The notes below the pieces were generated by a model, which saw only the letters and a list, made by a program, of their open reading frames with translations, ran no database searches and had not been told where the DNA came from. Positions 1 to 64,000 of a DNA stretch of 64,000 nt are shown here, in pieces. Source of the DNA: Cyanobacterium aponinum PCC 10605. Lineage in GTDB: Bacteria > Cyanobacteriota > Cyanobacteriia > Cyanobacteriales > Cyanobacteriaceae. The position numbers were made by a program, and so were the translations under genes. Position 1 is the first letter of the stretch, and each line of letters opens with the position of its first letter. The stretch is taken from the NCBI RefSeq assembly GCF_000317675.1, contig NC_019776.1:2666001-2730000 (forward strand). Direction: 5' to 3'.

Positions 1-7
1 TAACTAC

Positions 8-28
8 GAACTCCGAACTCCGAACTCA
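8..28. repeat. Heptameric tandem repeat (GAACTCC)x3
   Basis: Three head-to-tail heptamers (the last is GAACTCA) lie immediately upstream of rsgA. This is the first of many period-7 arrays in the window and fits the STRR class (short tandemly repeated repetitive sequences) known from cyanobacteria. Confidence 0.8.
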
Positions 29-38
29 GTTAATTTCT

Positions 39-1112
39 ATGGTTAATTCTAATTCTGCAAATATTACTGAATCTGATTTAATTCAAGGCACTGTTATCGC
101 TTCTCAGGCTAATTTTTATCAGGTTCGTCTTGATAGTAACGAAAGTCTTTTATGTACACGCCCCACACGGTTAAAAAAAATCGGTCAATCGGTGTTTGTT
201 GGCGATCGCGTCTTGGTGAAATCCACGGAATTTGAAAGAGGTGCGATCGCATCTGTTTTACCAAGAGAGACAGAATTAGAACGTCCTCCCATTGCCAATG
301 CTCAACAGATTTTGTTAGTATTTGCCCTAGAAGAACCCACTTTAGATCCAGTACAGTTAAGCCGTTTTTTAGTTAAAGCTGAGTCCACAAAATTAAAACT
401 ATTACTGGGTTTAAATAAAGTTGATCTAATTTGCCCTGAAAAGCAAAAAGCATGGCAAGAACGCCTTTGTGCGTGGGGATATGAGCCTTATTTTTTTAGT
501 GTGCAGACCTCTCAAGGAGTTCCATCTTTACAAAAAGTTTTAGCGAACAAAATTACTATCTTAGCAGGTCCTAGTGGAGTAGGTAAATCGAGTTTAACAT
601 CTTTGTTAATTCCCGAAATTGAGGTGAGGGTAGGGGAAGTGTCAGGAAAGTTGCAAAAAGGCAGACATACCACCCGTCATGTAGAGTTATTTGAGTTACC
701 TTCTGGGGGATACATCGCAGATAGTCCGGGTTTTAATCAACCTCATTTTGATTTTAGTGTAGAATCTTTAGTTAACTATTTTCCCGAAGCAAGGGCAAGA
801 TTAGCGGAAAATACTTGTAAATTCCATAACTGCATTCATAAAGATGAGCCTGATTGTGCGGTTAAAGGAGATTGGGAACGTTATCCATATTATCTTAAAT
901 TTTTAGAAGAAGCGATCGCATTTCAAGAAGCTACTGCCCATAAAAAGGATGAGGAATCCACAGTAAAAACGAAATTTAAAGCCAACGGGAAAAAATATAC
1001 CGAGCCAAAGCTAGAAAGCAAGAAATATCGGCGAGTTTCCCGTAAAGTGAGTAATCAAAAATTAGAAGACTTATATAACCTTCAAAATCTCGATTCTGAT
1101 GAGTTAGAGTAA
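39..1112 (+). CDS. rsgA: Small ribosomal subunit biogenesis GTPase RsgA
   Basis: RsgA is a circularly permuted GTPase that acts late in 30S subunit maturation in the cytoplasm. An N-terminal OB-fold-like segment (about residues 15-75) precedes a GTPase domain with the permuted motif order: G4 NKVD at 126-129, then the P-loop GPSGVGKSS at 177-185, then G3 DSPGF at 228-232. A C-terminal zinc site is visible as C260, C265, H267 and C273. The last 60 or so residues are a lysine-rich tail. At 357 residues it is of normal length. It starts directly after a heptamer array and is followed 37 bp later by a Uma2-family gene. Identity is secure. Confidence 0.96.
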   Translation: MVNSNSANITESDLIQGTVIASQANFYQVRLDSNESLLCTRPTRLKKIGQSVFVGDRVLVKSTEFERGAIASVLPRETELERPPIANAQQILLVFALEEPTLDPVQLSRFLVKAESTKLKLLLGLNKVDLICPEKQKAWQERLCAWGYEPYFFSVQTSQGVPSLQKVLANKITILAGPSGVGKSSLTSLLIPEIEVRVGEVSGKLQKGRHTTRHVELFELPSGGYIADSPGFNQPHFDFSVESLVNYFPEARARLAENTCKFHNCIHKDEPDCAVKGDWERYPYYLKFLEEAIAFQEATAHKKDEESTVKTKFKANGKKYTEPKLESKKYRRVSRKVSNQKLEDLYNLQNLDSDELE

Positions 1113-1149
1113 TTACAGAAATAAAAGAAACCATTATTCAGTAAAGTTT

Positions 1150-1722
1150 ATGACAATTGCATCTACTCAAATAAAAGGATTAACCTTAGAAGAATTTTTG
1201 CAACAAGATTATATTGATGAATCCCCTGCTTATGAATATATTGATAATCAGATAATCAGAAAACCTATGCCTCAAGGAAAACATAGTCAAATTCAGTATA
1301 AAATTTGTGAAACAATCAATCAATTATCTGAAAAAGAGAAAATTGTTTACGCTTTACCCGAATTGCGTTGCAGTTTTTCTAATCGTTCTATAGTACCAGA
1401 TATTGCGGTTTTTTATTGGGCAAGAATACCCTTAGACAATCAAGGAGAAATTGCTAATCAATTTAACTCTTATCCAGATTGGACTATAGAAATTTTATCA
1501 CCGAATCAAACACCAACTAGAGTAATTGATAATATTTTATTCTGTTTAGAAAACGGCTCACAATTAGGATGGTTAATTGATAGTCAAGAAAAAATAATTA
1601 TGGTATTCCAAGCAGAAAAACCCCTTAAAATTTATCGTCAAGATGAGACATTACCTATTATCGAAAATATTAATTTACCCATAACCCCTAACAATATATT
1701 TTCTTGGCTAAAAATCAAATAA
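1150..1722 (+). CDS. Uma2 family (DUF820) putative restriction-like endonuclease
   Basis: This 190-residue protein has the layout of the Uma2/DUF820 family, which is greatly expanded in cyanobacteria and adopts a PD-(D/E)XK nuclease fold. Visible core elements are an early EEFLQ..YIDESPAYEYIDNQII segment, VPDIAVF (putative metal-binding Asp, about residue 79) and TIEILSP (putative catalytic Glu, about residue 114). The lysine usually found a few residues later in active members is not obvious, so activity is uncertain. The family's cellular role is unknown; a link to mobile DNA is often suggested. It is on the same strand as rsgA, 37 bp downstream, possibly co-transcribed. Confidence 0.85.
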   Translation: MTIASTQIKGLTLEEFLQQDYIDESPAYEYIDNQIIRKPMPQGKHSQIQYKICETINQLSEKEKIVYALPELRCSFSNRSIVPDIAVFYWARIPLDNQGEIANQFNSYPDWTIEILSPNQTPTRVIDNILFCLENGSQLGWLIDSQEKIIMVFQAEKPLKIYRQDETLPIIENINLPITPNNIFSWLKIK

Positions 1723-2144
1723 ATTTTTTTCTACAGTAGTTAGAATAATGTGATTAAAAAAAATGGCTTTATCACTTTGAGTATGTAAATTATTGATCAG
1801 GGTAGGCAACAGGCAATAGGCAATAGGTAATAGGCGATTATTAAATAGTAATTTATAAACTTTTAGTTTTTCTCTTACTATAAACACTATTCAATAAAGG
1901 TTATAGAAGTTATTAGTTATTTTCTATTAATTTATCATAACCACTGTTGAAGAACAAAAGAAATAAGAGCTGCGAGCTTTTATTACTTCTTTGACTCACT
2001 AACAAATGTTCAGAAAATCTTTACCGTCAAACCTGATACCTGAAACCTACAGGTTAGTTGATAGATATTCTTAGATCGAACTGAGGTTAGGGTATAATTA
2101 AACACGAAATTAAACTCTTATATAATTTATTAGAATAAAGTTGA
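1723..2144. other. Intergenic gap with heptamer array and a MITE end
   Basis: There is no gene here. A period-7 array (AGGCAAT-type, five units) runs from 1804 to 1838. A segment at about 2041-2088 ends in a TCGAACTGAGGTT-like terminus matching one end of the MITE family described elsewhere; I could not find its partner end, so it is called a remnant. The remainder is AT-rich and holds the upp promoter region. Confidence 0.6.
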
Positions 2145-2798
2145 ATGGCGCCCCAATTAAAAATATATGTCCCCCCTCATCCTCTAATCAAACATTGGCT
2201 CGGAGTTGCAAGAGATAAAAATACACCTTCTACTCTATTTAAAACCGCTATGGTGGAATTGGGACGTTGGTTAACCTATGAAGCAATTAGAGAATGGTTG
2301 CCGACAATGGATGTGACAGTTGAAACTCCCCTCGCCCTTGCACCAGCTACTTTTCTAAATCCTGAAACAAAAATAGCTATTATCCCTATATTGAGAGCAG
2401 GTTTAACCCTTGCCGAAGGTAGTCAAACTATATTACCCTTAGCTTCCACTTATCATCTTGGAATGATAAGAGATGAAAAAACACTTAATCCAACCTGTTA
2501 TCTGAACAAATTACCAACACAATTTACTGCTGATACCCATATTTTAATTCTTGACCCTATGTTAGCCACTGGCGGTACAATTATATTAGCGATGGAAGAA
2601 ATTATCAAACGAGGTGGAAATCCTGATCTCACCAGAATTATCTCCGTGGTATCTGCCCCCCCTGCTTTACAAAAATTAAGTGCCAATTATCCTACTCTTA
2701 ATATTTATAGTGCCATGATTGACGAGCAGATCAATGATAATGGTTTTATTGTACCCGGTTTAGGCGATGCAGGCGATCGCGCTTTTGGTACTGAATAG
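2145..2798 (+). CDS. upp: Uracil phosphoribosyltransferase
   Basis: Converts uracil and PRPP to UMP in pyrimidine salvage. The PRPP-binding loop LDPMLATGGT is at residues 136-145. The family-typical start of the core, ILRAGLTLAEG, is at 82-92. The C-terminal uracil-binding stretch reads GLGDAGDRAFGTE and ends the protein as in other Upp enzymes. The 217-residue length is normal. The gene is monocistronic and faces a convergent CHAT-protein fragment 18 bp away. Confidence 0.96.
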   Translation: MAPQLKIYVPPHPLIKHWLGVARDKNTPSTLFKTAMVELGRWLTYEAIREWLPTMDVTVETPLALAPATFLNPETKIAIIPILRAGLTLAEGSQTILPLASTYHLGMIRDEKTLNPTCYLNKLPTQFTADTHILILDPMLATGGTIILAMEEIIKRGGNPDLTRIISVVSAPPALQKLSANYPTLNIYSAMIDEQINDNGFIVPGLGDAGDRAFGTE

Positions 2799-2816
2799 AG
2801 AGTTAGGAGTTAGGAG

Positions 2817-3176
2817 TTATTTATTATCAATATTAATCATATAATTATCCATAATTTCTTTTAACTTTTTCTGATATTTGTAGATAACATCTTCTTGACA
2901 AAGCTCTTGAAAAGTTACGACAGAAACATTCGTCATTTCCTGAGTTTCCACTTCAAAAAGCCTAAGTCTGCGTTTAGCCACATCAAAACGTTGATGTAAA
3001 GCATAGTAAAGGGATTGCCATTGGTGGTTAAGATTCTCTAATTCTGGAGCAGGGGGTAAACTACCAACAAATTGTTGCTCTATTGTGCCTTGGTTAGCCC
3101 TTAATCGGGCGATAATATGGGGAAATCCATCGTTTAAGTTTCCTGCGCCTAAATTTAATACTACTAACTTAGTCAT
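2817..3176 (-). pseudogene. N-terminal fragment of a cyanobacterial CHAT-domain protein
   Basis: The first residues, MTKLVVLNLGAGNLNDGFP, and the following SLPPAPELENLNHQWQSLYYAL segment closely resemble the conserved N-terminus of large cyanobacterial proteins that end in a caspase-like CHAT protease domain (family recognised from memory). This frame stops after 119 residues, where family members continue for several hundred more. No continuation is visible downstream, where upp ends 18 bp away. I chose the ATG at 3176 rather than the in-frame TTG nine bases upstream because the family starts MTKLVVLN. It is most likely the truncated relic of a CHAT effector gene, although a standalone N-domain protein cannot be excluded. 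Confidence 0.6.
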
Positions 3177-3479
3177 GTAATCCAATTACTCTTAAATTCT
3201 CTTTGTTTATTGTAAAAGCTATCTTTGAATATCAATAAACCCTAATGAATAGAATTATGAATCTTTACTTTTTACAAATATTGAATGATTATCAGACGGA
3301 AAATTTTAAGGTTTGCTATATTTATTCATAAGATAAAAAATAAAATTTATGGTTATTTTTATTTGCTCTTTATTTTCTCTAAAAGCATTTTTTCCTAATT
3401 TATGTTTCATTTAGTCTGAAGTAAAATTATTATCTTGAATCTAAAAATCTAATCTAAAAATCTCTTTTTTTGTATTATT
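3177..3479. other. AT-rich divergent intergenic region
   Basis: About 300 bp between the CHAT fragment and a secreted-protein gene. I see no gene, repeat or clear regulatory palindrome. It presumably holds divergent promoters. Confidence 0.5.
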
Positions 3480-3911
3480 ATGAAACCTAATTTAAAAGCC
3501 CAACGAATAAGAATACAAAGTGGCACTGTGCGATCTCATTATAGACTTGTTTTTAGTCTATTTGTACTAATATTGATTTGTCTATTTACTGGTTTAATGA
3601 ATTTTTCCGTTGCGCAAGACAACCAATCTTCCGACACGCTTTCAGTATTAGCCAAGCGTTGTCGCTACTATTATATTCGTTCTCGTGCTGGAGATTCTCG
3701 TGCCACCTATTTATTGATTAGTAAAAATGAAGGTAAAAATACTTTGACGGGCTTGGAAAAATGTTTAAATGTACTAAATGAATATCTAGTTAGTGATAGT
3801 ATCACTAATGATGAGAAAAAAGTATATCAACAAGTTTACGATCATTTGTTTATATTGAAAGATAAATTACCTAAAGATGAAGAAACAAATAACCCCAATA
3901 ATCAGCAATAA
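3480..3911 (+). CDS. Hypothetical secreted or anchored protein
   Basis: I do not recognise a family for this 143-residue protein. Residues 1-20 are basic, then a strongly hydrophobic stretch (about 22-44, LVFSLFVLILICLFTGLM) ends at SVAQD, a plausible signal-peptidase site. The mature part is hydrophilic and mostly helical in character, with an RCRYYYIRSRAGDSRATYLL motif at about 60-80 and a low-complexity acidic/Asn tail. It probably functions outside the cytoplasmic membrane. The downstream exonuclease gene starts about 100 bp later on the same strand. Confidence 0.7.
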   Translation: MKPNLKAQRIRIQSGTVRSHYRLVFSLFVLILICLFTGLMNFSVAQDNQSSDTLSVLAKRCRYYYIRSRAGDSRATYLLISKNEGKNTLTGLEKCLNVLNEYLVSDSITNDEKKVYQQVYDHLFILKDKLPKDEETNNPNNQQ

Positions 3912-4009
3912 TTTAAACGTAGGTAAAACCCTAATTATTTAGATTTAATATTTGAGAATTAATGACTAATCTAGGTGTTAAAAGAGACGAAAATTAAAAT
4001 AAAAAATAA

Positions 4010-4933
4010 ATGGTTTATTTAACGGAAGTTGAAGAAATAAAAGAGATTATTCTTGATTTAACAGATACTGATATTCTTTGGTTAGATACTGAAGTAGCCG
4101 ATTATCAAACTTCTCATCCTCGCTTATCTCTTATTCAAGTTTTAGCCTATCCTCAAGATACAAGGGGCGATCCCGAAGGGATCTGCTATGCAGCACGCAC
4201 TTATATAATTGATGTATTAGAAAAACCGGAAATAATAGAATTTTTTATTGATTATATTATGGTAAACGAAAACATTAAAAAAGTTTTCCACAACGCTAAT
4301 TATGATTTAAGATTTTTTGATAAAAAAAGAGCTAAAAATATATTTTGTACTTATCAATTTGCCAGAAAAATACCTTACTATTTACTACCTGTAAAAAGAT
4401 ATAATTTAAAATATTTAACAGAATATTTGACAGACTTTAAAGTTGATAAACAAGAACAAAGTGGAGATTGGGGTATAAGACCACTAAGCACAAATCAGCT
4501 GGAATATGCGAAAAAAGACTGTGTTTATTTAGCTCAAGTTTATTATAAATTAACAGAAATAAGTAAACAATTAGAATATGATCCCCAAACCGAAAATATT
4601 GAAAATTTGTTAGAAAGATATGAAGAAATAGAAGATATTTATCTAAGATTAACTTCAGAAATAGGCTTTTTAAAAGAAAGAATAAAACAGTCAATGATTT
4701 CTCAAAATATTAAGGAAAACAAATGTTTTAAAATACAATCAACCTCAAAAAAAACTATCAAAGCAGATTTACAAGAATTAGTGAAATTGATCAAAGAAAA
4801 ACAAGTTAATATTAATTTTCCCATCACCTTAACTAAAGCAATACAGGAAAAATTAGGCAATAATTTAAAAGAAATAGAGATTCAATCAGAAACCTCGCAA
4901 TATTATTCTTTAAAAGAGAAATTACCAGAATAA
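4010..4933 (+). CDS. Ribonuclease D-like 3'-5' exonuclease (DEDDy)
   Basis: A DnaQ-fold 3'-5' exonuclease, likely acting on RNA 3' ends (RNase D type). The catalytic acids are visible: D26 and E28 in LDTEVAD (Exo I), the Asp of NANYDLRFF (Exo II) and the YAKKDCVYLA motif (Exo III, with the Tyr that defines the DEDDy class). The C-terminal third is lysine/glutamate-rich and only weakly resembles an HRDC domain. Residues of about 52-63 look like an in-frame insertion from a palindromic repeat (see separate entry). It lies 10 bp ahead of lhgO, so the two are probably co-transcribed. Confidence 0.87.
   Translation: MVYLTEVEEIKEIILDLTDTDILWLDTEVADYQTSHPRLSLIQVLAYPQDTRGDPEGICYAARTYIIDVLEKPEIIEFFIDYIMVNENIKKVFHNANYDLRFFDKKRAKNIFCTYQFARKIPYYLLPVKRYNLKYLTEYLTDFKVDKQEQSGDWGIRPLSTNQLEYAKKDCVYLAQVYYKLTEISKQLEYDPQTENIENLLERYEEIEDIYLRLTSEIGFLKERIKQSMISQNIKENKCFKIQSTSKKTIKADLQELVKLIKEKQVNINFPITLTKAIQEKLGNNLKEIEIQSETSQYYSLKEKLPE
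4163..4198. repeat. In-frame palindromic microrepeat inside the exonuclease gene
   Basis: Thirty-six bases encode about 12 residues (RGDPEGICYAAR) between Exo I and Exo II. They contain a perfect 6-bp hairpin GATCCC-GAA-GGGATC (4169-4183) followed by a small TGCT..AGCA hairpin. This composition is unlike the AT-rich flanks but typical of short dispersed repeats in cyanobacterial genomes. The length is divisible by three, so the frame is kept. Confidence 0.65.
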
Positions 4934-4943
4934 CAAATTAAAC

Positions 4944-6131
4944 ATGACTTACGATATAGCAATTATAGGAGGCGGCATAGTCGGTTTAGCCACTGCCATG
5001 AATTTACAACAAAAATATCCTCAGAAAAAAATTATCCTTGTAGAAAAAGAAAATCATTGTGCAACTCATCAAACTGGCCATAATAGCGGAGTTATTCATT
5101 CGGGAGTTTACTATCAACCCGGTAGCTACAAAGCAAAGTTAACCACTCAAGGAAATCGAGCCTTAGTTGAATTTTGTCAAACCCACAATATCAAATATGA
5201 TGTCTGTGGAAAATTAATTGTTGCCTGTAAAGAAAAAGAATTATCTCAATTAGAAAATCTCTATCAACGGGGATTACAAAACGGCATTGCCGTCACTAAA
5301 ATTTCAAGGGAAGAAGCTAAAGAAATTGAACCCTATGTTAATTGTATTCAAGCCATAAAAGTACCTACAGCAGGAATTGTTGACTATAAGGAAGTAGCAA
5401 AAAAATACGCAGAAATATTCTGTAATATTGGCGGAGAAATTAGATTGAATACAAAAGTAGTTAACCTTAAATATCAAGATTCTCAACATATTATCATCAC
5501 AAATCAAGGGGAAATAACGTCAAAATATCTAGTTAACTGTGCAGGGTTATACAGTGACAAAATCGCTATATTAGGCGGTATCAATCCAAAAATGAAAATT
5601 ATCCCTTTTAGGGGAGAATACTACGAACTAAAGCCAGAAAAACGGTATTTAGTTAAACATTTAATCTACCCTGTGCCTAACCCAGATTTTCCCTTTTTGG
5701 GAGTGCATTTCACCCGTTTAATTGACGGCAATATTCACGCAGGGCCTAACGCTGTCTTGTCATTAAAACGAGAAGGATACAAAAAAACAGATTTTGCTTT
5801 GGGAGAATTTTGGGAAACAGTTACTTACTCTGGATTATGGAAATTAGTGAGTAAATACTATGAGGAAGGAATAGAGGAAATTATCCGCTCATTTAGTAAA
5901 ACAGCTTTTGTTAGAAGTTTACAAACCCTAATTCCCGAAGTACAAGAAGATGATATTATTCCCTCTCCTGCGGGGGTGAGAGCGCAAGCATTAAATCAAG
6001 ATGGTACTTTAGTACAAGATTTTGCTTTATTACCGACAGAAAATGCCCTTCATGTTTGTAATGCTCCTTCTCCTGCGGCTACAGCATCTTTAAAAATTGG
6101 AGAAGTAATTTCTCAGAATGTCGCTTTTTAA
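4944..6131 (+). CDS. lhgO: L-2-hydroxyglutarate oxidase
   Basis: FAD-dependent oxidoreductase of the DAO family that converts L-2-hydroxyglutarate to 2-oxoglutarate. The dinucleotide-binding motif GGGIVGLATA is at residues 9-18. The LhgO-specific stretch HQTGHNSGVIHSGVYY follows at about 44-59, and the C-terminal part has SPAGVRAQAL and a closing FAD-contact region. The 395-residue length is normal. It follows the exonuclease by 10 bp. Downstream a MITE begins only 8 bp after the stop codon. Confidence 0.92.
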   Translation: MTYDIAIIGGGIVGLATAMNLQQKYPQKKIILVEKENHCATHQTGHNSGVIHSGVYYQPGSYKAKLTTQGNRALVEFCQTHNIKYDVCGKLIVACKEKELSQLENLYQRGLQNGIAVTKISREEAKEIEPYVNCIQAIKVPTAGIVDYKEVAKKYAEIFCNIGGEIRLNTKVVNLKYQDSQHIIITNQGEITSKYLVNCAGLYSDKIAILGGINPKMKIIPFRGEYYELKPEKRYLVKHLIYPVPNPDFPFLGVHFTRLIDGNIHAGPNAVLSLKREGYKKTDFALGEFWETVTYSGLWKLVSKYYEEGIEEIIRSFSKTAFVRSLQTLIPEVQEDDIIPSPAGVRAQALNQDGTLVQDFALLPTENALHVCNAPSPAATASLKIGEVISQNVAF

Positions 6132-6138
6132 TTCAATT

Positions 6139-6331
6139 AACCTCAGTTCGATTTAAGAATATCCAACAAGGTTAGGTGTCAGGTTGCAGGTGGTAGGGGT
6201 TTTTAGCAAGGGGCTTAAGCCCCTTGTTTAAGTTAGTTCGGATTAAGGCAATTTTATCGTTGTTTCTAAGAAGCTATAAGGTTTTCTGACTAGGAGAAAA
6301 TAATGCTTTCAGCTTATCCCGAACTCAGGTT
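6139..6331. mobile_element. MITE-like element, copy 1 (193 bp)
   Basis: The ends are AACCTCAGTTCG at the left and its near inverse CGAACTCAGGTT at the right. The element is flanked by a perfect 5-bp duplication CAATT (6134-6138 and 6332-6336). Internally it carries a CAGGTTGCAGG heptamer run and a perfect 20-bp palindrome at 6207-6226 (CAAGGGGCTTAAGCCCCTTG). No open reading frame. The same internal sequence recurs at 9261-9480 and 16467-16680. Confidence 0.85.
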
Positions 6332-6627
6332 CAATTAGCAATTAGTAATTAAGACAAGGCAATTAGTGAATAGTGAATAGTGAATAGTTGATAATTACTC
6401 GTTACTCGTTACTCGTTACTCATTACTTTCTTCTAAAACCTGACACCCGACACCTTATCTCCCTCTCCCCTCATCACCTCATCCCCTCATCACCTGCAAC
6501 CTGCCACCTGACACCTGACACCTAACCCCGAACCCCAAACACCCTATTTACAAAATGTTAGATATTGCTGTACCTAATCGCTGTATTTTAGAGATAAAGA
6601 GTTTAATTTAAAATACTGTTGTAGAAT
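6332..6627. repeat. Composite heptamer/octamer repeat field
   Basis: Successive tandem arrays occupy the space before the Usp gene: AGTGAAT x3, TACTCGT x3, an 8-bp-period CCTCATCA array near 6470-6495, and a CCTGACA-type period-7 run. No coding potential seen. The last 90 bases or so are AT-rich and should contain the Usp promoter. Confidence 0.65.
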
Positions 6628-7470
6628 ATGTTAGATAAAATTTTATATGCCGATTCTGGTACTGGTCACACTCAAGAAATGCTGAAAATTTTACTTGATA
6701 TACCAGCATTTAAAAACAGTGAAATAAATATTCTTCATGTTATTCCCCCTCAAGTTTCTGCGGATGCTTTAGCTGAAAAATGGGAAGAAGGTGGGAAAAT
6801 ACTTTCTGAAATCGTCAAAAATGTTAATATCGATCCTTCTAAGGTTGCTACTATTTTAAAACAAGGCGATCCTAAAGATACGGTTTGTAATACGGCACAG
6901 GAAATTAATGCAGACCTAATTTTAATGGGGTCTCGTGGTTTGAAACGTTTAGAGTCCTTTTTGGAAAACTCTGTTAGCCAGTATGTGTTTCAATTGAGTG
7001 ATCGCCCCATGTTACTTGTGAAAGATGATATATATGTAAGAAAAATTAAAAAAGTAATGTTAGCCTTGGATAAATCCGAGTCTTCTTCCTATGCCCTTGA
7101 AATGGCGTTATATCTTCTCAGAGATTATCGTGAGGCAGAGTTGTATTTAGTCAGAGTTAATCCTGATATGAATGCAGATTTAGAATTATCGACGGCGGAA
7201 ATGGAGCAAAATCCGATTTTAGCTCCTGCTTTACAACAAGCGAAAAGAATGGGAATTTCTGCTAAATGTATTGTTAAAGGCGGAAAACCTGCACAACAAA
7301 TTTGCAAATTAGCTGATGATAATAATATTGATTTACTCTTATTAGGATCTCCTGATCGTCGTCCTTCTATTGCTAAAAATTTAGTAGATTTAGACCGTTT
7401 ATTAGGTACTTCTTTATCTGATTATGTAAGGGTTAATGCAAATTGCCCTGTTTTATTAGTCAGAAAATAA
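6628..7470 (+). CDS. Tandem universal stress protein (two UspA domains)
   Basis: Two consecutive UspA folds (about 1-137 and 141-280), each starting with a short beta strand (KILYADSG; KKVMLALDKSE) and ending with a Pro-Val/Met-Leu-Leu-Val strand. The nucleotide loop of domain 1 reads LMGSRGLKRLESFLENSVS. It has the G-x2-G start but Asn instead of the Gly expected before SVS. Domain 2 reads LLGSPDRR...LLGTSLSDYV, closer to the ATP-binding form. Usp proteins are cytoplasmic stress-linked nucleotide-binding proteins; the ligand here is unknown. The gene stands alone. Confidence 0.88.
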   Translation: MLDKILYADSGTGHTQEMLKILLDIPAFKNSEINILHVIPPQVSADALAEKWEEGGKILSEIVKNVNIDPSKVATILKQGDPKDTVCNTAQEINADLILMGSRGLKRLESFLENSVSQYVFQLSDRPMLLVKDDIYVRKIKKVMLALDKSESSSYALEMALYLLRDYREAELYLVRVNPDMNADLELSTAEMEQNPILAPALQQAKRMGISAKCIVKGGKPAQQICKLADDNNIDLLLLGSPDRRPSIAKNLVDLDRLLGTSLSDYVRVNANCPVLLVRK

Positions 7471-7581
7471 ATTAAAAGTAAACTCACTTTTAAGCAGAAA
7501 TTAGCAATTAGTAATTAGTAATTATAAAATAATAATATATAAAATTAATAACTCGTAATTCCTTCCAAATTTAAAATTATC

Positions 7582-8178
7582 ATGAGTATAGGCGATCGCA
7601 TTAATGAATTTATCGGCAAAACTCGCTATGTGGTTTCCCGTATCTTTGTCCATCTTGAGGGAGAAGAAGTAGCTCCTTTTTTGGGTATTTTAAACCAAAA
7701 TGCCCGTAGGGCAGTAGATGCCGATGGTGAAATGGACACTATGGGAGAATGTTTAGTCAACATTTGCGAAGGTTTATTGCAATACGAATTTTACTGGAAA
7801 AGTGCTTCTAATGAAGGGGATGTATTTTGGAATGAGGGAGATGCAGGAGATTATGTAACGGAGTTATTTACTGATTCTGCTCAACGGTATCTTAGCCAAC
7901 CAGACTTAGAAGACGATGAGGAAAATGACGGTTTATCCCTCCCCGTAACCGATAATATTATTGTTATGATCACAGTAGCTTTTGAGGGAGAAGTGCCAGA
8001 AATTGAAACGGATTTAGCCCAGAGAGATAGTTTAAAAGATGGATTGAAAGCCCTAATTAGCTTACATTATAAACAAAGATATAGAGCGATCGCAATTCAT
8101 TTCTCTCCGGCTAGACTGGGAGAACAACTTAATTCTGAGCAAATCTTAATTAATTTTTCTGAATTAATCCCCCTCTAG
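7582..8178 (+). CDS. Conserved cyanobacterial protein, DUF1517-like
   Basis: A 198-residue acidic protein. The C-terminal half (ITVAFEGEVPEIE..., LKALISLHYKQRYRAIAIHFSPARLGEQL, ending in a short leucine-rich segment) resembles the soluble part of DUF1517 proteins, a cyanobacterial/plastid family without known function. The family membership is from memory and moderate in strength. There is no signal peptide or membrane segment. The following gene starts 28 bp later, so they may be co-transcribed. Confidence 0.6.
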   Translation: MSIGDRINEFIGKTRYVVSRIFVHLEGEEVAPFLGILNQNARRAVDADGEMDTMGECLVNICEGLLQYEFYWKSASNEGDVFWNEGDAGDYVTELFTDSAQRYLSQPDLEDDEENDGLSLPVTDNIIVMITVAFEGEVPEIETDLAQRDSLKDGLKALISLHYKQRYRAIAIHFSPARLGEQLNSEQILINFSELIPL

Positions 8179-8206
8179 TCAAGAAAAAATAACACCATAA
8201 AAAACG

Positions 8207-9088
8207 ATGTTTAAGCGAATTGTAGCCCTATTTTTAACAATCTTCCTTTCTTTTGGGACTTTTGCTTGTGGCACACCTAATAGTGAAGCCGTTAGCAACT
8301 CCAACAATTTTAATAATAATACCAATATTCCTAGTAATAACATTGCTAGTGGTAAATATCCCGTACAACAGGCAACATTTAATGATATAGACGGTGAATA
8401 TACCCTCATGTTGTTAAATACTCCAGCCGGTAGCAGTCCTGTTTTTCGTACCACTAACTTACAAATGGCTCGTTTAACGGATGAAGAAATCAAAGAAGGA
8501 CAAAGTACCTACGCTGAAATTAAGGGTAACGAAGCAATAATGCACCTCACAGAGGATTTTCGCATTGAATATGTCCACAACGAAACTCAAACTGTCACCA
8601 ATCCAGATACAGGCAGACAAGAAACCGTTATTGTTAGACGAGAATCCAATTTTTGGACTCCTTTTGCAGGGGCGATGGCAGGACAAGCCCTAGGTAGTTT
8701 ATTATTTACTCCTAGATATTATGTTCCTCCTGTCTATTCCGGTGGCAATTTATCAGGTATTGGTGGCTATGGAAGCACTTATAATCAGGCAGTGCAAAGC
8801 TATCGTAGTAACTATAATTCTGTCCCCACAGTAGAAAAAAATCGTCAATCTTTCCGCTCTACAGGCACTCTTAAAAATAGTTCTGGTAATACTATTAATC
8901 GGGTCAATAGTAACAATAGTAAAGCTACTGGGTCAGGTTTTGGCTCAAGTGATCTGAAAAACAGTGGTAATTCCAGCAAATATAAACAGCCTAGCAAAAA
9001 TAGCTTTGGCAGTAATAAATCAAGTGGTTATAGAAGAACTACTCCCGCTAGAAGAAGTGGGGGATTCGGTAGCCGTCGTCGTCGTTAA
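8207..9088 (+). CDS. Putative lipoprotein with Ser/Asn/Gly-rich tail
   Basis: The N-terminus has a basic start, a hydrophobic core (ALFLTIFLSFGTF) and a Cys at about 21 in TFACG, a loose lipobox. A globular middle (about 45-150) contains FNDIDGEYTLMLLNTPAG and RRESNFWTPFAGAMAGQALG. From about 185 onward the protein is low-complexity, rich in Ser, Asn, Gly and finally Arg (ending GFGSRRRR). I do not recognise the family. Location is probably the periplasmic face of a membrane. Confidence 0.65.
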   Translation: MFKRIVALFLTIFLSFGTFACGTPNSEAVSNSNNFNNNTNIPSNNIASGKYPVQQATFNDIDGEYTLMLLNTPAGSSPVFRTTNLQMARLTDEEIKEGQSTYAEIKGNEAIMHLTEDFRIEYVHNETQTVTNPDTGRQETVIVRRESNFWTPFAGAMAGQALGSLLFTPRYYVPPVYSGGNLSGIGGYGSTYNQAVQSYRSNYNSVPTVEKNRQSFRSTGTLKNSSGNTINRVNSNNSKATGSGFGSSDLKNSGNSSKYKQPSKNSFGSNKSSGYRRTTPARRSGGFGSRRRR

Positions 9089-9260
9089 AGTCTCTGAGTA
9101 GGTAATGAGTTGGGAGTTCGGAGTTTTTTATTATTAACGATTGATTATTTATTATTAACTAATTGCTAATTGCCAGTGAAAAAAGTCAAATATTGGTAAG
9201 AGGAGTTATTTTCTATATCATTAGAAGTATTTTACTAAAAACTGTTGTTTTTCTACTCTT

Positions 9261-9480
9261 AACCTGAGTTTTGGATAAGCTGAAAGCATTATTTTCTCGT
9301 ACTCAGAAAACCTTATAGCTTCTTAGAAATAACTTAGAAATAACGATAAAATTGCCTTAATCCGAACTAACTTAAACAAGGGGCTTAAGCCCCTTGCTAA
9401 AAACCCCTACCACCTGCTGTTCCTGCAACCCGACACCTGACACCTAACCTTATCGGATATTCTTAAACCGAACTGAGGTT
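9261..9480. mobile_element. MITE-like element, copy 2 (220 bp)
   Basis: Same family as 6139-6331 but in the opposite orientation: left end AACCTGAGTTTTGG, right end CCGAACTGAGGTT. The flanking duplication is ACTCTT (9255-9260 and 9481-9486). The internal 20-bp palindrome is at 9377-9396. A 12-bp internal duplication (AACTTAGAAATA) makes it longer than copy 1. It ends 28 bp before the antitoxin start codon. Confidence 0.85.
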
Positions 9481-9508
9481 ACTCTTATGTAAAAAATAGA
9501 GGTATAAG

Positions 9509-9772
9509 ATGATGATTACAGAACAATTATTATTAATAAAATGGCAATCCTTAGATACTGAAAAAAAAGCTAAAGTTTTGGCTTTAATAGATGATTTAAT
9601 TAAGGATAATGAGGAAAATGATAGTGAGCCACTAAACTATCAACCAAAAACGGAATTAGGTAAAAAGTTATGGGCTTTAAGACAAAAATCTTTAGGTAGT
9701 CAACCATTATTAAATAATTGGGATGAAGTAGAAAAAGAGTTAGCTGATAGAAGAGGGGGTATTAGAGAATGA
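9509..9772 (+). CDS. Putative type II antitoxin (partner of PIN toxin)
   Basis: An 87-residue charged protein whose last codons overlap the downstream PIN-domain gene by the tetranucleotide ATGA, the arrangement usual for VapBC-type pairs. The N-terminal half is helical (LDTEKKAKVLALIDDLIKDN). The C-terminal part, ELGKKLWALRQKSL...NWDEVEKELADRRGG, resembles the toxin-binding tail of small cyanobacterial antitoxins. I cannot assign a named DNA-binding fold. The call rests on context. Confidence 0.7.
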   Translation: MMITEQLLLIKWQSLDTEKKAKVLALIDDLIKDNEENDSEPLNYQPKTELGKKLWALRQKSLGSQPLLNNWDEVEKELADRRGGIRE

Positions 9773-10176
9773 CTTTAACCTATCTTGACTCTGGAGTACT
9801 AATTACTTTATTTAGAGCTAGTGATAATTTAGCTTTAAAAGCACAAGAAATAGTGGATGATTGTACCAGAAAATTTGCGAGTAGTGACTTTGTTAAATTA
9901 GAGACTTTATCAAAAGCAATATTCCATAAACAAATAGATGAAGTGGACTTTTATAATACTTTTTTTGATATGTGTAATGTATGGGCAAATGACTTAAATA
10001 CTATTATTAACTTAGCAGAAAATTTAGCCAGTAAATATGGTTTAAATGCTTTAGATGCTTTACAAATAGCTAGTGGTATTTCTGTCAATGCTGAGGAATT
10101 TATTACCACAGAAAAACCGACTAAACCTCTCCATCGAGTGACAGACATCAAAGTTATCTCTCTAATGACTATATAG
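9769..10176 (+). CDS. PIN-domain toxin, VapC-like
   Basis: A 135-residue PIN-fold ribonuclease. Conserved acids are seen in YLDSGVL (D7), KLETLSKA (Glu, about 45), NALDALQIAS (Asp, about 97) and the ITTEKPT strand (Glu, where Asp is often found). VapC toxins cut tRNA or rRNA in the cytoplasm and are neutralised by the upstream partner. It overlaps the antitoxin by 4 bp and ends 12 bp from the convergent AEC transporter gene. Confidence 0.82.
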   Translation: MTLTYLDSGVLITLFRASDNLALKAQEIVDDCTRKFASSDFVKLETLSKAIFHKQIDEVDFYNTFFDMCNVWANDLNTIINLAENLASKYGLNALDALQIASGISVNAEEFITTEKPTKPLHRVTDIKVISLMTI

Positions 10177-10188
10177 ATTACAAATAGA

Positions 10189-11076
10189 TTAAATTATTAG
10201 AAACATAACCATTGGTATAGTAATAAAACTCATCAGAGTGGAAAGAATTATCGTCCTAGATACCATTGTTATATCCCCTCCAAATTCTTGCATCATCACC
10301 GCCGTATTAATAGCCGTAGGCATGGCAGTTTGTAAAACCAATACTTGTAAATCTAAGCCCTCTAAACCCATTATTTTACCCACTCCATAAGCAATTAAAG
10401 GTGCGATCGCAAGTTTACCTAAACTGATTAAAAAGTGAATAAAATCAAATTGAAAACGAGTATTTGTTAACTGCATTCCCAAAATTAAAAGAGCGATGGG
10501 AATAGAAGACATCCCTAACCATTCAATACTTTTCCCCAAATTAAACGGCAGAGTAATATGAGCTAAATGAAGAGAGACTCCTAATATCATTGCCCAAATC
10601 AAAGGAAGGCGAAAAGTCATTTTTATACCCTTGATAATTGATTCACCCTTCAAAACCGCAGGTAAAACACCAAATAAGACAATACTTGAACCAATCATAT
10701 AAATTACTGCTCTTTCTAATCCCCCTTCTCCTAAAGCAAATGCGGTAATTGAAAGCCCCATATTACCATTATTAGGACATAACAAAATTGCGAATAAACT
10801 GCGATGATTTTCCGACGATAACTTAATCACTTTACCAATTAAGATTATCCCACCATACAAAATTACAGAAATAAGACCATAGGCTAATAAAAAGCGTAAA
10901 GTAACATCTCCTCCCATAGAATTGCGATAAAAGCTATCTGTAACTAAAGCAGGTGCGAGAATATAAACCGTTAATTGCGAAAGAGTAGAGCGCTCCAAAC
11001 TCAATTTTTTTCCTGCAACATAACCAATAATAATAATAAAAGCAACAGGTAAAACAGATTGAAGAATTATATTCAT
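10189..11076 (-). CDS. AEC family transporter
   Basis: A 295-residue integral membrane protein with about ten hydrophobic segments in two halves, the layout of the auxin-efflux-carrier (AEC/BART) superfamily. Family-like segments include ILAPALVTDSF near the first helices, CPNNGNMGLSITAFALGEGG in the first crossover region and TAMPTAINTAVMMQEFGGD in the second. Bacterial members move organic acids or other anions; the substrate here is unknown. Confidence 0.88.
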   Translation of the reverse strand: MNIILQSVLPVAFIIIIGYVAGKKLSLERSTLSQLTVYILAPALVTDSFYRNSMGGDVTLRFLLAYGLISVILYGGIILIGKVIKLSSENHRSLFAILLCPNNGNMGLSITAFALGEGGLERAVIYMIGSSIVLFGVLPAVLKGESIIKGIKMTFRLPLIWAMILGVSLHLAHITLPFNLGKSIEWLGMSSIPIALLILGMQLTNTRFQFDFIHFLISLGKLAIAPLIAYGVGKIMGLEGLDLQVLVLQTAMPTAINTAVMMQEFGGDITMVSRTIILSTLMSFITIPMVMFLII

Positions 11077-11171
11077 AACAAAAGTTAAAGTAAATAAGGC
11101 AAAAATTTTTGATTTTTATGAGCCTTGAGTGCATCTAAGTTTACTGATGAGGTAAGCAAAAGGGAAATATA

Positions 11172-11301
11172 AACCTGAGTTGAGATTTCAGAGTTAAAGT
11201 TAATAGATTTTGACAAAAATAGTTAATGTTCAAAAAATCAAACCGTCAAACTCATCACCTGAAATCTATCCAAATGGGATATTTTTATAGCGAACTGAAG
11301 T
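11172..11301. mobile_element. MITE-like element, short diverged copy (130 bp)
   Basis: The left end is AACCTGAGTTGAG and the right end GCGAACTGAAGT. The element is flanked by a 6-bp duplication AATATA (11166-11171 and 11302-11307). The interior lacks the 20-bp palindrome but resembles the remnant at 2041-2088 (CCGTCAAAC...ACCTGAAA). It fills most of the gap upstream of the acetyltransferase gene. Confidence 0.7.
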
Positions 11302-11382
11302 AATATAAGAGTTTGAATCAGTTTCAAAAATTTGAGGTAAAAGTAAAATAAGAACATTTTTCGCCAAATTAAACCAATCTAA

Positions 11383-11868
11383 ATGATAAAAGTTATTGAC
11401 GCAGATTTGAATATATCCGCTCATCGAGAAGCCGTAGTGGAGTTGATGAATACCTATGCCCTTGATTATATGGGAGGAGGAGAAGAATTATCAGATTTTG
11501 CCAAAAACAATTTAGCTAATGAATTAGCACAGAGAAAATATATTCATACTGTTTTAGCTTTTGTGAATGATAATCCAGCAGGGTTAATTATTGCCATTGA
11601 AGGTTTTTCAACTTTTGCTTGTAAACCGTTATTAAATATTCATGATGTGGTGGTTGCTTCTGCTTATCGTCGTCGGGGTATTTGTAAGTTATTGTTACAG
11701 AGAATAGAAGACATTGCCCTAGAGTTAGGATGCTGTAAACTCACCCTAGAAGTATTAGAAGGTAATCAAGTCGCTCAAGCGGCTTATAAGGCTTTTGGCT
11801 TTGACGGTTATCAGTTGAATCCCGACATGGGCAGGGCATTATTTTGGCAGAAAAAGTTAAATTCTTAA
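11383..11868 (+). CDS. GNAT family N-acetyltransferase
   Basis: A 161-residue acetyl-CoA-dependent acyltransferase. The acetyl-CoA pyrophosphate loop, YRRRGICKLLLQRIE, is at about 95-109 within the usual motif A, preceded by the strand NIHDVVVAS. Motif B appears as AAYKAFGFDGY. Substrate unknown. The gene is isolated, with a MITE upstream and repeats downstream. Confidence 0.86.
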   Translation: MIKVIDADLNISAHREAVVELMNTYALDYMGGGEELSDFAKNNLANELAQRKYIHTVLAFVNDNPAGLIIAIEGFSTFACKPLLNIHDVVVASAYRRRGICKLLLQRIEDIALELGCCKLTLEVLEGNQVAQAAYKAFGFDGYQLNPDMGRALFWQKKLNS

Positions 11869-11978
11869 GTAATATTACAAGTTACAAATACTATAAGCTA
11901 AAACCCATTAAACTTACCTTTTTACTAATTCTTAAAAATGATTTAAACCCCTACCTGTTGCCCGTTGCCTACCTTTAC

Positions 11979-12004
11979 TGACAATTTTATATCGAACTCA
12001 GGTT
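11979..12004. repeat. MITE terminus remnant
   Basis: The sequence CTGACAATTTTATATCGAACTCAGGTT ends at 12004 with the MITE family terminus. Almost the same sequence reappears at the right edge of the window (from 63980). No matching left end found. Confidence 0.5.
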
Positions 12005-12006
12005 AT

Positions 12007-12606
12007 TTATAGATTGTCTAATATTTTTATTTCTGAGGTAGTTAATTCTCTGTATTCTCCTACATTCAAACCCTCTAAAGTTAAAGATAGTTGTTGGGTA
12101 ATGCCGATTTTTACTCTTATTAATCGTAAAGTAGGATAACCTACCGCCGCAGTCATTCTTCTTACTTGACGATTTCTACCTTCTGTTAAAGTTAACTCTA
12201 ACCAAGCAGTAGGGATATTTTGACGGTAACGAATGGGGGGATTTCGAGGGGGCAATTCTGGCTCTGATTTTAACATCGATGCTGTTGCCTTTTTTGTTTT
12301 TTTCCCTTTGATAATAACTCCTTCTTCTAATTGTTTTAATGATTCTGCGGTAGGGATATTTTCTACTTGTGCCCAATAGGTGCGAGGATGAGCAAAACTA
12401 GGTTCACAAAGACGATGTTTTACTCTGGGATTATTTGTTAATAAAAGTAATCCTTCGCTATCTAAATCCAGTCTTCCCACTGAGTAAATATGGGGTATAT
12501 TAATATAGTCTTTGAGAGTTTGTCTTTGGTTTTTATGGGGACTATCATCGGTAAATTGACATAGAACATTATAGGGTTTATAAAATAAAATATACTTATA
12601 TTTCAT
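12007..12606 (-). CDS. rluE: rRNA pseudouridine synthase, RsuA/RluE type
   Basis: A 199-residue pseudouridine synthase. The catalytic motif [14 protein letters not shown] is at about 44-57, with catalytic Asp47. The second conserved block [18 protein letters not shown] lies at about 139-156. There is no N-terminal S4 domain, which together with the size matches the RluE subgroup that modifies 23S rRNA in E. coli. The exact target here is inferred. Confidence 0.87.
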
Positions 12607-12648
12607 AGCTTAATTTAATATCAATAAATATTTTTTATCGTTAATTTA

Positions 12649-14070
12649 ATGAAAATTTTTTTTGCAAAATATAACAATATAATAACATATATATTAATTA
12701 GTTTTTTTCTTTTATTTATTGCTAGTAGCTTTCGCCATATTTTATTTAATTCCCATGCTTTTGATTTAGGTATTTTTGATAATGGAATTTATCTTATTTC
12801 TCAAGGAAAAAATCCTTATGTTTCTTTCAGAGAATTACATATTTTAGGGGATCACGCCGCTTGGATTCTTTATTTTATCGCTCCTTTTTACTTCCTTTTT
12901 CCTTCTGTTTATTGGCTCTTTTTTATTCAATCTCTAGCAAGTGCGATCGCACTTATACCTATTTGGAAACTAAGTAAATTAAATAATTTAAGTGATTCTA
13001 AAGCTAAGACTATCTGCTTAATTTATATTTTATATCCCTTAATATTCAATGTTAATCTATTTGATTTTCATCCAGAAGTTATTGCTTTACCTTTATTTTT
13101 TATCGCTATTTTAGCTGTTAAATTAGATAAAATTATTTGGTTTATTGTCTCTATTTTACTTATTTTAGGATGTAAAGCAGTTTTAGCTTTAAATGTAGTA
13201 ATGATGGGGGTATGGCTAATTCTTATTTATCGTAAAAAAAACTATGGTGCGTTCGACGTAGTCGCACCTTCGGTGATCGCAATTTTTAGTGGTATTTTTT
13301 GGTTTATTATTGCTACTCAATTGATTATTCCTGCTTTTAGTGGAGAAGAAGCCGCGGCAGTCAGTCGTTATGCTTTTTTAGGAGATTCTGTTAGTGAAAT
13401 AGCCCTGAATTTAATTATTAAACCCCAAATTATTTTATCTCATCTTTTTACTTTAGCTAATGCAGAATATTTACTACTTTTATTCTTACCAGTAATTCCC
13501 GTTTTAGCTTGGCAAGAAATACCTAATTTAATCCCCGCTATTCCCACTCTGTTTCTCAATCTTCTTACTGAATATCAACCTCAAAAAGACTTAGTCCATC
13601 AATATTCTTTACCGATAATTCCTTTTTTAATCTTTACTATAATTGCTAGTTTGGCTCATCATAAAACATGGTTTTATCAAAATACAAAAATTAGAATTTG
13701 GTCATTAATTTTATTTTTAGCCTTAGCTAAATATGTTTATTTTTTCCCCAATGGCTTATATTTAAAAAACTTACATACATGGAAAGCTAGTAATGAAGCT
13801 ATTAGTCTGATAAATACCTCAAAAAGTGTTTTTACTGCTCCTCAATTTGCCCCTCATTTAACTCATCGTTTAACTTTAGATCTTGCGATCGATTCTATTG
13901 ATTATAATCAAGTTAATAAATTTCATTATGTACTCTTAAACCTAGACAACCCCACTGGATATAGTTCTCAAGAAGATATTAAAAATCTAATTAACTTTTT
14001 AGAAAAAAATAGAGAATTTCAGTTGAAATATAATCAAGATAATATATTTTTATTTAAAAAAATTAAATAG
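12649..14070 (+). CDS. DUF2079 multi-spanning membrane protein
   Basis: A 473-residue protein with about nine or ten hydrophobic segments. Its FRHILFNSHAFDLGIFDNG and SHPYVSF-like opening, followed by HILGDHAAWILYFIAPFY, match DUF2079, a family that resembles GT-C glycosyltransferases by topology. The enzymatic role is not established. Residues of about 200-208 (GAFDVVAPS) come from an in-frame palindromic repeat. It is divergent from rluE with a 42-bp spacer. Confidence 0.85.
   Translation: MKIFFAKYNNIITYILISFFLLFIASSFRHILFNSHAFDLGIFDNGIYLISQGKNPYVSFRELHILGDHAAWILYFIAPFYFLFPSVYWLFFIQSLASAIALIPIWKLSKLNNLSDSKAKTICLIYILYPLIFNVNLFDFHPEVIALPLFFIAILAVKLDKIIWFIVSILLILGCKAVLALNVVMMGVWLILIYRKKNYGAFDVVAPSVIAIFSGIFWFIIATQLIIPAFSGEEAAAVSRYAFLGDSVSEIALNLIIKPQIILSHLFTLANAEYLLLLFLPVIPVLAWQEIPNLIPAIPTLFLNLLTEYQPQKDLVHQYSLPIIPFLIFTIIASLAHHKTWFYQNTKIRIWSLILFLALAKYVYFFPNGLYLKNLHTWKASNEAISLINTSKSVFTAPQFAPHLTHRLTLDLAIDSIDYNQVNKFHYVLLNLDNPTGYSSQEDIKNLINFLEKNREFQLKYNQDNIFLFKKIK
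13246..13268. repeat. In-frame palindromic microrepeat inside the DUF2079 gene
   Basis: The inverted repeat GGTGCG...CGCACC (11-bp spacer TTCGACGTAGT) lies wholly within a cytoplasmic-loop-like part of the membrane protein. GGTGCG/CGCACC-armed palindromes are a familiar intergenic repeat type in cyanobacteria. Here one is translated without breaking the frame. Confidence 0.65.
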
Positions 14071-14217
14071 CAATAAAGAAAAAAACTAACTAGACAAAAA
14101 GACTTAAATCTTGTAAAATTTTTAGATGTTATAGTTTTATAAATCTTAAGGATTTAAAATTTTATTAATCCTAAAAATAAAAAACATCATCTTTTCTAAC
14201 TCATAAAAATATAAGCA

Positions 14218-15117
14218 ATGAAACAGTTTTTAGAATCAGAAATTATCTCTACTTATGAAGAAGCAAAAATAGTTATTTTACCAATCCCCTATGAAATTAC
14301 TACTACCTATCGTAAAGGGTGCGAATATGGGCCTGATGCCGTATTAACTGCCTCTGATCAGCTAGAATGTTATGACGAAGAATTAGGAATGGAAACTTGT
14401 TTTCATGCCCCTATTTTTACCCATGACTATATCGCCGATACCCGCATCAACAAAAATCTAACGGCAGATGATATGTTGAAAGTCACAACAGAAACCGTTA
14501 CAAAATTGATCAAAGATAATAAATTTGTCATTGCCGTTGGCGGAGAACACGCTATCACGACAGGAGTAGTCCAAGCCTATCAACAAACCCTTGATGAACC
14601 CTTTACAGTAATACAGATAGATGCTCATGGAGATATGAGACACGAATTTGAGGGGTCAATTCATAATCATGCTTGTGTTATGAGAAGAATATTAGAATTA
14701 GACTTGCCGACATTACCAGTGGGAATCAGAGCAATTTGTCAAGAGGAAGCTGATTTAATCAAAGAAAAAAATATACCCGTAATGTGGGCGAGAAACATTT
14801 ATTTTAATCCCCATTGGATGGCAGAAGCTATCAGTAACATAAAAACGAAAAAAGTATTCATTACCATTGATTTAGACGGAATTGACCCTAGTTTAATGCC
14901 CGGAGTTGGTACGCCTGAACCCGGTGGCATGGACTGGTATCAACTATTAGCTTTTATGAATTTAATTTTTTCGAGCTTTGATGTAATTGGCTGTGATGTT
15001 ATGGAATTAGCACCAACAAAAGATTCCGTTGTTTCTGAATTTACTGCGGCTAAACTAATCTATAAATTAATTGGCTACTGGCAACAAAATAACTCAAAAG
15101 TCAGAAGTATAGAGTGA
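14218..15117 (+). CDS. speB: Agmatinase (ureohydrolase family)
   Basis: Arginase-fold metallohydrolase that splits agmatine to putrescine and urea in polyamine synthesis. Metal ligands are visible: H111 in GGEHAIT; D135, H137 and D139 in DAHGDM; and D218 and D220 in DLDGIDPS. The 299-residue length fits agmatinases. It is shorter than the cyanobacterial guanidine hydrolases of the same fold, so agmatinase is preferred, although substrate cannot be proven by eye. Confidence 0.88.
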   Translation: MKQFLESEIISTYEEAKIVILPIPYEITTTYRKGCEYGPDAVLTASDQLECYDEELGMETCFHAPIFTHDYIADTRINKNLTADDMLKVTTETVTKLIKDNKFVIAVGGEHAITTGVVQAYQQTLDEPFTVIQIDAHGDMRHEFEGSIHNHACVMRRILELDLPTLPVGIRAICQEEADLIKEKNIPVMWARNIYFNPHWMAEAISNIKTKKVFITIDLDGIDPSLMPGVGTPEPGGMDWYQLLAFMNLIFSSFDVIGCDVMELAPTKDSVVSEFTAAKLIYKLIGYWQQNNSKVRSIE

Positions 15118-15177
15118 TAAGGAGATGAGAGGAAAACAAATAATAAGTAATAAGTAAGACTCTATCACTTCAAAAGT

Positions 15178-15218
15178 CTTAAACTTTGATTAACCTTGTT
15201 TTAATTTATTCTTAAACC
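15178..15218 (+). promoter_or_regulatory. Pho box upstream of pstS (four 8-bp units, 11-bp period)
   Basis: Four direct units, CTTAAACT (15178), ATTAACCT (15189), TTTAATTT (15200) and CTTAAACC (15211), start exactly 11 bp apart with 3-bp spacers. This is the known cyanobacterial SphR/PhoB site architecture (PyTTAAPyPy-type octamers separated by 3 bp). It lies about 165 bp upstream of pstS, so phosphate-starvation induction is expected. Confidence 0.82.
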
Positions 15219-15382
15219 TAGCAAAAATTTAGTGTTATAGATAACATGAAAAGAAGAAAAATATCATAATTGTCATAGTAAAAAAAGATAAGAAAAAACA
15301 ATTATTTAAAAAGATTAAAAATAGGGCAATTTGTTTTAGAATTTAAGCTGTAAATAGTTTTTTATGGTGTAGCATTAATCTA

Positions 15383-16411
15383 ATGACTGATTTTCAAATT
15401 AGAAGAAGAGATTTTTTATACGGTTTAGCCGGTTTATCTGGTAGCGTTATTGCTAGTCAGTTACCTTTTGAGTCTGCTTCTGCTCAAGCTATGAGATTAA
15501 ATGGTGCTGGTGCATCTTTTCCTGCCCCTTTATATCAACGCTGGTTCGTGGAATACAACAGAATAAATAGAAATGTGCAAGTAAACTATCAGTCTGTGGG
15601 TAGTGGTGCAGGTGTAAAACAATTCATGGGTGGCACAGTGGACTTTGGAGCTAGTGATGTAGCCATGAAAGATGATGAAATTTCTAAGGTTTCCCGTGGA
15701 GTTGTTTTGTTACCTGTGACTGCTGGTAGTATCGTAATTGCTTACAACAATAAAGATGTATCTAATCTTAAACTTTCTCGTCAGCAATTAGTTGATGTTT
15801 TCTTGGGCAAAATTAAAGATTGGAAACAATTAGGAGCTTCTAAAAGTAAGCCTATTAAAGTTATTCATCGCTCTGACGGTAGTGGCACAACTGCTGTATT
15901 TACTTCTCATTTGAGTGCAATTAATAGTGAATGGAAAAGCAAAGTTGGCGAGGGTAAAACTGTTCAGTGGCCCGGTGGTATTGGTGCAAAAGGTAATGAG
16001 GGTGTTACTGCTACCATTATGCAAACTGATGGTGCGATCGGTTATGTAGAATATGGTTTCGCTAAAAATAATAATTTGAAAACTGCTCAGTTACAAAACA
16101 AAGCTGGTAAATATGTTACTCCGACTTTAGAAAATGCGAGTAAAACTTTATCTCAAGTAACTTTACCAGCTAACTTAAGAGCATTTATTCCTGATCCTAC
16201 AGGAGATAGTTCTTATCCTATTGTTACTTACACTTGGATTCTAGCTTATAAAAAATATTCTGACGCTAAGAAAGCTGAGGCTTTGAAAAATGTTCTCAAG
16301 TGGTGTGTTAGCAAAACGGGCGGACAACAATATAGCTCTCAATTAGGTTATGTACCTTTACCTGATAATGTTATTCAAAAAGTAACCCAGGCAATTAATA
16401 CTATTGCTTAA
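15383..16411 (+). CDS. pstS: Phosphate ABC transporter substrate-binding protein PstS
   Basis: Periplasmic phosphate-binding protein of the high-affinity Pst system. The N-terminus has a twin-arginine-like signal (IRRRDFLYGLAGLSG) and a likely cleavage after ASAQA at about 35. The mature start LNGAGASFPAPLYQRW and the phosphate-contact segments GSGAGVKQF, DFGASDVAM and HRSDGSGTTAVFT are classic PstS. At 342 residues it is full length. No pstC, pstA or pstB genes follow, so this is an orphan copy. It is preceded by a four-unit Pho box. Confidence 0.95.
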   Translation: MTDFQIRRRDFLYGLAGLSGSVIASQLPFESASAQAMRLNGAGASFPAPLYQRWFVEYNRINRNVQVNYQSVGSGAGVKQFMGGTVDFGASDVAMKDDEISKVSRGVVLLPVTAGSIVIAYNNKDVSNLKLSRQQLVDVFLGKIKDWKQLGASKSKPIKVIHRSDGSGTTAVFTSHLSAINSEWKSKVGEGKTVQWPGGIGAKGNEGVTATIMQTDGAIGYVEYGFAKNNNLKTAQLQNKAGKYVTPTLENASKTLSQVTLPANLRAFIPDPTGDSSYPIVTYTWILAYKKYSDAKKAEALKNVLKWCVSKTGGQQYSSQLGYVPLPDNVIQKVTQAINTIA

Positions 16412-16466
16412 GAGTCAAGGTTTAGGGGTTAGGAGTTAGGAGAAGTACTTATCAATCAACCTATTT

Positions 16467-16680
16467 AACCTCAGTTCGGTTTAAGAATATCCGATAAGGT
16501 TAGGTGTCAGGTGTCAGGTTGCAGGTTGCAGGTTGCAGGTGGTAGGGGTTTTTAGCAAGGGGCTTAAGCCCCTTGTTTAAGTCAGTTCAGATTAAGGCAA
16601 TTTTATCGTTATTTCTAAGAAGCTATAAGGTTTTCTGACTACGAGAAAATAATGCTTTCAGCTTATCCAAAACTCAGGTT
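16467..16680. mobile_element. MITE-like element, copy 3 (214 bp)
   Basis: Ends AACCTCAGTTCGG and AAACTCAGGTT, with flanking ATTT (16463-16466 and 16681-16684). The interior has TGTCAGG/TTGCAGG heptamers and the 20-bp palindrome at 16556-16575. It is very similar to copy 1. Inserted 55 bp after the pstS stop codon. Confidence 0.85.
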
Positions 16681-16918
16681 ATTTAACCCCAGTTTTGTTT
16701 AGGAATGTGCCATAAGGGCAGGTTGTAGGGGTTGAACATTGTTCAACCCTCATTGTTGCGAGTGTTAGGTTTAACGGAGTAATGATAAAAAGGAAAATGA
16801 GGAAAGAGAAATTCAGGGTTAGGAGTTTTTAATTATTAATTATTAACTGTTCATTATTCACTACTTAAAATAAGTTGAACAGCAGTTTATGTCAATTATA
16901 AATATTTTTCCCTTTTCC
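16681..16918. other. Diverged second MITE end and palindrome
   Basis: Directly after copy 3, AACCCCAGTTTTGTTTAGGAATGT (from 16685) looks like a decayed left end of the same family. It is followed by an inverted repeat GGGTTGAAC-ATT-GTTCAACCC (16729-16749), which also occurs near 35739 and 44940. The rest is heptamer-rich AT sequence without a gene. Confidence 0.5.
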
Positions 16919-17995
16919 CTATAATGACGAAGAAAGTGAGAAAGTCAAAGCTAGTTTTATTTTTTCCTCGCAGAAATCAAATAGTTTTTTTGTATAAGTA
17001 TGACGTTCAATAAATTGGGTACTAAGATAAATATGACGCACTAAAGTTAGTAGGCTATAAATATCAATATTGTTGTTAATAATAGTTTTTAAATCTTTTA
17101 ATTCAGATAGGGATAAATGGTCTTGCTTTTCCCTTTTATGAATATTTATAAATTCATTTTTTAATGCTAACTCTTGATATTTTAACGCAGATATATCTTC
17201 AAATTGACGTAGGCTATATTCACTAATATGTCCGATAAAATTGCCAATATCTAAACAAGGATTTCCTCGACAATATAAGTCTAAATCTAATAAGTAAAAG
17301 CAGTTATTATCAATAATAATCTGATCAAAATAAAAATCTCTATGAATACCACATAATTCTGTTTCAATAACTTTTGAGGCTAAAATATCACATTGATTTA
17401 GTAAGTTTTCAATTCTTTTTTGCCAATGGGGATAATATTTCTTTAGTAATGGTAATTTTTCATACAAAATATTTAATTCATTTGTAATAATATGATTACG
17501 ATTGGTGGGAATATTTGTTTTATGCAATTTGTGAGCAATATAAGCAACTTTTTGATAAATTTTAATGGGTTGATTTTTTGTTAAATATTGACTTAGTATT
17601 TGCCCTGACACTTTTTTTTGTAACCACATTTGCCATTGAGTAACGATACCAACAACTTCAGGGACAGAAATATTATCTTGGCTATTTTCATCAAAACCAT
17701 TTTGCCAGAGGTTTTTTTGTAATTGAAAACTATGAAAATCTGTCTTTTTTGCCCTAATTTTACCTATTAAAATTAAATTATTTTTACCTTGAAAATGATA
17801 TTCAATTAAACAGCGTTTTTGTGGTTTGTAACGTATTAATTCGATTTTAATTAATTTATAATTATCTTCCTGAAGAATTGATATATTTTCGCTAAAAATT
17901 TTGATTACTTGATGAGGATTAATAGCATTTTTAATATGGTTAATTAGTTTATCTTTTGGATGAATTTGATAATTATTAATAATAGTACAATTCAT
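16919..17995 (-). CDS. Aminoglycoside-phosphotransferase-fold (APH) kinase-like protein
   Basis: A 358-residue protein with the catalytic loop of the APH/choline-kinase superfamily, LCGIHRDFYFDQIIID (about 217-232), and the metal-binding DLDLYCRGNPCLDIGNF following it. The N-terminal lobe carries beta-strand/Lys features (IEYHFQGKNNLILIGKIRAK). The substrate may be a small sugar or amino-alcohol. It is the last gene of a minus-strand glycan/export cluster, 18 bp after the ABC exporter, so a role in modifying an exported saccharide is a reasonable inference. Codon use is strongly AT-biased. Confidence 0.8.
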   Translation of the reverse strand: MNCTIINNYQIHPKDKLINHIKNAINPHQVIKIFSENISILQEDNYKLIKIELIRYKPQKRCLIEYHFQGKNNLILIGKIRAKKTDFHSFQLQKNLWQNGFDENSQDNISVPEVVGIVTQWQMWLQKKVSGQILSQYLTKNQPIKIYQKVAYIAHKLHKTNIPTNRNHIITNELNILYEKLPLLKKYYPHWQKRIENLLNQCDILASKVIETELCGIHRDFYFDQIIIDNNCFYLLDLDLYCRGNPCLDIGNFIGHISEYSLRQFEDISALKYQELALKNEFINIHKREKQDHLSLSELKDLKTIINNNIDIYSLLTLVRHIYLSTQFIERHTYTKKLFDFCEEKIKLALTFSLSSSL

Positions 17996-18013
17996 TATTT
18001 TTTTTGAATAATC

Positions 18014-19777
18014 TTATAATTTAACTAATTTATTTAGATGTTCACAATTAGATAAAATTTCTATTTTTCCGTTGTTTAAATAAAGAATTAAATCCGCTTT
18101 TTCTGCTAAAGATAAATCATGGGTAATTAAAAAAGTAGTGCGATTTTGAGCTAATTTTTGTAGGGATTCCATAACAATTTCTTCATTGTGACGATCGAGT
18201 CCTGTGGTTGGTTCGTCTAAAATTAAGATGGGAGTTTGTCGAATAGCCGCTCGTGCGATCGCAATTCGCTGTCTTTGCCCTCCTGAAAGGGTTGTACCTC
18301 TTTCTCCGATCATGGTATCGTATCCGTGGGGTAAATTGGAGATAAAGTCGTGAATATTGGCTAATTTGGTAGCTTCAACAATTTCTTTATCAGTAACATT
18401 CTTCACCCCGTAAGCAATATTTTCTCTGATAGTCGCCCCAAACAACAGACTTTCTTGTAAAACTACACTAATTTGCGATCGCCACGATTTAAGGGTATAA
18501 TTTCTAATATCCTCACCATCGACTAAAATTGCCCCAGAAGTAGGCTCATAAAGACGTAATAATAAACTCATCAAAGTAGATTTTCCGCCCCCAGAAATCC
18601 CCGTAATCATGACAAATTGACCTGCTTTTATCGTTAAATTGATATTATCAAGGGTTTGTTTCCCTGACGGGTAAGTAAAACTAAGATTTTTGAAAGTTAT
18701 TTCTCTTTGTAGAGGAGAAGCATTGATAGTATGGGGTAAATCTCGAATTTCGGGAGTTTCCTTGAAAATATTTAAAATTCTTTCTCCAGAAGCCGAAGCC
18801 TTAGCTAAACGCCCAGTATATTTAGCAAAATTTTGGATTGGTTTAAAAGCGTTTTTGAGATAGGTAAAAAAAACAATTACATCCCCTGCCGTCAAATTAT
18901 CTTGCAACACTAAATAAGAACCATACCATAAAACCAAAGCAATGCCCAAAGCAATTATCATATCGACAATCCTTTCTAAAGAAGCCGATAAACGTTGAGT
19001 TTCAACTTTTTTTGTTAAACTAGCCTGATTTTGATGAGAAAATATTTGGGCAAAGGCATTTTCTAAAGACAAAGATTGAATCAGTTTAATTGCCATCATC
19101 GACTCCGCCGCCGTAGAAGCAACTAACCCCTCTTTTTTCCGTTGATTAAGAGAAGATTCCTGTATCTTAGAACTAAGAAGATTTCCAGCTAATACGAACA
19201 AAGGTACTGTTAATAAAGACAATAAAGTCAACTTAACATCAATCCACAACATTGCCCCAAGGGTTGCCACTAAGGTTAAACTACTGATAATCAGGGGTAA
19301 AGTAGCTGTTAGCAAAATCTCTTGTAACCGACTAGCATCACTGCTAACTCGAATAATTAAATCTCCACTTCTGGATTGGTTGTGATAATTGAGAGAAAGT
19401 TGTTGTAGATGGCAATATAAATCATCTCTTACTTGTGTCATAACTCTACTGCTAACTATGGCAGAGACTACAGTACTCCAGTACCCTGCAAAAGCTCTTA
19501 AAGAGGTAATCAGTAAAATAGAGAGACTGCTTAAGGTTAATAGAGAAAGAGGTGAGATTTGATTCAGAATGAGAGGAGTTGTGTGAGTATCTCCTAAAAC
19601 GTAGTCAAATATAAATTTTAAGGGTAAAGGCTCTAAAACTCTTAAACCAACTTCTGCCACGATAGCGATAAAGGTTATAATCACTAACCACTTTTGTTGA
19701 TGTAGATAGGGGGAAAAATAGCTTAATAATTCTGAGAGAATGGACAGAGTTTTTGTTAAGGATTTTGCGGATGTCAT
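18014..19777 (-). CDS. ABC exporter, fused membrane and ATPase domains
   Basis: A 587-residue half-transporter. Six transmembrane helices occupy about residues 30-320, followed by a nucleotide-binding domain with Walker A GISGGGKST, Q-loop VVLQESLLFG, signature LSGGQRQR, Walker B ILILDEPTTGLD and an H-loop ITHD. It resembles MsbA/lipid- or polysaccharide-exporter half-transporters and should act as a dimer. Its start overlaps the preceding glycosyltransferase gene by 4 bp (ATGA type), so translation is probably coupled. Confidence 0.93.
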   Translation of the reverse strand: MTSAKSLTKTLSILSELLSYFSPYLHQQKWLVIITFIAIVAEVGLRVLEPLPLKFIFDYVLGDTHTTPLILNQISPLSLLTLSSLSILLITSLRAFAGYWSTVVSAIVSSRVMTQVRDDLYCHLQQLSLNYHNQSRSGDLIIRVSSDASRLQEILLTATLPLIISSLTLVATLGAMLWIDVKLTLLSLLTVPLFVLAGNLLSSKIQESSLNQRKKEGLVASTAAESMMAIKLIQSLSLENAFAQIFSHQNQASLTKKVETQRLSASLERIVDMIIALGIALVLWYGSYLVLQDNLTAGDVIVFFTYLKNAFKPIQNFAKYTGRLAKASASGERILNIFKETPEIRDLPHTINASPLQREITFKNLSFTYPSGKQTLDNINLTIKAGQFVMITGISGGGKSTLMSLLLRLYEPTSGAILVDGEDIRNYTLKSWRSQISVVLQESLLFGATIRENIAYGVKNVTDKEIVEATKLANIHDFISNLPHGYDTMIGERGTTLSGGQRQRIAIARAAIRQTPILILDEPTTGLDRHNEEIVMESLQKLAQNRTTFLITHDLSLAEKADLILYLNNGKIEILSNCEHLNKLVKL

Positions 19778-20958
19778 GAATTACCCTCCTTTATCCTTAA
19801 CCTAGATTGTTCCACACAGGCTAAAATTTTATCAACGACTTTATTCCATGTATAATGACTTAAAATCTTTGCTCTAGCAGATGTACCCAGTTTATCACGA
19901 AGAAGATGCGATCGAGCTAAAGTTATTAAAGCATTAGTTAAAGCAAGACTATCTCCAGCCTCGCACAGTAAACCATCAACCCCATCCTCTATCAATTCCT
20001 TAATTTGCCCAATATTACTCGCAATTACAGGTAAACCTGCCGCCATATACTCATAAACCTTGAGAGGAGAAAAATAAAAATTATCCAAAGAAGGATAAGG
20101 TGCAACACCGACATCCATTTTCCCTAACCAATAAGGAATCATGTCAGGAGATACCGCTCCCACAAATTGTACCGCAGATTGTAATTGACGTTGCTCAACA
20201 TTTTCCACTAAAAAATCTTTTTCTGCGCCATCCCCCACAATTAAAAGACGACTTTCAGGGTAATCTCGATTAAAACGAGCAAAACTGTCGATTAATATTG
20301 GTAAACCATGCCAAGGTTTCAAAGAACCAACAAAACCCACAGTAAAACGATAATTGGACTCTTTATGGCTATTTTTAATGACATCATCAGAAAATCTTTG
20401 AGCATTAACCCCATTAGGAATAACTGTAATTTTCTCTGGATTGCTTACATATTGACTAACATAACTTTTAATTTCCTTTGACACAGCAATAATGACAGTT
20501 GCCGACTCAAATACCCTTTGAGCGATTTTTTCCGCCTCTTGACGATGAACCAAACCCCGATGTCGATCTTGTTCTATAATCAAAGGAGCATTAACTTCTA
20601 AAATACTAGGAATACCTCTTTTTTGAGCAAATTCTACTCCTGCATAACTCCACAAGGAATAACGCTCATAAATAAAATCAAAAGGTTGAGTTAAAGTTAA
20701 TAAGGAATCTAAATCAGAGTTAATACTTAAAGCTATTTTCTCCCTTTCACCTTTTTCTACCTTTGGAATGGGAGGAAGAGGATAAATATTAATTTTTTCA
20801 AAATCACAGGGTTTTTTTTCCCCTAAACGAGGGGTAAATAGGGAAATTTCGATATTTTTCGCCAAGAATGAGCGGATTATTTCTTGTACATGAATTGCGC
20901 ATCCTTTTTGCCCAAATACGGGAATACCCACATCAGCACAGACATAAGCAACTTTCAA
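19774..20958 (-). CDS. GT4 family glycosyltransferase (TTG start)
   Basis: A GT-B fold glycosyltransferase of about 394 residues. The N-terminal KVAYVCADVGIPVFGQKGCAIHVQE motif and the C-terminal nucleotide-sugar site (SLKPWHGLPILIDSFA, PYPSLDNFYFSPLKVYEYMAAGLPVIAS) are typical of GT4. A longer frame begins at 21036, but its first 26 residues are translated from a period-7 repeat and unlike any glycosyltransferase. I therefore place the start at the TTG at 20958, which has an AGGGGG ribosome site about 8 bp upstream. It overlaps the exporter gene by 4 bp. Confidence 0.88.
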   Translation of the reverse strand: MKVAYVCADVGIPVFGQKGCAIHVQEIIRSFLAKNIEISLFTPRLGEKKPCDFEKINIYPLPPIPKVEKGEREKIALSINSDLDSLLTLTQPFDFIYERYSLWSYAGVEFAQKRGIPSILEVNAPLIIEQDRHRGLVHRQEAEKIAQRVFESATVIIAVSKEIKSYVSQYVSNPEKITVIPNGVNAQRFSDDVIKNSHKESNYRFTVGFVGSLKPWHGLPILIDSFARFNRDYPESRLLIVGDGAEKDFLVENVEQRQLQSAVQFVGAVSPDMIPYWLGKMDVGVAPYPSLDNFYFSPLKVYEYMAAGLPVIASNIGQIKELIEDGVDGLLCEAGDSLALTNALITLARSHLLRDKLGTSARAKILSHYTWNKVVDKILACVEQSRLRIKEGNS

Positions 20959-21009
20959 ATTAAACCCCCTGTTGTAAGCTAGTTTGCATCTAAGTCTATT
21001 GGTGGAGAT

Positions 21010-21044
21010 AGGCAAGAGGCAAAAGGCAAGAGGCAAGAGGTAAG
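21010..21044. repeat. Heptameric tandem repeat (AGGCAAG)x5
   Basis: Five period-7 units (AGGCAAG, AGGCAAA, AGGCAAG, AGGCAAG, AGGTAAG) lie between two glycosyltransferase genes. In reverse they create a false N-terminal extension of the GT4 gene. Confidence 0.85.
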
Positions 21045-21131
21045 CGTTTGAGTCATTTTTAAAAACTAATAAACAACTCCCCCATGCTTCCCATACTTCC
21101 TATGCCTCCCCATCTTCCCAATTCCCAACAC

Positions 21132-22358
21132 TTAAAATAAATTCCTCAATAAAGCAGTATTTTTGTGAATATCAAATTCTGATTCGAGTAAATGCCTTGC
21201 TGATTGAGCTAATTTCACCCTTAAATCAGATTTGTATAGAAGTTGTTTTAATGCTTCTGCTAAAGCCTTTTCGTCTTCTTGGGGTACAATCAAACCAGTT
21301 TTTCCATCTCTAATTAGTTCAGGGATACCAGTTATATTCGTACCGATACAGGGAGTGCCTAATGCCATTGCTTCCAATAACACCGTTGGTAAACCATCTC
21401 TATTACCATCTTTGGCAATAATATAAGGGGCGGCAAATACTGCGGAATTTTGTACTAATTCACAAACTTCATTTTGAGGGCGTGAACCGATTAAAATGAC
21501 TTTATCTGATAAATTTAGTTCCTCTATCTGATTTTTTAGGGATGTCTCTAACTCTCCGCCTCCCACTATTTGACAGGAAAAATGACATCCCCATTGTTTG
21601 AGTAAATCACAAGCCTTAATTAAGATTGATAATCCTTTTTTTTCAACTAAACGCCCCACTGAAATAATTTTTGGTGGACGATTTTCGGGGGAAAGATAGG
21701 TAAATTTAGCCAAATCAATGCCATTGTAAATTCTTTTAACTGATTGAGCTACTTTTCCATAATTTTCCTGCAAATATTGACGGTTATAGTCACTGACAGT
21801 AACAACAATTTTACTATCTTTGATTTTATTCTGGAGATCGTTAAAATCAACACTTTGATGATAAATGTCTTTGGCGTGGGCGGTAAAAGTGTAGGGAATA
21901 TTAGTAAAATGAGAGGTTAGACGAGTGACGCTAGTAGCAACCGAAGCAAAATGAGCGTGTAAATGGGTAATATTTCTCTGACGCACTTCTCTGGCTAACC
22001 ATAATGCTTGATAGACAACACTTGCCCTTTCTCCTGTGGCTAAGGGGAGTTTTCGCCAAATATCGGGTATGATTTGAGCGGTTTCTTGTAATTCTGCCCA
22101 AAAGTAACTGGCGGGAGTGGGGGAAAGGGTATTAAGAAAATTACTTTTTCTGCCTTGAGTTGGTTTCTGGATATAGGTAACGGAAGCCCTAACTTGGGAA
22201 ATAATATTTTGAAAATGAGTATCGCTAGGAGGGCGTAAGGCGAAAATATCGATGGCAAAACCTGCGGATTCATGGGCCAAGATTTCATTGACGATAAAGG
22301 TTTCTGAGTAACGGGGATAACGTTTTAAGATGTAAGCTATTTTACATGGCTGTTTCAT
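21132..22358 (-). CDS. Glycosyltransferase family 4, WcaL/colanic-acid-like
   Basis: A 408-residue GT-B glycosyltransferase. The opening IAYILKRYPRYSETFIVNEI is characteristic of the colanic-acid/exopolysaccharide WcaL-like group. Further motifs are HLHAHFASVATSVTRL, SVGRLVEKKGLSILIKAC and the EX7E-like region ...DGLPTVLLEAMALGTPC. It probably adds a sugar to a lipid-linked surface glycan in the cytoplasm. On the minus strand, 50 bp after the broken SDR gene. Confidence 0.9.
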   Translation of the reverse strand: MKQPCKIAYILKRYPRYSETFIVNEILAHESAGFAIDIFALRPPSDTHFQNIISQVRASVTYIQKPTQGRKSNFLNTLSPTPASYFWAELQETAQIIPDIWRKLPLATGERASVVYQALWLAREVRQRNITHLHAHFASVATSVTRLTSHFTNIPYTFTAHAKDIYHQSVDFNDLQNKIKDSKIVVTVSDYNRQYLQENYGKVAQSVKRIYNGIDLAKFTYLSPENRPPKIISVGRLVEKKGLSILIKACDLLKQWGCHFSCQIVGGGELETSLKNQIEELNLSDKVILIGSRPQNEVCELVQNSAVFAAPYIIAKDGNRDGLPTVLLEAMALGTPCIGTNITGIPELIRDGKTGLIVPQEDEKALAEALKQLLYKSDLRVKLAQSARHLLESEFDIHKNTALLRNLF

Positions 22359-22408
22359 TTTTCAGATAAAGATAAAAGCCTTAATTTATCATAATAATTG
22401 TAGAAGAG

Positions 22409-22761
22409 TCATTTATTTTTTGTGGATAATTTCAGTAAAAAGGGTACAGCTTTTTCTACCCATTGGTTAATGGGTGTGTAGTATTGGGCTTCATCCCCAA
22501 AACAAATATCTAACATCTGGGTATGAATAATACCGGGGTTAAGGGCAATGGTTGCGATACCAGATGGTAATTCTTGGGCTAATGATTGGGTTAATCCTTC
22601 TATAGCCCATTTTGAGGCACAATAGGGAGCTACTTCAGGAGAGGTCGATCGCCCCCAACCTGAGCTAAGATTAACAATGATACCCTGCTTCCTCTTCATC
22701 ATTACGGGAACAACATGACGAATCACATTTGCCGTTCCTTTGATGTTAACATCAATTAAAT
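22409..22761 (-). pseudogene. Short-chain dehydrogenase, 5' part removed by mobile element
   Basis: The remaining reading frame (about 117 gene-derived residues) has the second half of a classical SDR: DVNIKG (catalytic-tetrad Asn), NLSSGWG (Ser), YCASK (Tyr and Lys) and NPGIIHTQM. The N-terminal Rossmann half with its TGxxxGxG motif is missing. The frame runs straight into the inverted repeat of the four-helix element at 22762, which supplies the only upstream start (MRNV...). The missing half is not convincingly present on the far side of the element. The gene is therefore broken, and some DNA was probably lost. Confidence 0.85.
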
Positions 22762-22842
22762 AACTGACGTTACGCACTTATTGATGTGTTAAGTTAAGGG
22801 AGGTTTCAGGTTTCAGGTTTCAGGTTTCAGGAAATAATAAAA

Positions 22843-23471
22843 ATGATTGAACTAAAAAGTTATCGAGATTTAACGGTTTGGCAAAAATCAATGGATTTGG
22901 TAGTAATATGTTATCAATTAACTTCTCAATTTCCCAAAACAGAAATTGATGGTTTAAGTAGTCAAATACAAAGAGCCGCAGTTTCAATTCCTGCCAACAT
23001 CGCAGAAGGAAAAGGGAGAAATCATTTGGGTGATTATATTCGTCATCTTTCTATGGCAAATGGCTCACTCAAAGAATTAGAAACTCATTTGATGATTGTA
23101 GGACGATTAGGCTATCTTAACCTGAGTTCGGGATAAATTTTCATCTATGAATGATGGAGAAAAAAAGGCAAAAGGCAAGAGGCAAGAGGCGAACCCCCCT
23201 TTATCCCCCCTCGAGAGGGGGGAGGGCAAAGGAAAAATTAAGAATTAGGAATTAAAAACCCCGAACACTCATTATTTGTTACTCATTACTTTCTCTCAAC
23301 ACCTGCAACCTGCAACCTGAAACCTGACACCTACCCTTATCCAATATTCTTAAACCGAACTGAGGTTATCTTAAAGAGCAAGAATTAAAAGTTACTTTAA
23401 ACAAATGTGAGGAAATTGGCAGAATGTTACATAGTTTAATCGAAAAACTAAGTCAAAATAAAAAAGGGTGA
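22843..23471 (+). pseudogene. Four-helix-bundle protein (23S rRNA-IVP/S23 family), MITE-interrupted
   Basis: The start MIELKSYRDLTVWQKSMDL and the central RAAVSIPANIAEGKGR with GDYIRHLSMANGSLKELETHL are hallmarks of the PF05635/TIGR02436 four-helix bundle family, first seen in intervening sequences of 23S rRNA and related to the DGR accessory protein Avd. A MITE interrupts codon 93, so the present frame ends at 23136 (97 residues). Removing 23119-23367 plus one 5-bp duplication restores 92 + 32 codons, giving 124 residues and a stop at 23469-23471, the usual family size. Family function is basic-protein nucleic-acid binding; its exact role here is unknown. Confidence 0.9.
23119..23367. mobile_element. 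MITE-like element, copy 4, inside the four-helix gene (249 bp)
   Basis: Ends AACCTGAGTTCGGG and CCGAACTGAGGTT, flanked by a perfect ATCTT duplication (23114-23118 and 23368-23372). The interior carries AGGCAAG heptamers, the CCCCCCTC-GA-GAGGGGGG hairpin (23205-23222) and an ACCTGCA run. Its insertion splits the four-helix gene, and the frame of the host gene is exactly recovered on removal. Confidence 0.9.
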
Positions 23472-23662
23472 ATTTTTCTGACTTTAAACCTGACACCTGA
23501 TACCTGACACCTGATACCTCAAAACAACAACTAATTATCTTTTTGCCTAACATCAGTTACTAAAGAAGCGATCCTTGTAATTATGACAATACATTCGCCA
23601 AAATGAACAAGGAAAATTAAACTGGAGGCCAAGAAGAATTGGGACTTTTGTCGGAAACTAGA

Positions 23663-24259
23663 TTAATAACCAATTTCTTTTGAAAATTCATCGAGTTCAA
23701 TATTAAGTTTAAGTGTATTTATTCTCGGTTCACCAAAAATGCCTAAGAATCTTCCTTCAGTATGACTTTTTATTAATTCTCGTAGTTGATTGGGATCAAG
23801 ATTACGTGCGATCGCAATTCTTTCGATTTGATTTTGAGCAGATTGGATACTAATATGAGGGTCTAAACCCGAACCTGAAGTATAAACTAAGTCAGCAGTG
23901 GGAGTAATGCCAACTTGTTTGAGTTTGGTGATTTCTGCTTCAATATTTTTGACTAAATCAGGGTTACTAGGCGCTAAATTACTTGCACCAGATACACCAG
24001 TTTCGCCCCCATCCTCACCAGTACTATAGTTAATCACACTGGGACGACTCCAAAAATAGCGATCGCTCTGAAAAGACTGACCAATTAAACTAGAACCAAT
24101 AATATTATTTTGATTGTCTTTAATGAGACTACCATTAGCTTGATATGGTAAAAATATTTGTCCAAAAATTAGGATAAATAAAGGATAAATTATCGCAGTA
24201 ATTAGCCATAAAATAAGGGTGGCTCGAATAGCTTTAGAAAAATCGTTGACAGAAAGCAT
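23663..24259 (-). CDS. kdpC: Potassium-transporting ATPase subunit C
   Basis: KdpC is the single-span accessory subunit of the high-affinity KdpFABC potassium pump. One N-terminal membrane helix (about 12-34) is followed by the extracytoplasmic domain with GSSLIGQSFQSDRYFWSRPS, ASGASNLAPSNP-like (SGASNLAPSNPDL) and DLVYTSGSGLDPHIS, all conserved in KdpC. The 198-residue length is normal. It is the last gene of the minus-strand kdp operon, 77 bp after kdpF. The four-helix mobile unit lies 104 bp downstream. Confidence 0.95.
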   Translation of the reverse strand: MLSVNDFSKAIRATLILWLITAIIYPLFILIFGQIFLPYQANGSLIKDNQNNIIGSSLIGQSFQSDRYFWSRPSVINYSTGEDGGETGVSGASNLAPSNPDLVKNIEAEITKLKQVGITPTADLVYTSGSGLDPHISIQSAQNQIERIAIARNLDPNQLRELIKSHTEGRFLGIFGEPRINTLKLNIELDEFSKEIGY

Positions 24260-24335
24260 TTTAATTATTCTCCGTTAAAAAAAGTAGAATATTCTGATCT
24301 TGCAAAAATGCAAAGAAGAAAGGAACGAAACAAAG

Positions 24336-24542
24336 TTAAAATTTTTCGGGTTGAAAGATAACGACAAAAAGGTAAATAAATAAACTCATTGTCACCAATC
24401 CTAATAGTCCTAAAGCATAGGATTGTCCCCTAGAAAAAACCTGATTTGTACTAGCATAAACTAGAGGTGAAATCAAAATATTAACCACTAAAATCGAAAA
24501 CAAATAAACAGATAACTTATCAGAAAAAAATCTAATTTTCAT
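24336..24542 (-). CDS. kdpF: Small Kdp subunit (KdpF/KdpG-like)
   Basis: A 68-residue protein with two hydrophobic segments (about 10-30 and 42-62), ending in FVVIFQPEKF, which matches the KdpF tail (hydrophobic helix followed by Pro-Glu-x-Phe). In Anabaena a small gene at this place between kdpB and kdpC was named kdpG. It likely sits beside KdpA/KdpB and stabilises the complex. Position and tail support the call. Confidence 0.78.
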   Translation of the reverse strand: MKIRFFSDKLSVYLFSILVVNILISPLVYASTNQVFSRGQSYALGLLGLVTMSLFIYLFVVIFQPEKF

Positions 24543-24622
24543 AATCTTAAAAACAGTAAATTACAGAAACAGATAAAACAACCTCTGTACTCTCTTAAAG
24601 ACTTTGCACCTTTGCAAGATAC

Positions 24623-26686
24623 TTAAGCCAAACCAGCCGCACTAACCATCATGTCAATAACTTTAATGGCAATAAAAGGAGCAATTACCCCGCCTAAACC
24701 ATAAATTAAGATATTTCGTTGCAATAATTGATCAGCAGTCAAAGCTCGAAATTTAACTCCCTTGAGTGCAATGGGAATTAACGCTGGAATAATCAAAGCA
24801 TTGTAAATTAAAGCCGATAAAATGGCCGATTGAGTACTACTTAAATCCATAATGTTTAATGCCCCAATCCCCGTACTAGCAAAAATTGCAGGAATAATGG
24901 CAAAGTACTTGGCAACGTCATTGGCGATCGAAAATGTAGTTAACGCACCACGAGTGATAAGTAACTGTTTACCGATAGTAACAATATCAATTAACTTAGT
25001 GGGGTCAGAATCTAAGTCCACCATGTTAGCAGCTTCTTTGGCGGCTTGTGTACCAGAATTCATGGCAACACCCACATTAGCTTGAGCAAGTGCCGGAGCG
25101 TCATTTGTACCATCTCCCGTCATAGCTACCAGTTTACCTTCTGCTTGTTCACGGCGGATTACTTCGATTTTGTCTTCGGGGGTAGCTTCAGCGATAAAGT
25201 CATCCACTCCTGCTTCTTGGGCAATGACAGACGCAGTAATTTGATTATCCCCTGTTAACATAATAGTACGAATACCCATACGACGCATTTGATCAAAACG
25301 TTCTCGGATACCGGGTTTAATAATATCTTTAAGGTAAATTACCCCATAAATATCATCACCCTGACAGACCGCTAAAGGAGTGCCTCCTAAACGAGATACT
25401 TTTTCGTAGGTGCGATCGAGATCATTGGAAACATTCCCACCTCTGGAACGCACAAAACCTTTGATGGCATCCACTGCACCTTTCCGAATTTCGATACCAG
25501 TGTCTAAATCTGTACCACTCATACGAGTACGAGCAGAAAATTCAATCCCTGTAGCCGTATTAATATCAAAATCAGCTTGAGAGCCTAATTGTTGAGCTAA
25601 ATCAACTATCGATCTTCCTTCGGGGGTTTCGTCAAAAAGACTGGAAATCAAGGCAATATTCGCCACTTCTGCCAAAGTATGACCATTTACAGGGATAAAC
25701 TCCTCTGCTAAGCGATTACCTAATGTAATAGTACCTGTTTTGTCTAATACTAGAGTATTAATATCCCCACAGGCTTCCACGGCTCTGCCAGAAGTAGCAA
25801 TGACATTGAATTGAGAAACTCGATCCATCCCTGCAATGCCGATCGCACTAAGTAAACCGCCGATAGTAGTAGGAATAAGGGCAACTAAGAGAGAAATTAA
25901 CACGGCGATACTAACAGGATTATCTACATAATTGGCAATGGGAGGCATAGTAGCGATAACGATTAAGAAAACCTGAGTTAAAACCGCTAAAAGCACCGTT
26001 AAAGCAATTTCATTAGGGGTTTTGCTTCTTTGCGCCCCCTCTACCAAACTAATCATGCGATCGATAAAACCCTTACCCGGATCAGCCGTAACCCTGATAA
26101 CTAGCTCATCAGAGATAATACGAGTACCACCAGTCACCGAACTGGCAATATCCGTACCCGGTTGCTTTAAAACAGGAGCAGATTCCCCTGTAATAGCGGA
26201 TTCGTCCACCGAAGCCATACCACCAATAACCTCACCATCGGCAGGAATTATATCCCCCGCAATGACCTTTATTTGGTCATCTCGTTTTAAACTGGTAGAA
26301 TTAACCTCTTTAATTAAGCCATTAGGAAGAATTAGACGAGCGATCGTATCGCTTTTAGTAGCACGGAGAGCATCCGCTTGAGCTTTACCCCTACCTTCTG
26401 CCACTGCTTCTGCAAAATTAGCAAATAAAACAGTTGAGAATAAAATAAGAGTTATTAAACCGTTAAAAAGTCTTTCATTAGAGTCATTAAAATTACCAAA
26501 AAGACTAGGATTTATTGTTACTAAAAGGGTGATAATTGTGCCAATCCAGACAAGAAATATGACGGGATTTTTGATGGCAATTTTAGGATTTAATTTGATA
26601 AAAGATTGTTTAATTGCTCTGGTATAAAGCCCTTGATTTTTGGCTTTGGGTGTATGTTTTCGTTGCGATCGTGGTGGTTTATTCAT
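24623..26686 (-). CDS. kdpB: Potassium-transporting P-type ATPase subunit B
   Basis: Catalytic subunit of the Kdp potassium pump (P1A-type ATPase). Actuator motif TGES is in [10 protein letters not shown] (about 165-172), the phosphorylated Asp is D315 in DKTGTIT, and the hinge [13 protein letters not shown] follows with the [21 protein letters not shown] stretch unique to KdpB. The basic N-terminus ([14 protein letters not shown]) precedes about seven membrane helices. Full length at 687 residues. It is separated from kdpA by two small unrelated genes. Confidence 0.97.
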
Positions 26687-26724
26687 AGTAAAATATTAAG
26701 GATTAAAGATTTTTTAATATTTAG

Positions 26725-26943
26725 TTAAATAGCTAAAGTTTCAAAAGCTATAGGTAAAGATTTATTTTGTGAGAAAAAATTTAACTTTTCAAAACCGATA
26801 ACTTTCCCATTTTTATCCTTCATTAAAATGACTTCATTACCAGTTTCTTCTACCTCGTACTCATTTTCAGGATTGTCAAACCAGACAACTAAACTATCTC
26901 CCATAGAGTCATAAAAAACTTTTACTTGTCTTACTTCTGCCAT
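26725..26943 (-). CDS. DUF2283 small protein
   Basis: A 72-residue protein with the DUF2283 pattern: VKVFYDSMGDSLVVWFDNP, then VILMKDKNGKVIGFEKLNF. DUF2283 proteins are small, often encoded beside a toxin-like gene, and are treated as candidate antitoxins; function is unproven. Its start overlaps the end of the upstream small gene by 13 bp, so the two form a unit. Together they sit between kdpA and kdpB and are read in the same direction. Confidence 0.8.
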   Translation of the reverse strand: MAEVRQVKVFYDSMGDSLVVWFDNPENEYEVEETGNEVILMKDKNGKVIGFEKLNFFSQNKSLPIAFETLAI

Positions 26944-27260
26944 AATAAAATTCCCTCCTTAATTGCACTGGTGCGATATGCCGTTATTAAAAATCCATCA
27001 ATTTCTAACTTTTTGGATACGGCACATACCCATCTTTTATTACCATCTGCTCGATAAAATAAGAATACTTTTTCATCATTTTTGCTAACACGAATTTCAT
27101 CTGGTGACATTAAAGTTTGCATAACATCTTCTAATCTGTTTTGCATAATCGGATGTTTCACGGTGGAAATTATATTCCAATAACCTACAGTTGTCCTAAC
27201 TACAAAACCAAGAGGAGTTATTATTTCAAATAAAATACTGTCTTTTTCTGAATTGTTCAT
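26931..27260 (-). CDS. Small protein paired with DUF2283, toxin-like (DUF4258-type)
   Basis: A 109-residue protein containing VKHPIMQNRLEDVMQTL, SPDEIRVSKNDEKVFLFYR and KRWVCAVSKK with a closing FLITAYRTSAIKEG strand. This order (His, then D-x-V-x-LFYR, then an ITAY strand) resembles DUF4258/RelE-like RNase-fold proteins that are common in cyanobacteria next to DUF2283 genes. The family link is from memory and moderate. It overlaps the DUF2283 gene by 13 bp and follows kdpA by 64 bp, so it probably rides on the kdp transcript. Confidence 0.65.
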   Translation of the reverse strand: MNNSEKDSILFEIITPLGFVVRTTVGYWNIISTVKHPIMQNRLEDVMQTLMSPDEIRVSKNDEKVFLFYRADGNKRWVCAVSKKLEIDGFLITAYRTSAIKEGILLWQK

Positions 27261-27324
27261 GTTAATTGATATACAATATTGTCATGAAAAAGATGATTTC
27301 TGTCTAAAATATCTATAGAATAGA

Positions 27325-29010
27325 TCATCCTGCTAATTGAAAACCCTCTGCGATCGCACCTAACGCTAATACAGGAAAAAATGTTAATGCACCTAAGATC
27401 AAAATAACTCCTGCGGTTATACTCGTAAATAGCACCGTATCTGTGCGTAAAGTACCAGAAGTTAAAGGCACAAGTTGTTTCCGTGACATATTATCAGCTA
27501 ACAACAACAAGGCAATAATTGGCACATATCTACCTAAAATTAAACTAAAGGTTGCACTTAGATTCCACCAAAGAGTATTATCACCTAATCCTTCAAATCC
27601 TGAACCGTTATTAGCGGCGGCGGAGGCGTATTCAAACACCACCTGAGAAATGCCATGAAAGCCGGGGTTGCTTATTCCTGCTAGAGCTTCTGGAAAAGCT
27701 AAAGTGATGGCACTAGGGATTAAAATGGCGATGGGATGCACTAATAAAATCACACTGGCTAAGACGATTTCAGGTTTTTCGATTTTTCGCCCTAAAAATT
27801 CAGGTGTTCTTCCTACCATTAATCCTGTTAAAAATACGGTTAAAATCAGATAAATGAATAAATAAGCTGTTCCTGTACCTTGTCCTCCCCAAATTATCTG
27901 TAAAAATAGGTTGAATATGGTACTAAACCCCCCCGTGGGCATCAGTGAATCGTGCATTCCATTCACAGCACCGCACATAGTAGCCGTTGTCATCACTGCC
28001 CATAAAGCGGTTTGACTCCAACCAAATCTTACTTCTTTCCCTTCTAAGTTGGGTTGAGTATCTCCCAATAAGTTATTAACTAAAGGATTACCGTAATATT
28101 CTCCTACTGCACTTATGGCTATTAAGACAACAAAGATGCTAAACACCATCCCATAGATTAACCATGCTTGACGTTTATTATTGGCAAATACCCCATAAGT
28201 ATAAATTAGAGATGTGGGAATGCTCATCATAGCCAGAATGGTAAATAGATTGGAGAAAGGATTAGGATTTTCGTAAGGATGAGCGGAATTAATGCCAAAA
28301 AAACCGCCTCCATTTTCCCCCAATTCTTTGATAATTTCAAAATGGGCGACAGGTCCGATCGCAATTACTTGATTTGCTCCTTCTAAGGTTGTCGCTGTTA
28401 CTGGTGGAGATAAGGTTTCGGGTACTCCTGAGATTATTAGCACGATCGCCCCTACAATGGAAATGGGTAATAAAATTCGAGTAATAGATAAAGTTAAGTC
28501 CACATAAAAACTGCCTAATCTTTGTCCTGTTAAACCCCTAATAAATGCGATCGCCACTGCTAATCCTGTACCTGCAGAGGTAAACATCAAAAACCCCAAA
28601 GCTAATACTTGAGAGGCATAACTAAAAGTAGTTTCCCCTGAGTAGTGCTGTTGGTTGGTATTCGTGAGAAAAGAAATAGCAGTATGTAACCCTAAATGCC
28701 AAGTTGGTGCAGATAAATCAGTGGGATTAAGAGGTAAAAATCCCTGAGTCATGAGAATTAGATAAACCAAAATACCCATAACTAAGTTACTAGCGATAAC
28801 ATCCTTAACATACTGATAACCATTGCTATTAGTGGCTTCGAGTATTCTTAGTCCAAATAAAGAATATAACCGACTCTCAATGGGTTTTAAAAACCTATCC
28901 AAAAAGGTAGGCTTTCCCAAAAACACACAAGCCATATAATTACCCAATATGGGAGTGATAATCACCACCAATACAAGGGTTAAAATAATTTGTAAAAAAC
29001 CTTGCCACAT
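27325..29010 (-). CDS. kdpA: Potassium-transporting ATPase subunit A
   Basis: KdpA is the potassium-selective channel-like subunit of the Kdp pump. It is a 561-residue protein with about ten membrane helices and four filter-like repeats, visible as [48 protein letters not shown] and [14 protein letters not shown]. It is the first gene of the minus-strand kdp operon. The promoter should lie in the 29011-29223 AT-rich gap, where I see no recognisable operator. Confidence 0.96.
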
Positions 29011-29235
29011 GAGTTGATAAAAATAAAATTCATTAATTAAATGTTAAAAAATTCAACTTCATAAGTCTCTAAACAAATGTATAACTTTGTGTTTATATTT
29101 TATAAACACTTATCTAAACCTCTTAAAATTTTGATAGTTTTTCCATAAAAAAATGACTATTCCATGCCATAATATTAAACTCAATTCTAATTAAATTATT
29201 TATTAAATTAACAATAAAAGGTAGTGTTATTTTTT

Positions 29236-29538
29236 ATGACTGAATGGATCATAAATACAATGAATTCTTTGAGATATGTGGGAATTGCCTTATTGATGTT
29301 TTCTGAAAACTTATTTCCTCCGATTCCTTCTGAATTAATTATGAAGATAAATTCTTTTATAATTTATTCTACTGTTGGCACATTAATTTGGGTTTCATTA
29401 CTAACAAGTACTAATTATATCTTAGGTGAAAATTATACTTTAATAGAAAAATATATAGCACCCATATCTAAAATAACCTTACTAAGCATTGTATTTTTAT
29501 TCGTAATTTGGGTCATCAAAAAACAAATGAAAAAATAA
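29236..29538 (+). pseudogene. DedA family protein with internal deletion
   Basis: The first 35 or so residues (MTEWIINTMNSLRYVGIALLMFSENLFPPIPSELIM) match the start of cyanobacterial DedA/SNARE-associated membrane proteins. The last 60 (TVGTLIWVSLLTSTNYILGENYTLIEKY) match their C-terminal third. The middle of about 90-100 residues, which carries the conserved acidic and FCRLVPGVR-type region of the family, is absent, although the frame continues. The 100-residue product has lost the functional core, so I call it a decaying gene. The in-frame GTG at 29224 is an alternative start. Confidence 0.75.
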
Positions 29539-29560
29539 ATTTTCTCTCCTATTTCAAGCC

Positions 29561-30631
29561 ATGCAACCAACCTTAAAACCCTTGGTGACTTTACACCTTT
29601 GGGAGAAAAAAAAACTTTTGATTCTCTCTGTATTCATTATCCTTATCATCCTTGAATTTAAAACTCCTCCAGCTTATGTATTTGGCTATCTTTACACCGG
29701 TGCAATTTTATTAGTTAATGTGTTCTATGGTGGTAAAGCAACTTTCATCGCTACAATTGTTTCCGTATTCCTAACTCTCCTTAATTTGTATGTCCATATT
29801 GGTACTGTAATTGAATTACCAACTCTTGCCAATCGTTTAATTGCAACTCTCTCTTTAATCGTCACTGGTTGGTTAAGTAACAGTAATCGTATCTATCAAC
29901 AAAAAATAGTTGAACAACAAACTAAATTACAATCTCAGGAAGAGTTAGTCAGATTAAGACAAGATTTTGCTTCTACCCTTACCCATGATTTGAGAACACC
30001 CTTACTAGGTGCGTTCGAAACTATAAAAGCCTTTCAAAATAAGCAATTTGGGGAAATTACACCTACTCAGATAAAGGTACTAGCCACGATGATTCGTTCT
30101 CATCAATCTAGCCTACAATTAGTCAATACTTTGTTAGACGTTTATCGCAATGACTTAGAAGGCTTAAATTTGAAGTTATACCCCTTAGATTTAACGGTTT
30201 TAGTGGAAGAAGTAGCGAACAGTTTGACTTCCTTAGCTTCATCAAATCAGGTTTATCTTACCTTCAACTATGGTGATTCGGATTTTCGTCAATCTTTATG
30301 GGTTAATGGGGATGCTTTTCAGTTAAAGCGAGTCTTAACAAATTTGCTTATCAATGCTATCAATCATTCTCGTCGAGGCGATCGCATCGAGATTATTTTA
30401 TCCTCAAACACTGTTAAAATATTAGACTATGGTTCAGGTATTAAACCAGATGACTTCTCTTTTTTATTCGATCGATTTTACCAGTCTAACAGCGATCGAC
30501 AAGCAAAGGGTACTGGTTTAGGTTTATATCTCTGTCGTCAAATTATTGAGGCTCATGGTGGTAAAATTTGGGCAGAGAATCACTCTAAAGGTGCTATTTT
30601 TGGTTTTACTCTTCCCGTTTATCAGGGTTGA
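29561..30631 (+). CDS. Membrane sensor histidine kinase
   Basis: A 356-residue kinase. The N-terminal part has about three to four hydrophobic segments (16-105, including ILSVFIILIILEF), a DUF4118-like arrangement as in the membrane part of KdpD. A coiled stretch (112-135) leads to the phosphoacceptor block FASTLTHDLRTPLLG with His142. The ATPase domain has N-box VLTNLLINAINHS, G1 LDYGSGIKPDDF and G2 GTGLGLYLCRQII. It starts 22 bp after the DedA remnant and 63 bp before a response regulator gene. With the short KdpD gene next door it is a likely regulator of kdp. Confidence 0.9.
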   Translation: MQPTLKPLVTLHLWEKKKLLILSVFIILIILEFKTPPAYVFGYLYTGAILLVNVFYGGKATFIATIVSVFLTLLNLYVHIGTVIELPTLANRLIATLSLIVTGWLSNSNRIYQQKIVEQQTKLQSQEELVRLRQDFASTLTHDLRTPLLGAFETIKAFQNKQFGEITPTQIKVLATMIRSHQSSLQLVNTLLDVYRNDLEGLNLKLYPLDLTVLVEEVANSLTSLASSNQVYLTFNYGDSDFRQSLWVNGDAFQLKRVLTNLLINAINHSRRGDRIEIILSSNTVKILDYGSGIKPDDFSFLFDRFYQSNSDRQAKGTGLGLYLCRQIIEAHGGKIWAENHSKGAIFGFTLPVYQG

Positions 30632-30700
30632 TTTTTCTCTCATAAAGGTAGTCGCAAAGAAAGATACAAAAAAATAAAGATACAAAGGAGTTTTGTGATT

Positions 30701-31324
30701 ATGTTAAAAATTCTCCTAGTAGAAGATGATGAGTTATTCCGTTTAGGACTTTCAGTTAGATTACAACAAGAAACTGATTTACACATTGTGGCGGAGGCAG
30801 AAGACGGAGAAACAGCCGTTAATCTCACAAATCGTCATCCCTTAGATTTAGTTCTACTTGATATAGGATTACCTCGTATGAGTGGTTTAGAAGCCTGTTA
30901 CAAAATTAAGTCAAATCATCCCAAATTAGCTATTCTTGCCCTTACATCTCACTCAGAACCTTCTTTAATTAATCGTTTGATCGAGGTTGGTATTCAAGGT
31001 TATTGTCTTAAGGGTATTCCTGCTGAAACTTTAATTTTAGCTATTCGTTCTGTGGTTGCTGGTGCTTCATGGTGGGACTCTAAGGCAACTCAAGAAATTC
31101 AATCAGCTTTTACTTCTCCTTCTAATTCTATTTTAGATGCTCTGACTGAACGTGAACGAGAGATTTTAACATTGATGGCACAAGGAAAATCAAATCAAGA
31201 AATTGCTAAAATGCTCTATATTACTTCTGGTACGGTTAGGGTACATACTCATTCTATGATTCAAAAATTAGGAGTATGCGATCGCACTCAGGCTATTCTA
31301 TTATTTCAGAATCTTAATGATTAG
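30701..31324 (+). CDS. NarL/LuxR-type response regulator
   Basis: A 207-residue two-component regulator. The receiver domain has acidic EDD (9-11), phosphoacceptor Asp56 in LVLLDIGLP and the conserved Lys of YCLKG. The C-terminal LuxR helix-turn-helix is ALTEREREILTLMAQGKSNQEIAKML with VRVHTHSMIQKLGV. A GTG at 30695 is an alternative start, but ATG 30701 matches family N-termini (MLKILLVEDD) and has an AAGGAG site about 10 bp upstream. The upstream histidine kinase is the probable partner. The gene end overlaps the convergent kdpD-like gene by 11 bp. Confidence 0.9.
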   Translation: MLKILLVEDDELFRLGLSVRLQQETDLHIVAEAEDGETAVNLTNRHPLDLVLLDIGLPRMSGLEACYKIKSNHPKLAILALTSHSEPSLINRLIEVGIQGYCLKGIPAETLILAIRSVVAGASWWDSKATQEIQSAFTSPSNSILDALTEREREILTLMAQGKSNQEIAKMLYITSGTVRVHTHSMIQKLGVCDRTQAILLFQNLND

Positions 31325-32393
31325 TCGCAATAATATGTAAATCAATTTGTTTTTTCCAGATTAACCTCATCAATTTTTGGGTGAAAGAACCTCTTAATAA
31401 CTGTTTCCATCGTGATTGTCGGCTTTCACCGATGACAATTTGAGTAATTTTTTCTTGTTCAGCTATCAAGGCGATTACACTTGCCACATTATAATCTTCT
31501 ACACGCAGGAAAGTACCTTCAAAATCTCGACAAAGTTGTTGACAGGTTTCTATGTGTAAGGCTTCTGTTTTAGAGAGAAAATGATCAGGATTTTTGACAA
31601 ATAAAACAAAAAGAGGAGCATTCATATAATTAGCCAATCTCGCACCACGTCTTAGTAAACGCAAAGAATTGGGATAAGTAGAAACGCAAACTAAAACCCT
31701 TTCTTGAATGAGATAAGATTGAGCAAAAGGAATTGATTCTTCTCCTTCTTCTTCTACCGTGTCAGCCACCTCTCGCAATGCTAACTCTCTCAAGGCGATT
31801 AAATTTTTACGTTGGAAGAAATTTTGTAGAGATTGCTCAATTTTATTACTAGCGTAAATTTTACCTGCTAATAGACGTTCTTCAAGGGTTTCTGGAGTCA
31901 CATCAATAACGACTACTTGATCCGCTTCATCTAAAATACGATCTGGAATACGCTCTCTAACCACTACTCCCGTAATTTTAGCAATCAGATCATTTAAACT
32001 TTCTAAATGTTGAATATTAACGGTAGAATAGACATCTATTCCAGCTTTGAGAATTTCCTCTACATCTTGATAACGCTTTTGATAACGAGAGTTTGGAATA
32101 TTAGTATGGGCTAATTCATCTATTAACACTAACTGAGGATGACGATTTATAATCGCTTCTGTATCCATTTCCGTTAGAGTAAGATTATCTTGGGAAATAA
32201 ACTTACGGGGGATAATTTCCAAACCATCAGCTTGTAATAAAGTCTCTTGACGGTTATGAGTTTCTAATAGTCCAATGACGACATCAATACCTTGTTTTTT
32301 TAGAATGTTAGCATCCTGAAGCATTTTATAGGTTTTACCAACACCTGGTGCCATACCAATAAATATTTTATGCTTTCCTTGTTTTCTTAACAT
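31314..32393 (-). CDS. kdpD: Short KdpD (sensor/Usp domains only, no kinase)
   Basis: A 359-residue protein equivalent to the cytoplasmic N-terminal half of KdpD. The KdpD domain carries Walker A GMAPGVGKTYKML (13-25) and Walker B-like LVLIDELAHTN (about 109-119). A UspA-like domain follows (about 225-355), with FVKNPDHFL and IVIGESRQSRWKQLLRGS. The four transmembrane helices and histidine kinase of full KdpD are absent. Such short KdpD proteins are known in cyanobacteria (Anabaena) and are thought to work with a separate kinase. The neighbouring kinase/regulator pair is the natural candidate. Confidence 0.93.
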   Translation of the reverse strand: MLRKQGKHKIFIGMAPGVGKTYKMLQDANILKKQGIDVVIGLLETHNRQETLLQADGLEIIPRKFISQDNLTLTEMDTEAIINRHPQLVLIDELAHTNIPNSRYQKRYQDVEEILKAGIDVYSTVNIQHLESLNDLIAKITGVVVRERIPDRILDEADQVVVIDVTPETLEERLLAGKIYASNKIEQSLQNFFQRKNLIALRELALREVADTVEEEGEESIPFAQSYLIQERVLVCVSTYPNSLRLLRRGARLANYMNAPLFVLFVKNPDHFLSKTEALHIETCQQLCRDFEGTFLRVEDYNVASVIALIAEQEKITQIVIGESRQSRWKQLLRGSFTQKLMRLIWKKQIDLHIIATNH

Positions 32394-32674
32394 AAAACTA
32401 TTTCATATTTTTCCCTTATAATCCTCTGTGACTCGTGAAAAGTAATAATCGTTGGTAGGGTAAAGTCAGACAGTGCAAACTTTAATACTTTATTCTCAAA
32501 TTGTTCTATCTTGTTATAGTAACGTGAATTGCTAGTTTTAATTGCTAGTTCTAATTGCTAATTCTGCCACTTAATCTTCAATAAATCTACAACCTGCTAA
32601 ATCATACATTCCTGTATCGAACTGAGGTAAAATAAGGGTTACTAAATCAAATTATTTTCTACACATAAAAGAGT
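32394..32674. other. kdpD/leuD divergent spacer with MITE end
   Basis: The 281-bp spacer holds AATTGCTAGTT-type repeats (32527-32565) and a MITE-like right end, TGTATCGAACTGAGGT, ending at 32628. No gene seen. Confidence 0.5.
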
Positions 32675-33262
32675 ATGAGTGAAAGAACTGTTATCACTGG
32701 AAAAGGTCTTCCTTTAGTTGGTAATGATATTGACACTGATCGCATTATTCCAGCCCGTTTTCTACGTTGCGTTACTTTTGATGGTTTAGGAGAGCAGGTT
32801 TTTGCCGATGATAGAAAGGCTTTAAATGGTCAACATCCCTTTGATTTACCTCAGTATCAAAATGCCAAGATATTAGTTGTCAATGGTAATTTTGGATGTG
32901 GCTCTAGTAGAGAACACGCACCACAAGCGATCGCACGTTGGGGCATTGATGCAATAATTGGTGAAAGTTTTGCCGAGATTTTTTTTGGTAATTGCTTAGC
33001 AATGGGCATTCCTTGTGTAACTTCTTCGGCAGAAAATATCAAAAGTATTCAGAATTTATTGCAAGAAAATCCAGACATTCAAATGACTTTGGATTTGGAA
33101 AGTTTAAAGGTTAAATGTGGTCACTATAGCAGTGCAATAAAAATTGATTCTGGTGCTAGAAATATGCTCGTTACTGGAAAATGGGATACTTGCAGTTTAT
33201 TAATTAAAAATATTAGCCAAATCAAAAATACTGCGGAAAAATTACCTTATTTAGCGTGGTAA
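32675..33262 (+). CDS. leuD: 3-isopropylmalate dehydratase small subunit
   Basis: Small subunit of isopropylmalate isomerase in leucine biosynthesis; it forms a complex with LeuC, which is not in the window. Swivelling-domain motifs are present: GNDIDTDRIIPARFL (16-30) and the substrate loop GNFGCGSSREHAP (about 72-84), then GISFAEIFFGN-like GESFAEIFFGNCLAMGIP. Length 195 residues, normal. It stands alone. Confidence 0.94.
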   Translation: MSERTVITGKGLPLVGNDIDTDRIIPARFLRCVTFDGLGEQVFADDRKALNGQHPFDLPQYQNAKILVVNGNFGCGSSREHAPQAIARWGIDAIIGESFAEIFFGNCLAMGIPCVTSSAENIKSIQNLLQENPDIQMTLDLESLKVKCGHYSSAIKIDSGARNMLVTGKWDTCSLLIKNISQIKNTAEKLPYLAW

Positions 33263-33274
33263 TATTTAATGAAT

Positions 33275-33361
33275 AGTGAATAGTGAATAGTGAATAGTTG
33301 ATAATTAAGAATTAAGAATTAAAAACCCCAAACACTCATTACTCATTACTCATTACTCATT
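33275..33361. repeat. Heptamer arrays AGTGAAT and ACTCATT
   Basis: AGTGAAT occurs three times from 33275 to 33295, and ACTCATT four times from 33334 to 33361, with an AATTAAG pair between them. The last ACTCATT unit runs into the stop codon of the convergent SLC12-like gene (33360-33362). Confidence 0.85.
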
Positions 33362-35573
33362 AGTCTTTTTGCAACACTTCTTCAAAGGGAAAATCATTAG
33401 CCGCCATCATAAAGACAACGCTGGGTAAATTTTTTGTTTTTTGTTGCCATTGATAATAATATTGATCAAAATCTTCTTGAGGTTCAGCTAATCCTAAAAA
33501 GATTAAATCCGCCTTATCTGAATATTGGTGCAAGATTTTTTCAAAAGAGGTTTCTTCCGAGACGATAACTTGAGGAATAACATCAATATTTAGTTTTTCG
33601 ATGAGATTACTAAGATTGCTTTGAGTCGTTTCTGAGGCGTGAGGATTTTTTATAACCAGTTTGACAAAGATATTTGCTTTACGCCATTGCCAATCGTTTT
33701 TGAGTAAATAGGCAAGGAGTAACATAAAACTACCATTAGCTTGAATACCACTCCACCATATATCTATTCGTTGATAGTTGCCAAATTTGTGTTCACCGAA
33801 AGTACGACTTTGTCGATCGCTATTTTCTTTTAGAATAATAATATTGCGTTTGAGTTGATGTAGTTGGGCGATGGTTTGACAATATTGTTTATGGCTTTCC
33901 CAATCTTGATTAAAACTAGCATTACTATTGCCAAGTAAAACGGTGTTAGGAATTAATGCACCAATACCATAAGTTTCTACCACTTGCGGAATAACGGCGT
34001 AATTTTGATTGGAGCGAATTATTTTGACTAAGGCTTGGACATTATTTTTACTGAGATAGTCTTTGATGGTACTTTCGAGATTTTTTTTGCTTTCGTATTC
34101 TCTCCTTTCGGGTACAATACTGGCTACAGTCAATAATCCTTTGTGGTTAAAACTATCTGCTAATTCAATCAATGACCAACTTTTATGAGGGGAAGCGGAA
34201 AAGACAATAATATGAGGGCGCCAATTTTTGGGATCGGTTAATTGGTCTAATTGATAGATACCCGTGCGTAAAAATGCCATCCACATTCCTCGCCGACTAT
34301 CTCCCCAAGTTACTTTTAATTCTTGTCTTTGTAAATAGATAAAAATTCCTGAAACAATTATACCTGCCACAATAGTTGCGATCGCATTGATCAAAAACAT
34401 TACGGCTAAACATCCCACTGCCCCCAAAAAAGAAAGAAACCAATTTACTTTAAAAGTAGGACGAAAAGAAGGAGATTGTAAAAAACTTTCAATTCCCGCC
34501 GAAGCATTTAAAACTAGATAAGTAGTCAAGAAAAACATTGTCAATACCGGGGCAATTAAGTTTAAATCCCCTAAACAGACTGCCGCAATGGCAACCCCTA
34601 AAGTTACTGCTGTACCGACACGAGGTTCGTCATTTCTACCGTTTCCCTGCCCTAAAAAATTGAGTTGATTGGGCAAAATTCCATCCCTTGCTAATGCCTG
34701 TAAAACTCTGGGTGCTCCTAAAATACTACCTATAGCACTACTAAGGGTTGCACCCCATACTCCAAGAGCGATCGCACCTCCCCAAAAAGACATTCTAGCC
34801 ATGATAAATGGTTCATCTACAAGGGTTTGAGCATCAGCCCGTAAACCGAGAAATAAGGGAATAACCATATAAATAACATAACCAGTCCCAACGGCGGCTA
34901 AAGTACCAATGGGTAAGGCTTTTGTGGGGTCTTTTAAATCTCCAGACATATTAACCCCCGCCATGATACCCGTAACGGCGGGAAAAAAGACGGCAAATAC
35001 TTGCCAAAAAGAAACATCTGTGGTTCTCCATAACTCAACGTGGGTTTGTTCCACTGGATGCCCTAAAAAGAAAGAAATTAAAGAAAGTGCAATGGCCGCC
35101 ATAATAAAATATTGGGCTTTAATGGCAATTTGGGCACTGGTTAAAGCTAAAATTCCCACCCCAATCGTCACCGCTAAGGCAATATAAACTTCATAGGCTT
35201 CCAAACTAGGAAAAATTTGCACCACACTTTCAGCAAAACCGAGGGTATAAAGGGCAACGGATAAGGCTTGAGCAAAATATAAAGGAATACCCACTGCTCC
35301 CCCTGTTTCTATGCCTAAAGAACGACTTATCATATAATATGCCCCTCCTGCCCTAACTACTCGGTCAGTTGCGATCGCACATACAGATAAAGCGGTTAGA
35401 AAGGTGATGAGATTAGAAAGAGTGACAATAATAAAAGTACCGAATAAACCAACATTTCCCACTACCCAACCAAAACGCAGATACATGATTACCCCCAGAA
35501 TAGTGAGAATAGAGGGGGTATAAACACCGCCAAAAGTGCCTAAACCCGATGTTTTTTGCTGGTTAGTATTCAT
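33360..35573 (-). CDS. SLC12/APC-family permease (cation-chloride cotransporter-like)
   Basis: A 737-residue protein with twelve membrane helices in the first 410 residues and a cytosolic domain of about 300 residues. The start LGTFGGVYTPSILTILGVIMYLRFGW and the helix-3 region RAGGAYYMISRSLG are characteristic of the SLC12 (Na-K-Cl/K-Cl cotransporter) branch of APC transporters. The C-terminal part, NWRPHIIVFSASPHKSW, also matches SLC12 regulatory domains. Bacterial members may move amino acids or cations with chloride; substrate is unproven. Proximity to kdp makes a potassium role attractive but inferential. Confidence 0.85.
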   Translation of the reverse strand: MNTNQQKTSGLGTFGGVYTPSILTILGVIMYLRFGWVVGNVGLFGTFIIVTLSNLITFLTALSVCAIATDRVVRAGGAYYMISRSLGIETGGAVGIPLYFAQALSVALYTLGFAESVVQIFPSLEAYEVYIALAVTIGVGILALTSAQIAIKAQYFIMAAIALSLISFFLGHPVEQTHVELWRTTDVSFWQVFAVFFPAVTGIMAGVNMSGDLKDPTKALPIGTLAAVGTGYVIYMVIPLFLGLRADAQTLVDEPFIMARMSFWGGAIALGVWGATLSSAIGSILGAPRVLQALARDGILPNQLNFLGQGNGRNDEPRVGTAVTLGVAIAAVCLGDLNLIAPVLTMFFLTTYLVLNASAGIESFLQSPSFRPTFKVNWFLSFLGAVGCLAVMFLINAIATIVAGIIVSGIFIYLQRQELKVTWGDSRRGMWMAFLRTGIYQLDQLTDPKNWRPHIIVFSASPHKSWSLIELADSFNHKGLLTVASIVPERREYESKKNLESTIKDYLSKNNVQALVKIIRSNQNYAVIPQVVETYGIGALIPNTVLLGNSNASFNQDWESHKQYCQTIAQLHQLKRNIIILKENSDRQSRTFGEHKFGNYQRIDIWWSGIQANGSFMLLLAYLLKNDWQWRKANIFVKLVIKNPHASETTQSNLSNLIEKLNIDVIPQVIVSEETSFEKILHQYSDKADLIFLGLAEPQEDFDQYYYQWQQKTKNLPSVVFMMAANDFPFEEVLQKD

Positions 35574-35877
35574 ATAAGATTATTAACTATGGTAGTGATT
35601 GAAAATGGACAAACCTTTCTCAATATAGCCTACCTCATAGACTATCCAGAAAAAAAGGGCAAAGTGAAAAGGGCAAGGGGCAAGAGACAAGAGACAAACG
35701 GCAAAAGTGCTTAATTAACACTAACCCCATCTCCGTAAGGGTTGAATATATTCAACCCCTACCACCTGCAACCTGCAACCTGAAACCTATTTTATAACTC
35801 CTAATTCTGAACTCCGAATGACCCCACAATCGAGTAAAATATGTAAAGAAAAGTTAAGCAAATATTTAGGATAGAGA
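35574..35877. other. Repeat-filled gap upstream of zds
   Basis: Contains a GGCAAG-type period-7 run (35657-35706), the motif GGCAAAAGTGCTTAATTAACACTAACC (35700-35726; repeated at 38799-38826 with one change), and a perfect 20-bp palindrome GGGTTGAATATATTCAACCC (35739-35758). The zds promoter must lie in the last 60 bases or so. Confidence 0.65.
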
Positions 35878-37329
35878 ATGCGAGTTGCCATAGTAGGTGC
35901 TGGATTAGCAGGATTAGCCACAGCCATTGAATTAGTTGATGCAGGTTGTGAAGTGGAAATATTTGAGTCTCGCCCTTTTGTTGGTGGAAAAGTCGGCAGT
36001 TGGGTTGATAATGACGGTAATCATATTGAAATGGGCTTACACGTTTTTTTCGGTTGTTACTATAATCTTTTTGCTTTAATGGAAAAAGTAGGTGCGATCG
36101 AAAATTTGCGTTTAAAAGAGCATACTCACACTTTTATTAATCAAGGTGGTAGAGTCGGGGAATTAGATTTTCGTTTTCCCACTGGTGCTCCATTCAATGG
36201 TTTAAAAGCCTTTTTTACCACTTCTCAACTCTCAACGGTGGATAAGATTGCCAATTCTCTAGCCCTTGGCACTAGCCCTATTGTTAGAGGTTTGATTGAT
36301 TTTCATGGGGCAATGCGTCAAATTAGAAATTTAGACAGTATTAGTTTTGCTGATTGGTTTCGTAAACACGGGGGTAATCAAGGCAGTTTGGATAAAATGT
36401 GGAATCCCATCGCCTATGCTTTAGGATTTATCGATACAGAAAATATTTCTGCCCGTTGTATGTTAACCATTTTCCAATTTTTTGCGGCAAAAACTGAGGC
36501 TTCTGTATTAAGAATGTTAGAAGGTTCACCCCACGAATATTTACATAAACCCATTATTAACTATTTGGAATCGAGGGGCGTAAAAATTCATACCCGTCGT
36601 CGTGTTAGAGAAATTTTATATCAAGAAGGAGATGATACCACTGTCACAGGTTTATTAATTGCTAAAGGAGAAACCGAAGAAGTTATTATAGCAGATACTT
36701 ACGTTTGTGCTTGTGATGTACCGGGTATTCAAAAATTAATTCCTGATGGTTGGCGTAAGTGGTCAGAGTTTGATAATATCTACAAGCTCACGGCTGTACC
36801 AGTAGCTACAGTACAACTAAGATTTGATGGTTGGGTAACAGAATTAAATGATCCTCAAAAACGCCGTCAATTAGAGAAAGCAGAGGGGATTGATAATTTA
36901 CTCTATACTGCGGATGCTGATTTTTCTTGTTTTTCTGATTTAGCTTTATCTAGTCCTGCAGATTATTATCGAGAGGGACAAGGATCATTATTACAATTAG
37001 TTTTAACTCCCGGTGATCCTTTTATCAAAGAAAGCAATGAAAATATTGCTAATCATGTCTTAAAACAAGTTCATGAGTTATTTCCTTCTTCTCGTGAATT
37101 AAATATGACTTGGTATAGCGTGGTTAAGTTAGCTCAATCTCTCTACCGTGAAGCTCCGGGGATGGATGTTTATCGCCCTTCTCAGGCTACACCTATTTCT
37201 AATTTCTTCCTTGCAGGTAGTTATACTCAACAAGACTATATCGACAGTATGGAAGGAGCGACAATTTCTGGATTACAAGCGGCGAGAGCGATTCTTAAGA
37301 GTAATCAAAAAGTGGCCGCAATCTCATAA
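35878..37329 (+). CDS. zds: Zeta-carotene desaturase
   Basis: FAD-dependent carotene desaturase (CrtQ/Zds) that converts di-cis-zeta-carotene to prolycopene at the thylakoid membrane. The dinucleotide motif [14 protein letters not shown] is at 5-18, followed by [15 protein letters not shown] and [14 protein letters not shown]. The C-terminal substrate/FAD block reads [20 protein letters not shown]. It is 483 residues, full length, and closer to Zds than to phytoene desaturase by its GLHVFFGCY block. Monocistronic. Confidence 0.93.
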
Positions 37330-37345
37330 GTTCGAAGTCAGTTAG

Positions 37346-37365
37346 GGGCGAATGGCCATTCGCCC
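37346..37365. repeat. 20-bp palindrome GGGCGAATGGCCATTCGCCC
   Basis: A perfect palindrome 17 bp after the zds stop, which could act as a transcript-end hairpin. A copy with one change is at 53256-53275, inside a MITE. Flanking CTATTCA heptamers follow at about 37400-37418. Confidence 0.75.
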
Positions 37366-37448
37366 GTACAGGAGTTAGGAGTTTTTAATTATCAACTATT
37401 CACTATTCACTATTCACCTTTGCTTTTTGTAGTATCAAAAAATAACTT

Positions 37449-38669
37449 TTACTTTATAAGAAATATAGAAACATCGTCTCCCATTTCAATTAAATTAACC
37501 CCCACTGGAATAATGGCTAAACTATTTACTCCTTGCAGATTAATTAAATTACCAGAATTATGAGAACCTTCTGCCATAGTGAATTGATAATAACCATCCA
37601 CAAGATTAGTATAGCCCCATAAATAAGTTTCTCTTGTTCCTTGAGAACGCAAATGATTACAAGTTATACCTTTAACAATGGGTAAAGAAGAAGGATTTAT
37701 CTCCCCTGATAATTTTGCGATCGCACTTTTTAGAAAACGCCAACAAGTAACCATGGTGGAAACGGGATTTCCTGGAATACCAAAATATAGTTTATTTTCG
37801 CCAAATGTGGCTATAGTTAAGGGTTTACCCGGTTTCATTCTGACATTTTTAACCTTGATTTCTCCTCCTAATTTTTCAATCACTTTGTCCACATAGTCAT
37901 ATTCTCCTACAGATACTCCCCCAGTGGAAATAATCCAGTCAGCTTCGGCTAAGGCTTTTTTTACCTCGGTTTCAAGGGCATCTAATTCATCGGGAATAAT
38001 ACCCCATGGTAAAGGAATCGCCCCATTTTGTTTCAAGAAACTAGCGATTAAGTATTGATTAGAGTCGATAATTTTCCCTGTTTTTAGGGTATCTTGAGGA
38101 CTAATTAATTCATCTCCAGTGGAAATAATGGCAATACGAGGCGATCGCACTACAGGTATATCTAAACATTGTGCTGTGGCTAAAATGGCAACTTCAGGGG
38201 CATTAATACGACTTCCTGCGGGAATTAAACATTTTCCTGCCTGATAAAATGAACCTTTATGCCTTACAAATTCTCCTTTGAGAGGGGGATGAGTAATTAA
38301 GACATTATCCCCTTGACGGAGGGTATTTTCTTGAATAACGATAGTATCCGCCCCTTGAGGTAACATCCCCCCCGTAAAAATTCGGGCAGCTTCTCCCATT
38401 TTTAGTTTTTTTTGGGGACTATATCCTGTTTTAATTTCTTCTATTACTTTTAAAATTACGGGATTTTTTTCAGATGTAAGGGCAACATCACTATATTTAA
38501 CTGCATAGCCATCCATTGCCGAGTTATCCCAATAGGGAAAATCTAAATCAGAGGTAATATCTTGAGCTAAAACACGATTATCAACTGAAGAGAGAGAAAC
38601 TAATTCTATATCTTTAATGGGTTTAATTAAATCAGAAATAATTTGTTCTACTTCATTAACATTTAACAT
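37449..38669 (-). CDS. moeA: Molybdopterin molybdotransferase MoeA
   Basis: Inserts molybdate into adenylylated molybdopterin to finish the molybdenum cofactor. Family blocks in order: DFPYWDNSAMDGYAV (about 43-57), FTGGMLPQGADTIV, the GDEL switch in ISTGDELISP, DWIISTGGVSVGEYD and VKNVRMKPGKP, with FGIPGNPVS near the end. At 406 residues it is full length. It is isolated, with repeat fields on both sides. Confidence 0.95.
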   Translation of the reverse strand: MLNVNEVEQIISDLIKPIKDIELVSLSSVDNRVLAQDITSDLDFPYWDNSAMDGYAVKYSDVALTSEKNPVILKVIEEIKTGYSPQKKLKMGEAARIFTGGMLPQGADTIVIQENTLRQGDNVLITHPPLKGEFVRHKGSFYQAGKCLIPAGSRINAPEVAILATAQCLDIPVVRSPRIAIISTGDELISPQDTLKTGKIIDSNQYLIASFLKQNGAIPLPWGIIPDELDALETEVKKALAEADWIISTGGVSVGEYDYVDKVIEKLGGEIKVKNVRMKPGKPLTIATFGENKLYFGIPGNPVSTMVTCWRFLKSAIAKLSGEINPSSLPIVKGITCNHLRSQGTRETYLWGYTNLVDGYYQFTMAEGSHNSGNLINLQGVNSLAIIPVGVNLIEMGDDVSIFLIK

Positions 38670-39005
38670 GAATTAATTAGAGATTGATTTGATTAATTTG
38701 TAAGATTCTAACAGCGAAAGGGCAAGAGGTAAGAGGTAAACCCCTCTGTATCTCCCCTTAAAATAAACCCCCCTTTATCCTCCCTCTCGAGGGGGAAGGG
38801 CAAAAGTGGTTAATTAACACTAACCTTAACACCCTAACACCCTAACACCTGCAACAGTAAAACCTGAAACCTGACACCTCTTTCCGAAGCCCAAATCCTG
38901 AACATGGCTAATACTTTTTTAGCAAATTATGGTAATGTTTTTTACTGATCAAGATTAAATAATTATTATTTACTAATAGATAATTTTTTTCTTATAATAA
39001 ATTCC
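38670..39005. other. Repeat-rich gap upstream of the aminotransferase
   Basis: Holds an AGAGGTA heptamer pair, a degenerate copy of the CCCCCTTTATCC...CTCGAG...GGGGG hairpin unit (38768-38800), the GGCAAAAGTGGTTAATTAACACTAACC repeat (38799-38826), and an ACCCTAAC 8-bp-period run (38829-38848). The last 100 bases or so are AT-rich and contain the promoter. Confidence 0.6.
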
Positions 39006-40175
39006 ATGACACAATTAGCCGATCGCATCTCCCAAGTAACTCCTTCTATTACCTTAACTATCTCTGCAAAAGCTAAAGCAATGAAAGCTGAGGGCTTAGA
39101 CGTATGTAGTTTTAGTGCAGGAGAACCAAATTTTGATACCCCCAATCATATTAAAGAAGCGGCGAAAAAAGCCCTAGATGAGGGTAAAACTAGATATGGA
39201 GCGGCGGCTGGAGAATTAGCCTTAAGAAATGCGATCGCATCTAAATTACAGAGGGATAATAATTTAAACTATCAAGCGGAAAATGTCATTGTTACCAATG
39301 GGGGAAAACACGCCTTATTTAACCTTATATTCGCCCTAATTGAGCCTGAAGACGAAGTTATAATCCCCGTACCCTATTGGTTAAGTTACCCTGAAATGGT
39401 CACGTTAGCGGGAGGAAAATCCATTTTTGTTACTACCTCCGCAGAAAACAATTATAAAATTACTCCTGAGCAATTAGAATCGGCTATCACTCCTAAAACC
39501 AAACTCTTAATTCTCAATTCCCCTTCTAATCCCACAGGGGCAGTTTATACCCCCGAAGAAATCCACTCTCTTGCAGAAATTGTGATCAAACACGATATAT
39601 TAGTAGTCTCAGATGAAATTTATGAAAAAATCCTTTACGAAGGAGCAACCCATCTGAGTATCGGTGCTGTCAGCGAAGAAGTTTTTAAACGCACTATTGT
39701 TTGTAATGGATTTGCCAAAGCCTATTCTATGACTGGTTGGCGTGTGGGTTATATTGCAGGTAGCGTGGACATAATAAAAGGCATGACAACGATTCAAAGT
39801 CATACCACCTCTAATGTTTGTACCTTTGCTCAATATGGTGCGATCGCAGCTTTAGAATCTTCCCAAGACTGCGTGAAAGAAATGCTAGAAGCCTTCACCG
39901 AAAGAAGAAAATTTATGTACTCTGCCATACAATCTATTCAGGGTATTAGTTGCCCTTTACCCTATGGAGCATTTTATCTATTTGTGGATATTAGCTCAAC
40001 AGGCTTAAAATCCCTCGAATTTTGCGAAAAACTCTTACAACAAGAAAAAGTTGCCGCTATTCCCGGTATTGCGTTTGGCGATGATAATTGTATCCGTCTT
40101 TCTTATGCAACAGATATGACAACCATTGAAAAAGGAATTAATAGGTTAAACAACTTTATTCAGTCAATTAATTAG
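39006..40175 (+). CDS. aspC: Class I aspartate aminotransferase
   Basis: PLP-dependent transaminase (fold type I, aspartate/prephenate subgroup I-gamma) exchanging amino groups between aspartate and 2-oxoglutarate. The PLP lysine is K238 in [16 protein letters not shown]. Other landmarks are [12 protein letters not shown] (35-46), [11 protein letters not shown] (171-181) and [12 protein letters not shown]. Full length at 389 residues. The start is preceded by an AT-rich region. The related activities on prephenate or tyrosine cannot be ruled out. Confidence 0.9.
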
Positions 40176-40230
40176 GGGTTTTCCGGGTTCGGAGTTCAGG
40201 GTTACGAAACAGGTGTCAGGTGGTAGGGGT

Positions 40231-40322
40231 TAAATAACGTAGATAGACTCAGTTAGTAGTGAGGGCTCGGTTCCCTTATTCTCGGAAACTTTGAAACCCC
40301 TAAAGGGGTAACTACAAACTCT
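40231..40322. repeat. Dispersed ~90-bp repeat, copy A
   Basis: From TAAATAACGTAGATAGACTC to ACTACAAACTCT. It matches the reverse complement of 62241-62331 along its length (roughly 80% by eye), including GTTAGTAGTGAGGGCTCGGTT and the small palindrome ACCCCTAAAGGGGT. No coding potential. It lies between the aminotransferase and ykgJ genes. Confidence 0.7.
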
Positions 40323-40379
40323 GTTTTATAATTTATTACAGGGTGGGGCAACAGCAAAAATATAGTGTTTAAGCATCTT

Positions 40380-40727
40380 CTAACCTACTTGACTAATATA
40401 TCTCTCCATTTCTTCACTTTCCTCACCGTAAACAGCCTCAATTTGTTGATGGCAACAATCGATCGCAAATTCTTCAAATTCTTCTAAGGGTATGTCATAC
40501 ATCTGCTCAAAAATATCAGGTTTTACACGACAAAAACGAGGTCTATCATCGTAAATATTACACCTACGTTGCTCATGATTATAGTTAATGCACCAACCAT
40601 CTTCTCCCACCATACTCAAATATAAGGTTAATTCCTCCTGAGTTAAATATTGCTCTAAATCGGGGCGATCGCTCGGATCTAAATTACAACACGCACCACA
40701 GTTTTCAATACAACGCCATTGATTCAT
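40380..40727 (-). CDS. YkgJ family cysteine-cluster protein
   Basis: A 115-residue member of the YkgJ/CxxCxxCC family (zinc- or iron-chelating domain). Cysteines occur as CIENCGACC at the N-terminus, then DGWCINYN, RRCNIYDDRPRFCRV and DCCHQQ. A frame starting from TTG at 40748 adds seven residues, but the ATG at 40727 (MNQWRCIENC) matches the family start. Function is not established. It is divergent from psb30. Confidence 0.88.
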   Translation of the reverse strand: MNQWRCIENCGACCNLDPSDRPDLEQYLTQEELTLYLSMVGEDGWCINYNHEQRRCNIYDDRPRFCRVKPDIFEQMYDIPLEEFEEFAIDCCHQQIEAVYGEESEEMERYISQVG

Positions 40728-40867
40728 AGAAGATAAAATCTGTAACAAAACTTAATAAATTTTCCCTAAACAGACAGATGAATAGGAGAACTTTTCCTAG
40801 TATGATATATTCTGGTGAGACTAAGAAATAAAATTTAAAATTATCAATTAAAAAGCTAGGAGTTACT

Positions 40868-40999
40868 ATGGATTTTATTAGCAATTTTTTTAGTAATCTA
40901 AACTTAGAAGTCATTTTACAATTGACCTCTGTTAGTTTTATCTTAATTGCCGGTCCTGTAATTGTGTTTATTCTTTATGCTTTGCGTGGAGATCTCTAA
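40868..40999 (+). CDS. psb30: Photosystem II protein Psb30 (Ycf12)
   Basis: A 43-residue, single-helix membrane protein: MDFISNFFSNLNLEVILQL, then a hydrophobic helix ending in PVIVFILYALRGDL. The pattern NLEVI.QLT..S..LIAGP followed by LRGDL matches Psb30/Ycf12, a small core subunit of photosystem II near cytochrome b559. A strong ribosome site AGGAG (40858-40862) lies 5 bp before the ATG. The gene is easy to miss because of its size. A short AT-rich spacer precedes malQ. Confidence 0.9.
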   Translation: MDFISNFFSNLNLEVILQLTSVSFILIAGPVIVFILYALRGDL

Positions 41000-41158
41000 A
41001 TTACGATAATTCGAGTAATTATTACTATCAATTGACCCTTGACAGTTGACAACACAAAACCCCTTTGTAGAGTCAGAATATTCTTTGTTTTTATTTTTCA
41101 TTCCCCCTGCAAGTTACGTACACAGGCTTATAGACAACATTTTTAGGATATAGTTTTT

Positions 41159-42673
41159 ATGTTAAATCGTAGATTGAGCGGTGTTTTGCTCCATCCCACC
41201 TCTTTGCCCAATGCTTACGGTATTGGAGATTTAGGAAATAGTGCTTATCGTTTTGTCGATTTTTTGAACGAAAGTGATCAAGGGGTATGGCAGATTTTAC
41301 CGTTAGGTCCTACGGGGGCTGGAAATTCACCTTACTTAGCTTATTCTGCTTTAGCGGGGAATCCTCTTTTAATCAGTGTTGATATTTTATTTGGGGATGG
41401 CTTAATAACTCAAGAAGATTTAGATAGTCTTAGCAATGCTTTCGCTTCTCATTCCCCTACTCATATTGATTATGATTTAGTCATTCAAACTAAGTATCCT
41501 ATTTTACGCAAAGCCTTTAATGCCTTTCAGGAAAGAGAAAAAGACGAATACACCAAAGAATTTATTGATTTTTGCCAAACTCATAAAGACTGGCTAGAAA
41601 ACTATTCCCTGTACATGGCTTTAAAAGATTACTACCAAGATAAACCTTGGTTTCAGTGGGATGAAGATATTGCCAGAAGAAAACCAGAAGCCATTAAAAC
41701 TTGGCAGAAAAAACTGGCAGAAGAAATGCTTTTCCATCAATTTTTACAGTTTAGCTTCTTTCGTCAATGGCGTAATTTAAAAGACTATGCCAATGAAAGA
41801 GGAATCCATATTTTTGGCGATATTCCTATTTACGTTGCTCACGATAGCGTCGATGTATGGGCGAATCAAAGTATTTTTTGTTTAGATGAAGAAACAGGAG
41901 AAGCGGCTTCGATGGCAGGTGTACCACCAGATTATTTTAGTGCTACTGGTCAGCTTTGGGGTAATCCTGTTTATAATTGGCAAAAGCTCCAGGAAACTCA
42001 GTTTGCATGGTGGATTAAACGCATTAAAGGAATGTTGGAATATGTAGATGTAATGCGCATTGACCATTTTAGGGGTTTTGAGGCTTATTGGGCTGTACCT
42101 CAAGGGGAAACCACTGCTATGAATGGAGAGTGGAAGGAAGCCCCCGGAGATGAATTTTTTGCGGTGTTAAAGCAGGAATTAGGTACTTTACCCATTGTGG
42201 CGGAAGATTTAGGGGTTATTACTCCTGAAGTGGAGGCTTTGAGGGATAAATATGGTTTCCCCGGGATGAAAGTTTTACATTTTGCCTTCGATTCTGATCG
42301 TGATAATCCTTTTTTACCTTACAATTACCAAAACAATTGCGTTGTTTATACTGGTACTCACGATAATGATACGACTATCGGTTGGTTTGAAAAACGCTCC
42401 CACGAAGATAAACAAAAAGTAATTGATTATTTAGGGGCAGTTTGCGATCGCGGTATTCACTGGAGTATGATTCAATTAGCCTTATCCTCTGTTGCTAACT
42501 GGGCAATATTCCCCTTACAAGACTTATTAGGCTTAGGTTCAGATGCAAAAATGAACACCCCCGGCACTATAGAGAATAATTGGACTTGGCGTTTTCCTGA
42601 AGGGGCTTTAAACCTTGATGTTACTGGTCATTTTCGTTATTTAACTTATCTTTATGGTAGGAAAAATAATTGA
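41159..42673 (+). CDS. malQ: 4-alpha-glucanotransferase
   Basis: GH77 amylomaltase that disproportionates malto-oligosaccharides during glycogen turnover. The start RRLSGVLLHPTSLPNAYGIGDLG is typical. Catalytic residues are the nucleophile Asp in MRIDHFRGFEAYW, the acid/base Glu in VAEDLGVIT and the transition-state Asp in GTHDNDTTIGWF. It is 504 residues, full length. Confidence 0.95.
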   Translation: MLNRRLSGVLLHPTSLPNAYGIGDLGNSAYRFVDFLNESDQGVWQILPLGPTGAGNSPYLAYSALAGNPLLISVDILFGDGLITQEDLDSLSNAFASHSPTHIDYDLVIQTKYPILRKAFNAFQEREKDEYTKEFIDFCQTHKDWLENYSLYMALKDYYQDKPWFQWDEDIARRKPEAIKTWQKKLAEEMLFHQFLQFSFFRQWRNLKDYANERGIHIFGDIPIYVAHDSVDVWANQSIFCLDEETGEAASMAGVPPDYFSATGQLWGNPVYNWQKLQETQFAWWIKRIKGMLEYVDVMRIDHFRGFEAYWAVPQGETTAMNGEWKEAPGDEFFAVLKQELGTLPIVAEDLGVITPEVEALRDKYGFPGMKVLHFAFDSDRDNPFLPYNYQNNCVVYTGTHDNDTTIGWFEKRSHEDKQKVIDYLGAVCDRGIHWSMIQLALSSVANWAIFPLQDLLGLGSDAKMNTPGTIENNWTWRFPEGALNLDVTGHFRYLTYLYGRKNN

Positions 42674-42907
42674 TGAAGGGCAATGGGCAATGAATGGGCA
42701 AAGGGCAAACCCCCCTTTATCCCCCCTCGAGAGGGGGGAAAGCAATGGGCAAAGGTAATTAAAAATTAAATTAGTAATTAGTAATTAAAACAAGGCAATA
42801 GGCAAGAGGCAATAGTTTATAGTTGATAATAAATAATAAAAACACCTGAAACCTGTCACCTGAAACCTGAAACCTCTTTCCCAACTCCGAACTCTGAACT
42901 CAAAATC
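42674..42907. repeat. Composite repeat field with G/C hairpin
   Basis: AATGGGC and GGCAATA heptamers, the CCCCCCTC-GA-GAGGGGGG hairpin (42721-42738) inside its usual AACCCCCCTTTAT... context, and CCTGAAA-type period-7 units. The same hairpin unit is found at 23205, 49119 and 60596. Confidence 0.75.
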
Positions 42908-43453
42908 ATGTCCACATTAGAAAGAGAAATACATCGCCCAACTTGGGATGAATACTTTATGTTGATGGCTAAGTTAGCATCGACTAGATCAACTTGTCTT
43001 GCTTTTCCCGTTGGTGCGGTAATTGTTAAGGATCGTCAAGTGTTAGCTACAGGTTATAATGGTTCACCATCAGGCTCTGCTCATTGTACTGCACAGGGTT
43101 ATTGTTATGAGGGCTTGAGCAGTTGTGATGCAAGTAAAACTCTACCTTCTCGGGCGGTTCATGCGGAGGCAAATGCGATCGCACAGGCGGCTAGACACGG
43201 TATTGCTACCCAAGGGGCAACTATTTACGTAACTCTTGAACCCTGTATTGCTTGTTTGAAATTAATTATTTCAGCAGGAATTAGAGAAGTATTTTACGAG
43301 ACTAATTTTAATTCAGGAAATAAGTTATTAGTGCGAGATGCTTTTGTTGCTGATAATTTAGTTACCTTAAAACAAATGAATGTTAGGGAGGCTATCGCTT
43401 CTAATGCCAGTCGTTTTCTTTTAGAACCAGTTTCTCTGTTAGATTTTAAATAA
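42908..43453 (+). CDS. dCMP deaminase family protein
   Basis: Zinc-dependent deoxycytidylate deaminase fold (ComEB/dCMP deaminase type), 181 residues. Zinc motif HAEANAI (His and proton-shuttle Glu) at about 83-89, and PCIACLKLI with two Cys at about 108-116. The N-terminal FPVGAVIVKDRQVLATGYNGSPSG is standard. Such enzymes make dUMP for thymidylate synthesis. The family also includes ComE-named proteins in competence operons, but no competence genes are adjacent. Convergent with ruvA, 13 bp apart. Confidence 0.9.
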   Translation: MSTLEREIHRPTWDEYFMLMAKLASTRSTCLAFPVGAVIVKDRQVLATGYNGSPSGSAHCTAQGYCYEGLSSCDASKTLPSRAVHAEANAIAQAARHGIATQGATIYVTLEPCIACLKLIISAGIREVFYETNFNSGNKLLVRDAFVADNLVTLKQMNVREAIASNASRFLLEPVSLLDFK

Positions 43454-43466
43454 AAATCAAGATTTA

Positions 43467-44099
43467 TCAATTCAGGGATAAAAATGCGATCGCGCTTCTA
43501 ATCCATTCTTCTACATGGGGATTTTTCTGTAATAAATTATCTTGACTGATAACAGAAATCGCTTGTTGAATTTCGTTGTTGGTGTATCCTAGTGCCAATA
43601 AAGTCATTTCTAAATCTGCCATAATTTCCTCACTAGGTAAAAAATTACCACTGTCAACTCTAACCCCTGCATTAACCCGCCATTGGGCAAGTTTCGTTTT
43701 TAACTCTAAGGCTATTCTTTCGGCGGTTTTTTGTCCGATACCGGGAGTTTTTGATAATAAACGAATGTTTCCCGTGACAATAGCTTGAACTAATTCTTCT
43801 AATCCTAAAGTATCAATAAGTGCGATCGCAGTTTGAGAACCAACCCCAGAAACACTAATTAATTGTCGGAATAAATCTCGTTGAGCAGAATTTTCAAAAC
43901 CATATAGTATATATTGATCATCTCTTACTTGAAAATGGGTAAAAACACTAATAATCTGGTCTGAATTTGACTCTAATTGTCTGGTAAAGCGACTAGGAAC
44001 TTGAATTTCATAGCCAATATTATTAACTTCTAATATTAAAAAATAACGATTATTATTAGCATTTATACTATTAACTATTCCCTTAAAATAATTAAACAT
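43467..44099 (-). CDS. ruvA: Holliday junction branch-migration protein RuvA
   Basis: RuvA binds four-way junctions and recruits RuvB. The N-terminal OB domain (about 1-64) is followed by two helix-hairpin-helix units: LISVSGVGSQTAIALID and LLSKTPGIGQKTAERIALELK. The C-terminal domain III (LALGYTNNEIQQAI) contacts RuvB. Length 210, normal. Followed on the minus strand by nothing close; gmk lies 68 bp upstream in the same direction. Confidence 0.95.
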   Translation of the reverse strand: MFNYFKGIVNSINANNNRYFLILEVNNIGYEIQVPSRFTRQLESNSDQIISVFTHFQVRDDQYILYGFENSAQRDLFRQLISVSGVGSQTAIALIDTLGLEELVQAIVTGNIRLLSKTPGIGQKTAERIALELKTKLAQWRVNAGVRVDSGNFLPSEEIMADLEMTLLALGYTNNEIQQAISVISQDNLLQKNPHVEEWIRSAIAFLSLN

Positions 44100-44167
44100 A
44101 ATTTAATCTCATTTGTTCAGCAAGAGTGTCTTGATTTAGATAGGAGTTAGTAATTAAGAATTAAGAA

Positions 44168-44752
44168 TTAAGAATTAAAAAAACCCCGAACTCCTGTTAT
44201 GATTTTCTCAACGGATGCGATCGCATTTTCTAATTGATCATTAATAACTTGATAGTCAAATTCATTACAGGTGGATAACTCAAATTTAGCTTTTTCTAAA
44301 CGCTTTATAATCGCCGATTCTGAGTCTGTTCCTCTACCTCTTAATCTTCGCTCCAATTCCGCTTCTGAAGGAGGTAAAATGAAGATTCTGAGAGCATCTG
44401 GAAAAGTTTCCTTAACTTGTCTTGCCCCCAAAACCTCAATTTCTAAAATAACGATTTTCCCTTGTTCAATTTGTTCAATAACTGGTTGTTTCGGAGTCCC
44501 ATAATAGTTACCGTTATATTCTGCCCATTCCAACAATTGAGAGTTATCAATCATCTGTTTAAACTCATCTTGAGAGAGGAAAAAGTAATCCTGACCATGA
44601 ATTTCTCCCTCACGGGGTTTACGAGTCGTAGCCGAAGTCGAAATAAAAATTTGTGAGTGTTTAGCCAGTAATTGCTTAACTATTGTTCCTTTTCCCACAC
44701 CGCTAGGTCCGGTAATAACAATTAGTTTCCCTCGTTTTTCTTGTTGGTTCAT
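44168..44752 (-). CDS. gmk: Guanylate kinase
   Basis: Phosphorylates GMP to GDP. P-loop GPSGVGKGT (15-23), GMP-binding STSATTRKPREGEIHGQDYFF and the lid RLRGRGTDSE are all present, in a 194-residue protein. Probably co-transcribed with ruvA downstream, although AATTAAG heptamers separate them. Confidence 0.95.
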   Translation of the reverse strand: MNQQEKRGKLIVITGPSGVGKGTIVKQLLAKHSQIFISTSATTRKPREGEIHGQDYFFLSQDEFKQMIDNSQLLEWAEYNGNYYGTPKQPVIEQIEQGKIVILEIEVLGARQVKETFPDALRIFILPPSEAELERRLRGRGTDSESAIIKRLEKAKFELSTCNEFDYQVINDQLENAIASVEKIITGVRGFFNS

Positions 44753-45060
44753 TATGTGTCAATATAATACTTTTCTGATTGGTTTTTGTTGTAAAAAAAA
44801 GTTTTTTAGATATAAGTTTAATAGTGTAATGACTAATTACGATACGATGCAAGAAAGTTACTTAAGTTTGGGGAAACAGAGGCGAGTTTGGAGTTAGGAA
44901 AGAGGTATCAGGTTGCAGGTGGCAGGTTTCAGGTTGTAGGGGTTGAATATATTCAACCCTTTCGGGGAGTAATAAGTAATGAGGATGAGAGTTAGGAGTT
45001 TTTAATTATCAACTATTCACTATTCACTATTCACTATTCACTATTCACTATTGCCTTGTC
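44753..45060. other. Repeat field between gmk and cdaA
   Basis: Contains CAGGTTG/CAGGTGG heptamers, the perfect palindrome GGGTTGAATATATTCAACCC (44940-44959), TTAGGAG units, and five exact CTATTCA heptamers (45013-45047) that end 14 bp before the cdaA stop codon. The half next to gmk is AT-rich and should include the gmk promoter. Confidence 0.7.
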
Positions 45061-45990
45061 TTAATTTCTTTTTTTTTGTTGTTCAAGTAACTTTTTCTTT
45101 TTCCCGAATTTAAACAGATTTGCCAAAAATTTTCGACCGCCAAAACTCAATTTTTTACTTAAACGACTAACTCCCGTGACAACTTCTCCCTCGGAAGGTT
45201 GAGATAATTTTTCCTCTAGTAACTCTTTTAATTTTGTACTGGTTAAAGGACGATTTAAAGTACCTTTTTCCGCCAAAGAAATCGATCCTGTTTCTTCTGA
45301 GACTACAATGCAAATACAATTATCAACTCTTTCCGTGATTCCCATTGCCGCACGATGACGAGTTCCTAATTGACGAGAAGCACTACGATCTGATAATGGT
45401 AATATTACCCCTGCGGAAACCACTTCATTTCCTCTGACAAATACTGCGCCATCATGGAGAAGGCTTTTTGTTTGAAAGATAGTTTGTAATAGTTCTTTAC
45501 TGACAATAGCGTTTAACTGTACCCCCGGATTGACAAAAATTCTTTCTTCAAGAGTATTAAATGTTTCTACAATAATTAATGCTCCAACCCTATTCTGAGA
45601 AAGGTCTTTGACTGCTTCTACCATTTCATCAATGGCACTATCTTCTTTTGGTAGTGAAGAATTAGAAGAAGAAAAATCAAATTGCCATCTGCCTATTTGT
45701 TCCAAAAAACGGCGGAAATCGGACTGGAATACTAATGCCAGTGACAACGAGCATATTAAAATTAGTCTTTCTAAGAAAAAGCTAAATAACTTTAACTGAA
45801 AGATGCGATCGCTCACATAAAAAATGATAAAAAGGAAAAATAATCCCCGAATCATCCGTTGTGCACGACGTTCTCTAATTAAAACTGAAATATAGTAAAA
45901 AGAGAAAACTGCAAAACCTAAATCGAGAAATTGACGGAAAAAAACAATAAAAGAAGATAAATTGTCAGGAAAACCCGACCCAAACATCAA
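45061..45990 (-). CDS. cdaA: Diadenylate cyclase CdaA
   Basis: Membrane-bound enzyme that makes c-di-AMP from two ATP. Three N-terminal membrane segments (about 13-95) precede the DAC domain with the active-site motifs DGAVFVRG (180-187) and GTRHRAA (209-215). The C-terminal 60 residues are lysine-rich. Length 309, slightly longer than typical CdaA. c-di-AMP restrains potassium uptake in many bacteria, which fits the kdp locus in the same window. No glmM or cdaR neighbour is present. Confidence 0.93.
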   Translation of the reverse strand: MMFGSGFPDNLSSFIVFFRQFLDLGFAVFSFYYISVLIRERRAQRMIRGLFFLFIIFYVSDRIFQLKLFSFFLERLILICSLSLALVFQSDFRRFLEQIGRWQFDFSSSNSSLPKEDSAIDEMVEAVKDLSQNRVGALIIVETFNTLEERIFVNPGVQLNAIVSKELLQTIFQTKSLLHDGAVFVRGNEVVSAGVILPLSDRSASRQLGTRHRAAMGITERVDNCICIVVSEETGSISLAEKGTLNRPLTSTKLKELLEEKLSQPSEGEVVTGVSRLSKKLSFGGRKFLANLFKFGKKKKLLEQQKKRN

Positions 45991-46075
45991 ATTTTAACCC
46001 ACCGTTACTATGTTTACTTGCTCACACCAAGAATAACAAACTATTGACCATTCAGGTACGATATTTTTTAGTGAT

Positions 46076-47581
46076 TTAGAGATAATTCTCTGTTGGGCAA
46101 AAAGATAGTTCACATATTCTTTGACGAATTTCTGCAAGGCTATGGCTTTTGATTAGTTTTCCATTCAAAAATACCGTATCCAATACCCCTTGTTTTTCTT
46201 GTGCTTCTGTTTGTTCTTCGTATAACACAAATCTATCCCCCTCTTGCTCAACTCTTAGTAATCCTTTTGCCGATTTTTTCACCCCATTATCAGTTTTTGG
46301 GTTCTTAAAAATATTACGGCGTTGATGGTTGACTACTCCGCTAGTGGCTTTGACGGCAAAACCGAAGTTATCACGGGTTACATACTGATAAGTATAAGAG
46401 CCGATGCCAAATACTACGTTTCCTGATGCAAATCCTTTTTCTTCTAATTTAGATAATATTTGTGAAGCGCGATCAAGAGTAATAGAATCTCCGTAGATAA
46501 GTCCAATATGAGAATCAAGCATTTTATAACCTTGAGGGGTCATTGTACCGCCAAAAATTTCCCACAGACATTGTATAGCCCCTTTATTTTCCGGGGTGTA
46601 GGGGAGTGCTTTTTCATCCCCACAAATTATTTTAACAGGATCGCCACTATCAGGACGTAAAACAACTTTGCCATCTCTATTTAAAATTTTTTCTTTCAAG
46701 ATAGCAGTATATTCTGTTACCACCTTCCAAAAATCCCATGTATCCGAAACAATGGAAATAATTCCACTGGGGTATAAATCTTCAATTAAACGACGAAATG
46801 TCTCTAATTCTCCATCTTGTAAACCCATTGCCATGACTGAATGTTCCGTTGCAGGAACAGAAACACCTACTATTTCTTTAGTTACATCAGCATGATAATA
46901 ATTTTCTAAAAGATCGATCGCAAGTACCGTATCTGTGCCATAAAATGAGGTAAGATGAGCCGAACCACTAATGATTCCATCTTGAATGCCAGATAAACCC
47001 CTAAAAGAAAAATCATGACATTGCAAAGGAACAAAATCTAGGGATGTACCTGTTTTTAAAGCATATCTTGTCAGCAGTTTCTTATATTGAAAAGCAGTAG
47101 TTGCCGAAGTAATTGGTTTCCAAAGATAAGTTGACATAACTGATTCAATATAGTTGGTTAACCAGAAAAAATCAGGATGAGTATTAACCACTGTTAGTAA
47201 GGGGATACCAATATCAACTTTACTTCCTTCAGGTAAGGCTTTAATTCTTAGGGGTAAATAACCCAAATCGTGTAAGGCTTCAATATGATTAGTTGGAATT
47301 GCACCCACACCAAGGGAATTATCCATGCGTCTTTTATAAGCTGAGATTACTTTTTGCTTGTCTTGCTTAAAGAAATTTTCATTCCAACAATCGATAAGAT
47401 AGTCTTGAATAAAATACTGTAACCCGAAAAAAATAACACTGACATCATCAGAATCTAAAACTTTAGCTAAACGTCCACTACGAGGGGTAAAGTTAGCATA
47501 GACTTCCGTTGTACCTTGAGGATACTGACGACGATGATCGGTTTTATAAAAATCAATGGCGTGAAGAGGATTTATATTCAT
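46076..47581 (-). CDS. nadV: Nicotinamide phosphoribosyltransferase
   Basis: Type II phosphoribosyltransferase joining nicotinamide and PRPP to NMN (NAMPT/NadV). Diagnostic segments: DFYKTDHRRQYPQGTTEVYANFTPRSGR at the start; HDFSFRGLSG; the phosphohistidine motif VSVPATEHSVM (His, about 231); SDTWDFWKVV; RPDSGDPVKI; and GIGSYTYQYVTRDNFGFAVKAT. Full length at 501 residues. A PRPP-synthetase-like gene lies upstream in the same direction (143 bp away), supplying the phosphoribosyl donor. Confidence 0.94.
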   Translation of the reverse strand: MNINPLHAIDFYKTDHRRQYPQGTTEVYANFTPRSGRLAKVLDSDDVSVIFFGLQYFIQDYLIDCWNENFFKQDKQKVISAYKRRMDNSLGVGAIPTNHIEALHDLGYLPLRIKALPEGSKVDIGIPLLTVVNTHPDFFWLTNYIESVMSTYLWKPITSATTAFQYKKLLTRYALKTGTSLDFVPLQCHDFSFRGLSGIQDGIISGSAHLTSFYGTDTVLAIDLLENYYHADVTKEIVGVSVPATEHSVMAMGLQDGELETFRRLIEDLYPSGIISIVSDTWDFWKVVTEYTAILKEKILNRDGKVVLRPDSGDPVKIICGDEKALPYTPENKGAIQCLWEIFGGTMTPQGYKMLDSHIGLIYGDSITLDRASQILSKLEEKGFASGNVVFGIGSYTYQYVTRDNFGFAVKATSGVVNHQRRNIFKNPKTDNGVKKSAKGLLRVEQEGDRFVLYEEQTEAQEKQGVLDTVFLNGKLIKSHSLAEIRQRICELSFCPTENYL

Positions 47582-47668
47582 GGCTTTTACTCCTTTTAAT
47601 GATTCAAACTTTTTTCTAAATTCTTTAACCTCATACCCATTAACAATTAGTAATTAATAATTAAAAAC

Positions 47669-47722
47669 ACCTGAAACCTGACACCTGCCTCAATTAAATA
47701 TTCTTGTTATCAAGCTGAGGTT
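47669..47722. repeat. MITE-like terminus and heptamers between prs-like gene and nadV
   Basis: ACCTGAA/ACCTGAC heptamers followed by AATATTCTTGTTATCAAGCTGAGGTT, a diverged MITE right end, stopping 2 bp before the stop codon of the prs-like gene. No left end recognised. Confidence 0.5.
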
Positions 47723-47724
47723 TT

Positions 47725-48558
47725 TTATGATGGCTGAGAGTGCCTGTCATGAGACGATATAACTGTTATAAAATCTTGATTTTCTTCTGTTATGGGTAAA
47801 AAAGAGTGATAGCAATAGATATGATCGAAATAGGGATTTAAAGCCTGTAAGCCTTTAGAAAAAATACCGTGGGTGATATATAAATAAATTGTTTCTGCTT
47901 GTTTTTCTCGTAATAATTTACCCAATTCAATGAAAGTTCTACCTCCATCACAAATATCGTCCACTATTAAGACTTTCCTCCCTTTAACCTCATCATGAAA
48001 AGTGGTGTCAGTTATTTTTCCTGTTTTTGAGTCACGAATTTTACTTGCACAGAAAACATCTCTTAATCCTAAACGTTGTGCCACTGTCAAAACTTTTTTC
48101 TCTGCCCCCGCATCGGGAGCAACCAACGCCCAATTATCTTCAATTAAGATATTTTTTAAAACACTATCAAAAATAATATCTGCTTGGGTTTTGACTTGAC
48201 AGTTATCTAATAGGGCAGGGGTTACATCAGAATGGGGATCAATAACTAAGATGCGATCGCACCTGAGACTATTAATTAAATTTGCCATTACCTTAACACT
48301 GAGCGCCTCTCCCTGATTACAAACTCGATCCTGTCTAGCATAGGGAAAATAGGGAATAGTTAAATGAATTTTGACACCCAAAGAAAAACGATGAATCGCA
48401 TCAACAGATAATAATAAAGCCATAATATCCTCTGCTTTATACAACCATGCCTCTATCACCGTTATGGGTTTAATCATTTCGGGGGAAATCCTGACGTGAG
48501 ACTCTCCTGCAGGAAAAACGAAGGAAAAAATCTGCTCATCATTGATAAAAATAGGCAT
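47725..48558 (-). CDS. prs: Ribose-phosphate pyrophosphokinase-like protein (short)
   Basis: A 277-residue PRPP-synthetase homologue, shorter than the usual 310-330 residues. The ATP site segment YFPYARQDR (about 84-92) and the flag-like DPHSDVTPALL are present. The PRPP loop reads VLIVDDICDGGRTF instead of the housekeeping VDDMIDTAGT form. This divergence suggests a dedicated paralogue rather than the cell's main Prs. It is upstream of nadV on the same strand. Similar pairs occur in phages and bacteria for nicotinamide-based NAD synthesis. Confidence 0.88.
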   Translation of the reverse strand: MPIFINDEQIFSFVFPAGESHVRISPEMIKPITVIEAWLYKAEDIMALLLSVDAIHRFSLGVKIHLTIPYFPYARQDRVCNQGEALSVKVMANLINSLRCDRILVIDPHSDVTPALLDNCQVKTQADIIFDSVLKNILIEDNWALVAPDAGAEKKVLTVAQRLGLRDVFCASKIRDSKTGKITDTTFHDEVKGRKVLIVDDICDGGRTFIELGKLLREKQAETIYLYITHGIFSKGLQALNPYFDHIYCYHSFLPITEENQDFITVISSHDRHSQPS

Positions 48559-48671
48559 TTTTTGCTCCTCTCTTTAAATGGCTTTAAGCCAATTAATTTA
48601 ATGATGGCACAGAGACAATAATATTGACAAGAGTATAAATGAACTGAAAACCTAGAAATATCTCAATTATT

Positions 48672-49306
48672 AACTGACGTTACGCACTTATTGATGTGTT
48701 AAGTTAAGGGAGGTTTCAGGTTTCAGGTTTCAGGTTTCAGGAAATAATAAAAATGATTGAACTAAAAAGTTATCGAGATTTAACGGTTTGGCAAAAATCA
48801 ATGGATTTGGTAGTAATATGTTATCTATCAATTAACTTCTCAATTTCCCAAAACAGAAATTTATGGTTTAAGTAGTCAAATACAAAGAGCCGCAGTTTCA
48901 ATTCCTGCCAACATCGCAGAAGGAAAAGGGAGAAATCATTTGGGTGATTATATTCGTCATCTTTCTATGGCAAATGGCTCACTCAAAGAATTAGAAACTC
49001 ATTTGATGATTGTAGGACGATTAGGCTATCTTAACCTGAGTTCGGGATAAATTTTCATCTATGAATGATGGAGAAAAAAAGGCAAAAGGCAAGAGGCAAG
49101 AGGCGAACCCCCCTTTATCCCCCCTCGAGAGGGGGGAGGGCAAAGGAAAAATTAAGAATTAGGAATTAAAAACCCCGAACACTCATTATTTGTTACTCAT
49201 TACTTTCTCTCAACACCTGCAACCTGCAACCTGAAACCTGACACCTGATACCTGACACCTGATACCTCAAAACAACAACTAATTATCTTTTTGCGTAACA
49301 TCAGTT
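48672..49306 (+). mobile_element. TIR-flanked four-helix-bundle mobile unit, copy 2
   Basis: A 635-bp copy of 22762-23558 with identical outer limits: AACTGACGTTACGCA at the left and TGCGTAACATCAGTT at the right (14 of 15 positions inverted match). Relative to copy 1 I see two substitutions, a 4-bp TATC duplication and a 166-bp deletion between two CCTGACACCT repeats (junction at 49237-49246). It contains the left part of the same MITE at the same site (from 49033), so the duplication happened after MITE insertion. Confidence 0.87.
48753..49032 (+). pseudogene. Four-helix-bundle gene, copy 2, frameshifted and 3'-deleted
   Basis: Begins MIELKSYRDLTVWQKSMDL like copy 1, but a 4-bp TATC duplication at about 48824-48827 shifts the frame after VVICYL and brings a stop within about 20 codons. 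The 3' end of the gene, beyond the MITE, has been deleted. Clearly non-functional. Confidence 0.9.
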
Positions 49307-49408
49307 CTTAATTCTTAATCCCCCCCTGAAGGCATTTACCGTCATTTCAGGGTATGGCTATAATTTAAAAGGAATTTTATTTATCTCATGGATTAAAAAA
49401 TTTAATTA

Positions 49409-50407
49409 ATGCAAACTGCAATTATCGAACAATTACCCAGACAAGAGCAAGAAATTACTTTAACTCCTTTACCTTATCAACGTCCGCTTCTAATGATTGG
49501 TCATGGTACAAAAGATCCTCATGGTAAACAAATCTTTCTCGAATTTGTAGAAACTTATCAAAAATTAGACACATCTCGTCCTGTCATTCCTTGTTTTTTA
49601 GAATTAACTGAACCCAATATTATGACAGGAGTTGACTATTGTGTAGAGCAAGGATACACAGATATATCTGCTTTACCGATATTGCTTTTTGCCGCTCGTC
49701 ATAATAAATTTGATGTTACAAATGAACTCGATCGCACCCGTCTTAAATATCCTCAACTAACTTTCCACTATGGCAGACATTTTGGTATAAACCCCAGTAT
49801 TATCAATTTGTGGCAAGAGCGTTTAAATCAATTAGACTCAAAAGAATATAACCCTCATCAAATTACCAGAGAAGATACGGTTTTACTATTTGTGGGTAGA
49901 GGCTCAAGTGATCCAGATGCCAACGGAGACGTTTATAAATTAGCCCGTATTTTGTGGGAAGGAAGTGGCTACAAAACTGTAGAAACCTGTTTTATTGGCA
50001 TTACTCACCCTCGTTTGGAAGAAGGTTTCCGTCGTGCCTTACTCTATCAACCGAAGCGTATTATTGTTTTACCCTACTTTCTTTTTATGGGTGCATTGAT
50101 GAAAAAAATATTTACTATTACACAAGAGCATCAAACAACTTATCCTGAAATAGAAATTAAATGCTTACCAGAAATGGGTATTCAACCAGAATTATTGCAA
50201 TTGGTGAGAGAAAGAGAAATAGAAACCCAATTAGGAGAAGTAAAGATGAATTGTGAAATGTGCAAATTCCGTCTCAATGCTTTACAAAATAATGATCATC
50301 ACCATCACCACCATGATCATTCCCATGGGCATCATCACCATCATCATGATAACGATCCCTTAATAGATCCGACTGCTTATCATGAACGTATTTGGCAAAC
50401 CCCTTAA
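49409..50407 (+). CDS. cbiX: Sirohydrochlorin chelatase, long CbiX/SirB with His tail
   Basis: Class II chelatase inserting cobalt or iron into sirohydrochlorin. Two CbiX-like halves are visible ([17 protein letters not shown] at about 28-44 and [20 protein letters not shown] at about 161-180). The C-terminal extension has an MNCEMC motif (MxCxxC, reported to hold an Fe-S centre in long CbiX proteins) and two His-rich stretches around 295-313. These probably bind or store metal. The choice between sirohaem and cobalamin cannot be made from sequence. Confidence 0.9.
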
Positions 50408-50578
50408 GCAAAGGTCTAATGTAAAATGTAGAATGAGGGATATATAATGGTTTACTCTATAACAAAATAAAAGATACTAGAGATATTCGGCACTTATGGA
50501 AAGGCAAGAGACGAGGGTTTTTTATTCCTAATTCCTGATTCCTAATTGAAATCTAATTCTTAATTTCTAATTTCTTAA

Positions 50579-51352
50579 ATGAAGGTAACAATTCAAAATT
50601 TACAACAATGGAAAGGGGAAAAACGCCCTATTGTTTCTTTAACTGCTTGGGATTATGCGATCGCACAATTATTAGATTCAGCAGGAGTTGATTTAATCTT
50701 AGTAGGGGATTCACTGGGTATGGTAGCACTAGGTCATTCTAGTACCCTGCCCGTCACCCTAGAAGAAATGATCCATCATACAAAAGCTGTTTGTAGAGGA
50801 GTTAATCGGGCTTTAGTGGTATGTGATTTACCCTTTCTAACCTATCAACGAGATGTAAGTCAAGCCATAGAATCCGCAGGAAAAATAATCAAAGAAACCA
50901 ACGCAGGAGCAGTTAAATTAGAAGGGGGCTATCCTGCCATGATCAATACTGTAACCCGTTTGACAGAAGTTGGCATTCCTGTTATGGCTCATGTGGGCTT
51001 AACTCCTCAATCAGTAAGGATTTTAGGCTATAAAAAACAAGGAAAAACCCCCGAACAACAGGAAAAAATTTTTCATCAAGCCATCGCACTTCAAGAAGCC
51101 GGTGCATTTGCCATTGTTTTAGAACACATTACCGCAGATTTAGCCCAAAAGATAACTAAAGAGTTAACTATCCCCACCATTGGAATTGGTGCAGGAAATA
51201 GCTGTGATGGACAAGTTTTAGTCACTTCTGACTTACTTGGCTTATCCGATAAACTGCCTCCCTTTGCCAAACCCTACGCCAATTTAAGAGAAACTATCCT
51301 AACATCAGTGAACTATTTTGCCGAAGATGTTAGAAATCGTCGCTTTCCTTAA
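50579..51352 (+). CDS. panB: 3-methyl-2-oxobutanoate hydroxymethyltransferase
   Basis: First step of pantothenate synthesis (ketopantoate from 2-oxoisovalerate). TIM-barrel motifs [46 protein letters not shown] and [10 protein letters not shown] are all present. It is 257 residues, near normal. Ends 20 bp from a convergent small gene. Confidence 0.94.
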
Positions 51353-51372
51353 CTCAACAGTAACGAATAGTT

Positions 51373-51771
51373 TTAGTCAACAATATCCGCCTCTGTGTCA
51401 ACCCAATTGGGATTACCCCTTCTCATTTGTTTTTTATGACATTGTCCTTGTTGATGTTGATGTCTGTTCCCCATTCTACCCTTATTCTGTCTTTGAGCTA
51501 AAACCTCTTTGATTTCCAATATTAACTGCCGAATATTATCCCATTCCTGACCCTGATTTTCTTCGCACTTAGCCTCCCATCGTTCCACGATATTTTCCAA
51601 CTGGGAGCAGGTTTTTCCCATTATCACCCCTCGCCCTTGATCTAATTCTCTACCAATAGTAATTAAATCATCTTTAAGAGCGACAGGCACACGAATAGTT
51701 TGAGTTTCTCCATTTTGCCACATGGGTTTACGTCCTGCACCTTGGCGAAATCCACCTCTTCTTTTCATCAT
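51373..51771 (-). CDS. Small basic protein with RQGAGRKP motif
   Basis: A 132-residue protein starting RRGGFRQGAGRKPMW, a motif common at the N-terminus of cyanobacterial plasmid- or phage-like DNA-binding proteins, followed by TIRVPVALKDDLITIGRELDQG, which has the flavour of a ribbon-helix-helix. The C-terminus is Gln/His/Arg-rich low complexity. DNA binding is inferred. Convergent with panB. Confidence 0.6.
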   Translation of the reverse strand: MMKRRGGFRQGAGRKPMWQNGETQTIRVPVALKDDLITIGRELDQGRGVIMGKTCSQLENIVERWEAKCEENQGQEWDNIRQLILEIKEVLAQRQNKGRMGNRHQHQQGQCHKKQMRRGNPNWVDTEADIVD

Positions 51772-52226
51772 GAATATCTCCTTATTCTTAAACTAAAACT
51801 AATTTTGGTTTTCCCACTATTTAGCATTCTTAGGGAGTTTAACCTTTACACTTATCATTATAGTTCCTTATTTTGATTTTGTGTCTTTTTCTAAAGACTT
51901 TTTATTTCAAAGTTCATAGAATTAATCGCATAATCAAAGTTTTTCTTAATGATAATTACTAAATATATGGAATAACACAGTTTAGTTTTGCAAAAGATTT
52001 TAAATTACACAGCAATATGTCTGTTTTAACTTAATTATTATTTAACTTAATTATTAAGCTAGAAACCATCTAAATCATCAGGAAGAGTTAAGCAAAAGGC
52101 AGAAGACAACAAGCAGAGGAAAATACTCCTGTTGATAAAATTTAACCTTATCCTCTTTACAAATGCAAATCTTATGCAATAATAAAATCAATATATAATA
52201 AGTTTTATTAATTAGGAGAATAGCTA
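51772..52226. other. 455-bp AT-rich gap
   Basis: I see no gene, tRNA or family repeat here. Minor features are a TTAACTTAATTATTATT direct pair (about 52028-52055) and a weak AGGCAGAAG run (52097-52120). The last 60 bases include TATAATAAG and a GGAG site for the next gene. Confidence 0.45.
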
Positions 52227-52436
52227 ATGTCTGTTGTTCATTGGGATAAATCGGTTTTGAGTTTACATTTAAAAGAAATTATTGAAGATCATAATAGAGG
52301 CGATCGCACCGCTTTAGCAGGATTAGGAGCAATTTTAGTAGGCACAGTAGTAATTCCAGCCACAGCAAAAATGGCAAAACCTATCTTAAAGCAAATTATT
52401 AAGGGTGGTTTGTCCATTTCTCATAAATTAAAATAA
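52227..52436 (+). CDS. Small hypothetical protein with one membrane helix (DUF5132-like)
   Basis: A 69-residue protein. A charged N-terminus (LHLKEIIEDHNRGDRT) leads into a Gly/Ala/Val hydrophobic helix (ALAGLGAILVGTVVIPA, about 29-45) and a basic tail (KMAKPILKQIIKGG). The pattern resembles DUF5132 small proteins, but this is a weak call. It has a good GGAG ribosome site 8 bp upstream, supporting real translation. Confidence 0.6.
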   Translation: MSVVHWDKSVLSLHLKEIIEDHNRGDRTALAGLGAILVGTVVIPATAKMAKPILKQIIKGGLSISHKLK

Positions 52437-52487
52437 TCACTACTATTTTTGTTACAAAACTTAGTTAGATTGGAATTAAACAATACT

Positions 52488-53084
52488 TTAACTATAATTC
52501 ATATCTCCTAAATATTTAGTAAGATAAGGAGAAAAAACTTCGTAAATTAGGGTTAAAGGCTTTCTAGCGTGCCAAAAAAGATAATGTCGCCCCCAAAATG
52601 CGCCTTTTTCCCCAAAACCTTCTTCTAAGGCTTGACTATGACCATAATAAATCCCCTGAATGTCTCGGTATAACTCAGTGTGTAGGCTAGATAAACTCTC
52701 CCAAATAGGTAAATTGCGATTTTGTAAATAATCATCTACCTGACTAGCTTCCCACCAAGAAGAGGCATAAGCTAATCTCTTACCACTAGCAGTTTTTAAC
52801 CATACTTGCCTTCTGAGTCTAGGACCTGGTACTTTTTCTATATCAGCAGGTGCATTATCATGACTATTACCCACCAATGACATATCAATGATGTCAACTT
52901 TAATGGTTTCACTGGTTAAAAGTCTTAAGTGTCGAGTGGGTGAACCATCCCCCAATAAAAGTATCTGCCATGGGGGTGCAAGTTGACTATGAGGTAAACC
53001 TATCTTGACTAATTCCTCTCCTCCTTGCCAAATATTCTCCAATTTATGCCATGAGGTTACGATGTTTTCCGTTTTCAAAATCAT
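52488..53084 (-). CDS. Chorismate lyase (cyanobacterial UbiC-like)
   Basis: A 198-residue protein of the chorismate-lyase/DUF98 family that yields 4-hydroxybenzoate for plastoquinone synthesis in cyanobacteria. Conserved blocks: PPWQILLLGDGSPTRHLRLLT, GPRLRRQVWL (the Arg pair binds chorismate carboxylates) and AYASSWWEA. The C-terminal GRHYLFWHARKPLTLIYEVFSP is typical. Minus strand, isolated. Confidence 0.88.
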   Translation of the reverse strand: MILKTENIVTSWHKLENIWQGGEELVKIGLPHSQLAPPWQILLLGDGSPTRHLRLLTSETIKVDIIDMSLVGNSHDNAPADIEKVPGPRLRRQVWLKTASGKRLAYASSWWEASQVDDYLQNRNLPIWESLSSLHTELYRDIQGIYYGHSQALEEGFGEKGAFWGRHYLFWHARKPLTLIYEVFSPYLTKYLGDMNYS

Positions 53085-53156
53085 GCCTCTTGTCTTTACA
53101 AAACTTAATATTATCTTAGCAATATGAGAGAGTGATGGCTATTTTTCGAGATACTT

Positions 53157-53345
53157 AACCTGAGTTCGGGATAAATTTTCATTTCTGAGTGAATACTGAA
53201 TAGTTGATAATTACTCGTTACTCATTACTTTCTTCTAAAACCTGAAACCCTGTACGGGCAAATGGCCATTCGCCCCTACGTCTCCCTCTCCCCTCATCAC
53301 CTCATCACCTCATCACCTCCGAGCTCCTAACCCCAAACTAAGGTT
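53157..53345. mobile_element. MITE-like element, copy 5 (189 bp)
   Basis: Left end AACCTGAGTTCGGGATAAATTTTC (same start as the copy inside the four-helix gene), right end CAAACTAAGGTT. Flanked by ACTT (53153-53156 and 53346-53349). The interior includes the GGGCAAATGGCCATTCGCCC palindrome (53256-53275) and CCTCATCA octamers. Located in the 410-bp gap before typA. Confidence 0.75.
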
Positions 53346-53494
53346 ACTTAAATCAGGTGAACTCATCCTGACTTTTTTTGAGAGTCCTAGCTTAGACAAG
53401 TCAAAATAGGTAAACAATTTAACAAAAAATAACAATGATCGGTTAAGATGAAAAGGATATATGAATAATCATTACATTAAGTTAAATAATATTT

Positions 53495-55288
53495 ATGTCT
53501 CTCCCCATTCGCAATGTTGCGATTATTGCCCACGTTGACCACGGCAAAACCACTTTAGTTGATGCTTTATTAAAACAATCTGGTATCTTCCGAGAAGGAG
53601 AAGAAATACCCACCTGCGTGATGGATTCCAATGATATTGAAAGAGAAAGAGGAATCACCATCTTATCTAAAAACACCGCAGTACGTTATAAAGATACTTT
53701 AATTAATATTGTTGATACCCCCGGCCACGCTGACTTTGGTGGTGAAGTAGAACGAGTTTTAGGAATGGTTGATGGCTGTATCTTGATTGTGGATGCCAAT
53801 GAAGGACCTATGCCTCAAACCCGTTTTGTACTCAAAAAAGCCCTTGAAAAAGGTTTACGTCCTATTGTTGTTGTTAATAAGATCGATCGCCCCCGTGCTG
53901 AACCTGATACTGCTGTAGATAAAGTATTTGACTTATTTGTCGAACTAGGTGCAGATGATGATCAATGCGATTTTACCACCCTTTATGCCTCTGGTTTAGC
54001 AGGATTTGCCAAAGCGAACCTCGATGATGAGGAAGTGGATATGCAACCTCTATTTGAGGCAATTTTACACCATGTTCCACCCCCAGCAGGAGATCCCGAA
54101 AAGCCTTTACAATTACAAGTTACCACCCTCGACTATTCCGAATATTTAGGACGTATTGTCATTGGCAGAATCCATAATGGAACCATTGAAGCAGGACAAC
54201 AAGCGGCTTTAATGAAAGAAGATGGTAGCATGGTTAAAGCCAGAATTAGCAAATTATTAGGCTTTGAAGGCTTACAAAGAGTTGAATTAGAAAAAGCTAG
54301 TGCAGGTTATATCGTAGCGGTTGCTGGTTTTTCTGATGCAAATATCGGTGAAACTATCACTTGCCCCAATGAACCTCAAGCCTTACCTTTAATTAAGGTG
54401 GATGAACCTACCTTAAGAATGACCTTCTCTGTTAATAACTCTCCTTTTGCAGGGCAAGAAGGTAAATTCGTTACTTCTCGTCAAATCAGAGACAGACTTA
54501 CCCGTGAGTTAGAAACCAACGTAGCTTTAAGGGTAGAAGATGGTGAATCTGCAGAACAATTTATCGTCTCTGGACGTGGTGAGTTACATTTAGGTATCCT
54601 CATCGAAAATATGCGCCGTGAAGGTTTTGAGTTCCAAGTATCTCAGCCTCAAGTTATTTACCGTGAAGTCAATGGACAACCCTACGAACCCTTTGAATAT
54701 CTCGTTTTAGACGTTCCAGAAGAGGCTCAGGGTAGCTGTATTGAGCGTTTAGGTCAAAGAAAAGCTGAAATGCAAGATATGCAGTCTGGTGGCAATGGAC
54801 GTACTCAGATGGAATTTATTATTCCTGCACGGGGTTTAATTGGTTTCCGTGGTGAGTTCATTCGCATGACTAAGGGTGAAGGTATCATGAACCATAGTTT
54901 CCATGAATATCGTCCTTTAGTTGGTGAGTTAGAAACCCGTTACAACGGTGTTTTAATCGCTTTTGAAGAGGGTGTTTCTACTTTCTACGCTATGAAAAAC
55001 GCTGAAGACAGAGGAGTATTCTTCATTCACCCCGGTACTAAAGTTTATAAGGGTATGATTATCGGAGAAAGTAACCGTGCCCAAGATGTAGAGTTAAACG
55101 TTTGTAAAACTAAGCAGTTAACTAACCATCGCTCTGCCACAGGGGATGAATTAGTGCAGTTGCAAACTCCTGTAGAAATGACTTTAGAAAGGGCGTTGGA
55201 ATATATTGGACCTGATGAGTTAGTGGAGGTTACTCCTGAGTCTATTCGTTTACGCAAGTTACCTAGTAAGAAATTAGCTAAAAGATAA
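53495..55288 (+). CDS. typA: Ribosome-associated GTPase TypA/BipA
   Basis: Translation-factor GTPase of 597 residues that binds the ribosome under stress and aids subunit assembly. P-loop [10 protein letters not shown] (11-20), switch region [23 protein letters not shown]-like domains III and V follow ([29 protein letters not shown]), with the TypA-specific C-terminal domain. Full length. A terminator hairpin lies just downstream. Confidence 0.96.
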
Positions 55289-55301
55289 ATCTCTGGATAA
55301 T

Positions 55302-55336
55302 ACAGGCAAGATGCCTGTTTCACTTTTATTTTTTAT
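55302..55336 (+). terminator. Rho-independent terminator after typA
   Basis: Stem ACAGGCA (55302-55308), loop AGA, stem TGCCTGT (55312-55318), then a T-rich tract (TTCACTTTTATTTTTT). Fourteen bases after the typA stop codon. Confidence 0.75.
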
Positions 55337-55341
55337 TGTGG

Positions 55342-55358
55342 GGTGGGCATTGCCCACC
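55342..55358. repeat. Short palindrome GGTGGGCA-T-TGCCCACC
   Basis: An 8-bp stem with a one-base centre, a motif that I recall as a frequent intergenic repeat in cyanobacteria. It might act as a second-stage terminator for either strand. Confidence 0.6.
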
Positions 55359-55372
55359 ATTATTTGTTGCTC

Positions 55373-55575
55373 AACCTGAGTTTTGGATAAGCTGAAAGCG
55401 TTATTTTATTTTCTCCTAGTCAGAAAACCTTATAGCTTCTTAGAAATAACGATAAAATTGCCTTAACCCGAACTGACGTTAAAAATATATTCAGCCCCTA
55501 CTTCCCCCTCTCACCCTCTCCCCTCATCACCCTAACACCTAACCTTATCGGATATTCTTAAATCGAACTGAGGTT
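55373..55575. mobile_element. MITE-like element, copy 6 (203 bp)
   Basis: Ends AACCTGAGTTTTGG and TCGAACTGAGGTT. The flanks GCTC/ACTC are an imperfect duplication. The left 100 bp or so match copies 2 and 3 (GGATAAGCTGAAAGC...GATAAAATTGCC), but the 20-bp palindrome section is replaced by another sequence with ATATATTCAGCCCC. The right terminus supplies two bases of the Uma2 stop codon. Confidence 0.8.
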
Positions 55576-56260
55576 ACTCAGATTTGGGTAAATCAATACC
55601 TTGTTGTTGCAAAAACTGTTTTAATTTTTCTAATTCCAACTCGGCTGAATCTGCCCGTTGTTTTTCCATGTCCGCCCGTTGTTTTTCCGCATCTGCCTTT
55701 TGTTTTAATTCAATGGTGGTTAAAAACGGACTCTCATCGGGGTAATAGACTTTTAAATTTTCTTGGGTGAAGACAAATTTTATCCCCAATCTCGGACTAA
55801 TCCAAGTATTAATATGATCGATGAGGGTTAATTTATCATTGATTCGTTGAAATCCAGTGAAGTCATGGCGATCAGGATCATAGATGTAATATTCTTCGAC
55901 CCCATAACGTTCATAAAATTGCTGTTTTTTCAACATTTCTTTCATGGTGTTGCTGGGTGAGATGATTTCAAATACCACTTGAGGGGCGATATTATCTTCT
56001 TCCCATTGACGATAAGAACCTCTATCACCTTTAGCTCTACCAAATACTACCATAACATCGGGGGCAACCCGAATATCAGGTTTTCCCTGTTGGGGATACC
56101 AGAGTAAATCACCGGCGACAAATACATTAGAGTTGTTAGCAAATAAACATTCCAAATTTTCTTTCAAAAATACAATCCAGCGAAATTGTTTTGTATTGTC
56201 TGCCATCGGTTGCCCATCGCTTTCGGGATAAATGATTTGATGTTCTACGGAGAGAGTCAT
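55574..56260 (-). CDS. Uma2 family putative endonuclease with coiled-coil tail
   Basis: A 228-residue Uma2/DUF820 protein. The core holds RVAPDVMVVFG (metal-binding Asp) and QVVFEIISPSNTMKEM with a nearby Lys (KQQFYERYGVEEYYIYDP), so the PD-(D/E)XK set looks intact. The C-terminal 55 residues form a heptad-like coiled coil (KADAEKQRADMEKQRADS). I chose ATG 56260 (MTLSVEHQIIYPE). A frame from 56389 adds 43 unrelated residues and would overlap the divergent glycosyltransferase gene. The stop codon TAA is built partly from the adjoining MITE end. Confidence 0.85.
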   Translation of the reverse strand: MTLSVEHQIIYPESDGQPMADNTKQFRWIVFLKENLECLFANNSNVFVAGDLLWYPQQGKPDIRVAPDVMVVFGRAKGDRGSYRQWEEDNIAPQVVFEIISPSNTMKEMLKKQQFYERYGVEEYYIYDPDRHDFTGFQRINDKLTLIDHINTWISPRLGIKFVFTQENLKVYYPDESPFLTTIELKQKADAEKQRADMEKQRADSAELELEKLKQFLQQQGIDLPKSE

Positions 56261-56336
56261 AATAGACAATCTATATATAATTGTTAAAGGGGATATTCTA
56301 TATTTAATTTTAACTCCCAATTCTGAACTCAACTTT

Positions 56337-57485
56337 ATGATTAATAGCCAAACAAAAAATAATCCTCTGTTTATTTCTTTAATACCCAATTTAATGGGAG
56401 GGGAAGGGCATATTATCCCCTATCATCAGTCAATTACTAAGGCGATGAATATTTTGGGGTGGCACCATGAAGTTATTTATTCAACGGAGGATAATTTACC
56501 TTCTTTACCTTCTCATTGGCAGGGTTGTGTTAAGGGTAATCAACTAGAAGAAAAAGCTAATATTTTTCAAACTATTAAGGATGTAGATTTATTTGCTAAA
56601 ACTATCAAAATTTTTCTGGAACAAAGGCTAATTTCTAATAGTAATCAACCGATAATTATTTTTGTTGAAAGGTTTATTCATTTACAATTATTTTCTTTAT
56701 TATTAGCTATTAATAATTTGCCAAAGGATAATTTATATATTTGGGTTTTATATCGTCATAATTTTCATCAGCATAAAACTAAAGGCATATATAAACTATT
56801 AAATAAACTTCTCAAAAAGTCTGTAAAAAAAGACCATTTCCATCTTTTTAGTGACAGCGAGTTATTGGCTAATTCTATGGAGAAGTATTTTAATGAAAGT
56901 TTTACGGTAATGCCTATTCCTCATACAGAATTTGTGGATAAAAATAGGGATCTTGAAAATAATTCTATCATTTGTTGGTGGGCAGGTCCTCCTCGTGAAG
57001 AGAAAGGATGGCAAGTAATTAGAAGTTTGGCAGACTATCCGATAAAAAATGGCGATAATTTCGTTTTAGTTACAGCAAAAAGTGCTGATTTAATCTCTAT
57101 TAATGGGGGAGTAAAAGTTATTACTACTGATGATAATTTGTCTCGTCTCGATTATATTCATTGGTTGCAAAAAACTGATATTATGTTGATACCCTATGAT
57201 GCGATCGCATATCAAGAGAGAACATCAGGTGTTTTCACTGAGGCAGTTATGGCGGGAAATATTCCTTTAACAACTACGAATACTTGGATGGCAAGGGAAT
57301 TGTTAAAATTTGGTTTAGATAATTTAATAATTAGTTGGGAAAATCCTGAATCTGTGTGGCAACATATAGAAAAAGTTTTTCATTGTCAGGAAACGAGATG
57401 CAAGTTAAAAAAAATGCAGGAAAGCTATCGCAATATTCATAATATCCACAATTTCGCCCATCAGTTTCTTATTAGTCTTGCTTAG
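56337..57485 (+). CDS. Glycosyltransferase family 1/4-like protein
   Basis: A 382-residue GT-B-like protein. The N-terminal LIPNLMGGEGHIIPYHQSITKAM and a C-terminal donor site (YQERTSGVFTEAVMAGNIPLTT) point to a GT4-type glycosyltransferase. The CWWAGPPREEKGWQVI stretch marks the start of the C-terminal lobe. Substrates unknown. Convergent with the kinase gene, 17 bp apart, and very AT-rich. Confidence 0.8.
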   Translation: MINSQTKNNPLFISLIPNLMGGEGHIIPYHQSITKAMNILGWHHEVIYSTEDNLPSLPSHWQGCVKGNQLEEKANIFQTIKDVDLFAKTIKIFLEQRLISNSNQPIIIFVERFIHLQLFSLLLAINNLPKDNLYIWVLYRHNFHQHKTKGIYKLLNKLLKKSVKKDHFHLFSDSELLANSMEKYFNESFTVMPIPHTEFVDKNRDLENNSIICWWAGPPREEKGWQVIRSLADYPIKNGDNFVLVTAKSADLISINGGVKVITTDDNLSRLDYIHWLQKTDIMLIPYDAIAYQERTSGVFTEAVMAGNIPLTTTNTWMARELLKFGLDNLIISWENPESVWQHIEKVFHCQETRCKLKKMQESYRNIHNIHNFAHQFLISLA

Positions 57486-57502
57486 TAAAAACTGTATTTA
57501 TG

Positions 57503-59332
57503 CTAAGAAAAATTAATAGGAATAACTTTATTATTTTTAATGGTTTTAAAGCGGTAAATTAGTTGTTTTTGCTCACTATTATCCCCAGTGATAGTAATAA
57601 TGGTATCTTCATTTAAAGGTGCGATCGCTCTTATATTATGTTGAAAATGGGATAAACCTAGTAAGTTTCCCTCTAAATTTAATAAAGCAACATTTCCCGA
57701 AGTACTAGCACAAATAAAGCCGGTGGTCATGGGATAATAAAAATCTGGGTAAAAATGAAGGGGAATGCGCTTAACAGAAAAGGGATAAAACTTAAGCAAA
57801 ATTAAATTATTTGTTTTTCTTTCTCCTGCCAATAAAGTCTTAGAATGTCGGGAATGATAAACGATTCTTCTTAATGGTAAAAATACGGTATAAGTATCAT
57901 ACCAAACTCCTCGACGGTTAAATAATCTAAAATAAGTTCGGTTTTTATCAATATCATTTTGAGTATAAATAACAATTCCATGACAGGAATCAAGAATAAT
58001 AATTTCTGAGGGAATAAAATCAGTAATTAAAGGAGTAATCGGGGATAAATCTTGTGTTTTGATTATTTGAAAGCCCTGCTCATTACCCTCAGTTTTCGTC
58101 ACCGCAAACCAACGACAATTACTATCTATTCCATAATGAAAATAATCACTTTTTATATGAATTAAACTTCTTTTTTTATCTTGACATAAATGGAGTTTAT
58201 ATACATCTCTTTCTTTGCTATCTTTGGTAACAACAACACAGCCATTATTAATGATTTTTAAATCAATAATATTCTCAGGAAAAAGATAGTTATTTTTAAA
58301 GCAAAAATTAATTTTTTGATGATGAAAATTAAATGTTTTAACCGTTACTTTTTTTGCACTGGTTTGATATAATAAGTTGCCTTGAGTTTTTAAACAAATA
58401 ATGTCTTCTTTATCATTTAGTTCTTCTTGTATTAATTCTAAATAAAGGGGCTTTTTTCTAATTTCTTCATAGAAACCAACATCTTTATTTTCTAAATCTA
58501 AAACACATTGTAAAATTTGTGCTTTCATTTCTGAGGCGGTGCGAAAACGATGTTGTGGTAATTTTTGTAAGGCTTCTCTTAAAATTAAACGCAAATTGGG
58601 AGATAAATTTTTAGGAAATTTGGGTTGTCTGTTTAAATGGGCAAACATTATTTCTGAAGGAGTGCCAGAAAAAGGACGAACTCCTGTAATTAACTCATAT
58701 AAGATAATACCCACAGAATAAATATCAGACCCATAAGAATATTTACCGTAAAATTGCTCTGGTGCCATATAGGCAGGAGAACCAGTATCACCCATATTAC
58801 TAATGTTTGCGATCGCATCTTCAACCTCAATTTTAGCGATACCAAAATCGGAAATTTTAGCTTTCCATCCCTGAGAAGTAACGGAGAGTAAAATATTTTC
58901 TGGCTTTAAATCTCGATGGATGATTCCCTCTTTGTGAGCATGACTTAAACCTTCTAATATATCGATAATGATTTTTAGCTTATATTCAATATTCACCCTA
59001 TTATTATTTGCAGCGAGTAAATCTCTTAAAGTGCCTCCATCGCAATATTCTGTGACTAAATATCTTTTGTCCTGATAATGCTCTACTCCATAACAACGAA
59101 TAATGTTAGGATGATCTAAACTTAGTAAAATGCGAATCTCTCTTAAGAATTTTTTTGTCGAGAATTTAAAAGGATTTAATTCTTTCAGTGCCACTAATTC
59201 TCCTGTTTGACGATGTATAGCGGCATAGACTTTCCCAAATTGTCCTTCTCCTGCCAAACCAACTATTCTGTAGTGTGAATTTTGCACGGATTTTATCTCA
59301 CAACGAACCGACGTAAATTTTGAGTTTATCAT
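57503..59332 (-). CDS. Serine/threonine protein kinase with beta-rich C-terminus
   Basis: A Hanks-type kinase. Glycine loop LAGEGQFGKVYAA (27-39), Lys50, catalytic HRDLKPEN (139-146), DFG 162-164, and APE-like MAPEQFYGKYSYGSD. The kinase domain ends near 270. The remaining 340 residues lack a membrane helix and show repeated beta-strand-like segments (CVVVTKDSKERDVYKL, GNVALLNLEGNLLGL), suggesting a propeller-type sensor or interaction domain. A soluble cytoplasmic kinase; targets unknown. Confidence 0.9.
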   Translation of the reverse strand: MINSKFTSVRCEIKSVQNSHYRIVGLAGEGQFGKVYAAIHRQTGELVALKELNPFKFSTKKFLREIRILLSLDHPNIIRCYGVEHYQDKRYLVTEYCDGGTLRDLLAANNNRVNIEYKLKIIIDILEGLSHAHKEGIIHRDLKPENILLSVTSQGWKAKISDFGIAKIEVEDAIANISNMGDTGSPAYMAPEQFYGKYSYGSDIYSVGIILYELITGVRPFSGTPSEIMFAHLNRQPKFPKNLSPNLRLILREALQKLPQHRFRTASEMKAQILQCVLDLENKDVGFYEEIRKKPLYLELIQEELNDKEDIICLKTQGNLLYQTSAKKVTVKTFNFHHQKINFCFKNNYLFPENIIDLKIINNGCVVVTKDSKERDVYKLHLCQDKKRSLIHIKSDYFHYGIDSNCRWFAVTKTEGNEQGFQIIKTQDLSPITPLITDFIPSEIIILDSCHGIVIYTQNDIDKNRTYFRLFNRRGVWYDTYTVFLPLRRIVYHSRHSKTLLAGERKTNNLILLKFYPFSVKRIPLHFYPDFYYPMTTGFICASTSGNVALLNLEGNLLGLSHFQHNIRAIAPLNEDTIITITGDNSEQKQLIYRFKTIKNNKVIPINFS

Positions 59333-59483
59333 GTAATAATGACATTATGTATCTTACAATACATAGAGATTTGTAAACTGTGTTTATTACAAGTCATAGA
59401 AAGTTATAATTTTAATTTACACCGCAATTATATTTTTGAAACATTTATTTATGGTCGCCATATTCCCAGAAAATAAACATAGA

Positions 59484-60518
59484 ATGCCCCTAACACCGAT
59501 TTTTAACCCCCAAGGGGACGATCGCATCGAAAACAGAACTATTTGGTTCGGTAACACTACAAACTTGATGCAACTTAATGATGTACGCTATTCATGGGCG
59601 ATTGGACTTTATCAACAGATGCGGGAAAATTTTTGGATTCCCCAGAAACTAGATATTACACAAGATGTCACAGATTACTGGAATTTGACTAATGATGAAC
59701 GTCGTGCCTTTGAGGGGATTTTATCATATTTAACCTTCTTAGACTCTGTTCAAACCTGCAATATCCCCCACTTAAAAAGTTCCATTACTGCCCCTGAAAT
59801 CAGCTTATGTATGGCAGAACAAATTTCTCAAGAGGGGATGCACAATCACGCTTATCAATACATGATTGAAACCATTATTCCCAGTGAAAAGAGAGATAAG
59901 GTATATGATTTTTGGCGTACAGATAAAGTATTAGCAGGTAGGTGTGAATTTATTGCTCGGATGTATCAAAAATACATTGATAATCCCACTGAGGAGAATT
60001 ATTTTATTGCCTTGTTAGCTGATTATTTATTAGAGAGTCTCTATTTCTATAACGGCTTTATTTACTTTTATAATCTCGCCGCAAGAATGTTGATGCCCGG
60101 GAGTGCAGATATATTCAAAATGATTAATCGTGATGAATTATCCCACGTTAGACTATATCAAAGATTGATCCCTGAAGCGATGCGATCGTTTCCACATTCT
60201 CTTGATCAAATTTATGAAATGTTTGATACTGCGGTACAGCATGAATGTCGTTGGACTAATCACATTGTAGGGGATAATATCCTAGGAATAACCCAATCAA
60301 GCACAGAACGCTATACAAAATATCTAGCAAATATTAGACTAAGAGCGATCGGACTTGATCCTCTCTATACAGATCCTGAGTATAGCAAAAGTCCTTACAC
60401 CCATTTAGAAAAATTCTCAGACACGAAAAAAGATGGTAATACTAAAGCTAATTTCTTTGAGTCTAGTGTTACTAGCTATGTGATGTCTTCTGGAGTTGCT
60501 GGTTGGGAAGAAATTTAA
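59484..60518 (+). CDS. nrdB: Class I ribonucleotide reductase beta subunit
   Basis: Radical-generating subunit of ribonucleotide reductase. Metal ligands and radical Tyr are readable: Asp in FLDSVQ, the E-x2-H-x3-Y block in QEGMHNHAY (Glu, His and the Tyr equivalent to E. coli Y122), Glu in LLESLYFYNGF, and E..H in NRDELSHVRLY. The Tyr supports a tyrosyl-radical class Ia/b enzyme rather than class Ic. Start uncertain: ATG 59484 (MPLTPIFNPQGDD) fits homologues, while ATG 59451 and TTG 59436 are in frame upstream. No nrdA nearby. Confidence 0.92.
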   Translation: MPLTPIFNPQGDDRIENRTIWFGNTTNLMQLNDVRYSWAIGLYQQMRENFWIPQKLDITQDVTDYWNLTNDERRAFEGILSYLTFLDSVQTCNIPHLKSSITAPEISLCMAEQISQEGMHNHAYQYMIETIIPSEKRDKVYDFWRTDKVLAGRCEFIARMYQKYIDNPTEENYFIALLADYLLESLYFYNGFIYFYNLAARMLMPGSADIFKMINRDELSHVRLYQRLIPEAMRSFPHSLDQIYEMFDTAVQHECRWTNHIVGDNILGITQSSTERYTKYLANIRLRAIGLDPLYTDPEYSKSPYTHLEKFSDTKKDGNTKANFFESSVTSYVMSSGVAGWEEI

Positions 60519-60595
60519 TTAGATAAGGGCTTAGGGTGCTAGGTTTAGGAGCTTTTAATTCTTAATCTTTAATTATAAACTATTTACCTTGCCTT

Positions 60596-60613
60596 CCCCC
60601 CTCGAGAGGGGGG
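60596..60613. repeat. G/C hairpin CCCCCCTC-GA-GAGGGGGG, fourth copy
   Basis: Same 8-bp-stem hairpin as at 23205, 42721 and 49119, here reversed in context (...GATGAAGGGGGGTTTGCC follows). It sits between the convergent ends of nrdB and the next gene, where it could stop transcription from either side. Confidence 0.75.
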
Positions 60614-60658
60614 ATGAAGGGGGGTTTGCCCTTTGCCCTTTGCTATGATGCCAAAGCA

Positions 60659-61546
60659 TTAAACTTCAAACATAGCACGAGAAATTAAACTTTTAGCAAT
60701 GGATTGAGTGCCTGTGTGTTCAAAATAATTAGTGGACATATCAAGAAAGGCGGCCACATAGTCAAATTGATCCTCAGAAAATTCAATAAAATTATGAAGA
60801 CTGCTTAAGAGTTTATCTCTGGTTAGGCTATGATTGGCGACAAATCCTGTCATCCAACCTTTTACCGCCGAAAAGCTATCGTGAATAAATTGTAATTGTC
60901 CTGCGGGATTATCTCCCGGAATTAAACGACTAACTTGAGAAAAAGAGGAATTATTACTCAATTCTTTTCCTGAAAGATTATTCAAGGTTGACTCGATTTG
61001 CAGGATAAAATCTCCTCCAAAGGGAATTAAACCATCAAAACAAACTAACCCTCCCATACGAATTAGGGCTTCTTTTTCGTATTCTCCTAATGCTTTGACA
61101 AAGTCACTAATGCTATCTCCGGGTAAACCGTTAATCTGACAAAATGCCACCACTTCCACCACTAATTTAATGGCTAAATCGATGGCTTGGGCTTTTTCGT
61201 TATTGGGGGTGAGACGGTTAAGGAAACCTAGTAACTTGATTTTTTCTCCTACTTTATTGGCTAATGCCGCCGCCCCTAAAGCGTAATCGGTTTTATCTAC
61301 GGTTTGATATAGCCAAAGGGCGTTTTGATACCCTTGAGTCTTATCGTTAAATAACCAGACAGCGCGATCGCCTATTTTTTGGATCATTTCTTCATCGTTT
61401 TCCCCTGTTACCTGACGAATCATTTCTTCAAAATTCGTAATATTTTCCCATTGTCCGGGGATGAATTTATCCAGACTTTTTAGAGCTAAAGTCGTAATAT
61501 TATTTTGGGGTAATTCGTTAACTAATTCGTAAATTGCTTTGCTCAT
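60659..61546 (-). CDS. Conserved cyanobacterial protein of unknown function
   Basis: A 295-residue, mostly helical soluble protein that I do not recognise. Notable stretches are ALWLYQTVDKTDYALGAAALANKVG and the Gly-rich MGGLVCFDGLIPFGGDF in the middle, with FIEFSEDQFDYVAAFLDM near the end. There is no signal peptide or membrane segment. It lies 40 bp upstream of a lipoprotein gene whose transcription would run ahead of it, so the two may share a message. Confidence 0.65.
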   Translation of the reverse strand: MSKAIYELVNELPQNNITTLALKSLDKFIPGQWENITNFEEMIRQVTGENDEEMIQKIGDRAVWLFNDKTQGYQNALWLYQTVDKTDYALGAAALANKVGEKIKLLGFLNRLTPNNEKAQAIDLAIKLVVEVVAFCQINGLPGDSISDFVKALGEYEKEALIRMGGLVCFDGLIPFGGDFILQIESTLNNLSGKELSNNSSFSQVSRLIPGDNPAGQLQFIHDSFSAVKGWMTGFVANHSLTRDKLLSSLHNFIEFSEDQFDYVAAFLDMSTNYFEHTGTQSIAKSLISRAMFEV

Positions 61547-61585
61547 GATATTTTTTTTTGAATATTAAAAAATGCTGTTTTTTGT

Positions 61586-62101
61586 TTATTTTTGTTGAGC
61601 TAAATTGGCTAAATCAAATTTATTTAACCATTCTTTTCTTTCTTCTGCGGTAAAATTAGGATCACTGGATCTGATACTTACTTGATAGCGATCGCCTACT
61701 AAAACAGCAGTGTTATTAGACCCCTTTTCCACAGTGGGAAAGCCCTTAATTGTTTCTGTGGCATTGGCAAAATCGTTTTTAGCAGTGGGATTGCTGATGG
61801 TATCAAAAATAGCTAAGGTAGCAACATCTTGCCCTTGAAATTTTAATTTTGCTTGAACAAAACCTGTTTTTTCTTGAGTGAAAACCCGTTCATAATCACC
61901 ACTACTAACAGGAAAAAATTGATTAAAACTAGCCCCTTTAACAGCATCTTTACTCACCGCCGTGTTTTTATTTCCTGCGGCAATACTATCTTGTTGTGCT
62001 TGTTCAAAACGAGAAGGAGGTTGAGGAGAACAAGCAGTTAATGTTAATAGAAAAAGTAAAGAAACAGAAACTATTAAATGAGATATTTTTTTCTTAAACA
62101 T
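61586..62101 (-). CDS. Putative lipoprotein
   Basis: A 171-residue protein with a basic start (MFKKKISHLI), hydrophobic core and canonical lipobox LTAC (Cys, about 24), then a soluble domain (SGDYERVFTQEKTGFVQAKL; GDRYQVSIRSSDPNF). The frame can be extended to 62227, but ATG 62101 gives a proper signal peptide. Family not recognised. Expected at the periplasmic face of a membrane. Confidence 0.75.
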   Translation of the reverse strand: MFKKKISHLIVSVSLLFLLTLTACSPQPPSRFEQAQQDSIAAGNKNTAVSKDAVKGASFNQFFPVSSGDYERVFTQEKTGFVQAKLKFQGQDVATLAIFDTISNPTAKNDFANATETIKGFPTVEKGSNNTAVLVGDRYQVSIRSSDPNFTAEERKEWLNKFDLANLAQQK

Positions 62102-62240
62102 TGGCTCAGTTAAATTTATCTTGATAGCAATATTATATTGAGATTTTTCAGAAAATTTTAGGTAAATAAAAAATATAGATAAGCTAGGAGTGCATTTTTG
62201 TTTACTGGCGATGATAAGTAGAGCCAATTAAATAAAAGAA

Positions 62241-62331
62241 AGTTTGTAGTTACCCCTTTAGAGGTTTTAAACGTTCTTGAAATAATGAAACCGAGCCCTT
62301 ACTACTAACCGAGCCTATCTTACGTTTAATT
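62241..62331. repeat. Dispersed ~90-bp repeat, copy B (inverted)
   Basis: Reverse-complement match of 40231-40322. Shared features are AGTTTGTAGTTACCCCTTTA and ACCGAGCCCTTACTACTAACCGA, with short indels. It fills the spacer between the divergent lipoprotein and Tll0287-like genes. Confidence 0.7.
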
Positions 62332-62391
62332 AAAACCATATGGTTATTGAGTTATATAATTGATATTGTAGCTTTAAATTTTGAGGTCTTT

Positions 62392-62994
62392 ATGATAAAA
62401 AAATTATGGAAAATGGTGTTGAGCATTCTTTGTGTTTCTCTAATTTGGTTTAGTGGTGGGAATAAGATACTTCATGCGGATACCCTTCCCAATGATTTGG
62501 GAAAAGCAGTGACAGAAATTGAAAATTTGGATGAAATGCGATCGCATCTTGCTAGTTTTTTGGAATCAACCCCAGACAAACCAACTCCAGATACTTTTAA
62601 ACAAGTGTGTAAACCAGTGGGTATGAAGATGAAACAACTGGGGGAAGAAAATGGTTGGCAAACAAAGCAAATAGCGAAAAAATATCGTAATCCTAACCAT
62701 GCTCCCCAAAATTTACAGGAAGTCATGGCATTAGCCAAATTTGAACAAGACGAAAATCTAAAAGGATTTTGGCAACCAGAAATTGTAGATGGAGTCAAAG
62801 GCACAAAATATTATCGCCGTATTAACGTAGAATCAAGTTGTTTAGCTTGTCATGGCTTAAAAAATGAGCGTCCTAGCTTTGTTCAACAAAAATATCCTCA
62901 AGATTTAGCCTATAATTTCCATGTGGGAGATTTAAGAGGTATGTATTCGGTATTTATTCCCGAAGATGCTATCGAGGCTTTAAAAGACAACTAA
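62392..62994 (+). CDS. Tll0287-like (DUF3365) c-type haem protein
   Basis: A 200-residue secreted protein. Signal peptide with a cut near LHADT (about 29-31); the single haem c site CLACHG with the fifth ligand His lies near residue 160. The surrounding WQPEIVDGVKGTKYYRRINVESSCLACHG and the closing YNFHVGDLRGMYSVFIP match the Tll0287-like/DUF3365 sensor fold. Its redox partner is unknown. ATG 62392 is preferred over the upstream in-frame start at 62347 because it gives a clean signal peptide and has a GAGG site 6 bp upstream. Confidence 0.87.
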   Translation: MIKKLWKMVLSILCVSLIWFSGGNKILHADTLPNDLGKAVTEIENLDEMRSHLASFLESTPDKPTPDTFKQVCKPVGMKMKQLGEENGWQTKQIAKKYRNPNHAPQNLQEVMALAKFEQDENLKGFWQPEIVDGVKGTKYYRRINVESSCLACHGLKNERPSFVQQKYPQDLAYNFHVGDLRGMYSVFIPEDAIEALKDN

Positions 62995-63043
62995 CATCTT
63001 TAAGGGTACAATAATTTATGTTTGCTTTTGGAGAGATTATTGC

Positions 63044-63955
63044 ATGAGTAACCCTGATTCTATTGTTGTAAAAGTACCTGCAACCACCGCTAATTTAGGG
63101 GCAGGTTTTGACTGTATTGGGGCGGCACTAGAATTTTATAATGAGTTTGCATTTAGTTTGAGTCAAGATGATACAACCTTTACCGTTGAAGGGGAAGGGG
63201 CAGATAAAATTACTTTAGATGAAAATAACCTTTTATATCAGTCTTTTCTTTACTATTATCAACAACTTAATTTAACTCCTCCTAAAGTTAACATTTCTAT
63301 TAAAATCAATGTACCCTTAGCCAGAGGTTTGGGAAGTTCTGCAACAGCTATTATTGCGGGGTTATTAGGGGCAAATCACTTTTCTTCTAATTCATTAACC
63401 CAAACAGAATTACTAGAAATGGCGATCGCACTAGAAGGACATCCCGATAACGTTGTACCTGCCCTCCTCGGTAATTGTATTTTATCTGTAGGAGAAAAAG
63501 GAAATTGGCATTTTGTCCCTATTAATTGTCATGAAAAGATCAAATTTATAGTTGCTATTCCCGACTTTGAATTATCTACCGAATCCGCTAGAAAAGTTTT
63601 ACCCCCTCATTTAACTTATAGTGAAGCTGTTTATAACATAGCCCATTTAGGCTTGTTAATTAAAGCCTTAGAGACAGGAAACGAAGATTGGTTGAGAGAA
63701 GCATTAGAAGACAAACTTCATCAACCCTATCGTAAAAGTTTAATCAAAGGCTATGACGAGATTTATCAAGCCGTTGTCAAAGGTGGGGGATATGGTATGG
63801 TAATTAGTGGGGCGGGGCCTACTTTACTGGCTCTTACCAGTGAGCAACATCAAGAAACTGTTACTCAGGCTATGGCACAAACTTGGGCTAGTTTAGGTGT
63901 AAATGCGATCGTCAAATGCCTTAATCTGAACACTCAGGGAGCAATTAGTGAATAG
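63044..63955 (+). CDS. thrB: Homoserine kinase
   Basis: GHMP kinase phosphorylating homoserine for threonine synthesis. ATP loop PLARGLGSSATAI (about 90-102), N-terminal KVPATTANLGAGFDCIGAALE, and the C-terminal GAGPTLLAL motif. Full length at 303 residues. Its last two sense codons and stop (AGT GAA TAG) are the first unit of a heptamer array that continues downstream. Confidence 0.95.
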   Translation: MSNPDSIVVKVPATTANLGAGFDCIGAALEFYNEFAFSLSQDDTTFTVEGEGADKITLDENNLLYQSFLYYYQQLNLTPPKVNISIKINVPLARGLGSSATAIIAGLLGANHFSSNSLTQTELLEMAIALEGHPDNVVPALLGNCILSVGEKGNWHFVPINCHEKIKFIVAIPDFELSTESARKVLPPHLTYSEAVYNIAHLGLLIKALETGNEDWLREALEDKLHQPYRKSLIKGYDEIYQAVVKGGGYGMVISGAGPTLLALTSEQHQETVTQAMAQTWASLGVNAIVKCLNLNTQGAISE

Positions 63956-64000
63956 TTAATAGTTAATAGTTAATAGTTAACTGACAATTTTATATTGAAC
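63947..64000. repeat. Heptamer array AGTTAAT x5 and MITE end at window edge
   Basis: Units AGTGAAT, AGTTAAT x3 and AGTTAAC run from 63947 to 63981, starting inside thrB. The following CTGACAATTTTATATTGAAC is the same as the remnant ending at 12004 and is probably cut off by the window edge. Confidence 0.7.

Follow-up and report, generated by a model that had tools for sequence, protein, structure and literature searches.

The window analysed here, a stretch of 64,000 nucleotides from the genome of Cyanobacterium aponinum PCC 10605, holds on its minus strand two intact genes whose products belong to the Prs (PRPP synthetase) and NAMPT families, and the question that they raise is whether such a pair serves simple nicotinamide salvage or rebuilds NAD from its breakdown products in the manner of the phage NARP1 systems. 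The first-pass annotation had left both options open for a short Prs paralogue (277 residues, with the loop DDICDGGRT) placed upstream of a full NAMPT, and this description of the pair holds, with 143 bases separating the two genes. They are named here after the NARP1 enzymes that they most resemble, Adps and Namat.

46076 to 47581, minus strand: Namat-like gene, predicted nicotinamide ADP-ribose transferase of the NAMPT family, 501 residues (from domains, a 556-bit match to 9w5x, clamp and tree).
47725 to 48558, minus strand: Adps-like gene, predicted ADP-ribose pyrophosphokinase of the Prs family, 277 residues (from domains, profiles, loop, tree and model).

It is probable, in our judgement, that the two genes form a chromosomal module of the NARP1 type, held by the repressor NrtR and inducible by ADP-ribose, which rebuilds NAD for the cell's own recycling. 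Cleavage of NAD+ would release nicotinamide and ADP-ribose. Adps would then use ATP to pyrophosphorylate the free 1-OH of ADP-ribose, giving ADPR-PP, which Namat would combine with nicotinamide to form NAD+ in one step and with no NMN adenylyltransferase. NrtR, seated on two palindromes over the Adps promoter, would keep the operon down until a build-up of ADP-ribose caused its release, whereupon Adps and Namat would be made. Since it is ADP-ribose that would release NrtR, the breakdown of NAD+ would switch on its own repair. Within the family of the window genome the role would be one of cellular nicotinamide and ADP-ribose recycling, not of phage counter-defence.

The Prs-like protein contains a Pfam phosphoribosyl pyrophosphokinase domain and the NAMPT-like protein contains NAPRTase and NAMPT_N domains, and in both cases the best-scoring profile family comes from phages, phrog_619 (292 bits) for the former and phrog_448 (654 bits) for the latter, with scores far above chance. 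The NCBIfam equivalog models for Prs fall far below their cut-offs on the Prs-like protein (e.g. 84 of 518 bits) and only the broad subfamily model TIGR01251 passes. The feature that sets this protein apart lies in the loop that binds ribose-5-phosphate in the housekeeping enzyme.

47935 to 47961, minus strand: DDICDGGRT loop, Adps codons 200 to 208, in the position taken by DDMIDTAGT in housekeeping Prs (from alignment).

When 142 Adps-class sequences were aligned with 15 housekeeping Prs proteins, the RxDR motif, His109 and Asp149 were found to be retained in all or nearly all of the former, and the loop to have changed from DDMIDT[AG]GTL in the housekeeping proteins to, mostly, DD[IL]CDGGxTF. 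The Adps of a Felixounavirus has the identical loop DDICDGGRTF, and a phage of this genus was reportedly used in the NARP1 work. In a tree of 55 Prs and Adps rows the five Prs rows lie on one side of a branch with a support of 100, and the window protein lies with Adps. An AlphaFold model (mean pLDDT 93.7, from 48 sequences) adopts the Prs fold, with 6nfe as its best match (Z 24.6, rmsd 2.7 over 261 residues), a fold that cannot in itself discriminate between substrates. The marks of an ordinary PRPP synthetase, i.e. the DDMIDT[AG]GT loop and an equivalog-level NCBIfam score, are absent, and what is found is the Adps combination of a Prs fold, retained ATP-side residues, an altered 5'-phosphate loop and a gene that adjoins Namat. 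The use of this loop as a marker of specificity is our own suggestion and not a published definition.

For the second protein a more direct comparison is available. The residues that select the substrate in the Namat of phage SPbetaL1 form a clamp, consisting of F392 and Y396 on a helix and a stacking Arg40 on a loop, according to the available text of the structural report (PMC12774641). All three have counterparts in the window protein.

46370 to 46402, minus strand: clamp helix motif GSYTYQYVTRD, Namat codons 394 to 404, in which Y396 and Y400 take the places of F392 and Y396 in SPbetaL1 Namat (from alignment).
47471 to 47473, minus strand: clamp-loop Arg37, Namat codon 37, aligned to Arg40 of SPbetaL1 Namat (TPRSGR / TPRTSR; from alignment).

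Against 556 bits for the solved SPbetaL1 Namat (9w5x), the highest-scoring human NAMPT entry reaches 247 bits. In a tree of 110 NAMPT and Namat rows, made by a quick method with SH-aLRT support and no bootstrap, the protein falls inside the Namat side, the split from canonical NAMPT having an SH-aLRT of 100. It has neither the GG[AG]LLQ-type helix of canonical NAMPT/NadV nor a place in the NAMPT clade, though the nicotinate phosphoribosyltransferase model NF006629 is above its cut-off on it (592 of 405 bits). The NARP1-like option is thus supported, as both proteins group with Adps and Namat and the substrate-selecting residues of SPbetaL1 Namat are present. The first-pass annotation had named placement among ordinary Prs and NadV proteins as the outcome that would speak against it; the opposite came out, neither protein grouping with housekeeping Prs or canonical NAMPT. 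The same annotation had offered the nadV-prs genes of vibriophage KVP40 as an example of such a pair, which proved to be misplaced, as the KVP40 gene encodes a canonical NadV (GGGLLQQLDRD) and its surroundings, out to 6 kb, carry no annotated prs; KVP40 was dropped as a model.

The clamp and the Adps gene travel together. Of 180 fetched homologues, 149 carry both clamp aromatics, and an Adps gene is found in the locus for 141 of these; 26 homologues miss both aromatics and none of them has Adps in the locus, whilst two of five with an intermediate clamp do. Removal of 11 near-identical rows gives 130/138, 0/26 and 2/5, respectively. Three of the eight clamp-bearing homologues that lack Adps (L051, L079 and L107) start no more than two bases from the end of the available DNA. 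A test corrected for kinship had just five independent pairs, with the clamp differing in one, which is too few for significance; Fisher p-values calculated alongside take no account of kinship.

A separate observation concerns the NadV-like proteins of Pasteurellaceae, which share 45–48% identity with the window Namat, never show the two clamp aromatics together and are not accompanied by Adps. On account of these two absences they appear to be relatives of Namat that work with PRPP, whether by reversion or because they never specialised.

More informative than the assignment of the two enzymes, and new relative to the first-pass annotation, is their link to NrtR. ADP-ribose frees NrtR from DNA in other bacteria, according to the available portions of two reports (PMC12735969, PMC6800001). 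In a scan of 80 bacterial and 80 viral loci, NrtR was found in 41 of 56 bacterial loci with Adps and Namat, all taken from one scan with 6-kb flanks, versus none of 78 viral loci with 3-kb flanks. Within a matched 3 kb the figures are 38/54 and 0/78. The 41 NrtR-linked loci span six phyla, chiefly Bacteroidota (19) and Pseudomonadota (15), and Actinomycetota account for nine of the 15 bacterial Adps and Namat loci that have no NrtR. Such genomic context supports a tie between the pair and this repressor family, which is predicted here to sense ADP-ribose.

The same association is seen close to home. The pair occurs in six of the 15 genomes of the window's family, both genes in the same six, and a close NrtR (75–100% identity) is found in all six, versus one of the nine others. 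Relatives that carry the pair include the metagenome-assembled Geminocystis sp. GBBB08. Each of the four sister-genus genomes with the pair has NrtR as the gene that follows Namat; no such linkage exists in the window's own genus. The three sister-genus NrtR proteins that were scanned have both the NUDIX domain and the NrtR winged-helix domain (PF21906) over cut-off, with scores to the NCBIfam equivalog NF050029 (278–283 bits) below its cut-off of 400, and the copy in the window genome (G000:C1:1655155-1655904) is 75% identical to one of these domain-confirmed proteins. By our reading its Nudix box, RKLEEKTGV, lacks two residues of REUXEEXGU; the mycobacterial NrtR has, in the passage quoted from the source, an inactive Nudix box, to which that of the cyanobacterial protein is similar.

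If NrtR holds the pair, its operators should lie at the Adps promoter, where the following features are found.

48601 to 48630, minus strand: putative sigma70-type promoter TTGTCA-N18-CATCAT, which is TTGACA-N18-CATTAT in the sister genus (from sequence conservation).
48602 to 48620, minus strand: predicted NrtR operator 1, TATTGTC-TCTGT-GCCATCA, between and over the -35 and -10 elements (rank 1 of the 64-kb window, 21.1 bits).
48576 to 48594, minus strand: predicted NrtR operator 2, AATTGGC-TTAAA-GCCATTT, 26 bases downstream of operator 1 (rank 2 of the 64-kb window, 17.6 bits).

This promoter is kept in all six pair-bearing genomes though most of the upstream genes differ. Outside the cyanobacteria, NrtR-linked promoters share a 7-5-7 palindrome, TATTGGC-N5-GCCAATA, and the operator model behind the ranks was trained on 21 sites, all of them non-cyanobacterial. 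The third-best score in the window is 13.1 bits, and in the stretches from the other five pair-bearing genomes the top two matches again fall at the Adps promoter, 25–26 bases apart. Across 30 Markov windows the top chance score was 18.6 bits, so site 2 taken alone is unremarkable, and it is site 1 and the pairing that stand out. The seed TGNC-N5-GNCA, which was picked by eye after both the Geminocystis and the non-cyanobacterial promoters had been viewed, is present in 15 of 25 NrtR-linked loci with Adps first, three of 15 bacterial loci without NrtR and one of 78 viral loci; it occurs in none of 15 NrtR-linked loci with other gene orders, and a single motif thus fails to account for every locus. 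Both promoter sites in the window strain are predicted operators, which NrtR would occupy.

Searches further afield were less telling. In the window's own genus, where nrtR lies away from the pair, the operator model gave no operator-like site ahead of that gene. That CTTGWCAWTATWAYTGTCTC fits the six promoters is built into the pattern; what it adds is that the 15 genomes contain no further zero-mismatch site, and one site with two mismatches that was examined in the window genome lies upstream of unrelated genes. A looser operator pattern, with two mismatches allowed, gave 40 matches in the window genome versus 19 for the reversed control, pair-less genomes mostly exceeding their controls too, and so yielded no usable list of further targets. 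A different palindrome, GACATTATTACTGTC, which lies over the -35 element, was rejected as an operator: the -35 element and operator 1 together account for it, and it is the 7-5-7 palindromes that recur in other phyla.

The chemistry of the pair would fit a part in self-protection or recovery, attached to an NAD-depleting defence of the host in the same genome, and the NARP1 of Paenibacillus foliorum eased SPARSA toxicity in Escherichia coli (PMC12774641, from the available text). However, no protein of TIR_2 or SIR2_2, the two NADase families covered, was found in the window genome, and amongst the six pair-bearing genomes each of the two occurs only once, both in the same genome (G143). A link to host defence is hence unlikely.

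Ordinary nicotinamide salvage, in which the Prs paralogue would give PRPP to a canonical NAMPT and the resulting NMN would pass to an adenylyltransferase, is what the NCBIfam and Pfam names suggest (ribose-phosphate diphosphokinase and nicotinate/nicotinamide phosphoribosyltransferase). Moreover, Namat retains some PRPP activity, forming NMN from PRPP in vitro roughly half as fast as human NAMPT does, in the part of the report available (PMC12774641). The clamp residues, the Adps loop and both trees nevertheless point to Adps and Namat, and the gene content of cyanobacteria points the same way. A NAMPT-family gene was found in 11 of 386 sampled cyanobacterial genomes, three of the window type, all in the window genome's family, and eight canonical, at 34–38% identity. 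The canonical gene adjoins a gene for NMNAT-Nudix in seven of its eight loci and an Adps or other Prs-like gene in none of the eight, whereas a full NMNAT-Nudix is found in none of the 15 genomes of the window's family, which gave two weak Nudix-only matches. The window genome (99.99% complete) has only the one NAMPT-like gene. A second, housekeeping prs, the existence of which the first-pass annotation had raised, is already present elsewhere in this genome (G000:C1:23076-23732), with the ordinary loop DDMIDTAGTL and 31% identity to the Prs-like protein. Salvage through PRPP is consequently quite improbable.

No Isochorismatase-family (nicotinamidase) match was found in any of the 15 family genomes, in a search that was positive in 12 of 14 control genomes. 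Because both a nicotinamidase-family match and a full NMNAT-Nudix are missing, the family genomes that carry the pair seem to have no other route for recycling nicotinamide, barring an unrecognised enzyme.

Phage-derived counter-defence cargo, left by a prophage or satellite and shielding a virus from the NAD-depleting defences of its host, is very unlikely: NARP1 was described in phages, viral homologues are up to 71% identical and the gene neighbourhoods of the pair vary across the family genomes, but the tree sets the pair among NrtR-linked loci from the chromosomes of Pseudomonadota, Bdellovibrionota and Verrucomicrobiota, its neighbours in the window are what we take to be chromosomal genes (ruvA, gmk, cdaA, a CbiX-type gene and a panB-like gene) and NrtR is absent from the viral loci. 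On the neighbours and the tree, a prophage or defence island at the locus was likewise rejected. PADLOC returned two weak matches only, PsyrT (6e-06) and ShosT (2e-04), to the phosphoribosyltransferase loop of the toxins, and these are read as reflecting a common fold. A functional tie to the downstream DAC gene (45061 to 45990) was also rejected, as another gene occupies that place in a sister genome (G109).

Phage NARP1 and one active bacterial NARP1, that of Paenibacillus foliorum, are already published. The window pair is like the NARP1 of SPbetaL1 and its relatives, as far as the available text describes them (PMC12774641), in enzyme families, gene order, adenine-clamp residues and Adps-type loop, but differs in being chromosomal and linked to NrtR and operator-like sites. 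The P. foliorum Adps–Namat pair is likewise chromosomal, with activity proven in vitro and in E. coli; the available part of the same report gives no regulator for it and leaves its role open, whereas the window pair has the NrtR link and a cyanobacterial host. The canonical combination of NMNAT-Nudix and NAMPT, found in other cyanobacteria and KVP40-like phages, also recycles nicotinamide, but in two steps via NMN and with no clamp and no Adps. NrtR regulons of NAD metabolism were reportedly described by Rodionov in 2008 and Huang in 2009. In such regulons, as covered in the portions available (PMC6800001, PMC12735969), the same Nudix and winged-helix repressor, freed by ADP-ribose, is associated with a palindrome near NAD genes; the target here would be Adps and Namat, and TATTGGC-N5-GCCAATA is unlike the mycobacterial and streptococcal motifs in the available text of PMC6800001.

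Nothing was found in the literature searched that joins NARP1 with cyanobacteria, NrtR with NARP1 or Geminocystis with NAD salvage, whilst earlier work on NrtR and the NARP1 papers of 2024, which lay outside that search, may well note the neighbourhood under the names nadV and prs. A preprint on the evolution of PRPS makes no mention of Adps, NARP or phages. The role of bacterial NARP1 is said to need more work, in the available text of PMC12774641, and the NrtR link offers a testable answer, namely that the substrate of the pathway would also be its inducer.

A wider proposal can be put forward tentatively, at somewhat under even chances: NARP1 may at root be a bacterial ADP-ribose-inducible operon for NAD repair, which provides the sole nicotinamide recycling in the relatives of Geminocystis, with phages carrying the enzymes without the repressor and the NadV of Pasteurellaceae representing Namat relatives without clamp or Adps. 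At a more practical level, some of the bacterial genes annotated as prs or nadV may be misnamed, and the clamp helix, the DDICDGG loop and the NrtR operator are the marks by which they could be sorted.

NadV-like proteins encoded at loci of the Pasteurellaceae (L087-L089, L091-L098, L100, L102, L103, L108 and L111), with which the NadV-like protein of an Abiotrophia locus (L083) was grouped, are 45-50% identical to Namat. On sequence comparison across these loci the pair of clamp aromatics is missing, with the helix variants GAQTYQRNTRD, GSLTYQHNTRD, GSRTYQSNTRD, GSRTYQTHTRD and GSRSYQSMTRD, and none of the loci holds an Adps gene. The proteins may be relatives of Namat that use PRPP.

Two MAG loci, titled Melainabacteria and Cyanobacteria SZAS-4 (L086 and L090), form a tree branch distinct from that of the window. 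Here Adps lies downstream of Namat, whereas in the window it lies upstream, and neither locus contains NrtR.

Adps, Namat and NrtR are all present on contig CAKLQF020000015.1 (L199), a record deposited as 'Acinetobacter phage MD-2021a'. Despite this label the contig, with its genes for iron transport and efflux, looks bacterial. The NrtR encoded there bears the annotation NMNAT/ADP-ribose pyrophosphatase, although Nudix and NrtR winged-helix domains are all that it comprises.

A further NrtR-type gene is found in a genome without the Adps-Namat pair:
L235:5694-6951, second, more distant NrtR-type gene, genome G185
It is adjoined by a gene that we take to be NadD-like, and its relatives also occur in three pair-bearing genomes (G391, G393 and G143).

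Short repeats lie upstream of the pair and between its two genes in the window:
48558-49409, long stretch of intergenic DNA ahead of the pair, containing short tandem repeats of the type CCTGAAA / CAGGTNTCAGG
about 47665-47690, similar repeat tracts between Adps and Namat
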